39,643 nucleotides of DNA. Source: Phycisphaerae bacterium. GTDB lineage: Bacteria; Planctomycetota; Phycisphaerae; UBA1845; PWPN01. The translations under genes were made by a program, and so were the position numbers. Shown piece after piece: positions 1 through 39,643 of this stretch; within the stretch, counting starts at the first letter, position 1; the number at the start of each line of letters is the position of its first letter. A model generated the notes under the pieces. That model was not told the origin of the DNA. It did not search any database and was given only the letters and a program-made list of their open reading frames with translations. The DNA lies in assembly GCA_012729395.1 (NCBI GenBank), contig JAAYDF010000305.1, forward strand, positions 1 through 39,643. The letters are read 5' to 3'.

Positions 1-32
1 AGTTGCCAAAGGCGAAGTATCGAGGGTGGCAT

Positions 33-92
33 GGGTCGGTACTCCGACCCGTGGCCAAATGCGGACAGCCACTGGTCTGGGTACAGACCAGT
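33..92. repeat. two intergenic hairpins in a GC-rich interspersed repeat
   Basis: Two perfect inverted repeats lie close together. At 33-50 the arms GGGTCGG and CCGACCC flank the loop TACT. At 71-92 the arms ACTGGTCTG and CAGACCAGT flank GGTA. No open frame here resembles a protein. The nearby motif at 118-132 is the reverse complement of GGGCGGGTGCATCC, found again around 36997-37010, so this looks like part of a dispersed repeat family. The rest of 1-300 holds no gene I can support. Confidence 0.6.
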
Positions 93-221
93 GCCACCCA
101 GTGCCCCTGAAATTCGGATGCACCCGCCCATAAGCCAGAGAGTTTAGATGCGATTGCCCTGGCCCATAAGCCCATGGGGACGCGACACAATCGACAGGGT
201 ACAGCGGGACCCCCATCCGCA

Positions 222-271
222 AAGGACCGAGTCAACTTGTTGATGGAAGGACCGAGTCAACTTGTTGATGG
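222..271. promoter_or_regulatory. 25-bp tandem direct repeat, each copy with a palindrome; operator candidate
   Basis: Two identical 25-bp copies (222-246 and 247-271) follow each other directly. Each contains the palindrome TCAAC-TT-GTTGA (232-243 and 257-268), with centres 25 bp apart. The pair ends about 32 bp before the predicted -35 box of the aminotransferase gene. Two equal dyads upstream of a promoter suggest binding of a dimeric regulator. The regulator is unknown. Confidence 0.45.
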
Positions 272-302
272 ACGTGCTCCAGGCATGATGGTATCGGACC
301 GC

Positions 303-331
303 TTGCCGTGCGTAGGGGGAGGCGGTCTAAT
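303..331 (+). promoter_or_regulatory. predicted promoter of the aminotransferase gene
   Basis: TTGCCG (303-308), a 17-bp spacer and TCTAAT (326-331) fit a housekeeping sigma-70-type promoter (4/6 and 5/6 matches). The start of transcription would be near 338, leaving a leader of about 53 nt before the ATG at 391. Confidence 0.5.
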
Positions 332-390
332 GGGCTGGCCGACTTGGACCGTCGGCCAAGGGGGCGATCCCGTAACAGGAGAACGTGGTG

Positions 391-1575
391 ATGGTTCTGT
401 CGCAGCGTGTCCAGCAGTTGGAGGAATCGGCGACCCTGGCGGTCAGTGCCAAGGCGGCAGCGATGAAGAAGCAAGGCATTGACGTGGTAAGCTTCGGCGC
501 TGGGGAGCCGGACTTCGCCACGCCCGAGCGCATTCGCGAAGCCTGCAAGAAAGCATTGGATGCCGGGTACACGAAATACGCAAGCCCGTCGTCAGGGATC
601 CTGGCTGCGAAGGAGGCAGCCTGCTCCAAGCTCAAACGCGAGAATAGCCTGGAGTACAAACCTTCTCAGGTGATGATCACCGTCGGCGGCAAAGAGGCAC
701 TGTTCCTGGCGTGCATGGCCCTGCTCAATGAGGGCGACGAGGTCCTCCTGCCCTCGCCGTACTGGGTCTCGTACCCGGAACAGGCCAAGCTCTGCGGAGC
801 CAAGGTGGTATACGTCGAGGGCTGCGAGTCGATGAGCTTCAAGCTCACGCCCGAGCAGATCGCCGACGCCATCACGCCCAAGACCAAAGTGTTCATCTTC
901 AACTCGCCGAGCAACCCGGGCGGATTCACCTACAGCCCCGAGGAGGTCAAGGCGATCGCGGCCGTTGTGGCCAAGCACGAGATCATCACCTTCAGCGACG
1001 AGATGTACGATCGGCTGGTGTATGGCAACCAACGGTTCATGAGCTTTGCCGCGGCGGGACCTGAGGCGTACGCCCGGACGCTGACCTTCAACGCGGGCTC
1101 CAAGACCTACGCGATGACCGGCTGGCGGGTGGGCTATGTGGCCGGCCCCGAGCCGATCGTTAAAGCGATGGCCAAATTGCAGAGCCAGACAACCAGCGGG
1201 ACGGCGACCTTCAACCAGCACGCATTGGCCGAGGCCCTCAACGGCGATCAGAGCGGCGTCGAGATGATGCGGAAGGAATTCGAGCGGCGGGCGGAGTACA
1301 TGCATCGGCGGCTGAACGCGATCAAAGGCGTCTCCTGCGTGCAACCGACGGGTGCGTTCTATGCCTTCCCCAACGTGAGCCGAGCCTTCGCGACCCTCGG
1401 GGTGCAAGACTCTATCGCCTTCTCCGCCAAGGTGCTCGAGCAGGCCCATGTGGCCCTGGTGCCAGGCGTGGCCTTTGGCCTGGACAGTTACGTCCGGCTG
1501 TCGTTCGCCACAAGCATGGAACAGATCAAGGAAGGACTCGATCGGCTGGAGAAGCTCCTTGGCAGCGAGGGGTGA
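391..1575 (+). CDS. class I pyridoxal-phosphate aminotransferase (aspartate aminotransferase type)
   Basis: The 394-residue protein is a cytoplasmic PLP-dependent transaminase of fold type I, most like the prokaryotic aspartate aminotransferase (I-gamma) group. Visible motifs are SFGAGEPDF (34-42), NSPSNPGG (171-178, N175 contacting PLP), SDEMY (202-206, D203 for the pyridine nitrogen), SKTYAMTGWR (237-246, K238 as Schiff-base lysine) and YVRLSFA (367-373, R369 for the substrate alpha-carboxylate). Length is normal for the family. In-frame GTG codons sit at 385 and 388, but AGGAGA at 377-382 is spaced 8 nt from the ATG at 391, so I chose that start. The gene stands alone, followed by a repeat array. 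Substrate could be aspartate, another amino acid or prephenate; sequence alone does not decide. Confidence 0.93.
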   Translation: MVLSQRVQQLEESATLAVSAKAAAMKKQGIDVVSFGAGEPDFATPERIREACKKALDAGYTKYASPSSGILAAKEAACSKLKRENSLEYKPSQVMITVGGKEALFLACMALLNEGDEVLLPSPYWVSYPEQAKLCGAKVVYVEGCESMSFKLTPEQIADAITPKTKVFIFNSPSNPGGFTYSPEEVKAIAAVVAKHEIITFSDEMYDRLVYGNQRFMSFAAAGPEAYARTLTFNAGSKTYAMTGWRVGYVAGPEPIVKAMAKLQSQTTSGTATFNQHALAEALNGDQSGVEMMRKEFERRAEYMHRRLNAIKGVSCVQPTGAFYAFPNVSRAFATLGVQDSIAFSAKVLEQAHVALVPGVAFGLDSYVRLSFATSMEQIKEGLDRLEKLLGSEG

Positions 1576-1603
1576 AGAGCAACAGGTGCTGAGTGCTGAG
1601 GGA

Positions 1604-2406
1604 TGCGCGAACAAGCCCCAAGCGCAAGCGCGAGGAGGAACGCGAGCAACGACCGACACAGCGCGAACAAGCCCCAAGCGCAAGCGCGAGGAGGAACGTG
1701 AGCAACGACCAGCACAGCACAAACGAGCCCCAAGCGCAAGCGCGAGGAGGAACGCGAGCAACGACCAGCACAGCGCGAACGAGCCCCAAGCGCGAGCGCG
1801 GGGGGAGGCGTGTAACAATGATGCGCATCCCTGTGTTCACTGCTCGTCAGTATTCGGCCGGACGTTGTGTCGTGTCGCTGACGCTCCCCTGAACCCGTCG
1901 CTCGCGCTCCGGGCTCGTTGGGTTGGACCCGCGTTGCTCGCGCTGCGGGCTGGTTCGGGGCGTCCCCAACGAGCCCCAAGCGCGAGCGCGGGGAGGAACG
2001 CGAGCAACGACCGACACAGCGCGAACGAGCCCCAAGCGCAAGCGCGAGGAGGAACGCGAGCAACGACCAGCACAGCACAAACGAGCCCCAAGCGCGAGCG
2101 CGAGGAGGAACGCGAGCAACGACCGGCACAGCACAAACGAGCCCCAAGCGCGAGCGCGGGGGGAGGCGTGTAACAATGATACGCATCCCTGTGTTCACTG
2201 CTCGTCAGTATTCGGCCGGACGTTGTGTCGTGTCGCTGACGCTCCCCTGAACCCGTCGCTCGCGCTCCGGGCTCGTTGGGTTGACCCGCGTTGCTCGCGC
2301 TGCGGGCTGGTTCGGGGCGTCCCCAACGAGCCCCAAGCGCGAGCGCGGGGAGGAACGCGAGCAACGACCAGCACAGCGCGAACGAGCCCCAAGCGCAAGC
2401 GCGGGG
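1604..2406. repeat. tandem 56-bp repeat array with a 357-bp higher-order duplication
   Basis: A 56-bp unit recurs at 1605, 1661, 1717 and 1773, and again at 2019, 2075 and 2131, with a further copy at 2376. Each unit carries a core like GAGCCCCAAGCGCGAGCGCG. Between the blocks lies a unique spacer (about 1805-1965) that is repeated nearly identically at about 2163-2322. The whole super-unit therefore has a period of 357-358 bp, with one single-base indel (1919-1927 versus 2277-2284). The spacer holds the same core in reverse orientation. All frames are nearly free of stops because of base composition; I see no protein. I recall this family as a common planctomycete intergenic repeat. Confidence 0.85.
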
Positions 2407-2548
2407 ACATGCGTGCGAGGGGCGAAAGAAGCATAGCACTCGCCGCTCCCAGATCTGATGCACACGGCGGCGCTTTGCTGATTTGTACGAAGGTGCAACC
2501 AGCAGGAGCTGATGAGCCGAAGAGTTCACAGAAAGGACAAGCAGAAGC

Positions 2549-3460
2549 ATGGATTCCACAACCAGCAGACGAATGTTTCTGAAAAGTGTAGCGGTGGCGG
2601 GTTCGGCGGCGGCTCTACCCGGTGCGACCATGGCCCGCGCCGCCGACCAGGAAGCCCAGAGACCTCGCCGATATCGCATCTCCTGTGCGGCCTACTCGTA
2701 CCGGCAGTACCTGCCGCGCGGCGAGCAGTCGGCTCCGGAGACGCTCTTTGATTTTGTTGATCTGTGCGCCCGCTGGGACTGTGACGCGACGGAACTGACC
2801 TCCTACTACTTCACCGCCACTGATCCCGAGTATCTGTTCCGGCTCAAGCGACAGGCACACGGGCTCGGCCTGGCTGTCAACGGCACCGCGGTGGGCAACA
2901 ACTTCGCCCTGCCGCCGGGCGAGGCCCTGGACCGCGAGATCGCCAATGTGAAGGCATGGGTAGACCGGGCCCTACAGATGGGGGCACCGGCCATCCGGAT
3001 CTTCGCCGGCCGAGCAGCCGAGGGACTCGACCGCGAGAAAGCCTTCGGGTACGTCACGGATGCGATCAAGCGTTGCTGCGACTACGCCGGCGAACACGGC
3101 GTGTACCTGGGAATCGAGAACCACGGATACCTCACCGAACGGGCGGAGGATCTGCTGCGGATCATGGACAAGGTCAATCATCCGTGGCTGGGCATCAACC
3201 TGGACACCGGCAACTTCGTGGACCGGCCGTACGACAACATCGCTCTCGCGGCCCCCAAGGCGGTCACCTGCCAGGTCAAGATCGAGTTGCGCACCGAGAA
3301 GGGCGACGGCCGCGAGCCCGCCGACCTGAACCGCATCGTCGGCATCCTTCGCAAGGCGGACTATCAGGGTTACCTGACCCTCGAATACGAGGGCAAGGAG
3401 GAGCCCAAGACCGCGATCCCGATGTGGCTCAAACGGCTCACCGAGGCCGCCGCAAGCTGA
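2549..3460 (+). CDS. Tat-exported TIM-barrel sugar isomerase/epimerase-like protein
   Basis: This 303-residue protein begins with a twin-arginine signal (SRRMFLKS at residues 6-13, then an Ala/Gly-rich hydrophobic stretch ending near AMARAAD), so it should be exported folded. The rest matches the xylose isomerase-like TIM-barrel (AP endonuclease 2) superfamily. Typical segments are GIENHGY, with a metal-ligand Glu, and the strands HPWLGINLDTGNF, CQVKIELRT and LTLEYEG. Members of this superfamily isomerise or epimerise sugars or inositols using a divalent metal. The substrate cannot be read from the sequence. An AAAGGA box at 2532-2537 precedes the ATG. A second member of the family is at 29785-30714, but the two are not neighbours. 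The next gene is convergent. Confidence 0.85.
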   Translation: MDSTTSRRMFLKSVAVAGSAAALPGATMARAADQEAQRPRRYRISCAAYSYRQYLPRGEQSAPETLFDFVDLCARWDCDATELTSYYFTATDPEYLFRLKRQAHGLGLAVNGTAVGNNFALPPGEALDREIANVKAWVDRALQMGAPAIRIFAGRAAEGLDREKAFGYVTDAIKRCCDYAGEHGVYLGIENHGYLTERAEDLLRIMDKVNHPWLGINLDTGNFVDRPYDNIALAAPKAVTCQVKIELRTEKGDGREPADLNRIVGILRKADYQGYLTLEYEGKEEPKTAIPMWLKRLTEAAAS

Positions 3461-3600
3461 GACACACCCCGCCGTTGCGTGAGTTCAAAGATAACGAACC
3501 GCATAGCCAAGCCGCGCCATGTGGTGGACCCCGGCCGTGTGCCGTCTGAACCCGGCCACGTCCCTTCTCAGTGCCCGTCAGCTCGAGGCGTCCCGCCGCT

Positions 3601-6600
3601 TCAGGGGTGCCCCGAGGCCTCAGAGGATGCCAGCCCGTCGGCATCCAGCACCTCCCTAACCTTCGCAACCAGACTCTTCATCGAGAACGGCTTCTGGATG
3701 AACTGCACGCCCTCGTCCAGAACACCGTGATGGGCAATCACATTGGCCGTGTAGCCGGATGTGAACAGGCACTTGAGCTTCGGAGAGATGGACAAGAGCC
3801 GATTAGCCAGTTCGCGACCATCCATCTCGGGCATGACGACATCGGTCACGAGCAGATCAATCTGCCCGGCGTAAGTCTGAGCCAGATGGATGGCCCGGCT
3901 TGGGAGGTCCGCGGTCAGCACCTTATAGCCCATGCCGTCGAGCATGGTTTCGGTCATTCTCAGAATCGCCGGCTCATCCTCCACCAACAGGATGGTCTCC
4001 ATACAAGGCGTCTCCACACGCCCTCGATCTTCTTCCGTCGTCGGGGCAACCGGAACCTCATGCGCCGGCAGGTAAAGCATGATGGTCGTCCCTTGGCCTG
4101 GTTCGCTGTACGTATTGATGAACCCGTTGTTCTGCTTGACGATACCGTAGATCGTCGCCAAACCCAGCCCCGTCCCTCTGCCCACTTCCTTTGTCGTATA
4201 GAACGGCTCGTAGATATGGGCGAGCGTTTCACGGTCCATGCCGCAACCGTTGTCACTCACCGCTATCCGCACATACTGTCCGGACATGAATCCCGCATGA
4301 ACTTGGCAGTACTCCTCGCCAAAAGTGCCGTTCTCGGTTTCGATCATGATCTCACCGACCCCGTCGATCGCGTCTCGACTGTTGATGCACAGGTTGGCAA
4401 GGATCTGGTCAACCTGCGAAGGATCCATCTTGACTGGCCACAGGTCGACTCCAGGCTTCCAGACAAGGTCGATGTCCTCGCCAATCAGCCGTTGCAGCAT
4501 CTTGAGCATCCCTTCAATGGTCTGATTGAGGTCGAGCACCTTGGGCGCCACGGTTTGCTTGCGGGCAAATGCCAGCAGTTGCCGCGTGAGGTCTGCCGAA
4601 CGCTCCGCCGCCTGGCGAATCTGGACAACGTCCGTGTGAAGCGGATGGGACGGGTCCACCTGCTCCAAAGCAAGCTCCGCGTGGCCGAGAATGACACTCA
4701 GCATGTTGTTGAAATCGTGGGCCACCCCTCCCGCCAGACGACCCACGGATTCCATCTTCTGAGCCTGCTGAAGCTGAGCCTGAAGCTTATCCTTTTCCGC
4801 CTCGGCACGTTTACGACCCGTGATGTCGGCGAAGATACAGGCCAGTTGGTTCGGCCCGTGTCGGAAGACCGTCGTATCGAAGTACTTCTCACCTTGTTCC
4901 GTCCAATGCTGGAAGAAGGCCGGCTCGCCCGTCTTGGCCACCTGGGCAAAGAACGCCAACGACTGATCGTGCGATCCTCCAGAGAATACCTCTCTCGCGG
5001 TACGCCCCACGACGGCCTCCTCCTTCAGGCCGACCAAGCGCTCAAAAGCCGGGTTGACCGCCAGGTAACGATAATCCACCGGCTCGCCCGCTTCATCGCA
5101 GACAACCTCGTACAAGGCGAAGCCGTCAAGCATCTCGCTGAACAGCATCTGGTATTGCTGCTCAGCGAGGCGATGGGCGCTCACATCACGGCAGACCGAG
5201 AGTACCGACTGCACCGTCCCCTCGGCGTCTCGCTCCGGCACGAGCCGAATGTTGAAGATCCGCAGCCCCTTCGTGCCGTCTTCTGAAAACTCCGTCTCGA
5301 AAGGCTCGCCACTGGCGACCACACTGCCAATCGCGTGTTCCCAGAACTCGCACCGTGCCGCGGGCATGTTCAGTTCCCGGTGCGTCATGCCAACGCACTG
5401 CCCCGCCTCGCAAGCGTGCACCTCGCGAATGTTGTCGGAAACAAACAGATGGCGGCCATCTCTATCGAAACGCATCACGATATCCGGCAAGCCCTCCACC
5501 AACGCACGGTACATCTCCGCACTCTGCCGAAGCGCCTCCTCCGCCCGCTTACGCTCAGTGATATCCCGATCATAGGCACACGCGAAGAATCGGCCTTTGC
5601 AGCCGATGTAGTTCGTCCTCACCTCGACCGGGAACGCACGCCCGTCCTTGGTCCGATGGCGCGATTCAAAGACCATCGTCCCTCGACGACGGAGCTCCAC
5701 CATGTGCTGTTCCCATCCCCCGACGGGAAAGTCCGGGTCAATATCGAACACTTTCATCCCCAATAGCTCCTCGCGGGTGTAGCCCATCGAGGCACAGGAG
5801 CTGTCGTTCGCGTAGAGGATGTTCGCCTCATCGTCGATCCATAGGATGCTGTCGGACGCAGCATCCATCGCGAATTGCGTGCGAAGCAGAACCTCCTCGG
5901 CACGCTTGCGCTCGGTGATATCCAGGACCGTGGCACAGACACCAGCCCCGACATCAGCGGGGTCGACAGGCGCCAGGCACAGAATCACGTCGATATCCAT
6001 ACCATCCTTTCGGCGCAACCGAGCTTCGCCATGCCCCTGGCCCACCCGCTTCATCTCACCGTACAGTTCTCTGCCGACACGCTCGAACTCCTCGTCGTCC
6101 GGGTACAGCATTCGGGTGAAGTTGCCCAGCAACTCCTCCTCGGAGTACCCGGTCATCTTGCAGAGTGAGGAGTTGACCTTGACGAAGCGGCGATCAACCA
6201 GCATAGCCACGCCTGCTGGACTGGCATCGAATATGCTCCGCAAAACGCCCTCGCTCTCGCGAACCGCTTCCTCGGCCCGCTTGCGCTGGGTCACGTCGAC
6301 CAGACAGGCAAGAAGCCCGTCGCCTAACTTGGTGGCCGCGATCTCCAGATCTCGCAGCGAGCCATCGCGGCAGGTTACCCGGTACTCCTTCGGATTCACC
6401 GAATCACCGCTCGCCAGTGAGTTCTCCCAGCATTCCCTGACCTCCCGGCGATATTGCAGGTCGGGATAGGCAACAACGAACCACTCATCCAGTGTTGAAA
6501 CATCGTCGATGCCATAACCGGTCACAGCCCGGAACTGCCAGTTCAGATCCAGAATCTGCCCCGTGCGCGATGAATACGCCATAGGCACAGGAGCCATTTG

Positions 6601-8202
6601 AAAAAGGATACGGAAGCGCTCCGTGGCCTTGAACGCCTCTATTCGCAGCATCCTTTGCCGACGTACCAAGGCGATCAGCCACATGATCAGGAAGGCTTCC
6701 GCCAACACAATCACGAGCCCAAGAAAGACGTATCCACCATACTGGCCCCATAAGCTGCCCGGCTCGTTCACAACCCGGCTGTCCACCGGGAGGCGCTTCA
6801 GCGGAATACCGAATCTCGTCAATTGACGATAGTCGAACATGGGTTTGGCTATTTCGGATTGCACCGACATTTCGTCAACACGCTCGCCCCTGAGAACCCG
6901 TTCTCCCAGCTCGGCCATCTGCCGACCCTGCAGATACCCGCTGTTCATCACCCCGCCCACCGCGTCACAAGCAAGATGCAGCTCCACATGACTGAACACG
7001 GGCACTGGAGCCGCGGTCGCCAGCCTCCGGACAAAATCCACGGCATCAATCGCGCCGGATGGCGAGGTGTAGTAGTCCAGGAACAGGATCGCATCGCCAG
7101 CCCCCAGTTTCTCAGCCCGGGATAGCAGCTCGCGAGGCTCGATTCCGCCGCCCGTGTCGAAGAACTCCAGCTTGACCCGATCGCTGAATGACTCAACCAG
7201 CGCCGCCACCCCACGTCGATTGCGCCGACCGGTCAAGGAATCATCGGTGACGCTCCAGATGCGTTGAACATTCGGGTAGACCTGCAGAATCATCTCGATA
7301 TTCGCACGGATGTCCGTACTGGCGAGAACACCGGCGGTGTGAGCATCAAGCTCACCGGGTTCTTCCACGCCGGCAAACACCAAGGGCACGGACGGGAAAA
7401 GAGACGAACGCGCCCGCCGCATCAGGTCGTATGCATCCTGGTCAGAAACCAACAACAAGTCGATCCGGCAGTTGCGGTACTTCTCCTCCCAGACGGCCAG
7501 CACCCGATCCCCGAGACTTGTCTCCAAAGCGGCGGGATAGCGTTTCCCATCCAAATACTCGACGCTCACGTCAACCCGCTGACCAAAGGATTCGGACAAC
7601 ACCTCTGTGATACCGACGTAGATCTGATCGGACCAGGCATTGCCGGGATGGTACGAATTGACATACAGCACACGAAACGTGTGCTCAGGCGCATGCGCCA
7701 ACCCCGGCATTGAGCCGTCCGCCGAGTGAGTCGCCTCCTGATCCACCCCTTGGGATCTTGCGTTGGTCGGCTCGCGACCTTCGAGCGACACCGGCACATG
7801 AGCCTTGTTGCTCTGATTGGCGTCGGTGACGGCCACATCGAGAAGACCGCCGTTCCTCACGCGCAGGCCGGCCTGCACACCAACACGAACAGCGGTGTGC
7901 TCCTTATTCGCCGCCGCACGCAGTCGCCAGGGCGGGCCGGGGTACACCTCGGCGTTTGCCAACCCTGATGCTCCCCAAGCAGGAGGCAACCATCCCATAG
8001 CTGCCGCCATCGCAGTCACATAAACCCAGCACGACCCTCTTCGGGGGCGTCCAGTCGAGCCGCCGCGGATCGCCCGTCTCTGTGGCAACGCCCCAGCATG
8101 ACCGCCGTGGGTCGGCAACAAGGACACGAGAGTCGGGCACCACGCGATGCGGCCGTAACCACGCAGTGACAGCCGGTCGATCCATTGTGTGCTGTTCATC
8201 AT
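3601..8202 (-). CDS. hybrid sensor histidine kinase with ABC-type periplasmic binding domain and five PAS domains
   Basis: This 1533-residue transmembrane kinase has an unusually long N-terminus: a hydrophobic signal-like segment lies only at about 59-80. Residues about 175-460 resemble the ABC transporter substrate-binding domain used as an extracytoplasmic sensor (VLYVNSYHPGNAW start, then VPLVFAGVEEPG). A membrane helix follows at 491-513. Five PAS-type domains are at about 525-645, 650-768, 772-885, 895-1010 and 1015-1133, several ending in the linker ITERKRAEE. The dimerisation domain carries H1162 (GGVAHDFNN). The ATPase domain shows an N-box around N1270-N1274, DNGCGM at 1317-1322 and GRGTGLGLAT. 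A C-terminal receiver domain (about 1402-1520) has D1454, T1481 and K1504. The gene is monocistronic, and no separate response regulator lies next to it. The ligand is unknown. Confidence 0.92.
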   Translation of the reverse strand: MMNSTQWIDRLSLRGYGRIAWCPTLVSLLPTHGGHAGALPQRRAIRGGSTGRPRRGSCWVYVTAMAAAMGWLPPAWGASGLANAEVYPGPPWRLRAAANKEHTAVRVGVQAGLRVRNGGLLDVAVTDANQSNKAHVPVSLEGREPTNARSQGVDQEATHSADGSMPGLAHAPEHTFRVLYVNSYHPGNAWSDQIYVGITEVLSESFGQRVDVSVEYLDGKRYPAALETSLGDRVLAVWEEKYRNCRIDLLLVSDQDAYDLMRRARSSLFPSVPLVFAGVEEPGELDAHTAGVLASTDIRANIEMILQVYPNVQRIWSVTDDSLTGRRNRRGVAALVESFSDRVKLEFFDTGGGIEPRELLSRAEKLGAGDAILFLDYYTSPSGAIDAVDFVRRLATAAPVPVFSHVELHLACDAVGGVMNSGYLQGRQMAELGERVLRGERVDEMSVQSEIAKPMFDYRQLTRFGIPLKRLPVDSRVVNEPGSLWGQYGGYVFLGLVIVLAEAFLIMWLIALVRRQRMLRIEAFKATERFRILFQMAPVPMAYSSRTGQILDLNWQFRAVTGYGIDDVSTLDEWFVVAYPDLQYRREVRECWENSLASGDSVNPKEYRVTCRDGSLRDLEIAATKLGDGLLACLVDVTQRKRAEEAVRESEGVLRSIFDASPAGVAMLVDRRFVKVNSSLCKMTGYSEEELLGNFTRMLYPDDEEFERVGRELYGEMKRVGQGHGEARLRRKDGMDIDVILCLAPVDPADVGAGVCATVLDITERKRAEEVLLRTQFAMDAASDSILWIDDEANILYANDSSCASMGYTREELLGMKVFDIDPDFPVGGWEQHMVELRRRGTMVFESRHRTKDGRAFPVEVRTNYIGCKGRFFACAYDRDITERKRAEEALRQSAEMYRALVEGLPDIVMRFDRDGRHLFVSDNIREVHACEAGQCVGMTHRELNMPAARCEFWEHAIGSVVASGEPFETEFSEDGTKGLRIFNIRLVPERDAEGTVQSVLSVCRDVSAHRLAEQQYQMLFSEMLDGFALYEVVCDEAGEPVDYRYLAVNPAFERLVGLKEEAVVGRTAREVFSGGSHDQSLAFFAQVAKTGEPAFFQHWTEQGEKYFDTTVFRHGPNQLACIFADITGRKRAEAEKDKLQAQLQQAQKMESVGRLAGGVAHDFNNMLSVILGHAELALEQVDPSHPLHTDVVQIRQAAERSADLTRQLLAFARKQTVAPKVLDLNQTIEGMLKMLQRLIGEDIDLVWKPGVDLWPVKMDPSQVDQILANLCINSRDAIDGVGEIMIETENGTFGEEYCQVHAGFMSGQYVRIAVSDNGCGMDRETLAHIYEPFYTTKEVGRGTGLGLATIYGIVKQNNGFINTYSEPGQGTTIMLYLPAHEVPVAPTTEEDRGRVETPCMETILLVEDEPAILRMTETMLDGMGYKVLTADLPSRAIHLAQTYAGQIDLLVTDVVMPEMDGRELANRLLSISPKLKCLFTSGYTANVIAHHGVLDEGVQFIQKPFSMKSLVAKVREVLDADGLASSEASGHP

Positions 8203-8628
8203 GGCCCGCCGATAGGTTGCAGCCGGATTTCCCAGCCTACACCGCCGCGAGGTGCGGGATCATTATAGCTCAATCCGTATTTCGATACATAGTAAGATGA
8301 CGAAGAAACCGCGAAAGAGCACAACCGCCGGACAGCTTGAATCCTGAATCCAGGCCTTTGGCCCACCCCTACTGCAGAACTCAGGTCCGCGATCACAGAG
8401 TGTAGGCCACTCGCTATCCGCGGACGGGATGCCCCATGACGAGACGGCAATGATCAGCCCAATCCGGACGGCGAATGCCAGTCACTCGATGCTCGGGCGG
8501 CTCACCAGGGGGCACCGCCGGCTTGAGGATGGACAAAAGCAGCCCCCATGGCCACACTACCGCAGTGCTGTGGTGCACATGAACGCTTCCAACTCCCTTG
8601 TCATCAACCCATGGAGGGAGGATCCGCC
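8203..8628. promoter_or_regulatory. divergent intergenic region with a consensus -10 box for the sensor kinase gene
   Basis: This 426-bp gap separates two divergent genes. On the minus strand a perfect TATAAT occupies 8262-8267. The hexamer 17 bp upstream (ATGTAT) matches the -35 consensus poorly, so activation may be needed. Transcription would start near 8255, about 50 nt before the kinase ATG at 8202. I found no clear promoter for the plus-strand gene and no further coding frame. Confidence 0.45.
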
Positions 8629-10053
8629 ATGACCCTCGACAACCGCTCGACACGATGCCGACTCGGTCTGCCCGCCCTTTTCGTGACCGCGGTCCTGCTG
8701 GCCGGACCAGACGACATCGCCGAGGCACAAACCACCGGCATCGTCGAAGTCGAAGAGGCTTTAACCACCTACGCCGATGCGGGCAACGGCGCCGGGCCGA
8801 TGTGGTGCTACGGCTCCACCTGCATCGCCAGGCAAGGTGACCACGTGTACGCATCCGTCATCGAGACGGGCCAGGATGTCCCCCTGCTGTGCAACACCCG
8901 ATGGCAGCTTTGGCATCGGTCCGCGCAAGGCTGGAAGTTGGCCCGACACGAAGAGCAGTACCGCCAGCGCGAGCCCTGCCCGATCGGCGTACACCAACGT
9001 GGAGCGCTATTCCTCTCGGTAAACCCATCGACCGAGCCGCCGGGCGTGAAATACGGTCCATGCCATCCGTTGGTTCTCGAGTTCAACCCCGCGGACCTGC
9101 ACGCCGACCCGCGAGTGAACGAGCCCGTCTGGACTGATGATACCTACTTCACCGACCATTCGTATCGGGGTTTCGCCGCCGACGGCGCCACCGGCGAGTT
9201 GCTCCTGCTCAACATCCACGCCCGCAACAGCCGGCAATTCGTCTCCTGGCGAGACCGTGACGGTCGATGGCATGCCCGCGGCACGATCACCTTTCCCATC
9301 CGGTCCTGTTACCCCCAGGTCGCCCTACGCGGCGGCGCGGCTCACGTGCTGGCCATCGGCGACATCGTCGAGCCGGTCACCGAGTGGCGGAACCTCAAGC
9401 GTGAGCACACCCAGCGCGACTGGGACTACGTCTTTCGGCGGCTCTTCTACACCATGACGCCGGCCATCGCCGACCAGCCATTCATCGAGCCGGTCGAGGT
9501 AGACACGGTTGAAGAGACCGGCGGCCTCATCCGCAATCTGGATCTCTTCGTAGACGCCGAAGGTGCCGCCCATCTGCTCTATACGAAGCAGCCGCACCAA
9601 CACAAGTTTCTGCGGGACAAGTGCTTCCCCGGCCAGCCCATGACCACCAGCCTCGAATACCGTCTCGTCCGCGGCGGGAAAGTGGCCCACAGCAGGACAC
9701 TGGCCGGGACTCTGCCGGACGGCACAGGCCTGTCGCCTGCCTGCGCACGCTTCCATGTGGACGGTGGCGAACGGCTCCACGTGATCGTCGCGGGTACCAT
9801 GACCAGCAAGGAGAAGAGCAGCAGCTTCCGCAACTACCTGGCCCCGTTGACGGGAACAACCGGCCTGCTGCGGCTTGCCGCCCTCGACCTTGAGCACCCG
9901 TTCAGTAACTTCTTCACCAACACCCCGCGAGGCGGCTCAACGCCTGGCGAGATCATCGATCTGTTGGGTACGACAGGCGAGCCCAACACCATCAGGTACG
10001 CGCGCATCAGGCTGCCCGAGGCGAAGGGAGCCCACCCCGGTTCAAACGATTAG
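8629..10053 (+). CDS. secreted protein of unknown function, possibly BNR/beta-propeller-like
   Basis: The 474-residue product has a signal peptide: a basic start, the hydrophobic stretch LGLPALFVTAVLLAG, and a likely cut after AEA near residue 33. Frames open upstream of this ATG, but the GGAGGGAGGA run at 8613-8622 is ideally spaced for the ATG at 8629. The mature part is rich in short beta-strand-like segments with Trp and Asp/Gly turns (SWRDRDGRWHARG, FVDAEGAAHLLYT, FHVDGGERLHVIV). These recur at roughly even spacing, as in BNR-type propellers that often accompany glycan or sulfate ester metabolism. This is inference from pattern only; no catalytic motif is recognisable. Six or more Cys residues could form disulfides outside the cytoplasm. 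Confidence 0.8.
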   Translation: MTLDNRSTRCRLGLPALFVTAVLLAGPDDIAEAQTTGIVEVEEALTTYADAGNGAGPMWCYGSTCIARQGDHVYASVIETGQDVPLLCNTRWQLWHRSAQGWKLARHEEQYRQREPCPIGVHQRGALFLSVNPSTEPPGVKYGPCHPLVLEFNPADLHADPRVNEPVWTDDTYFTDHSYRGFAADGATGELLLLNIHARNSRQFVSWRDRDGRWHARGTITFPIRSCYPQVALRGGAAHVLAIGDIVEPVTEWRNLKREHTQRDWDYVFRRLFYTMTPAIADQPFIEPVEVDTVEETGGLIRNLDLFVDAEGAAHLLYTKQPHQHKFLRDKCFPGQPMTTSLEYRLVRGGKVAHSRTLAGTLPDGTGLSPACARFHVDGGERLHVIVAGTMTSKEKSSSFRNYLAPLTGTTGLLRLAALDLEHPFSNFFTNTPRGGSTPGEIIDLLGTTGEPNTIRYARIRLPEAKGAHPGSND

Positions 10054-10224
10054 GGTGCAACTCGCTGGACGCTTGGCTCCCGGGGCGAAATGGCCAATGG
10101 CGAAGCCCCAATGACCAATGAAGTCCGAATGACCAATGCCGAACGTCCCCGCCCGCGGTGGGTGTTCTGGCTTCGGGCTTGGTCATTGCCTGGTCATTTC
10201 GCCCACGGATCGCGAGTTGCACCC
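10053..10224. repeat. imperfect palindromic element after a stop codon
   Basis: The left arm has GGGTGCAACTCGC (10053-10065) and GGGCGAAATG (10083-10092). The right arm has CATTTCGCCC (10195-10204) and GCGAGTTGCACCC (10212-10224), exact reverse complements. Between them are degenerate ATGACCAATG copies (10091-10141) and, on the other strand, matching CAATGACCA copies (10179-10197). It begins at the stop codon of the preceding gene. It could be a dispersed element or fold into a transcript-ending structure. Confidence 0.6.
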
Positions 10225-10267
10225 AAACGATGAGTGGTCTCCGCCAGATGCGCTGCGACACGGCTTC

Positions 10268-10290
10268 GGCCAGGGAGAGACGCCCTGGCC
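10268..10290. terminator. GC-rich hairpin, possible terminator or repeat arm
   Basis: The arms GGCCAGGG and CCCTGGCC pair perfectly around a 7-nt loop. There is no T-tract. The rest of 10225-10467 contains no gene I can support. Confidence 0.3.
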
Positions 10291-10467
10291 CAAACCGGCT
10301 GGACGCCCACCACGGCGGGCAGGCCGGTACCACACCTTGAGAACCGCGTGGAATCGGCGTTCTTGCGGCGTGCTCTTGCGATTTCGCGCCCGCGGCGGTA
10401 GAAACGATAAATGCCGCATGGGTTGATGGACTGCTTGCGCAATCGCCGCGCAGAAAGTCGGTAGCGA

Positions 10468-12450
10468 ATGGTTCTTCCGCGCCGGACAGCGTCGGGTAGC
10501 GCGCCAACAAAGATCCGGGGCGCGCGCCGATGGTCGCGGCCCTGGATCCTCGCCCGTGTTCTGGTCTACCCCCTGTGCCTGCCCTGCCTTTCCCTCGCTG
10601 CCGAGCCCCCCGCGACTCAGCCCGTCGCCACCGCCCCGGCCAGCGCTCCCAGTTCCGTCGTGGATGTCGCCGCCGAGATCGTCAAGGTCGTGGGGCAAAG
10701 CGATTCCCCGACGAGACGAGCCGCCGCGATCAACGTCCTGCGATCCACGACCGGCGACGGGGCCAAAGCCTTGGTGACCGTCTTCACGACGGAGAACAAT
10801 GAGGCGGCCAAGCTGGCGGTCTGCGAGGCGATCGCCGAGGTCAAGGCCCAGGCACCCGACTTCATCCCTCATCTGGAGCAACTCCTGCACCACCCGGACG
10901 CCGCTCTGCAAAAAGCCGCCGCCGCGGCTCTGGCGGGGTACGCCGATCCCGAGGTCCGCGAGAAGCTGGACGCTTACCGCCGTGAGCAAGAGCGACGGCT
11001 CCTCGTGGAGAGTGTCCAGCGACTCATGGACACCCTCTACGACGCCACGCGTGGCGAGCCCGAGCGGACCGACCTGCTGCAAACCTGGCTGAAATCCGAC
11101 CTGCCGATGATGCGCACCAAGGCCCTGGAAATCATCCATGAGGCCCTTCGCCGCGGCGGGACGAAACCGTCCGCTGCCGTACTCGATCACATCCGCACGC
11201 TGGACAACGACCCCAGCCCGACCGTCCGCCAGGCCCTCGTGGCCTTTCTCCGCGACCAGGGCCTGCTGGACGATGCTCCGCGTATTCGCGAAATGCTCAG
11301 CCGGGAACCCGCCGAGAGCGTACGCGAGGAAATCTACAAGGCCTTGGGCAAACTCATTGACGCCGATTCGATCCCTCTCTGCATGGCCGGGCTGGGCGAT
11401 CCTTCCGAGCAGGTCGCCGCTGCGGCCGCCGACGCGTTGGGCCACCTCTGCGAGAAGGGCACCGGCAAACCGCCGGAGAAGCTCGCCGACGTGGTCCGCT
11501 CCCTCCTGCAAAGAGTCGAGCAGCCAGTAACCACGCTGCGTCTGCGGACGGATCTGGTCGAAGCCATGGCGGACATTGCGGCGCCGGCGTTCGGCTCCGT
11601 GCTGGTACGTTACGCGGGTCCGGACGAGCCGGAGTCCAGCGTCCGCCAGGCGGCCATCCGCGGCTTGGGCCGAATCGGCAACGCCGATCATCTGCCTGTG
11701 GCCTTGGACCGTTTGGCCCAGGACAACAATGCGGGTGTGCGAGAGGTCTCCGCCGAGGCAATCGGCCGACTGGGAGCCCAACCCGCCCATCTTCAGGCCC
11801 TGCTCAGCCGCCTGGATCCCAAGCTCGAACCGGCCGCTGCCGTTCAGAACCAAGCCTGGCGAGCCTACCAGTTGGTCTTTCAACGACTCTCCGACGCAGA
11901 GCAGGAGGCGGCTCTGGCGGTCTGGATGGACAGCGATCTCAAGACCCTCGGGCGCAAGATCGAGCTGCTCACGGGCCTGGAGGCTCAAGTGAGCGTGCGA
12001 CATCCCGGTGGAGACCGGTTGATGGCTCTCCGCGAGCAATTGGGTGACGCCTGCTTGGCCGCTGGCCAGACGGACGAGGCGACCGCCGCCTGGAGCCGAG
12101 CCCTGGGGCTCGCCCCGGCCGACGACGTTCCCACCCAGACCCGGTTGGCCGGCAAGCTCGTCAGTGCGTACCTCAAGAACGGCAGCCCGGACAAGGCGAT
12201 CACCCAGGCGGCCACAGCCAAGCTGCCCGAGGTCCGAGCCGCCGGTGCCGCCTTGCTGCTCCAATTTGTGCAAGACTTGGGCGCCACCGACGCCGAGGCC
12301 GCGGCCGGCTTCCTCGACCGCCTCCTCGCCGCGGTACCGGACGGCTTTGGCCCGGATTGGGCGGCGAAGTTCAAGGCCGCCCGGCCCGCCCCCCCTCCGC
12401 ACACGCAATCGGCCCCGGCAGCCGCCAATACCCAACCGGCCGAGGGCTGA
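10468..12450 (+). CDS. exported HEAT-repeat protein with C-terminal TPR-like segment
   Basis: This 660-residue protein starts with a basic leader (1-24) followed by a hydrophobic stretch (about 25-45, ILARVLVYPLCLPCLSLAAE), consistent with export. A Pro/Ala/Thr linker (46-63) leads into alpha-helical pairs of the HEAT or PBS-lyase type, clearest at 64-160, 245-330 and 385-440 (for example SVRQAAIRGLGRIGNADHLP and GVREVSAEAIGRLGA). Residues about 517-580 look like TPR units (REQLGDACLAAGQTDEATAA, then SAYLKNGSPDKAI). Such solenoids bind other proteins; no enzymatic motif is present. The C-terminus is Pro/Ala-rich. No strong ribosome-binding site precedes the ATG. A gap of about 120 bp separates it from the EF-hand gene on the same strand, so they may be co-transcribed. 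Confidence 0.85.
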   Translation: MVLPRRTASGSAPTKIRGARRWSRPWILARVLVYPLCLPCLSLAAEPPATQPVATAPASAPSSVVDVAAEIVKVVGQSDSPTRRAAAINVLRSTTGDGAKALVTVFTTENNEAAKLAVCEAIAEVKAQAPDFIPHLEQLLHHPDAALQKAAAAALAGYADPEVREKLDAYRREQERRLLVESVQRLMDTLYDATRGEPERTDLLQTWLKSDLPMMRTKALEIIHEALRRGGTKPSAAVLDHIRTLDNDPSPTVRQALVAFLRDQGLLDDAPRIREMLSREPAESVREEIYKALGKLIDADSIPLCMAGLGDPSEQVAAAAADALGHLCEKGTGKPPEKLADVVRSLLQRVEQPVTTLRLRTDLVEAMADIAAPAFGSVLVRYAGPDEPESSVRQAAIRGLGRIGNADHLPVALDRLAQDNNAGVREVSAEAIGRLGAQPAHLQALLSRLDPKLEPAAAVQNQAWRAYQLVFQRLSDAEQEAALAVWMDSDLKTLGRKIELLTGLEAQVSVRHPGGDRLMALREQLGDACLAAGQTDEATAAWSRALGLAPADDVPTQTRLAGKLVSAYLKNGSPDKAITQAATAKLPEVRAAGAALLLQFVQDLGATDAEAAAGFLDRLLAAVPDGFGPDWAAKFKAARPAPPPHTQSAPAAANTQPAEG

Positions 12451-12571
12451 TTGTGCAATACCCGCAACCCGCGAGCGTTGTCACCAACATTGGGCAGGAT
12501 GATTCCGAGGCAGCCCCCGGTCGCTCCACCCGCGGTGTGGCCGGTTGGGGCCCCGCAAGGAGATAACGAAC

Positions 12572-13399
12572 ATGCTGAGGTTCAAACACGTGGCAATCAG
12601 TCTGTTGGTGGTCGGCAGTCTGGTCTGGGTGGTGGGAGCGCAGGCACCGGCCGGAGACGACGCCCCCCTGCCCGCCGACCAACAAGCCACCCTGCTCGAA
12701 AGGCACCCGGAGGCAGACGCGAACGGAGACGGAACCGTCACGCGAGCCGAGGCTCGCGAATTCTTCAGGCAGCAACAGCGCGACGCGGATCGTCCTCCAC
12801 GCGATGATCGCCCCGGCGGCCGGCGGGGTGACCGTATGCGCTCGCCCCGTCTGGATCCGGCCGAGTTGCTGCAACAGCATCCGGAGTTGGACACCGACGG
12901 TGACGGCGTTCTCAGCGACAACGAACTGCAGGCGGCACGGACCAGCCTGGGACGTCCCGGCATCGAGCCCTTCCGACCCTACCCTCGCTTCTTCGACTGG
13001 CTGCTTGAACGGTTCGACGAGGCGGATCTCGACAAGAACGGCGAGCTAAGCAAGGAGGAGATCACCAAGCTGCGTGACCAATACGCCAGCGCACCGACAA
13101 CGAGGCCGACCGATAGCCAAGCGGGCATGGGGGCACGCCAGTTGCTCAGCCGTTTCCCCGAGGCTGATGCCGACGGTGATGGACAGGTCACGCCTCAGGA
13201 ATTCCGCGCGTATCGCGAGCGAAACCCGGGAGACTTCCGCCAAACCCTGCTCGAAAGGTACCCGGACGCGGACACCGACGGTGACGGCACGCTCAGCGAC
13301 GACGAATTCAACGCCCTTCGGCAGCGAATCCGATCGCGGGTCGAACAGCGACCGGGCGGACAACCCGAGCCCCGCGGCCGTCAGCAAAGACGACGCTGA
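12572..13399 (+). CDS. secreted EF-hand protein with five calcium-binding loops
   Basis: The 275-residue protein has an N-terminal signal (VAISLLVVGSLVWVVGAQA, cut near residue 24). Five canonical 12-residue EF-hand loops follow, starting with Asp and ending with Glu: 49-60, 107-118, 152-163, 199-210 and 234-245 (the first reads DANGDGTVTRAE). Most are preceded by a repeated helix of the type LLERHPEAD, so the protein was probably built by duplication. The C-terminus is very basic (QRIRSR to RQQRRR). Calcium binding outside the cytoplasm is expected; the partner is unknown. A TTG in frame lies at 12545, but AAGGAG at 12557-12562 supports the ATG at 12572. EF-hand proteins with an odd number of loops often pair between molecules. 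Confidence 0.9.
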   Translation: MLRFKHVAISLLVVGSLVWVVGAQAPAGDDAPLPADQQATLLERHPEADANGDGTVTRAEAREFFRQQQRDADRPPRDDRPGGRRGDRMRSPRLDPAELLQQHPELDTDGDGVLSDNELQAARTSLGRPGIEPFRPYPRFFDWLLERFDEADLDKNGELSKEEITKLRDQYASAPTTRPTDSQAGMGARQLLSRFPEADADGDGQVTPQEFRAYRERNPGDFRQTLLERYPDADTDGDGTLSDDEFNALRQRIRSRVEQRPGGQPEPRGRQQRRR

Positions 13400-13441
13400 T
13401 GGCTATCCGCTCCCCCATCCAAGGATCTCTCGCAGTTGTGC

Positions 13442-14005
13442 TCACCTTTCCGCGAGCCTTGCTCGCGAGATCACGTGGTGCTCGGCCCCGGTGGGCCGGA
13501 GGACTGATTCGAACAGTGTGATCTCGGTGACGGTCAACCGGCCGGCATGGAAAGCGGCCTGGGCCTCGACTGCCGAGCGAACACGGGCCGAATCGCGAAA
13601 ATCGTTAAGCCGCCCGATGGTGAGATGCGGCGTATAGGGCCGCCCTTCCGGCTTGAAGCCCAGTTCCGCAAGCCGGGCCTCGCAGCCCTGCTGACATGCG
13701 GCCAACTCCGCCGCCGGCCGAGCAATCCCTGCCCAGACTACCCGCACGGGCCCCCCCCCCGGAAAGCAGCCGGCACCGCCAATCTCCAGTTCAAAAGGAG
13801 GGTACGCTTTCGCCGTCTCCCCTACCGCCGCACATACCGCGGCCACCTCGGCGTCCGGCACGTCACCGAGAAACTTGAGCGTCAGGTGGATCTGCTCCGG
13901 ACGAGTCCAGCGCACGCTTCGCACCGTCGCCCGCAGTTCCTCCTGCAGGGCCGCGATTTGACCCCGCACTTCGGCGGGCAACTCGATTGCCAGAAAGCAT
14001 CGCAC
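13442..14005 (-). CDS. thpR: RNA 2',3'-cyclic phosphodiesterase (2H/LigT family)
   Basis: The 187-residue protein carries the two signature motifs of the 2H phosphoesterase family, HLTLKF near residue 40 and HLTIGR near residue 126. Each supplies one catalytic His and one Thr. The start MRCFLAIELP and the length are typical of ThpR/LigT, which opens 2',3'-cyclic phosphates on RNA. It begins 15 bp after the stop codon of the MoxR gene, so the two form a likely operon. A run of ten G on the coding strand (13751-13760) encodes three Gly in the middle of the gene and is a possible slippage site. The cellular substrate is not known. Confidence 0.9.
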   Translation of the reverse strand: MRCFLAIELPAEVRGQIAALQEELRATVRSVRWTRPEQIHLTLKFLGDVPDAEVAAVCAAVGETAKAYPPFELEIGGAGCFPGGGPVRVVWAGIARPAAELAACQQGCEARLAELGFKPEGRPYTPHLTIGRLNDFRDSARVRSAVEAQAAFHAGRLTVTEITLFESVLRPTGAEHHVISRARLAER

Positions 14006-14020
14006 CGGCCGACCCTCTGC

Positions 14021-15079
14021 TTATTCCTGCTCGATCTCGATCTCCGCCATCGCCGCGGTTTCGTCTGCGTCCGCGTACTTGGGAATCTCCGGCTCGGGCA
14101 CCATGTCGATCAATCGCCGGACGATCTCGACCGAATCGACCCCCTCCGCCTGGGCCGCGAAATTGCACGCGATCCGATGGCGCAACACCGGGACCGCCAC
14201 ATGCCGCACATCCTCGATGCTCACCGTGTAGCGCCCGTCCATGGCCGCGAACGCCTTGGCGCCCCAGATCAGACACTGCCCCCCACGCGGCCCGGCACCC
14301 CAGTCCACCATCCTGCGAATGAACTCCGGGGACGACGGATCCCGTGGGCGCGAGGCCCGCACCAACCGCGACACATACTGCACCACGTACTCGCTGACCG
14401 GCACGGTCGCGATGAGCTTCTGCATATTCAGGATCTGCTGGGCGTTCACTATTTTGCCCAGATCCGCAGTGTGGCCGGTGGTGGTTGCCGCCAGGATCTG
14501 CTCTTCCTCTTTCTGCGACGGGTAGTCCACCCAGATGTTGAACATGAACCGGTCGAGTTGGGCCTCGGGCAACGGGTAAGTGCCCTCCTGCTCGATGGGA
14601 TTCTGCGTGGCGATCACGAAGAAAGGGTTGGGCAACGGACACGTCTCGTGCCCCACGGTGACCTCCCGCTCCTGCATGGCCTGCAAGAGGGCCGCCTGCG
14701 TTTTGGGCGGCGTGCGGTTGATCTCGTCGGCGAGGATGATATTGGCGAAGACCGGGCCGCGCACGAAACGGAACTCACGCCGGCCCTCGGTCGTCTCATC
14801 GATCACATTCGTGCCGGTGATATCCGAGGGCATCAGGTCCGGCGTGAATTGAATCCGCCGGAAAGACAGGGTCATGATGTCCGCCAGCGTGGAGACGATC
14901 AATGTCTTGGCCAACCCCGGAACCCCAACCAGGAGGCAGTGCCCCCGCGAGAGGATCGCGACCAGGATCTGGTCGAGCACGTCACGTTGCCCGATGATCA
15001 CCTTCCCGATCTCATCCACGATCAGACGGTAACTGCGCTGGAAGTGTTCGAGCAGAACGGCGTACGATTCTTTAGCCAT
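14021..15079 (-). CDS. moxR: MoxR-family AAA+ ATPase
   Basis: This 352-residue cytoplasmic ATPase has Walker A GVPGLAKT (52-59), Walker B ILADE (115-119) and the MoxR-typical stretches LLQAMQEREVTVG, VIATQNPIEQEGTYPLPEAQLDRF and a C-terminal lid domain. MoxR ATPases act as chaperones for assembling or activating protein complexes, usually beside genes with VWA domains and DUF58. None is present here; the only operon partner is the RNA phosphodiesterase gene. The C-terminus is very acidic (DADETAAMAEIEIEQE). A promoter with near-consensus elements lies just upstream, at 15116-15144. Confidence 0.93.
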   Translation of the reverse strand: MAKESYAVLLEHFQRSYRLIVDEIGKVIIGQRDVLDQILVAILSRGHCLLVGVPGLAKTLIVSTLADIMTLSFRRIQFTPDLMPSDITGTNVIDETTEGRREFRFVRGPVFANIILADEINRTPPKTQAALLQAMQEREVTVGHETCPLPNPFFVIATQNPIEQEGTYPLPEAQLDRFMFNIWVDYPSQKEEEQILAATTTGHTADLGKIVNAQQILNMQKLIATVPVSEYVVQYVSRLVRASRPRDPSSPEFIRRMVDWGAGPRGGQCLIWGAKAFAAMDGRYTVSIEDVRHVAVPVLRHRIACNFAAQAEGVDSVEIVRRLIDMVPEPEIPKYADADETAAMAEIEIEQE

Positions 15080-15107
15080 ATCAGCAACTCACCAGGGGCC
15101 AATGGTT

Positions 15108-15144
15108 GTGGCACCATTATGTGCCACCCGGTGGGCCGAGGCAA
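15108..15144 (-). promoter_or_regulatory. predicted moxR promoter overlapping a hairpin
   Basis: On the minus strand TTGCCT (15139-15144) and CATAAT (15116-15121) are separated by exactly 17 bp. The -10 box lies in the loop and arm of an inverted repeat (GTGGCAC at 15108-15114, GTGCCAC at 15121-15127). That repeat could be an operator or could affect early transcription. Confidence 0.5.
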
Positions 15145-15192
15145 CTTGTCGGCACCCGCGGCGTCGCACCGCGGCACACCGTCCTGTGACCA

Positions 15193-15221
15193 TTGCCCGG
15201 GGCGCCTATCCCGGATATAAG
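15193..15221 (+). promoter_or_regulatory. predicted promoter of the Nramp-like gene
   Basis: TTGCCC (15193-15198), a 17-bp spacer and TATAAG (15216-15221). Transcription would begin near 15228, giving a short leader that contains GAGGAGG (15236-15242) before the ATG at 15250. No riboswitch-like fold is apparent. Confidence 0.5.
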
Positions 15222-15249
15222 GCACCGCAACACACGAGGAGGCCCGCGA

Positions 15250-16596
15250 ATGAGCGAGACTGCACAGAGTGCCGGCGTGGAACCCCGTCAGCCCTGGTGG
15301 CGGGCGATCGGCCCGGCCCTGATCACCGCGTGCGTCGTCTTTGGCCCCGGAAGCCTGCTGATCAACTCCAAGGTCGGGGCCACCTACCAGTACGATCTGC
15401 TTTGGCTGCTGATCATGACCGGCGTGCTCATGGGCACCTATGTGACCATGTCGGCACGCATCGGCGTGGTCGGGCAAGGCTCGGTCTGCCAACTGATCGC
15501 CTCGCGAATGGGTCGTCCGCTGGCCGTCATCCTCGGCATCAACCTGTTCCTGATCTGCTCGGCTTTCCAGTTCTCCAACAACATCGCCGTGGTCGCCGCC
15601 GTCGACGCACTGGGCGTTGCCAGAGTCTTCGGCGATCCCGCCGCCATGAGCAAAAACCAGCTGAACTGGATCAACAGCGGCGTGCTGATCGTTTTCAATG
15701 CCCTGATCGTCGGCTTGGTCTTCAGCCTCGGCCAGGTCTACCGCGTGCTTGAACGAGGCATGAAGGTCATGGTCGCCCTCATTCTCGTTTGCTTCCTGGT
15801 CAATCTTCTGGTGGTCAGGCCAAACCTCCTCTCGCTGCTTTGGGGGCTGATCCCCGGCATTCCGGAAGGCGTCTCGCTGAGCTGGCCCCGACGCGACGTA
15901 AGCGGAGTCAGCGATCCGATGATCCTGATCGCCTCACTCATGGGCACAACCTTTTCCGTCGGCGGAGCTTTGTTCCAGAGCAACCTGGTCCGCGAGAAGG
16001 GCTGGAAAGTCGAAGACTACGACCGCGGCTTCCGCGACGCGGCAACCGGCGTATGCATTCTCACCGGTATTAGTGCGATGATCATGGCGACGGCCGGGAC
16101 CGTCCTGTTCAACCGCGTGCCCGCTTCGGAGATCTCCGATATCGGTGTGCTGGCCAGGCAACTCGAACCATTGCTTGGTTCGGTCACCCATGCTCTGTTC
16201 ACCATCGGGCTGCTGGCCGTGGCCATGAACCCCTTTGTCATCAACGCCATGATCGGCGGCACCATCCTGGCAGACGGCTTGGGTCAACCACCCAAGCTCA
16301 GTGACCCTTGGCCCCGCAGATTCACCGTCGTTGTCCTGCTGATTGGCATGGCCGTCGCCCTGCTGGTCACGCATACATCCATCAAGCCTGTGGATGCTAT
16401 CGTGTTCGGGCAAGCCTTGACCGTCGTGGGCAACCCCCTCATGGCCGCCGCCATCCTCTATGTGGCTAACCGCCGCGACATCATGGGCGAACGCCGTAAT
16501 CGCCTCGCCACCAACCTCCTCGGCAGCCTGGGGCTCATCCTGGTGATCCTCATGGCCGCCCGCGTCCTGTGGAGACTGGTCCTGCAATTCAGTTGA
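15250..16596 (+). CDS. divergent Nramp-family membrane transporter lacking canonical metal ligands
   Basis: The 448-residue integral membrane protein has about 11 hydrophobic segments and an Nramp-like layout. The first helix reads GPALITACVVFGPGS, then KVGATYQYDLLW, aligning with the Nramp GPG...DPGN...GAQYGYxLLW region. Helix 6 reads MGTTFSVGGALFQSNLV, where Nramp has A-V-M-P-H-N. The DPGN metal motif is therefore GPGS here (G32-S35), and MPHN is SVGG (S236-G239). Known Nramp proteins import Mn2+ or Fe2+ with protons. The loss of both ligand sets implies a different substrate or mechanism. A start at 15193 is possible, but GAGGAGG at 15236-15242 favours the ATG at 15250. Confidence 0.75.
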   Translation: MSETAQSAGVEPRQPWWRAIGPALITACVVFGPGSLLINSKVGATYQYDLLWLLIMTGVLMGTYVTMSARIGVVGQGSVCQLIASRMGRPLAVILGINLFLICSAFQFSNNIAVVAAVDALGVARVFGDPAAMSKNQLNWINSGVLIVFNALIVGLVFSLGQVYRVLERGMKVMVALILVCFLVNLLVVRPNLLSLLWGLIPGIPEGVSLSWPRRDVSGVSDPMILIASLMGTTFSVGGALFQSNLVREKGWKVEDYDRGFRDAATGVCILTGISAMIMATAGTVLFNRVPASEISDIGVLARQLEPLLGSVTHALFTIGLLAVAMNPFVINAMIGGTILADGLGQPPKLSDPWPRRFTVVVLLIGMAVALLVTHTSIKPVDAIVFGQALTVVGNPLMAAAILYVANRRDIMGERRNRLATNLLGSLGLILVILMAARVLWRLVLQFS

Positions 16597-16627
16597 GCCA
16601 TGGACGTCCGACACTGCCCGAAGAACA

Positions 16628-16930
16628 GTGGTGCATAGAAGCCCCGAGCGCGAGCGAGTGGGTGACGAGCCCCGAGCGCGAGCAAGCGGGTCACGAGCCC
16701 CGAGCGCGAGCGAGTGGGTGACGCGGGGGACACAAGGGTACGTCGCTGACGCTCCACCATCCCGTCGCTCGCGCTCCGGGCTCGTTGGCACGTCCCGTCG
16801 CTCGCGCTCCGGGCTCGTTGGCACATCCCGTCGCTGGCGCTCCGGGCCCGTTGGCGCGTTCCGTCGCTCGCGCTGCGGGCTCGTTGGCTCCTCGCGGCGC
16901 TTGCGTGTGGCTCGTTGGTGTGCCGGAGTC
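16628..16930. repeat. inverted cluster of planctomycete-type short repeats between convergent genes
   Basis: From about 16636 to 16720 three copies of a core like CCCCGAGCGCGAGCGAGTGG run forward. From about 16768 to 16920 at least five copies run in reverse (GTCGCTCGCGCTCCGGGCTC, spaced about 31-32 bp). The two halves face each other and can base-pair, giving a large imperfect stem between the Nramp-like gene (plus) and the peptidase gene (minus). It may end transcription from both sides. Related to, but not the same as, the array at 1604-2406. Confidence 0.8.
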
Positions 16931-16938
16931 CGTCTCGG

Positions 16939-18132
16939 TCAATCGTTCGGAGAGACGATCGACCGGCCGGCATGCTCAGTCAGCAATGTGAGAGTAACCT
17001 CCGTCGCCTGGTAGAGCTGCTCCAGGTCGAGGTACTCGTCCGCGGTGTGTGCCTGGGCAATGTCTCCTGGGCCAAACAGCACCGACGTAATCCCCGCTTG
17101 GCTGAACGGCCCGGTGTCCGCGAAGTAGTTCACCCCACGCGGAGCATCCTGCCCGTTGACCTCTTCACAGAGGTGCAGCAGCTTGGTCGCCAGCGGCACA
17201 CCCGCATCCGTATCCAGCCCCGGCTGGCTCTCGACGATCGCGACCTCGCAGTGCCCGCTGCCCCCCACATGCTCGGTCAGCATCCGCTCGAAATCCGCCA
17301 TGACCTGCGTGTTAGGCCAGTCGGGCACCAGCCGACTGTCGATCCGTGCCCGACAACGTGCCGGCACGATGTTGATCTTCGAGCCTCCGTCGATTTGCGT
17401 CACCACCGCGGTCGATCGCCCCAGCAGGGCGTGAGTCCGACGCCCCAGGTATGCCGTCCACGGCCCGTGCACGAAATCCACCACCCGGGCCATCACCTCG
17501 ATCGCGTTGCGGCCACACTCGGGCATCGAGGCGTGGCACGATCGCCCGCGCGTCTGCACCTCAAGCCACAGCGGCGCCTTGTGGCAGGTCACCACCTCGC
17601 AGCGTGTCGGCTCGCCCACAATCGCCGCCGTCGTGCGGAAGCCATGCTCCATCAACGCTGCCGCCCCGTGACAGCCCGTCTCCTCGCTCATCGTGGCGAC
17701 GAAGTAGAGCTTGTCGGCCGGCAGACGCCCCTCCTCCCGAGCCAGGGCCAAAGCGGTCAGAAACGCCGCCATCCCCCCCTTGGTATCGCAGGCCCCTCGG
17801 CCGTACATCCGCCCGTCGCGAATCTGTGCCCGGAAAGGCTCGATGATCATGCCCTCGACCGTGACGGTATCCATATGCGCTTCCAGCATGAGGCTGGCAG
17901 CCCCCGTCTGGTCCGGCCAGTGGGCCATCAGATTGGGCCGGCCGGGCTCGACCTCCTGCCGTTCCACCGTCATGCCCATGCCGACCAAGTGGTCCGTCAG
18001 GAAGGCCGCGATCCGCTCCTCGGTCCGGTCACGTCGGGCCTGGGCTTGCGAGCTGACCGCGCTGTCAATATGCACCAGCTCGGCGAGCAAATCCCGCACC
18101 CGCTGCTTCTGAGAATCGGTGAGTTGCCGCAT
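16939..18132 (-). CDS. M20-family metallopeptidase/deacylase (ArgE/DapE type)
   Basis: The 397-residue cytoplasmic enzyme has the co-catalytic zinc motifs of the M20 family: H86 and D88 (EAHMDTV), D116 (GRGACDTKGG), the catalytic pair E150-E151 (SEET), E174 (VGEPT) and H362 near the C-terminus (QAHTADEY). A dimerisation domain sits at about 185-295 (GRSCHASMPECGRNAIE, then SKINIVPARC). Members remove acyl groups from amino acids or cleave dipeptides; the closest look is to acetylornithine deacetylase or succinyl-diaminopimelate desuccinylase. No arginine or lysine pathway genes are nearby, so the substrate stays open. The upstream phosphoesterase gene ends 40 bp before it on the same strand, suggesting an operon. 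Confidence 0.88.
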   Translation of the reverse strand: MRQLTDSQKQRVRDLLAELVHIDSAVSSQAQARRDRTEERIAAFLTDHLVGMGMTVERQEVEPGRPNLMAHWPDQTGAASLMLEAHMDTVTVEGMIIEPFRAQIRDGRMYGRGACDTKGGMAAFLTALALAREEGRLPADKLYFVATMSEETGCHGAAALMEHGFRTTAAIVGEPTRCEVVTCHKAPLWLEVQTRGRSCHASMPECGRNAIEVMARVVDFVHGPWTAYLGRRTHALLGRSTAVVTQIDGGSKINIVPARCRARIDSRLVPDWPNTQVMADFERMLTEHVGGSGHCEVAIVESQPGLDTDAGVPLATKLLHLCEEVNGQDAPRGVNYFADTGPFSQAGITSVLFGPGDIAQAHTADEYLDLEQLYQATEVTLTLLTEHAGRSIVSPND

Positions 18133-18172
18133 GGGGGCATCCTAACCCGCAGACGAGCGGCTGTCAGGGCGG

Positions 18173-18658
18173 TCAACCGTTGACCTCGTGGAAACAGACC
18201 TCATCCGTCGCCAGGTCCAGCAGGACCACCGTTGGAGTCACGACGCGATGCAGCGCCCCAGGGTTGACTACCCGCATCGGCCCGACCCGGTAATCCTCCG
18301 CGCGGTGCGTGTGGCCGTGGAACAGATAGTCATGCTCCGCGGCCCGCAATACCGTCGGGAAGGACCGCTCGTGCCCGTGGAAAACGGCGATCCGGCGGTG
18401 CCCCACCCGGATGGACAGCGGCCCCACCGGCCAGTCGATCCCCAGATCGGATAGATAACGCCGCCAAGCAGGCTCGGGAACGTCCGTATTGCCCCACACG
18501 AACCAGCATCGCCAGCCTGCCAGGGCGTCAAGAACGGGCAACCCCCCGACATCCCCGCAATGCACAACCGCCTCGGCCCCCACCGCCCGCAGCAGGGCCA
18601 GGGCGTCCTGGACCAAGCCCACGCGGCCATGGCTGTCTGACATGATGCCCAGTTTCAT
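18173..18658 (-). CDS. YfcE/MJ0936-type metallophosphoesterase
   Basis: The 161-residue protein is a small calcineurin-like phosphoesterase. Metal-binding motifs are SDSHG (D8, H10), GDVGG (D36), GNTD (N57), FHGHE and GHTHR. Size and order match the YfcE family of Mn2+-dependent phosphodiesterases, whose physiological substrates are mostly unknown. A longer frame runs upstream to 18805, but AAGGAGG lies just 5 nt before the ATG at 18658. That extension also covers a repeat, so the short form is right. It is followed at 40 bp by the M20 peptidase gene. Confidence 0.9.
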   Translation of the reverse strand: MKLGIMSDSHGRVGLVQDALALLRAVGAEAVVHCGDVGGLPVLDALAGWRCWFVWGNTDVPEPAWRRYLSDLGIDWPVGPLSIRVGHRRIAVFHGHERSFPTVLRAAEHDYLFHGHTHRAEDYRVGPMRVVNPGALHRVVTPTVVLLDLATDEVCFHEVNG

Positions 18659-18721
18659 TCCGCCTCCTTGTCCACGGCTCCCAGGCCTGACCGGGGGATC
18701 CGATCGCTCAGCCCGTCGGGA

Positions 18722-18872
18722 GTGCATCTTCTGTTGAGGGGCAGGCCTCATCCGTGTTGCACTGCTCTGTGAGCAGTGTTTTCGGGGGAGAGGCACTGCT
18801 GACACAGCAGTGGCACACGACGGCGCGCGCCAAGCCCGCCAGCCGCCACGGTTCGGTGGATGCCCCCGCCCA
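18722..18872 (-). repeat. dispersed repeat of about 150 bp, copy 1, with two hairpins
   Basis: Its reverse complement matches 36993-37145 nearly base for base with a few substitutions and small indels. It contains two perfect hairpins with the same arms CACTGCT/AGCAGTG: at 18760-18778 (loop CTGTG) and at 18794-18812 (loop GACAC). No coding frame is conserved between the copies. Both copies lie in intergenic DNA upstream of a gene on the side facing away from the hairpins. Confidence 0.8.
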
Positions 18873-18894
18873 TCGGCTGCCCACCGTCCGCGAT

Positions 18895-18923
18895 TTGCCT
18901 AACGGGCCGTCTCATCTTAGCAT
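18895..18923 (+). promoter_or_regulatory. predicted promoter of the phosphoesterase-yidC genes
   Basis: TTGCCT (18895-18900), a 17-bp spacer and TAGCAT (18918-18923). Transcription would start near 18930, about 52 nt before the ATG at 18982. Confidence 0.4.
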
Positions 18924-18981
18924 ACCCCAATTCCCAACACGCGGGGGAGGAGCCCCGCGATCCGAAGAAACGATAGACGCT

Positions 18982-19743
18982 ATGTTTGCAGTTATCAGTG
19001 ACATCCACAGCAATATCGAGGCCCTGACGGCCGTCTTCGACGCCATCGACGCCCGCGGCGTCAAGAAAGCCGTCTGCCTCGGGGACATTGTCGGGTACGG
19101 CCCCAATCCCCGCGAATGCGTCGACCTGATCATCGACCGCTGCGATGTGGCCATCTGCGGCAACCACGACCACGCGGTCTTCTACGAGCCCTACAACTTC
19201 AACGTCGGCGCCGAGCGAGCCTGCTACTGGACCCGGCAAATGCTCGAGGATGAGCCCAAGAAAGCCCTCCGCGACCGCAGATGGGAATTCCTCGGCAAGC
19301 TGCCCGTGCGGGCCACATACGAAAACATGCTCTTCGTACACGGCTCGCCACGCCGCCCGGTCAACGAGTACCTTTTCGCCGACGATGTCTACTCCAACCC
19401 GCACAAGCTGATGGCCAACTTCGAACGCCTGCAGCACATGGCTTGCTTCGTCGGGCACACCCATGTGCCGGGGATCTTCGTCGACGACCCCTACTTCGAA
19501 TCGCCCGACGAGCTGGCCGAACCTGGCGTCTACGAGATCGCCGAAGACGACAAAGTCGTCATCAACGTCGGCAGCGTCGGACAACCGCGAGACCGCGACC
19601 CACGGGCTGCCTTCGGAATCGTGGACCACGGCCGCGTCGAGTTCATCCGCCTGGAGTACGATATCGATAAGACTGTTCACAAGATTCTCAACATGCCTGA
19701 GCTTGACGACTTCCTTGGCCACCGGCTGCTGGAGGGCCGCTAA
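18982..19743 (+). CDS. calcineurin-like metallophosphoesterase
   Basis: The 253-residue protein has all blocks of the metallophosphoesterase superfamily: DIHSN (D7, H9), GDIVGYGPNP (D35), GNHDH (N61, H62), VHGSPRRP and GHTHVP, then INVGSVGQPRDRDPR. This arrangement fits the family of phosphodiesterase-like proteins related to diadenosine tetraphosphatase or YfcE, with a divalent metal pair. The open frame extends upstream to 18754, but that part runs through a dispersed repeat. The conserved fold begins at MFAVISDIHSN, so I start at 18982. The ribosome-binding site is weak. yidC follows 67 bp downstream on the same strand. Confidence 0.88.
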   Translation: MFAVISDIHSNIEALTAVFDAIDARGVKKAVCLGDIVGYGPNPRECVDLIIDRCDVAICGNHDHAVFYEPYNFNVGAERACYWTRQMLEDEPKKALRDRRWEFLGKLPVRATYENMLFVHGSPRRPVNEYLFADDVYSNPHKLMANFERLQHMACFVGHTHVPGIFVDDPYFESPDELAEPGVYEIAEDDKVVINVGSVGQPRDRDPRAAFGIVDHGRVEFIRLEYDIDKTVHKILNMPELDDFLGHRLLEGR

Positions 19744-19810
19744 CCCCACCGACCGCCTTGTCGTCCGACAGCAACACTGGCATGCAAGCCTCTAAAAGGG
19801 AAAGGGTGTA

Positions 19811-21928
19811 ATGCAGACCCGGCGAATGATTTTTGCCCTGTTCGCTTCGATCACGGTGTTTTATCTGGCCCTGCTGATCATGACGCGATTTGCGCCTCCG
19901 ACTCCGCCGCCGGCCACACAGCCCGCGACGAGCCAGCCAACCGATCGCCCCGCCGCGACGGTCACCCAACCGGCCGCCACTCAGGCGGAGGCATGGGAGC
20001 AGACTCAACCCGAGACCAGGCCGGAGACCTCCCAGAACGTCATTGTCCGCGGCGGGTCGGATTCCGCACCCAAGCGGATCGGCAACACCGACGAAGGCAA
20101 CCCCTTCCCCATGGCCATCGACCTGTTGCCCCGTGGAGCGAGTGTCACCACCGCCGCCATCCGCGACCACTGGCAGACTGTCGACCGGCAAGCCCCCTAC
20201 ACCGTGATGTCGCCGATGCTCGTTCCCGACGCCTCACGCCTGGTGCACACCTTCCACTCGTTCGTCACCCCGCGGCTGCGTCTCCAGAATCTCGAGATCG
20301 ACGTCGACCTGGAGAACGTGCTCTGGTCCGTTGAACACCATGCCGCCGATCAGGCGGTGTTCGCTGTCCGCATCGAGGCCCCCGACGGCCGACCATTGGC
20401 CCGCGTGGTCAAGACCTACACCTTGGCCGAGCAGCCCGCCAAAGGCGATGCCAGCACCTACGATTTGGGCCTCACCCTCTCCGTGGAGAACCTCTCCGAC
20501 GGCCCGCTGGAAGCCATTCTTGTCCAGCAGGGCCCCGTCGGGTTCCACAAAGAGGAACAACGCACTGAAGACCGCCGCATCATCGGGGCCGTCTGGCAGC
20601 AGGGGCACTTGCTCTCGAAAGGACACTACCGCAAGGAAATCACCAAGAAACACGTGCTCGCGCTCGGAGCCGACAGCGACGAGCAGCAGGAACGCATCGC
20701 CTGGGCCGCGGTGACCAACAAGTTCTTCACCTGCATCATGGCGCCCGCCGGGCGACTCGGCCCGCAGGACCAGCCCCGATTCGCGCGCGTCGAGGCCCTG
20801 CCCCTCGTCGAGGAAGCCACCGACCACGATGAGGACATGACCTTCCGCTACATCAGCACGCCCCTGATCCTCGCAGCCCATGGCAATACCGCCGAGGTCG
20901 CCTTTGACTGCTACATCGGCCCTAAATCCAAGGTCGCCTTCGAGCGCGTCGAAGCCTACAGCCGGCGTCAATACTACGATGTCATTCGCGAAAGCTTCGC
21001 CTGGTGCACCGCCGACGCCTTGGTCGGCCTGATGATGTTCCTCCTCAACGCCTTCTACAAGGTTCCGCCCCACAACTACGGGATCGCCATCATTGTGCTG
21101 GTTCTTCTCGTCCGCGGTATTCTGCACCCTCTGACCCGCAGGAGTCAGATCAACATGATGAAGATGCAGAAGCAGCAGGCCGAACTCCAACCCAAGCTCC
21201 AGGTGGTCCGCGAAAAGTACGCCAACGACCGCACCAAGCTCAACCAGATGACCATGGAGGTCTATCGCGAGGCAGGCATCAACCCCGCTTCCAACATCCT
21301 GAGCTGCCTGCCAATGATGCTCCAGTTACCCATCTGGGTCGCCCTGTGGACCGCCCTGGCCTCGACCATCGAGATGCGCCACGCCCCGTTCGACGGCTGG
21401 TGGATTCGCGACCTGGCGGGGCCCGATACCGTCATCGCCTTCAGTGAGCCCGTGAACATCCCCATCATCGGGTTCCTCATGGGCGGACCTCTCCACTCCC
21501 TCAACCTGCTGCCTATCCTCCTGGGCATCTCGCAACTGCTCCAGGCCAAGTACATGCCGCATATGCGCTCCGCCAGCAACGCCCCGCGCAAGCCCGACGC
21601 ACCCCAGGATCAGATGGAACAGCAGCGCAAGATGATGATGTTCATGAGCATCATCTTCGTGTTCTTCCTGTACAACGCTCCCTCCGGCCTGAACCTCTAC
21701 ATCATGTCCAGCAACATCTTCGGCATCATCGAACAATGGCGCATTCGCCGGCACATCGCCGACCTCGAAGTGCGACGCGAGGCCGAAGAACGCCTCTACG
21801 GACCGAGACCGCCTAAACCGCGAAAGAAAGGCTGGCTCCACAAGAAGTGGGAAACGCTGGCCAAAGAAGCTGAAGAAGCCCGCAAGATCCAAAGCGAACG
21901 CAAGAAACCCGGCAAGACCAAGCGTTAG
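19811..21928 (+). CDS. yidC: membrane protein insertase YidC
   Basis: This 705-residue inner-membrane protein inserts and folds membrane proteins, alone or with the Sec translocon. The N-terminal anchor (6-26) is followed by a Pro/Thr/Gln-rich linker (28-80) and a large periplasmic beta domain (about 85-380). The conserved insertase core runs from about 395 to 640, with PHNYGIAIIVLVLLVRGILH carrying the groove arginine (R435), then LQPKLQVVREKY and SCLPMMLQLPIWVALW. The C-terminal tail (KKGWLHKKWETLAKEA to KKPGKTKR) is highly basic, as in forms that bind ribosomes. It is longer than E. coli YidC, mainly from the linker. The usual neighbours rpmH and rnpA are absent. Confidence 0.95.
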   Translation: MQTRRMIFALFASITVFYLALLIMTRFAPPTPPPATQPATSQPTDRPAATVTQPAATQAEAWEQTQPETRPETSQNVIVRGGSDSAPKRIGNTDEGNPFPMAIDLLPRGASVTTAAIRDHWQTVDRQAPYTVMSPMLVPDASRLVHTFHSFVTPRLRLQNLEIDVDLENVLWSVEHHAADQAVFAVRIEAPDGRPLARVVKTYTLAEQPAKGDASTYDLGLTLSVENLSDGPLEAILVQQGPVGFHKEEQRTEDRRIIGAVWQQGHLLSKGHYRKEITKKHVLALGADSDEQQERIAWAAVTNKFFTCIMAPAGRLGPQDQPRFARVEALPLVEEATDHDEDMTFRYISTPLILAAHGNTAEVAFDCYIGPKSKVAFERVEAYSRRQYYDVIRESFAWCTADALVGLMMFLLNAFYKVPPHNYGIAIIVLVLLVRGILHPLTRRSQINMMKMQKQQAELQPKLQVVREKYANDRTKLNQMTMEVYREAGINPASNILSCLPMMLQLPIWVALWTALASTIEMRHAPFDGWWIRDLAGPDTVIAFSEPVNIPIIGFLMGGPLHSLNLLPILLGISQLLQAKYMPHMRSASNAPRKPDAPQDQMEQQRKMMMFMSIIFVFFLYNAPSGLNLYIMSSNIFGIIEQWRIRRHIADLEVRREAEERLYGPRPPKPRKKGWLHKKWETLAKEAEEARKIQSERKKPGKTKR

Positions 21929-21929
21929 G

Positions 21930-21954
21930 GCGCTTCACGACTCATCGTAGCGGT
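21930..21954 (+). repeat. 25-bp perfect inverted repeat, left copy
   Basis: This sequence begins GCGCTTCACGACTC and ends GTAGCGGT. It is the exact reverse complement of 23220-23244. It starts 2 nt after the yidC stop codon. The two copies bound a 1315-bp segment with the lipoprotein gene. Confidence 0.85.
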
Positions 21955-22098
21955 TGCCCCCCCGCCGCGGCCTGCCCGCCGGGGCGGACGGGCTGTGGCG
22001 ACCGGCGTATTCCTTGTGGGTTCACCGGCCACCGGAGACGGCGGCCTCTATGCCATTGCGTGAAATGCTCTGGCCGCTCAGTCCGCGGCAAGCGCTCG

Positions 22099-22857
22099 TC
22101 AGTCCTCACGACGCCGCTCGGCGGTCGGCCCGCCAAAACCGGTCAGCTCCAGTCGGGCCTCCAGATCGTTGTCGCCGTACTGCTCCATGCGTACCATCCC
22201 AAACACGGGAGCCGCCGGGCTGACCCAGGTGCGCCGAAGATAGCGGACACCTTCATCCGTCCACTGTTCCTCATACACGGTCACATCCCACGAACGCCCC
22301 GCGGCCTCGATCACCGCCGCATGACTTGCCCGCTCGGCCCTTCGCCCGCGGGTGAACGTCGCCACCGGATCGTAGTCCCGCAATTCCTCCCGCCCCGCAG
22401 GCAAACCCAGCGGACGCCCATTCATCAACACCGTCACCTGAACATCCACCGAAACCATCCCCGCATGCATGACCTCGTACAAGATCTCGTACGACTCCAG
22501 GGCGACGAATCGTGCCCACTCTCCCGCCTTGGCATCCGCCAACGGCTCGAAGGACGGGACTTCGTACCCTGCCCGCTCTTGCGGTTCCACCGATCGGTCC
22601 GTCGCCGGGCTTGTCGTCGATGGCCCGCTCGCGTCCATCCGCCCGGGCGTGGGGGCACTCGTCACCACCGCGGAGCTGGTCGACGTGGCCTCATCACTGC
22701 TCGCCGATATGAACTCGCCAACCTCCGCTCTGCCCGCACGCGATGTCTCGGAACCCCCGGGAGAGTGCGCTTCCTGGTCACAGCCGACCACCCAGCCGAA
22801 CGACAAGACAAGAGCTCCAAGCCCGACATTCGCCGCTTTGAATCGAAGTGCCTGCAC
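22099..22857 (-). CDS. putative lipoprotein of unknown function
   Basis: The 252-residue protein has a lipoprotein signal: a short basic start, a hydrophobic stretch (about 11-25) and a VVGC lipobox with Cys near residue 26. A Ser/Thr/Pro-rich flexible linker (about 30-95) follows, then a soluble domain (about 100-245). In that domain I see YEILYEVMHAGMVSVDVQV, YDPVATFTRGRR, WDVTVYEEQWTDEGVRYLRR and VFGMVRMEQYGDNDLEARLE. I do not recognise the family; the strand pattern could be a lipid- or matrix-binding beta fold. The start is a GTG at 22857, with AGGAGA about 8 nt upstream. It is encoded against yidC and enclosed by 25-bp inverted repeats. Confidence 0.75.
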   Translation of the reverse strand: MQALRFKAANVGLGALVLSFGWVVGCDQEAHSPGGSETSRAGRAEVGEFISASSDEATSTSSAVVTSAPTPGRMDASGPSTTSPATDRSVEPQERAGYEVPSFEPLADAKAGEWARFVALESYEILYEVMHAGMVSVDVQVTVLMNGRPLGLPAGREELRDYDPVATFTRGRRAERASHAAVIEAAGRSWDVTVYEEQWTDEGVRYLRRTWVSPAAPVFGMVRMEQYGDNDLEARLELTGFGGPTAERRRED

Positions 22858-23125
22858 CGAACGCGTTCTCCTGCACAGATGGGCCGCCGCTGCCCGAAGA
22901 CCCCGGCCGCCATTGTCACCCTAATCCCGCGCCTCGCAAGCCTCAGCCACTTGCCTGGGCCAACTTGAAGCCTATCCTCTGGATAAACACGAACGCAGTG
23001 CGACTGCGGTGGGGTAGCGGCCGCCCCCCGAGGCGGAAGGCGTATCGTTGGCGAATTCGCCGGGACGAAGAGGCAGCCGCTGGGCGGCGATAAGGTTTCA
23101 ACCGCCGGTCGCCACGGCTCGGCTG

Positions 23126-23184
23126 CCTTCGGCTCTGAGGCGCTCTTCGAGCCCGAGCATGAGGCTCAGCCTCAGAGCCGAAGG
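23126..23184. repeat. 16-bp perfect inverted repeat with nearby secondary dyads
   Basis: The arms CCTTCGGCTCTGAGGC (23126-23141) and GCCTCAGAGCCGAAGG (23169-23184) are exact reverse complements. A second pair, GCTCTTCGAGCC and GGCTCGAAGAG, overlaps the same stretch. It lies in the 464-bp divergent region between the lipoprotein gene and the peroxiredoxin gene. The rest of 22858-23321 holds no gene I can support. Confidence 0.7.
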
Positions 23185-23219
23185 AAGGCTCGAAGAGAGC
23201 TCGCCGAAGTCAGGGGACG

Positions 23220-23244
23220 ACCGCTACGATGAGTCGTGAAGCGC
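23220..23244 (-). repeat. 25-bp perfect inverted repeat, right copy
   Basis: Exact reverse complement of 21930-21954. Homology does not extend inward beyond the 25 bp on either side, as expected for defined ends rather than a larger duplicated block. Confidence 0.85.
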
Positions 23245-23321
23245 TCGGGCCCCAAAAGGCGCTGAACGCGTGCCTGGACAGGAAACTGGGATCTTGCGTG
23301 CTCTTGATGCGAGGAACTGAC

Positions 23322-23819
23322 ATGGCCAAATCAACAAGCAAGGCAAAACCGTATCCGGCAGCCGGCTCCAAAGCGCCGGCCTTCTCCGCTCCGGCTTCCG
23401 ACGGCAAAACCGTCAAGCTGGCGGATCTCAAAGGCAAGGTCGTCGCTCTTTACTTCTACCCTAAGGATGATACCCCGGGGTGCACCAAGGAGGCGTGCGG
23501 GTTCCGCGACGCCTTCGACAAACTCAGAACCGCGGGCATCGAAGTCCTGGGCGTTTCCCCCGACTCCACCAGTTCGCACCGCAAGTTCATCGACAAGTTC
23601 GCCCTGCCCTTCCGCCTCCTGGCCGATGAAGACCACGGCATCTGCGAGGCGTACGGCGTGTGGCAGAAGAAATCCATGTATGGCAAAGAGTATTTGGGCG
23701 TCGCCCGAACCACCTTCGTCATAGACCGCGACGGCACCATCGCCCACGTCTTCGAGAAGGTCAAGCCCGACGGCCACGAACAGGAAGTGCTCGACTGGGT
23801 CCGCCAGAATCTCAACTGA
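23322..23819 (+). CDS. bcp: thioredoxin-dependent thiol peroxidase (Bcp/PrxQ-type peroxiredoxin)
   Basis: The 165-residue cytoplasmic peroxiredoxin reduces peroxides with a reactive cysteine. The motif [15 protein letters not shown] gives peroxidatic C54 and a resolving C59 five residues on, as in the atypical 2-Cys Bcp/PrxQ class. [27 protein letters not shown] and [13 protein letters not shown] are family blocks. The N-terminus is basic and Lys/Ser-rich. An in-frame start exists at 23229, but it crosses the inverted repeat. GAGGAA at 23311-23316 favours the ATG at 23322. It is monocistronic and convergent with the DUF362 gene. Confidence 0.94.
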
Positions 23820-23893
23820 GAGTGGGGATCTGGGGCACAGGTCGGGGATCGGGCGCCGGGGTGATGAGTGATGAGTGGAGAGTGGAGAGCGAG

Positions 23894-23913
23894 CCGGGGA
23901 CGCAAGTCCCCGG
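23894..23913. terminator. hairpin between convergent genes, candidate terminator
   Basis: The arms CCGGGGAC and GTCCCCGG pair perfectly around the stable tetraloop GCAA. It is 75 nt past the peroxiredoxin stop and 28 nt past the DUF362 stop on the other strand. No T-run follows, so termination is an inference. Confidence 0.45.
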
Positions 23914-23941
23914 GTAACCGAGGGACCACAGGTCGCATCGC

Positions 23942-24940
23942 TCACGCGGGGTTCACGCGTGACGCCTGTCGCCGGGCTTGCTGGTGCACGATCCAGGCAT
24001 TCTTGAACGCGCCCTTGACCAATCGCGGCAGCGAGAAGCCGATCGGCAGCAAGAGGGGGAAATGGAAATCCAAAACGCGGAGTTCCGCCAACGGCGGGCC
24101 CAGGATTTCGATATGTTCAAGGTAAGGCGTGCCCACGCCCAACTCGCGAGCCGCCTGCAACGTCCGCAGCTGCGCGGGTTTGATGCCTACAAGATCCGCC
24201 GCCACCCGTTCCAGCGCCGGCCCATCGGTCGCGGCCAGAACCAACCCCATCGGTCGCGCTGTGCCGTGAATCGGGCCCTTGCCCTCCATCGCCACGATCG
24301 CATCCACAATACTGACTACCGGCCGAAGCATCTCGAACGTCTCAACGAGCATCCGGCCGAAGTAATTCTCGTACCCCCCCGCCTTGACGTGCCACCAGGC
24401 CTTGCGACGCCCACCCACGCAGCCGAACATGTTCTTGATCGCCACCGTTAGCAGCACTTGCCGGTGGGCCTTGAACTTCGGCAAACTCACGATCGCGTCG
24501 GCATCAAGAGCCGCGGCGTCCACGGTCAACTGCTTGAAAACCTGCCCACGTGGGTTATGTGCCCGCACCGGCCGCGTGAACGGCACCACCGGGACACCAA
24601 GCCGCTCCAGACCCTCCAACACGCCCAACGCATGCAGGGCACCCGTCACCGAGCCCCACGCCGGCGAGTCACCCACGAACGGCCGAGCACCATGGTCCAG
24701 TAGTTGCCGACATACCTCAAGGATCATCGCCGGATGGGTTTGCGCAGGCCGTTCCGGCGGCACGGCCGAGATGCAATTCGGCTTGACCAGCACCCGATCC
24801 CCGCGACGAATCAGTCCATCCCATCCCCCAAAGGGCTCCAGCACTTCGCGGACTGCACGCTCCAGAATCGGCACCTCGTAACTGGCCGCCCGAGCGATGG
24901 CGACTCGCGCCTTCGATGCTGTCGATGTGTCGCAAGCCAT
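23942..24940 (-). CDS. DUF362 domain protein
   Basis: This 332-residue protein fits the DUF362 family. Blocks are RRGDRVLVKPNCISAVPPER, HPAMILEVCRQLLDHGA, VGDSPAWGS, SLPKFKAHRQVLLTVAIKNM and VSIVDAIVAMEGKGPIHG. DUF362 proteins are often fused to or placed beside 4Fe-4S ferredoxin domains; their reaction is not established. This copy has no ferredoxin domain of its own, but a single-cluster ferredoxin gene lies 255 bp upstream on the same strand. The C-terminal part (LLLPIGFSLPRLVKGAFKN) is moderately hydrophobic. No strong ribosome-binding site precedes the ATG at 24940, so a slightly later start cannot be ruled out. Confidence 0.87.
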   Translation of the reverse strand: MACDTSTASKARVAIARAASYEVPILERAVREVLEPFGGWDGLIRRGDRVLVKPNCISAVPPERPAQTHPAMILEVCRQLLDHGARPFVGDSPAWGSVTGALHALGVLEGLERLGVPVVPFTRPVRAHNPRGQVFKQLTVDAAALDADAIVSLPKFKAHRQVLLTVAIKNMFGCVGGRRKAWWHVKAGGYENYFGRMLVETFEMLRPVVSIVDAIVAMEGKGPIHGTARPMGLVLAATDGPALERVAADLVGIKPAQLRTLQAARELGVGTPYLEHIEILGPPLAELRVLDFHFPLLLPIGFSLPRLVKGAFKNAWIVHQQARRQASRVNPA

Positions 24941-25195
24941 CAGCGTATGGACTACCCAGAATCCTCTCGCCCCCCCACCGACAGAACACCCCGCTCAGCC
25001 GGTACTCACAGCGTGGCCATCCGACGCCGTTGGCCAAGTATAGGGGGCTGATGCCCGGAATCGTAATGCAACGCGGTCGGCGGGCTCCAGACAGCGGAAG
25101 ACCGCGGCAGTTCACTCACCGCGGTCTCCAATTCTGCCGACAGCTCCGACCCTGCAGCGCAAGGGCGCGAGACCGGCCTATCCAGCGTCGTCCTG

Positions 25196-25408
25196 TCACG
25201 CACTCTCGTATTTGATCGCTTCGCAGGGACACTCCTCGGCCGCTTGAATGATCTCCTCACTGTGGGCCTTCAGAAACTCGGCGTCGTTGCTGATCACCTT
25301 GGCGACGTCGTTGTCCATCTCCATCGCCTCCGGAGCAACAGCCACGCAGGCCTCGCACGCCGTGCAATCATCCGCTTCGACCCAAGCCTTGGTCACTATT
25401 TTCGCCAT
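25196..25408 (-). CDS. single-cluster 4Fe-4S ferredoxin
   Basis: The 70-residue acidic protein has C15-x2-C18-x2-C21 and, after a long spacer, C60-P, the ligand set for one 4Fe-4S cluster. An extra Cys at 62 follows the CP motif. This is the pattern of monocluster ferredoxins that carry electrons in the cytoplasm. An upstream extension is open to 25654, but AGAGGAG lies 8 nt before the ATG at 25408, so the short product is right. It follows the cytochrome b C-part gene with 188 bp between them and has its own promoter candidate. Its partner may be the DUF362 protein downstream. Confidence 0.9.
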   Translation of the reverse strand: MAKIVTKAWVEADDCTACEACVAVAPEAMEMDNDVAKVISNDAEFLKAHSEEIIQAAEECPCEAIKYESA

Positions 25409-25478
25409 GAACCTGATCTCCTCTTTGCGGGCCGGCCCGACGATAACCCGGCCCAATACGTCCACCCGGGAAAAGGCT

Positions 25479-25506
25479 AGGATACCATACAAGACACGGA
25501 TAACAA
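25479..25506 (-). promoter_or_regulatory. candidate promoter of the ferredoxin gene
   Basis: Minus strand: TTGTTA (25501-25506), a 16-bp spacer and TATCCT (25479-25484). Transcription would start near 25472, leaving about 64 nt before the ATG at 25408. Confidence 0.35.
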
Positions 25507-25596
25507 GGGTCCATCTCCCCGATTTCAGCCCGGCCCTCAACGCACGGCAGGCATCCCCTCCGCACCTGACGCGCACCGAAAACGAGGCGCGCCCCG

Positions 25597-26715
25597 TCAG
25601 ATGTTCAACGACCACTCCGTCAGGGCCACAATGTACCTGACATCCAGCAGCCAACGAAGCAGCATCTTCGCCGGGACCAAGCCCATCCCCATCAGCAACA
25701 CACTGAACACCAAGTACCGCACACTCCCCATCCGCTCACGAAGCCCTCGCCATGCCGTCCGCGAAAGCACCCAGGGCATCACAAGGAAGTAGAACCCCAG
25801 CAACACAATCCCAGGCAACTCTCGCACCACAGGCCGCCACAAGGCAGCCTCTGCCCCGAATCCTGCCTCCATCTCGCTCCGCTCACCCCAAACCATCGCC
25901 GATAGGTTGACCAGTTCTGCCGGAGACTCCGTGTGCGGATCCCAAGGCTCAAAGGGCCCGTAGAGCGTCCAGTTCGGACCACGCAGAAATGTCCCGACCA
26001 GAATCGGCAGCATCCACAGCAGAATGAATGCCGCCAGAAACACAGACACCGCCAATGGACGCTCGCGCAGCGTGTAGTACCCACTGCCCCGAGGGTTCCT
26101 ATCCAGATACGGTAACGCCGACAGGCCCACCACCATCACCACAGGCAGGACCACCCCCGCCAGCCATGGGTCGAAGTAAACCAGAAGCTCCTGCAGACCC
26201 ACAAAGTACCACGGCGCCTTGGCCGGGTTGAGCACTGTCTCCAGATCCGCCGGCGGCTCCAGCGGAGCACGGACCAGCAGCGACCATATCACCAGAAACG
26301 CCGAGCAGGCCACCAGAGCTACCAACTCCAGGAAGACCAGGTGCGGCCAAGTGAGTACCTTGTCGTCCGCGCCCGCCTCAAACGGCGGCTCGCCACGCTC
26401 GGCCCGGTCGTCGTTCACCGCCGCTTGACGCAATCCCCGCCACACGAAGAAACACAACAACAGTACCAGCAACAGGATCGCCAAGTTGTCCGGCCGACAG
26501 ACCTTGTCCCGCAGAACCGGATCCAAACCGGCCAACGTGACCACCGCCAACAACCCGCCCAGCAACAACGCCGCCCACCTCGGCCGCGTCCACACCCGGT
26601 ACCACCATAGCCCGGCAACCAGTCCAATCGCGCAGATCGTCATCACGCGCGCGGGGTGGGCCAGCCAGTTGCTCCCCTCCCGCAGGCTGTCGATAGTCCA
26701 CGCTTCCGCGATCAT
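25597..26715 (-). CDS. cytochrome b C-terminal subunit of a quinol oxidoreductase, with extra N-terminal helices
   Basis: The 372-residue membrane protein corresponds to the C-terminal part of cytochrome b (subunit IV-like) with added N-terminal helices (about 23-40, 48-64, 79-92). The core block NPAKAPWYFVGLQELLVYFDPW (163-184, key residues A167-P168-W169-Y170) marks the Qo region. Later helices are at 187-205, 222-240, 300-318 and 335-355. The usual PEWY sequence is APWY here, so the Qo glutamate is missing at its standard place. The product sits in the cytoplasmic membrane and oxidises quinol with the Rieske and cytochrome b subunits. GGAAAGG precedes the ATG by 8 nt. It follows the cytochrome b N-part gene by 45 bp. 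Confidence 0.85.
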   Translation of the reverse strand: MIAEAWTIDSLREGSNWLAHPARVMTICAIGLVAGLWWYRVWTRPRWAALLLGGLLAVVTLAGLDPVLRDKVCRPDNLAILLLVLLLCFFVWRGLRQAAVNDDRAERGEPPFEAGADDKVLTWPHLVFLELVALVACSAFLVIWSLLVRAPLEPPADLETVLNPAKAPWYFVGLQELLVYFDPWLAGVVLPVVMVVGLSALPYLDRNPRGSGYYTLRERPLAVSVFLAAFILLWMLPILVGTFLRGPNWTLYGPFEPWDPHTESPAELVNLSAMVWGERSEMEAGFGAEAALWRPVVRELPGIVLLGFYFLVMPWVLSRTAWRGLRERMGSVRYLVFSVLLMGMGLVPAKMLLRWLLDVRYIVALTEWSLNI

Positions 26716-26760
26716 GGACCGCGCCTTTCCGTAACTCGCCGCCCCACCGGCCAGGAAACC

Positions 26761-27567
26761 TCACAACGGCCCGCTGATACCGCCGTCTCTGCGAATCCGC
26801 CAGAAGTGCACCGCCATCAACACGCCCGCCAACACCGGCAAGGCCACGCAGTGCAGAACGTAGAACCGCATCAGAGCTGCCGGACCTACCGCAACACCCC
26901 CAAGCAAGGCAAACCGGACGTCGGAGCCCGGATGCACCAGCGGGATGCCCTCGACGGCCAACAACGAACTACCCGGCCCTTCACTGCCAAGCCACGGCGC
27001 CGCGGCAGCCATATTCGTCCCTACCGTCACCGCCCACAGAGCCAACTGATCCCAAGGCAACAAATAGCCCGTGAACGACATGAGCATCGTCAGCACCAGC
27101 AGGCACACACCCACCACCCAGTTGAACTCCCGCGGCGGCCGGTAACTGCCGGTCAGAAACACACGCAGCAGGTGAAGCCAGCAGGTGATCACCATGAGAT
27201 GCGCACCCCACCGGTGGATCTCGCGAAGCAACCCGAACGAAACATGCCCTCGCAGCCCGACCATGTCGTGGTATGCGTATTCCGCAACCGGCCGGTAGTA
27301 GAACATCAACAGGATGCCCGTCACCGCTTCGACCAGAAAAAGGAAGAAGGTCAACCCGCCCAAGCACCAAGTGAACGAAAGCCGCACCCCGCTCCGACGC
27401 AACTCCGGGGGATGCAGATGCAGGAAGACGTTGCCCATCACCGCCAGAACGCGGCTTCGGCGATCACGCGGAATGCCCTGCCGAAAGACGGACCGCCAGA
27501 GCTGCGATGCGCGAATGGATTCGCCTAGTCGTCGAAGCATACCCATCATGTCGCCCGAACCGCACAT
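26761..27567 (-). CDS. cytochrome b N-terminal (b6-type) subunit
   Basis: The 268-residue membrane protein carries the four haem-ligand histidines of cytochrome b: H118 and H132 in one helix (13 residues between) and H239 and H254 in another (14 residues between). The 14-residue gap in the second pair is the b6-type spacing, not the mitochondrial b-type. [15 protein letters not shown] (171-185) is the conserved Qo helix region. Together with the next gene it forms a split cytochrome b. It starts 6 bp after the Rieske stop codon. ATG codons at 27567, 27549, 27546 and 27540 are all possible; I give the longest because none has a clear ribosome-binding site. Confidence 0.9.
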
Positions 27568-27573
27568 CCCGGG

Positions 27574-28164
27574 TCAAGATTCGGCCGACGGCTCCAACCG
27601 AACCATGCTCTCCGAATGCCCCCACTCGCCCCGCTCGCCTCGGAACCGCCGCCGGCCGTCAACGATCACCCTCCCATCCTCCACGGTCACACGAAGACGC
27701 TCCAACGGCCGAGGCGCCGGGCCTTCGCGATTCACGCCCGCCAGATCAAACCCGCTGCCGTGGCAAGGGCATTTGAACCGCCCGTCGCGATCATCCCAGT
27801 TCAACAGGCAGCCCAGATGCGTGCAGCTCGTGCTCAGCGCGACCAATCCTTCCGGCAATCGCACAACCCAAAACCCCTGCCGCTTGAAGCGTTCGTCTAC
27901 CGTGCCCAACGATACTTGGGCGTACCCAGCCAGCTCGCCGATATCCACCAGCACTTCCGGCTCCGCCGTCACATTGGGTGCGAGCAGCCGCGGCACGCCC
28001 AGAACACCGACGGTGCCCCCAAGCGTCAGCGCGGTCCACCCAACACCCGCCGCCGTCAGCACCGTTCGCCTCGCCAAGGGCGCAGTAGCCCCATCGCTTT
28101 CGGTGCCTCCGCGGCTCCTGCCGGGGTCACCGTTTGCGCTTCTCGGGGTGTCTTCAGATCGCAT
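27574..28164 (-). CDS. Rieske iron-sulfur protein of a quinol-cytochrome c reductase
   Basis: The 196-residue protein has the Rieske motifs CTHLGC (C114, H116, C119) and CPCHGSGF (C132, C134, H135). They ligate a 2Fe-2S cluster through C114, H116, C132 and H135, with a C119-C134 disulfide. A twin-arginine-type anchor lies at 32-60 ([10 protein letters not shown], then a hydrophobic stretch), so it is probably Tat-inserted with the cluster outside. It heads the operon with the split cytochrome b. An upstream frame is open to 28479, but it overlaps the regulator gene. The ATG at 28164 lies 7 nt after a consensus TATAAT and no ribosome-binding site fits, suggesting a leaderless mRNA. Confidence 0.92.
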
Positions 28165-28171
28165 AGGGGGG

Positions 28172-28200
28172 ATTATAGCCGCAACCGGCCTCAGCCGAAC
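28172..28200 (-). promoter_or_regulatory. predicted promoter of the Rieske-cytochrome b operon, leaderless
   Basis: Minus strand: perfect TATAAT (28172-28177). Seven nucleotides separate it from the ATG at 28164, which is where transcription would start. The -35 region is weak (TTCGGC with a 16-bp spacer). Confidence 0.5.
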
Positions 28201-28312
28201 CCGGCGCGCGGAAACTGCCCAACGAACCACGTACCCGCCCTGCCAAGTCAGAGAAGATCCCGGCGGCACGAAGTGAACCGCGGAACACAAACCCTCGCCG
28301 CAAACCCCACAA

Positions 28313-29407
28313 TCAAAGTGCTGTTGCGTCCGGAGTCGGCAACGAAGCTTCACTCGCCGGACCACGCGTCGCCGTCGAGCTCCGCAAGCAGACACGCCCC
28401 GGAACAAAGACCAGTTGTGGCCGGGCGCCAGGCGTGGCCGAGAGCAGTAGTTCGGTCGCCCAGTCGATGATCCGGTCACGATCCGTTTCGTAAGCGGTCA
28501 GATTGCGCTCCGTCGGCAATTTTGCACCAGGCTCGGCGATCACCGCGACGGCAAGCTGCCCGGGCACGCGAAGCCCGGCTTCTGCGGCTTGGTCCAGAAC
28601 CGCCGCCGCCGCCTTCGTCCCCACGCAAACCCATGCCCCGCCAAGATCAGGCAGCCCGCCATGACTCACGGTGCAAACCGGGCGGCAAGCCATACCGTAG
28701 CGATTCAGAGCGGCTTCGTAACCCAGCGGTGCTGCCCCGGCCGCAGGCAACAGACTTGGATCCACAGCCAACGTCACTTCCTGATGCCCAAGCTGGATCA
28801 AGTGCTGCGTCAGCTCGAACGCCCCGTGGGCGTAGTCGACCGTCACTGCCGACACTCTGCCGGCATTGTGTATGTTGTTAGTCAGCACGACCGGAAGATG
28901 ACGACGCTGAATACCCGCCAGCAACCGCAGAGGCGGCACTTGCCCCACGGCAATGAAGCCCATCGCGCTCTTGAGCCGACCGCAATGCAGATCGCGCTCT
29001 TTGCTCGCATCGATAACCTGCTCGAGGCGACACCCCTGGCGCTCCAGCAGACCACGGGCGCGGTTGTACAGGTAATCCGCATCTGTGCCGTTCCCATCAC
29101 TGGAAACAAGCCAGCCAAAACGTCGCCCGGCAGGCTGCCCGTCAAGAGCAGGCTCTTCACTACCGGTCACATACGTCCCGCGTCCCACCTGCCGCGACAG
29201 CAAGCCCTCGGCAGTCAGGTCGCTCAACGCTTTATTGACCGTCTTGGCATTAGCGTCATAGCGTTTCCCTAGGATTCGCTCGCCCGGAAGCTTGCCGCTC
29301 AGTTCGCCGGTCTGGATCGCCCTTCGAAGCCGTTCGCGCAACCGTTGGTACTTGTAGCTGACTTGGGCGGTTAGAGCGCCCCCGGCTGTCGTGGTGTCAG
29401 TAGTCAT
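28313..29407 (-). CDS. GntR-type transcriptional regulator with LacI-like sugar-binding domain
   Basis: The 364-residue protein has a GntR-type winged helix at about 19-85 ([52 protein letters not shown]). From about 97 on it resembles a LacI/periplasmic-binding fold ([60 protein letters not shown]). This is the architecture of AraR-like regulators, in which a sugar or derivative sets DNA binding. The upstream neighbour on the same strand is a TIM-barrel sugar isomerase-like gene, a plausible target. I start at the ATG at 29407; 29416 is also possible. A strong TTGACA promoter precedes it. Confidence 0.85.
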
Positions 29408-29784
29408 TGATCTCATCCCGAAAAAAGGTGGTCGACAACATCCGCGGCACCAACGCCAATGCGCCGCTTTATCGGCCTCGGAAATGGGGGGAGAAGTGGG
29501 CCACGAACTACGGGGAGAGCAGCCCTGTGCCACTTCTTAGGCGCGCTACATTGTGCACCAGAGGGAGCACTGTGTCAAGCCCCTCAGAACATTTTAGGGC
29601 GTTTTCCCTAGTCCTTTTGAGGCGGTTGGCGGCGTGCCCCATAGCCGTTGACTCAGTTTGAAGTCCCGCCGTGAAGCGTCCATTCTGGGGATGCTTACCG
29701 AGAAGATCATCCCGAGTCTATGGCACCGCATCGCCGTGTATTAGGCAGTTAAATCGTTAAAACTACTGACACAGAGCGTACGCT
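29408..29784. promoter_or_regulatory. intergenic region with regulator promoter and two dyads
   Basis: Minus strand: perfect TTGACA (29573-29578), a 17-bp spacer and CACAAT (29550-29555). The leader to the regulator gene is about 136 nt. Just upstream of the -35 box the dyad TAGGG-CGTTTT-CCCTA (29595-29610) could be an operator. At 29773-29786 the perfect palindrome AGAGCGTACGCTCT overlaps the stop codon of the isomerase-like gene. I see no small gene here. Confidence 0.55.
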
Positions 29785-30714
29785 CTACATGCTCCATGCC
29801 TCCCATAGCGTGCGGTAGTACTTGAGGAAGCGCACGGCGTCCTCATCGTGAGCGGACTTCATCGCCTGGATCTCGATCAACGCGTAACGGTCGTAGCCGG
29901 TCTTATTGAGCAACTGGAGCAGTTCTGGCCATGGGTATGGATTGGTCAACTCGTTGATGTGCACGGACCAGATCCGGTCGCGGAGCGACTCGAAGTAAGG
30001 CTTGACAGACCCATCCTTCAGGTCGTGCGGATGGTTGCAGTTCCAGGTCACACCGACGTTGGGGTGGTTGGCGACATCCATGATGGTGCGAATGTGGGGC
30101 GGATGAGACGTACCCCGGCCGTGGACTTCGAGCCAAATCTCCACACCCATCCGGGCGGCGGCCTCGCCACATACCCGCAAGGCGTTGCCGATCTGCTCGA
30201 GGGTCTTGCGCTCTTCGACTTCCTGGGGCAATGCGTTGGGACGGACTTTGACACCCTTGGCCCCGACGTCGTGGGCCAGGTCCACGAACCTCTTGGTCAA
30301 CTCGATGTTCTGAGCCACGACGGCCGGGTCCGGGGAATGATATTCACAGACACTGCCCAAACCCCACAGGACGATTCCGGCATTGGCGAACTGCTTGCGA
30401 ACCTCTTCTCGCCTCGTTTTCGATGTATCCGGCTCGACCCCGTGTCGGTGCGTCGTGCGCAGCTCGACCGCGGCCATACCGACCTGGTGACATCGCTCGA
30501 TGATGGTGGGGATATCCCAACCCGCGGCGATGTTGTAGGTGACCATGCCGAGCTGCATTCGCCGACTGCCGGCCACACCTCGTTGGGTAGTCGACGGAGT
30601 CGCCGCTTCCGCGGGTGCCCCCGAGCCCTCGGCGGACATCGCCCCGAAAGCCACACTCGCAGCGAGTGCCGCCGAGCCCTGGAGGAGTTGTCGTCGGTCC
30701 ACAGGCTTCCTCAC
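29785..30714 (-). CDS. Tat-exported TIM-barrel sugar isomerase/epimerase-like protein
   Basis: The 309-residue protein starts at a GTG at 30714, with AGGAGG about 7 nt upstream; the open frame further upstream to 30966 has no such signal. A twin-arginine signal is evident (DRRQLLQGSAALAASVAFGA). The mature part is a xylose isomerase-like TIM barrel: MQLGMVTYNIAAGWDIPTII, MAAVELRTTHRHG, GAKGVKVRPNALP, VEIWLEVHGRGTS, NVGVTWNCNHPHD, RIWSVHINEL and YALIEIQAMKS. The Glu and His residues in these strands would bind a metal. The substrate is unknown, but the neighbouring AraR-like regulator points to a sugar. It differs clearly from the family member at 2549-3460. Confidence 0.87.
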   Translation of the reverse strand: MRKPVDRRQLLQGSAALAASVAFGAMSAEGSGAPAEAATPSTTQRGVAGSRRMQLGMVTYNIAAGWDIPTIIERCHQVGMAAVELRTTHRHGVEPDTSKTRREEVRKQFANAGIVLWGLGSVCEYHSPDPAVVAQNIELTKRFVDLAHDVGAKGVKVRPNALPQEVEERKTLEQIGNALRVCGEAAARMGVEIWLEVHGRGTSHPPHIRTIMDVANHPNVGVTWNCNHPHDLKDGSVKPYFESLRDRIWSVHINELTNPYPWPELLQLLNKTGYDRYALIEIQAMKSAHDEDAVRFLKYYRTLWEAWSM

Positions 30715-31020
30715 AATGGGCCTCCTTCGCAGAACGAGTGTCGCCTTGTGCCAGGAATCGCGAAGGCAGAGCTTACCCGTAGCCCACGCCGGGACGCAAG
30801 CGGACTGACCGACGCAGCTCGCGAGAGAGACGTGCCAACATCGTCGTCGTGCGACGCTCCTGAGGACGAAGTCCACTGATTGATGGACATCTCCTGGCAT
30901 CTGTGATTGAAAGTAGCAAGCTGCTTTGGTTGCCGCGAAGACGCCGGCTGCAGCACCATAGGCCACCAGCCCCGGCCCGCCGTGGCGGGGCGGCGACGGC
31001 CAGGAAGCATCGCTGTCGCG
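30715..31020. other. intergenic region with a GC hairpin
   Basis: This 306-bp gap lies between two minus-strand genes. It contains a hairpin with arms CCCGC and GCGGG around CGTG (30976-30989), 31 nt past the end of the diguanylate cyclase gene. It could end transcription, although no T-run follows. I find no promoter with good matches for the isomerase-like gene and no small gene. Confidence 0.4.
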
Positions 31021-32538
31021 TTAGACGGGAATCAGGCCGGGCTGGACGCTGCCTGCTTGAATCTGCTTCATGCTGCAGCAGTTGCGTCCCTTCTCCTTGG
31101 AGCAGTAGAGCTGCTTGTCCGCGGCCTCGATGAGCATCTTGGCGGTGAAGGGCTTGCCAGCGCGAGTCAGAAGTGCGGCCCCGACGCTGATGGTGACGCG
31201 ATGGGTTTGTCCATCCTTCTCGACGACGCACTCTTCGACCGCTTTGCGGATCTTGACGCTGATATGAGCCACGGTCATCCGATCCGCATTGGGCAGGATA
31301 ACCGCGAATTCCTCGCCGCCGTATCGTGCGACGAGATCCACACTGCGTATACAGGGTCCCAGGCAGGCGGCGACCCGCTTGAGCACCGCGTCACCCGTGA
31401 GGTGTCCATAGGCGTCGTTGAATTTCTTGAAATGGTCGATATCCATGATGATCAGACCGATGGGGCATTGCTTGCGGCAGCTCTCATTCCAGGCAAGGCC
31501 CAATCGGTCGTCGAACGCGGCCCGGTTGGCGATTCCGGTGAGCCCGTCCGTCCAGGCTTTTTTCTGAAGCCCTTCGTTCTCTTTGGCGATGGCTTCGGTC
31601 TGAAGCTGAGCAGCCAAGCTGAGTTCGGTAAGCACGTTACCGGCCTCGGCCTGAATCTCGGCGAGGGACCGCTTGCATCCATCGCTGACCGAAAGGATCG
31701 CCGCCAACTCGCGAAACTCGCGTTGCAGAGTCTCCAAGGACTTGGCTAAGTCATCCTCCCCGTGGAACAACGGCGAAGCGAGCAGTTTCTGGCGACGACT
31801 TGAAAGCACCACATCCGGGGCCGCTTCGCAGAGCAGATCGGCGAGGTCCGTGGCGGTCGCCACAACCGCAGCCAAGGCGCGGAGGCTTGGATCGCCGTCC
31901 ACCTTCTCCGGGGTGCGCTGATAGCGTACCGCATCGGACAGCCGATCGGGGATTCCCCATTCCGCCAGGAGATCGGCTCCCAGCTCGTGGTGCGAGTTCC
32001 CCAGGTAGGCTGATTCCTCCTTCTCTGTCCGCCCGAGCGTACCTCCCGCGGCCTGCAACACGGCTGGATAGTCCTTGGGCATGCCTACCGCGAAAACCAG
32101 CTTACCGATGTGCGAGAGCAGACCGGCGGCGAACGCTTCCTCCGGTGAGAGAGGCCTGTTTCGGACAGCCAGGTGACGCGCCGACACCGCACATCCCAGC
32201 GAGTGAGCCCAGAACCTCTCGTAGTCGAACCCTCGGCAAGCCTTGGCATCATCGGTGGACACCAAGGAGAAACTCAAAGCCATCAGGCGTACGGACCGCA
32301 TACCCAACAGCAGGACGGCGTCGCGGACGTTTGTGATCTTCTTGTTGGCTCCTACAAGGGCGGAATTCGCGTATTTGAGCAACCGGAGGGACAGTGCGGG
32401 GTCCGCGGCGAGCGTGTCGGCGAGTTGTCCAAGGGAGACGTCCTGGCTTTGGCACAGCTGCAGAATCTGAAGGGCCATGCCAGGAGGGCTGGGCAGGCTG
32501 GCCGTTCGTTTGATCTTATCCAGCAGGGTCCCACTCAT
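31021..32538 (-). CDS. HDOD-GGDEF protein, predicted diguanylate cyclase
   Basis: The 505-residue cytoplasmic protein has an HDOD domain at about 8-210 (LPSPPGMALQILQL, DPALSLRLLKYANSA, LLLGMRSVRLMALSF, GLLSHIGKLVFA). A helical linker (about 260-325) leads to a GGDEF domain at about 326-485. The GGDEF domain has DGLTGIANR, MDIDHFKKFND, the active-site GGEEF (407-411) and an intact inhibitory site RSVD (398-401) five residues upstream. It should make c-di-GMP and be feedback-inhibited by it. HDOD domains are signalling modules of unclear ligand. It lies 26 bp after a small gene with an MshEN-like, possibly c-di-GMP-binding, fold, so the pair is probably one operon. Confidence 0.92.
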   Translation of the reverse strand: MSGTLLDKIKRTASLPSPPGMALQILQLCQSQDVSLGQLADTLAADPALSLRLLKYANSALVGANKKITNVRDAVLLLGMRSVRLMALSFSLVSTDDAKACRGFDYERFWAHSLGCAVSARHLAVRNRPLSPEEAFAAGLLSHIGKLVFAVGMPKDYPAVLQAAGGTLGRTEKEESAYLGNSHHELGADLLAEWGIPDRLSDAVRYQRTPEKVDGDPSLRALAAVVATATDLADLLCEAAPDVVLSSRRQKLLASPLFHGEDDLAKSLETLQREFRELAAILSVSDGCKRSLAEIQAEAGNVLTELSLAAQLQTEAIAKENEGLQKKAWTDGLTGIANRAAFDDRLGLAWNESCRKQCPIGLIIMDIDHFKKFNDAYGHLTGDAVLKRVAACLGPCIRSVDLVARYGGEEFAVILPNADRMTVAHISVKIRKAVEECVVEKDGQTHRVTISVGAALLTRAGKPFTAKMLIEAADKQLYCSKEKGRNCCSMKQIQAGSVQPGLIPV

Positions 32539-32564
32539 ACTTCCACGTCCTTGGATGGAAGGCC

Positions 32565-32957
32565 TTACGCGTCCGCCATCATTGCCGCCATTTCCTGATC
32601 GCTCACGAGGAAGGTGCCCAGATACCGTGTCGCGTCCTCGACAGAAAGGACACCGCCCAATGCGAGGGCTTCGGTGATATCCGCTGGCACACGAAACTCC
32701 TGAATCTTGACGAGGGCGCTGACCTGCTGCTCGGTCAGGCAGTTGAGTTCCACCGCGATCTCTCCGAACCGACGGTCCGGTTCTTCTCGCTGGCGGTCGA
32801 GAATGATGTCAATCTGGTCCGTCCGGAGCAAGCCGTGACTCACCGCGATCATACCGATGGGCTCACGCACGAAGCGTTTGTGCTCGGCGAGTTGTCTCGC
32901 GACGTTTGGAGGTATCAGATCCCGTTCAACCAAGAACTCGACAAAAGGGTGCTTCAT
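32565..32957 (-). CDS. small MshEN-like protein, candidate c-di-GMP-binding partner
   Basis: The 130-residue cytoplasmic protein contains two consecutive 24-residue motifs at 33-56 (starting PIGMIAVSHGLLRTDQ) and 63-86 (starting RFGEIAVELNCLTEQQ), separated by six residues. They match the tandem pattern R-L-G-x2-L-x3-G-x-I-x4-L-x3-L-x2-Q of the MshEN/T2SSE-N domain, known in type II and IV secretion ATPases to bind c-di-GMP. In the first motif the Arg is Pro. Residues 5-28 look like a third, degenerate copy. Here the domain stands alone without an ATPase. GGGAGG lies 7 nt before the ATG; a longer frame to 33044 lacks this. The family assignment is my inference from the motif. Confidence 0.75.
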   Translation of the reverse strand: MKHPFVEFLVERDLIPPNVARQLAEHKRFVREPIGMIAVSHGLLRTDQIDIILDRQREEPDRRFGEIAVELNCLTEQQVSALVKIQEFRVPADITEALALGGVLSVEDATRYLGTFLVSDQEMAAMMADA

Positions 32958-33444
32958 GGCACTGCCTCCCGACCCACCGACACGTTGGGATATGTGAGCG
33001 GCCCTGAGTTGCATGGTGCATCGCCGGGCGAATAGGCGAGCCACGTTTCCCGCGTGTGCAGGCGAGACTCAACCACGGCAAGATGCGAAGACACGCGTGA
33101 CAGGTGACGTTTCTTCAGCTCGCCGTTCCTCATTCTCAATTCCCCCGATGTTGCGGCATGCGGTATAAGGGGTGGGTTCACCCCAACACGCTTGTACGAG
33201 ATCATCGACCCAATAGCCGGGAGGCATAAGAACTTTACTGTACGGCATGACATCGTCTGATAACATCGAAGCGGGACTTGCTGACGAGCACTTTCCGCTA
33301 CCCCGGCCGCGTCGCGTGGCTGGAAGTGGATCTTGGATTCCCCTTGAGTTGCTTCAGCCGACACCGCGGTTATCATGCACGGATAGCAGGGTGCCTTCGC
33401 GGGTGCAGAATCAGGGAAGGCCCCAGCCGGACAAGGAGGTCGTT
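32958..33444. promoter_or_regulatory. divergent intergenic region with a candidate promoter and a hairpin
   Basis: This 487-bp gap separates the MshEN-like gene (minus) from the L,D-transpeptidase gene (plus). On the plus strand TTGCTT (33349-33354), a 16-bp spacer and TATCAT (33371-33376) form a promoter candidate. A perfect hairpin lies at 33169-33184 (arms GGGGTG and CACCCC, loop GGTT). I did not find a convincing promoter for the minus-strand gene and see no small gene. Confidence 0.4.
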
Positions 33445-34569
33445 ATGCCACGGCAAACCATGTCAGTCGTCGCCCGACCGGTTCCCACAAACAGCTTACT
33501 GCCGACCGGATCGACAAGGCATAGCCGCGGGGGTCTCAATCCGCGGGGGTCTGGCTTGGCTGTACTCGGCGTGCGACACCGATCGGTGGGTCTTACGTGC
33601 GGGCTGGGTGTCTGGCACTGCCGCTGGCTGGCGGTTGTGTTCACGACAATGCTGGTCCCCGTTGCATTCGGCCAAACGCCCGCCGACGAAGCATCGCTTC
33701 GCCGCCATGTGGCGTGGCAGGTAGCACTGGACAGCGTGGGCTTTTCGCCCGGCCTGATCGACGGTCGCATCGGACCGAAAACGATCCTGGCCACTCGCGA
33801 GTTTCAGCGGGTGCGCGGGCTGCCGATAACGGGCGAGTTAGATACGGCCACAACGGCGGCGCTCAAGGTATCACCGGACACGGTCTTCGGCCGGTATACC
33901 ATCGAGGCGGCCGACTTGGCTCAAATCGGGCAGGTGCCGCAGAGTTGGGTCGCCAAGAGCAAGCTGCAGCGACTTGGACATGAATCCCTCGAACACGTGC
34001 TGGCTGAGAAGTTCCACTGCGCCAGGCACTTGCTCAACACGCTGAACCCCGGCCGATCGATCAACCAGCTTCGAGCCGGCGAGAAGGTCATTGTCCCGAA
34101 TGTGACCGAGCGTAGCTCGTGGCCGCAGGCGACACACCTGGAGGTCAACCTTGCGGAGAAGGTGATCCGGGCGATCGGTCCAGATCGACAGCTCATCGCC
34201 TTGTTCCACTGTTCGATTGCGGCATCCAAGACCAAACTGCCAAAGCAGAACGCCGAGGTGATCAAGGTGGCCGAGAACCCTACCTACACCTTCGATCCGC
34301 GTATGTGGCCGGAGGTCAAGGAAAAGGTGCCCGGGCGACTGGACATTCCGCCCGGACCGCGTAACCCGGTCGGCGTGTTTTGGATAGGGCTCAGCTTGCC
34401 GGGGTACGGCATTCACGGCACACCCAACCCGGAGCTGATAGGCAAGACGGGGTCACACGGTTGCTTTCGGCTGGCCAATTGGGACGCGCTTCGTCTTGGG
34501 CGAATGATCCGGGTGGGCATACCCGTGCGGTTCGTGAATGAAGCTGACGGCAAGCTGGCAAGCCGATGA
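33445..34569 (+). CDS. L,D-transpeptidase (YkuD) with peptidoglycan-binding domain
   Basis: The 374-residue protein has a long N-terminal extension (1-57) before a membrane segment (about 58-76, ending VPVAFGQ). It may be a type II anchored or late-cleaved secreted protein. A peptidoglycan-binding domain (about 88-142, FSPGLIDGRIGPKTILATRE) is followed by a LysM-like region (about 148-220). The YkuD domain (about 230-366) contains IHGTPNP (H324) and SHGCFR (H338, catalytic C340). These enzymes form 3-3 cross-links or attach proteins to peptidoglycan. The start is fixed by AAGGAGGT at 33433-33440, 4 nt from the ATG. Its stop overlaps the start of the next gene as ATGA. Confidence 0.92.
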   Translation: MPRQTMSVVARPVPTNSLLPTGSTRHSRGGLNPRGSGLAVLGVRHRSVGLTCGLGVWHCRWLAVVFTTMLVPVAFGQTPADEASLRRHVAWQVALDSVGFSPGLIDGRIGPKTILATREFQRVRGLPITGELDTATTAALKVSPDTVFGRYTIEAADLAQIGQVPQSWVAKSKLQRLGHESLEHVLAEKFHCARHLLNTLNPGRSINQLRAGEKVIVPNVTERSSWPQATHLEVNLAEKVIRAIGPDRQLIALFHCSIAASKTKLPKQNAEVIKVAENPTYTFDPRMWPEVKEKVPGRLDIPPGPRNPVGVFWIGLSLPGYGIHGTPNPELIGKTGSHGCFRLANWDALRLGRMIRVGIPVRFVNEADGKLASR

Positions 34570-35234
34570 GAATCCGAGGCGTTATCTTTGATCTCGACGG
34601 AACGCTGGCCGACACTCTGGCCGACCTGAGTGACGCGGTCAATGCGGCGCTGCATGAGTTCGGATATGCGACTCACGCGACAACCCAGATCCGAGCCTGG
34701 ATCGGGGAGGGCCTGCCGCTGCTGTGTCGCCGGGCGATGAGCAACGGCGACGAAGTGAGCGCCGAGCGGCTGGACAGCGAGGTCGTGGGCCAAGTCGTGA
34801 CCGCGGTCACGGCACACTACCGGGAACACCGGCTGGACAAGACCCGCCCTTACCCGGGCATCCCCGGACTGCTGGACGCCTTGACCGCGCAGCAGGTACA
34901 GCTTGCGGTCCTGACCAACAAGCCTCACGAGCATACGGAACCGCTGGTCAGCACACTCCTGGGTCGCTATCCGTGGGTGGTGGTCCAGGGTTGCCTGCCG
35001 GATGGGTTGCGGAAGCCGGACCCACGGACGGCTTGGCCGATCCTGTCGCAGATGCGGCTGCGTGCGTCCGAAGTGGCGATGGTGGGCGATTCGAGCATCG
35101 ACGTGATGACGGGTCGGCAGGCCGGCCTCATGACCGTGGGCGTCACCTGGGGTTTCCGCGACCGGCAGAATCTCATCGACGCCGGCGTGCAGTATCTCAT
35201 CGATCGACCGGAACAACTCCTGCAGCTTCTGTGA
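34566..35234 (+). CDS. gph: HAD-family phosphoglycolate phosphatase-like hydrolase
   Basis: The 222-residue cytoplasmic phosphatase has the HAD motifs DLDGT (nucleophile D9, acid D11), LTNKP (motif II), KPDP (motif III) and GDSSIDVMTG (motif IV), with a helical cap at about 17-90. The closest family is phosphoglycolate phosphatase, which removes a by-product of DNA repair. Specificity is not proven. Its ATG overlaps the L,D-transpeptidase stop (ATGA at 34566-34569), so the two are co-translated. A damaged copy of its last 60 codons is found at 37218-37410. It is followed by a 123-bp gap to the convergent MATE gene. Confidence 0.9.
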   Translation: MRIRGVIFDLDGTLADTLADLSDAVNAALHEFGYATHATTQIRAWIGEGLPLLCRRAMSNGDEVSAERLDSEVVGQVVTAVTAHYREHRLDKTRPYPGIPGLLDALTAQQVQLAVLTNKPHEHTEPLVSTLLGRYPWVVVQGCLPDGLRKPDPRTAWPILSQMRLRASEVAMVGDSSIDVMTGRQAGLMTVGVTWGFRDRQNLIDAGVQYLIDRPEQLLQLL

Positions 35235-35357
35235 TGCATACCTGCCGGTTCCCCCCCTTTCGCGAGATGGGCTTGTCGCATGCTCGCCGAGGCAACACGT
35301 GTATCACACGCTCACCCGCGGCTGGCAGGTGCTGTCGCCCGGGCACCGTTCGGCTAC

Positions 35358-36728
35358 TCAAGGATCGCCACATGGTTGTGAGATTGGCAAGCTGACCGTC
35401 GCCCGGAGAGACCGCAGGGTGCGGGATACCCAGACGATGCCGATGCTGCCGACGGCAAGGTCGGTCACCAGACGCCCCGCGAACACGCCGATCACCCCGT
35501 AAAGATGTGCCCCCAGGTAGACAAGCGGAATCAGAAGGACCAGCACGCGGATGGCGTTGAGCGCGGTCGCACACACCGGCTTATGCAGTCCCGTCAGGAA
35601 GAACCCGCAATACCGATGCACTTCCATCATCCCGTAGCCGAAGGAGATAATGCGAATGTAGGAGATGAGCACATCGGCCACCTTCTCGTCGTCGGTGAAG
35701 GCCGAGGCCAGCCACGGAGCGCCCAGAAAGAACACGATCGCCACCAGTCCGCCGTAACACAGGGCGAACCACGTGGTCACCCTCTGCGCCTCTCGGACGC
35801 GATCTACGCGGGCGGCCCCAAGGTTCTGACTCACGAAGGGGGTAAGCGAAATGCCTAACGCCATGGGAACCACGAAGGCAAACATCTCGATGCGACCGGC
35901 CGCGCCGCAAGCCGCCACCGACTCGTACCCAAAACGGCTCAGCAATCTGGTGATCACAATTGCGGAGGTAGGCATCAGGATCATGCTCAGAATACTCGGC
36001 ACCGCGAAACCCATGATTCGCCGGAAGGACACGAGCCATCCACCCAGCCAAGCGGCATGCAACACCAGGAGGCGATGCTTGCGGTACAGCAAGTGAAGGA
36101 GCCATGCCGTCGCCGTCGCATGCGCGAGCAGCGTAGCCAGGGCCGCCCCGCGCATACCCATCGCCGGGCAACCCAGGTAGCCGAAGATCATGATGGGGTC
36201 AAGAATCATGTTGAGGACGGTACCCAGGATCATCAACTGGCTGGCGGCCTTGGAATCGCCCGCGGAAATGAGGATGCCGTTGCCCAAAAACGGCAGCGAC
36301 ATGAACACGGTTCCGAGGAAGCAGGTGCGCATGTAGTCGCCGATGAGGGGCAGCGTCTGGGCGTCGGCCCCGAGCCTTCTGAAAATCGGCCCGATACTGA
36401 GGTAGCCCACGACGGAGAGCACTGCGCCGACGCACACCGTCAGGCTGAGGCCGTGGGTGACCAGCCTGGCCGCGGCGTCGTGATCGTGCCGGCCGATCGC
36501 GTGGGAAACCAGGGTGGTGATTCCCGTGCCGATTCCCCCGGCCACACAGGTCATCAGCATGACCACAGGGAAAATGAATCCCATTGCCGCCAGCGGAAGC
36601 GTACCCAGCTTGGCGACGAACCACGTATCGGTGAGGTTGTAGGCATTCATGGCGAACGTGCCGGCCAGCATGGGAAAGGCCATGCCGAACAGGGTACGTG
36701 TCACACTGCGATGAACCAGCACTGCCAT
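35358..36728 (-). CDS. MATE-family multidrug/Na+ exporter
   Basis: The 456-residue inner-membrane protein has about 12 hydrophobic segments in two similar halves, as in the MATE family. The first half reads MAFPMLAGTFAMNAYNLTDT, with the family feature of a polar helix followed by FVAKLG, PLAAMGF and VAGGIGTGITTLVSHAIGR. The second half has VPSILSMILMPTSAIVITRL and PFVSQNLGAARVDRV. MATE pumps export drugs or metabolites using Na+ or H+ gradients. The start at 36728 has only a weak ribosome-binding site (AAGG about 11 nt upstream); M16 of this frame is an alternative. It is convergent with the HAD gene. Confidence 0.93.
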   Translation of the reverse strand: MAVLVHRSVTRTLFGMAFPMLAGTFAMNAYNLTDTWFVAKLGTLPLAAMGFIFPVVMLMTCVAGGIGTGITTLVSHAIGRHDHDAAARLVTHGLSLTVCVGAVLSVVGYLSIGPIFRRLGADAQTLPLIGDYMRTCFLGTVFMSLPFLGNGILISAGDSKAASQLMILGTVLNMILDPIMIFGYLGCPAMGMRGAALATLLAHATATAWLLHLLYRKHRLLVLHAAWLGGWLVSFRRIMGFAVPSILSMILMPTSAIVITRLLSRFGYESVAACGAAGRIEMFAFVVPMALGISLTPFVSQNLGAARVDRVREAQRVTTWFALCYGGLVAIVFFLGAPWLASAFTDDEKVADVLISYIRIISFGYGMMEVHRYCGFFLTGLHKPVCATALNAIRVLVLLIPLVYLGAHLYGVIGVFAGRLVTDLAVGSIGIVWVSRTLRSLRATVSLPISQPCGDP

Positions 36729-36941
36729 GAGTCGTCAACCTTGCCGAGCCGGATGACTCGTCGCCTCCCCCTGTGTGACGGCCTTCCCGCGAGTCGGAAC
36801 GCTGTCATTCGAGCGGTTGCCGAGGGCCAAAGGGGCCGTTGGCGTCCTTGCGGACTGTCGAGTGGGTGCGTTTCGGTCTTGCTTCGCTGCCGACCCTCGT
36901 CGTCGAGTGGCCGGAGGACCAGAGCATGCGGCGACATGGGT

Positions 36942-36970
36942 ATTCTACCTGTTGGCTCGTGCGATGACCA
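36942..36970 (-). promoter_or_regulatory. candidate promoter of the MATE gene
   Basis: Minus strand: TGGTCA (36965-36970), a 17-bp spacer and TAGAAT (36942-36947), matching 4/6 and 5/6. It lies about 210 nt upstream of the predicted start codon, so a long leader is implied. Confidence 0.35.
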
Positions 36971-36992
36971 GACCGGGCTGACGGCCACCCGA

Positions 36993-37145
36993 GATGGGCG
37001 GGTGCATCCACCGAACCGTGGCGGCTGGCGGGGCTGGCACGCGTCGTCGTGTGCCACTGCTGTGTCAGCAGCCCCCTCCCCCGACAAACACTGCTGACAG
37101 AGCAGCGTCACACGGATAAGGCCTGCCCCAAGCACAGAAGATGCA
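36993..37145 (+). repeat. dispersed repeat of about 150 bp, copy 2
   Basis: Near-identical to the reverse complement of 18722-18872, including the CACTGCTGTGTCAGCAG dyad and the run ending AGAAGATGCAC. It sits upstream of the HAD gene remnant. Intergenic; no coding frame is shared. Confidence 0.8.
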
Positions 37146-37217
37146 CCCCGGGATGGGCGGCGTTTCATCGCTGTCCGCGGCGACTGCGGAGGAGCACCGG
37201 CAAGCGGCCTTAGCCGA

Positions 37218-37410
37218 CCCTGCCGCAGGTGCGCCTGCGTGCGTCCGAGGTGGCGATGGCGGGCGATTCGAGCATCGACGTGATGACGGGGCAGCAGCCA
37301 GCCTCATGACCGTGGGCGTCACCTGGGGCTTCCGGGACCGGCAGAATCTCATCGACGCCGGCGTGCGGTATCTCCTTGATCGGCCGCAGCAGCCCCTGCA
37401 GCTTCTGTGA
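37218..37410 (+). pseudogene. truncated, frameshifted copy of the 3' end of the HAD phosphatase gene
   Basis: The stretch matches 35048-35234 (the last 60 or so codons of the HAD gene), with identical long runs such as GGCGTCACCTGGGG, CGGCAGAATCTCATCGACGC and the shared end CTGCAGCTTCTGTGA. The 5' three-quarters of the gene are missing. One base is lost where the intact gene reads GGGTCGGCAGGCCGGCC, so the GDSS part and the TVGVTWGFRD part fall in different frames. Dozens of substitutions show that the copy is not recent. The stretch cannot give a working enzyme. Confidence 0.85.
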
Positions 37411-37438
37411 GCACGAACTTCCTAACGCGGCAATCCGG

Positions 37439-37515
37439 TCAGAGCCGCGACCTCGTCAAGCGTTTTTTCAAGGACTCACCCACCGCATAGCGGTGCCTCA
37501 CGGTCGCGGCTCTGA
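37439..37515. repeat. cruciform repeat: 14-bp arms around an inner hairpin
   Basis: The arms TCAGAGCCGCGACC (37439-37452) and GGTCGCGGCTCTGA (37502-37515) are perfect reverse complements. Inside, CACCGC-ATA-GCGGTG (37481-37495) forms a second hairpin. It lies about 50 bp upstream of the antiporter start. I recall this sequence type from intergenic repeats of planctomycetes, but cannot verify that here. Confidence 0.75.
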
Positions 37516-37534
37516 TAATCCGGCCTGCAACGGG

Positions 37535-37562
37535 TTGAAAACACCCGCCGCGCGGATACCAT
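37535..37562 (+). promoter_or_regulatory. predicted promoter of the antiporter gene, leaderless
   Basis: TTGAAA (37535-37540), a 16-bp spacer and TACCAT (37557-37562). The ATG at 37569 follows six nucleotides later, the normal distance to a transcription start, and no ribosome-binding site is present. The mRNA is thus predicted to be leaderless. Confidence 0.45.
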
Positions 37563-37568
37563 TCGCCC

Positions 37569-39518
37569 ATGTTCCGCTATATCGCTCTCATGGTTGTTGC
37601 CCTGCTGGTCGTGATTGGGGCGTGGTTGGGTCGGCCGGATCCGCAGTTTCTGGCCCGGCAATGGGTGAGTTCTCGTCTCGCGCAACCGCTTGCTGAACTC
37701 GCCGCCAAGGATTCCGCGGAAGCAGCCGTGCGTGTCGCGATTCAGGCCGACGGCGACGATGCCGCGGTAGAGGCCCTCGCTCGTGAAGTGGTCCGCCTGC
37801 CGGCACCGCTCGAATGGGCCGAGCCCGGCACGCCCGGCGAGCAGGCGGATCACACCCTGCACTTGGCGATGGAATCGTCGCCGCACAGTGCCACGCTTCG
37901 CTACGCGGTGGATGGGCAAACGCCGACCGTTCGCCGGGTCGCCTGGTACGCTATTCTGCCGCCGCTTTTGGCGATCATGACGGCAATCATTTTTCGGCAC
38001 GTCATCCTGTGCCTGGTTCTCGGCATCGTCGCCGGGGGCGTGCTCGTCATCTGGCCGACGGATCAACTCGCCGTCTGGGGCGTGTGGCATGCGTTCTATT
38101 ATTACTTCCTGCGACACGCGATCCTCGACGCCTTCCGCATCGAGATCATCTCCTTTGTGCTGCTCATTTGTGCGATCGTGGGCCTGGCTCAGCACTCGGG
38201 CGGAATCAACAGCGTCATCAACTGGCTAATGCGGTTCTGTCGGACAGCCCGTGCCGCACGGATCACGACCGCGCTGATCGGCCTGATGGTCTTCTTCGAC
38301 GACTACATGAATTGCATCATCGTGGGCAACGCCTTGCGGCCGTTGACCGACCGCTACCGCGTGAGCCGGGCCAAACTCGCGTACATCGTCGACTCGACCG
38401 CGGCCCCCGTAGCCGGCTTGGCCTTGGTTTCTACTTGGATCGCCTTCGAACTGAGCCAGATCACCGAGGGACTGGTCGCCGCTCGCATCAGTGCCGAACC
38501 GTTTGAGGTCTTCATCCGCACGATTCCGTACCGTTTTTACTGCTGGTTCACGCTCATCCTGGTGTTCGTGATCGCGAGTATGGGTCGCGACTACGGGCCG
38601 ATGCTGGCGGCGGAACGACGGGCCCTCACGGATGCCCCACCCGATGACGCACCGTCCGAGGAGGGTAGACCGTCCGGTCCGAACGGCCGGGCGATGTACG
38701 CCATCCTGCCGATCGGCCTGACGCTGGTGGCGATCGTCGTCGGGCTGTGGTGGACGGCCCAGCCCGGACCGGGCGAATCGCCGATCGTCGCCGACGGGCT
38801 ACTGGACTACCTGCAGCAGACGCTCGGCCGGGCGAACTCCGCTCGGGCGTTCTCCCGTGCATCGGCCTTCGGATACCTCTTCGCCCTAGCCTTGGTGCTC
38901 GGCGGCAAAGCAATGACCTTCCGCCAGGCGATGCGTGCGTCGTTCGTCTCCATCCGGGCGATCCTCGGGGCCATCGTCATTCTGCTGCTGGCGTGGTCGA
39001 TCGGTGCCGCCTGCCGGGACGTCGGCACCGCGGACTACCTGGTCGCGATGTTCCACAGCGTGCTCAACCCGGTGGGCTTCTCGCTGATCATCTTTGGGCT
39101 GAGCTGCCTGGTCGCCTTCGCAACCGGCTCATCGTACAGCACGATGGCGATCCTGCTGCCCAATGTCGTGCCGTTGGCGCTGGCGGTCGGGGAGGGGTCC
39201 GCCCTCGGCGGCATGGCTCTCATCGTCATGTCCATCGGGGCGGTGCTCGAAGGGGCCATCTTCGGCGACCACTGTTCGCCCATCTCCGATACCACCATCC
39301 TCTCGTCCATCTCCTCGCGTTGCGATCTCATCGAGCACGTTCGCACCCAAATGCCCTACGGTCTCACCGGCATGATCATCGCGGTTGTCGTTGGGTATAC
39401 GCCCGTAGCCCTGGGTGCCCCGCCCGTGCTGTGCCTGGCCAGCGGCGCCGCGGTGCTCATTCTTGTCGTCCGCGTCCTGGGGCAGCGCACGGTGCCGAGC
39501 GATTCATCGGCCGCATGA
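37569..39518 (+). CDS. NhaC-type Na+/H+ antiporter family protein with an extracytoplasmic N-terminal domain
   Basis: The 649-residue membrane protein starts with an anchor helix (3-21), followed by a polar region of about 100 residues (22-125) rich in Ala, Glu and Asp that should face outside. The transporter part (about 127-640) has about 12 helices and the NhaC-family blocks MVFFDDYMNCIIVG, KLAYIVDSTAAPVAGLALVS, ATGSSYSTMAILLPNVVPLA and GAIFGDHCSPISDTTILSS. Members exchange Na+ for H+ or transport organic ions. The N-terminal addition is unusual for NhaC. A cytoplasmic loop with an acidic stretch (DAPPDDAPSEEG) lies mid-protein. It is monocistronic; the preceding promoter suggests leaderless translation. 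Confidence 0.9.
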   Translation: MFRYIALMVVALLVVIGAWLGRPDPQFLARQWVSSRLAQPLAELAAKDSAEAAVRVAIQADGDDAAVEALAREVVRLPAPLEWAEPGTPGEQADHTLHLAMESSPHSATLRYAVDGQTPTVRRVAWYAILPPLLAIMTAIIFRHVILCLVLGIVAGGVLVIWPTDQLAVWGVWHAFYYYFLRHAILDAFRIEIISFVLLICAIVGLAQHSGGINSVINWLMRFCRTARAARITTALIGLMVFFDDYMNCIIVGNALRPLTDRYRVSRAKLAYIVDSTAAPVAGLALVSTWIAFELSQITEGLVAARISAEPFEVFIRTIPYRFYCWFTLILVFVIASMGRDYGPMLAAERRALTDAPPDDAPSEEGRPSGPNGRAMYAILPIGLTLVAIVVGLWWTAQPGPGESPIVADGLLDYLQQTLGRANSARAFSRASAFGYLFALALVLGGKAMTFRQAMRASFVSIRAILGAIVILLLAWSIGAACRDVGTADYLVAMFHSVLNPVGFSLIIFGLSCLVAFATGSSYSTMAILLPNVVPLALAVGEGSALGGMALIVMSIGAVLEGAIFGDHCSPISDTTILSSISSRCDLIEHVRTQMPYGLTGMIIAVVVGYTPVALGAPPVLCLASGAAVLILVVRVLGQRTVPSDSSAA

Positions 39519-39548
39519 CAGGCCCGCGCTGCACGAGTCACCCTGTAG

Positions 39549-39570
39549 CGGCCGCCGCCCCTGGCGGCCG
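39549..39570. terminator. GC hairpin after the antiporter gene
   Basis: The arms CGGCCGCC and GGCGGCCG pair perfectly around GCCCCT, 31 nt past the stop codon. No T-run follows. It could be a terminator or part of an interspersed repeat; the remaining bases to the window end contain no gene I can support. Confidence 0.4.
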
Positions 39571-39643
39571 GGGTGGCGATAGAGCTACCGAGGTGCCACA
39601 ACCGCCGGACGCCGTGATTTGCCTGCCCCGGACAACGCCGATG

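Follow-up and report, generated by a model that had tools for sequence, protein, structure and literature searches.

A small gene precedes an HDOD-GGDEF gene in a planctomycete

The window, meaning the whole stretch of DNA that was analysed, comprises positions 1 to 39,643 of contig JAAYDF010000305.1 from a Phycisphaerae bacterium. On its minus strand, a small ORF lies directly upstream of a gene for an HDOD-GGDEF protein:

32565-32957, minus strand: MshEN-like ORF of 130 amino acids, with an ATG start and a GGGAGG-type ribosome site
32539-32564, no strand: intergenic gap of 26 bp, with AAGGA/GGAAG ribosome-site-like sequence before the HDOD-GGDEF start
31021-32538, minus strand: HDOD-GGDEF gene of 505 amino acids, predicted diguanylate cyclase, matching PF08668 and PF00990
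31909-32496, minus strand: HDOD domain, residues 15-210 (PF08668, E 5.5e-53)
31336-31347, minus strand: RxxD I-site, RSVD, five residues from GGEEF
31306-31320, minus strand: GGEEF motif, located in the sequence
31081-31557, minus strand: GGDEF domain (PF00990, E 8.5e-44)

The coordinates agree with an earlier note on this DNA, which had described a 130-residue ORF separated by 26 bp from a downstream HDOD-GGDEF gene whose GGEEF and I-site are intact; both of these motifs were located. Homologues of the small ORF are 58-66% identical over their full length, and on this comparison the ORF is therefore a real gene. Its named relatives belong to Planctomycetota, several of them to Phycisphaerae. 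Scanning the 26-bp gap revealed no terminator, and together with the ribosome-site-like sequence before the second start this makes the arrangement consistent with a two-gene operon. A sigma-70 promoter scan gave no candidate above chance level, and a plasmid search gave no match.

The partner GGDEF domain has the metal and substrate residues (Asp, Asn and Asp344 equivalents), and the HDOD-GGDEF protein is predicted from its sequence to be a diguanylate cyclase. With six GGDEF, nine MshEN-type and six PilZ matches, the host genome is, as judged from its gene content, one in which c-di-GMP signalling is present.

The small protein resembles the c-di-GMP-binding half of MshEN

NCBIfam NF053729 describes an MshE-related c-di-GMP motif and models the binding half of the domain (MshEN_N) as a 53-residue tandem motif. 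The small protein matched it with an E value of 6.8e-9 and 35.4 bits, slightly under the curated 38-bit cutoff. All 17 aligned family members matched it (17/17). A profile search against Pfam PF05157 gave no match. When PF05157 was mapped on the secretion ATPases of the host genome, most of its match lay beyond the tandem motif, in the MshEN_C part; by this mapping the model describes the C-terminal, non-binding subdomain, which the small protein lacks. Because PF05157 models the other, non-binding half, its miss carries no weight against MshEN_N. The earlier note had named PF05157 as the profile to search; it proved to be the wrong half, while NF053729 gave a positive answer below its cutoff.

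Profile-profile alignment (hhalign) of the small protein with five MshEN_N domains of the same genome, four from T2SS-type ATPases and one from a deaminase insertion, gave E 1e-10 over 69 columns. An AlphaFold (AF2) model built from 17 sequences reached a mean pLDDT of 89.5. Its top Foldseek matches in the PDB were MshE with c-di-GMP (5htl_A/B; rmsd 1.0/0.6 Å, 56-57 columns, probability 1.00), and the remaining high-probability matches were PilF and PilB GSPII domains. The shortness of the match limited the Foldseek E values for 5htl to 0.12-0.16, and we placed weight on the probability, the rmsd and the run of related matches. The small protein is thus predicted to have the MshE four-helix bundle fold. 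When its single sequence was searched against the PDB with phmmer, no match was found. Matches to FumaraseC_C (E 0.005) and EpsG (E 2e-4) were set aside: both were far under their cutoffs and lay within the same hairpins, and we read them as a common helical pattern. Profile and predicted fold together support the small protein as an MshEN_N homologue, and the by-eye match in the earlier note was not a chance resemblance.

Tandem motifs and contact positions

In the AF2 model the small protein consists of four helical hairpins, namely N-terminal, motif 1, motif 2 and C-terminal:

32883-32948, minus strand: N-terminal helical hairpin, approximately residues 4-25, an extra repeat preceding the binding module (AF2 helices 4-11 and 17-25)
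32790-32861, minus strand: MshEN motif 1, residues 33-56, PIGMIAVSHGLLRTDQIDIILDRQ; fits the relaxed motif, with conserved Gly35 and Gln56 and with Pro substituting for Arg
32700-32771, minus strand: MshEN motif 2, residues 63-86, RFGEIAVELNCLTEQQVSALVKIQ; retains Arg63, Phe64, Gly65 and Gln86, with Asn72 substituting for Gly
32574-32690, minus strand: C-terminal helical region, approximately residues 90-128, replacing the MshEN_C subdomain (AF2 helices 76-100 and 106-128)

The spacer between the motifs is six residues long, compared with five in MshE. No family member contains the strict motif RLGxx[LVI][LVI]xxG[LVI][LVI]xxxxLxxxLxxQ twice, and nine of the 17 fit its relaxed form at both motifs. 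Two tandem 24-residue motifs of the MshEN pattern, as the earlier note described, are indeed found here, although only motif 1 of this locus fits the relaxed form. The note had also singled out the Pro that replaces the first Arg. Pro33 is there, but it is a family trait, with Pro at this position in 15/17 members, and motif 2 departs as well: Asn72 stands for the turn Gly and is followed by Cys73, where relatives mostly retain Gly.

The positions equivalent to MshE ligand contacts were the most conserved, with a mean of 0.84 compared with 0.54 at other module positions and 0.44 outside the module (Fisher p 1.5e-4 to 3.4e-4). The most conserved residues in the family are both Gln, both xhG Gly and the hydrophobic contact positions; Gln56 is kept in 16/17 members, and Gln86, Gly35 and Gly65 in 17/17. 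The relaxed motif of Wang et al. 2016 (PMC5013675) permits Pro, and in PilF GSPII-B, where Lys and Leu replace both Arg, c-di-GMP is bound at 6 nM (PMC11731258). By these analogies, Pro33 alone is no evidence against c-di-GMP binding. Taking motif, conservation and model together, we consider it reasonably likely that the small protein binds c-di-GMP.

The pair is conserved, and its parts are fused in another family

A search of 114 genomes in the order found 18 further stand-alone homologues. An HDOD-GGDEF gene directly followed the small gene, on its strand, in 14 of the 18, so that the gene order drawn attention to in the earlier note is conserved; profile similarity and linkage to GGDEF genes were thus both found. 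The four unlinked homologues (L016, L020, L021 and L022) have no HDOD-GGDEF neighbour and are among the more divergent. Viewed from the other gene, the best eight HDOD-GGDEF matches in the order all had the small gene (8/8), and most lower-ranking matches did not. A general rule that every HDOD-GGDEF protein has an MshEN partner was therefore rejected, many HDOD-GGDEF relatives having none.

Linkage was clustered on the tree, with 5 changes compared with a shuffled mean of 11.8. The within-family distances of the two proteins correlate (Spearman 0.53, with 12 of 5000 permutations as high), which may come partly from shared descent.

In four linked pairs, a small number, key motifs of one or both partners are missing. 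In two, in genomes G034 (L179/L200) and G026 (L015/L201), the GGDEF domain is dead, its catalytic motif being replaced (GADGF and GGILA), and the MshEN partners retain both relaxed motifs. In the other two (L023 and L024), a live-looking GGEEF is accompanied by the absence of the I-site and by an MshEN partner without one or both Gln.

In 11 genomes of another planctomycete family (f39), HDOD, GGDEF and MshEN form one polypeptide of approximately 650 residues. All 11 fusions matched NF053729, the first one above the cutoff, and all 11 kept both Gln. Over its whole length the small protein aligned with the last 120 residues of the fusion (123 columns, probability 99.5, E 2e-22), and the alignment placed its N-terminal hairpin and C-terminal region in the fused proteins too. 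The order of parts is reversed, with MshEN last in the fusion and the small gene first in the pair; on this comparison, fusion and pairing are therefore two distinct ways of arranging one set of three parts. Seven of the 11 fusions could be placed on a tree, and these had a single origin. In a model of the fused protein the domains were good, while a pTM of 0.49 left domain packing unpredicted. At one locus (L203:3589-3954), a single-domain CheY-like response regulator is encoded directly upstream of the fused gene.

Other MshEN-type proteins

MshEN motifs were also seen outside this family. In the host genome, L188:1153-2913 (contig C212 at about 21260-23020) encodes an 8-oxoguanine deaminase that exceeds the NF006055 cutoff with 572 bits. 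An MshEN c-di-GMP motif, which exceeds the NF053729 cutoff with 56 bits, separates the N-terminal part of this enzyme from its TIM barrel. Four family relatives (L205-L208) share the insertion, and a fifth, L209, has similar match extents; relatives from other families (L210 and L213) are without it. A nucleotide-signal domain within a purine deaminase was unexpected.

Also in the host genome is a Ser/Thr protein kinase with an MshEN-like N-terminus (L195:457-1686), a combination that Wang et al. 2016 (PMC5013675) had already listed. A Lindowbacteria ORF (L097:5102-6439) joins an N-terminal MshEN-like part to HDOD, with GGDEF absent. Spirochaete contigs (L095, L098, L109, L111, L125 and L136) encode proteins of 63-84 residues, barely more than two MshEN motifs. 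Stand-alone MshEN-like proteins of roughly 120-160 residues occur in several other phyla with no GGDEF gene nearby (L083, L093, L101, L102, L105, L110, L114, L115, L119, L122, L123, L129 and L134); their sampled neighbours include a few T2SS/T4P ATPase, pilin-like or HDOD genes.

A proposed two-gene c-di-GMP signalling unit

Fusion and conserved pairing, taken together, make it very likely that the two proteins work together, and, judging by the gene arrangements, the MshEN-like protein probably serves the HDOD-GGDEF signalling protein as a dedicated subunit. From the computed fold, motifs, conserved adjacency and three-domain fusion we infer physical contact, c-di-GMP binding and a direction of control. 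The small MshEN_N-fold protein and the HDOD-GGDEF protein would be made from the same transcript, and the former would dock on the latter. There, c-di-GMP would bind between the two Gln-ending hairpin motifs, and the ligand-bound small protein would alter the activity of its partner, either the HDOD output, the cyclase or both. The small protein would in this way add a second ligand check alongside the I-site. We modestly favour this reading as a whole, in which the small protein docks, binds c-di-GMP and controls its partner.

The earlier note had proposed a compact module for c-di-GMP synthesis and sensing. MshEN_N homology and conserved linkage support it in part, and the fusions go beyond what it predicted; the dead-GGDEF and degraded-MshEN pairs speak against its simple form. 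The narrower idea that the small protein senses only its neighbour's product is weakened by the dead-GGDEF pairs. Because these keep both relaxed motifs, the small protein does not appear to depend on ligand synthesis by its neighbour.

One alternative is that the small protein is a diffusible receptor, which would bind locally made c-di-GMP and act on a third target, the operon merely co-producing source and sensor. The stand-alone proteins of other phyla without a nearby GGDEF gene, some adjoining the ATPase, pilin-like or HDOD genes listed above, are compatible with this, as are the unlinked members of the order. Yet the single-polypeptide form in family f39 points to the HDOD-GGDEF protein as the target, and two pairs stay together despite a dead GGDEF; we regard a diffusible receptor as unlikely.

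Slightly less likely still is a degenerate MshEN, whose fold would be retained as a protein-protein adaptor or dimerization domain of the HDOD-GGDEF protein and would bind no nucleotide. Pro33, Asn72 and Cys73 in this locus and the lost Gln residues of L023 and L024 would suit such a role, and PilF GSPII-A, whose structure is solved, does not bind (PMC12002112). Against it stand the Gln, Gly and hydrophobic contact positions, which are the very ones the family conserves most, and the tolerance of the relaxed motif for Pro and of GSPII-B for Lys and Leu at the two Arg positions, discussed above.

That the adjacency is passive, arising by chance or only from synteny among close relatives, is very improbable: a divergent L,D-transpeptidase gene and a TIM-barrel isomerase gene are partly conserved neighbours in the host's own family too, but other families of the order keep the pair with neither found in the flanks examined (L068, L069, L156-L158 and L201), chance adjacency is below about 0.1% per genome because each genome holds only about one to three close HDOD-GGDEF genes, and the fusions in the distant family f39 disfavour it further.

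Beyond the two-gene signalling unit that we favour, we tentatively put forward a previously undescribed signalling complex in which a dissociable MshEN receptor subunit might gate HDOD-GGDEF output. It would exist both split into two genes and fused in the reversed order, and in some lineages it might have evolved into a pure receptor with a dead cyclase. Enzymes that make c-di-GMP usually outnumber the known receptors in a genome, and matching an enzyme to the receptor it serves is seldom straightforward. At this locus the partner of a receptor-type protein can be read from gene order and natural fusions, which also single out HDOD, a domain with a poorly understood signalling role, as the likely output. 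The MshEN/HDOD-GGDEF module, small and soluble, lends itself to tests in vitro.

Comparison with known systems

MshEN is a known c-di-GMP receptor, found in ATPases or joined to other signalling domains (PMC5013675). Like MshEN_N of Vibrio cholerae MshE (PDB 5htl), as described there, the small protein has two 24-residue hairpin motifs, a predicted four-helix bundle and the Gly, hydrophobic and Gln contacts. It differs in being a separate small protein without ATPase or MshEN_C, in having an extra helical hairpin on each side, and in the Pro, Phe and Ala at motif positions 1, 2 and 6. The GSPII-B and GSPII-A domains of Thermus PilF share the fold but are part of a pilus ATPase. They also bracket what the motif can tell: in GSPII-B the first motif Arg is replaceable and binding is still tight (PMC11731258), while GSPII-A has a near-perfect MshEN motif yet does not bind (PMC12002112).

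The multi-domain MshEN proteins in the main text of PMC5013675 likewise combine MshEN with signalling domains (REC, HD-GYP, CheA, CheX and kinases), including c-di-GMP enzymes. MshEN with HDOD-GGDEF, as pair or fusion, is absent from that main-text list. In a full-text search that covered few subscription journals, neither the pair nor the fusion turned up in earlier work, and the novelty of the pairing is provisional.

Stand-alone PilZ proteins such as Myxococcus PlpA, whose fold is unrelated, are also single-domain members of a c-di-GMP receptor family that act on partners, and PlpA illustrates that a stand-alone PilZ protein may not bind c-di-GMP (PMC8316039). In the AdrA/SadB system of Pseudomonas fluorescens, HDOD and GGDEF are on separate proteins, MshEN is absent and SadB has a YbaK-like domain; as proposed for our locus, a diguanylate cyclase and an HDOD protein belong to one c-di-GMP pathway, in which SadB binds c-di-GMP (PMC6543031).
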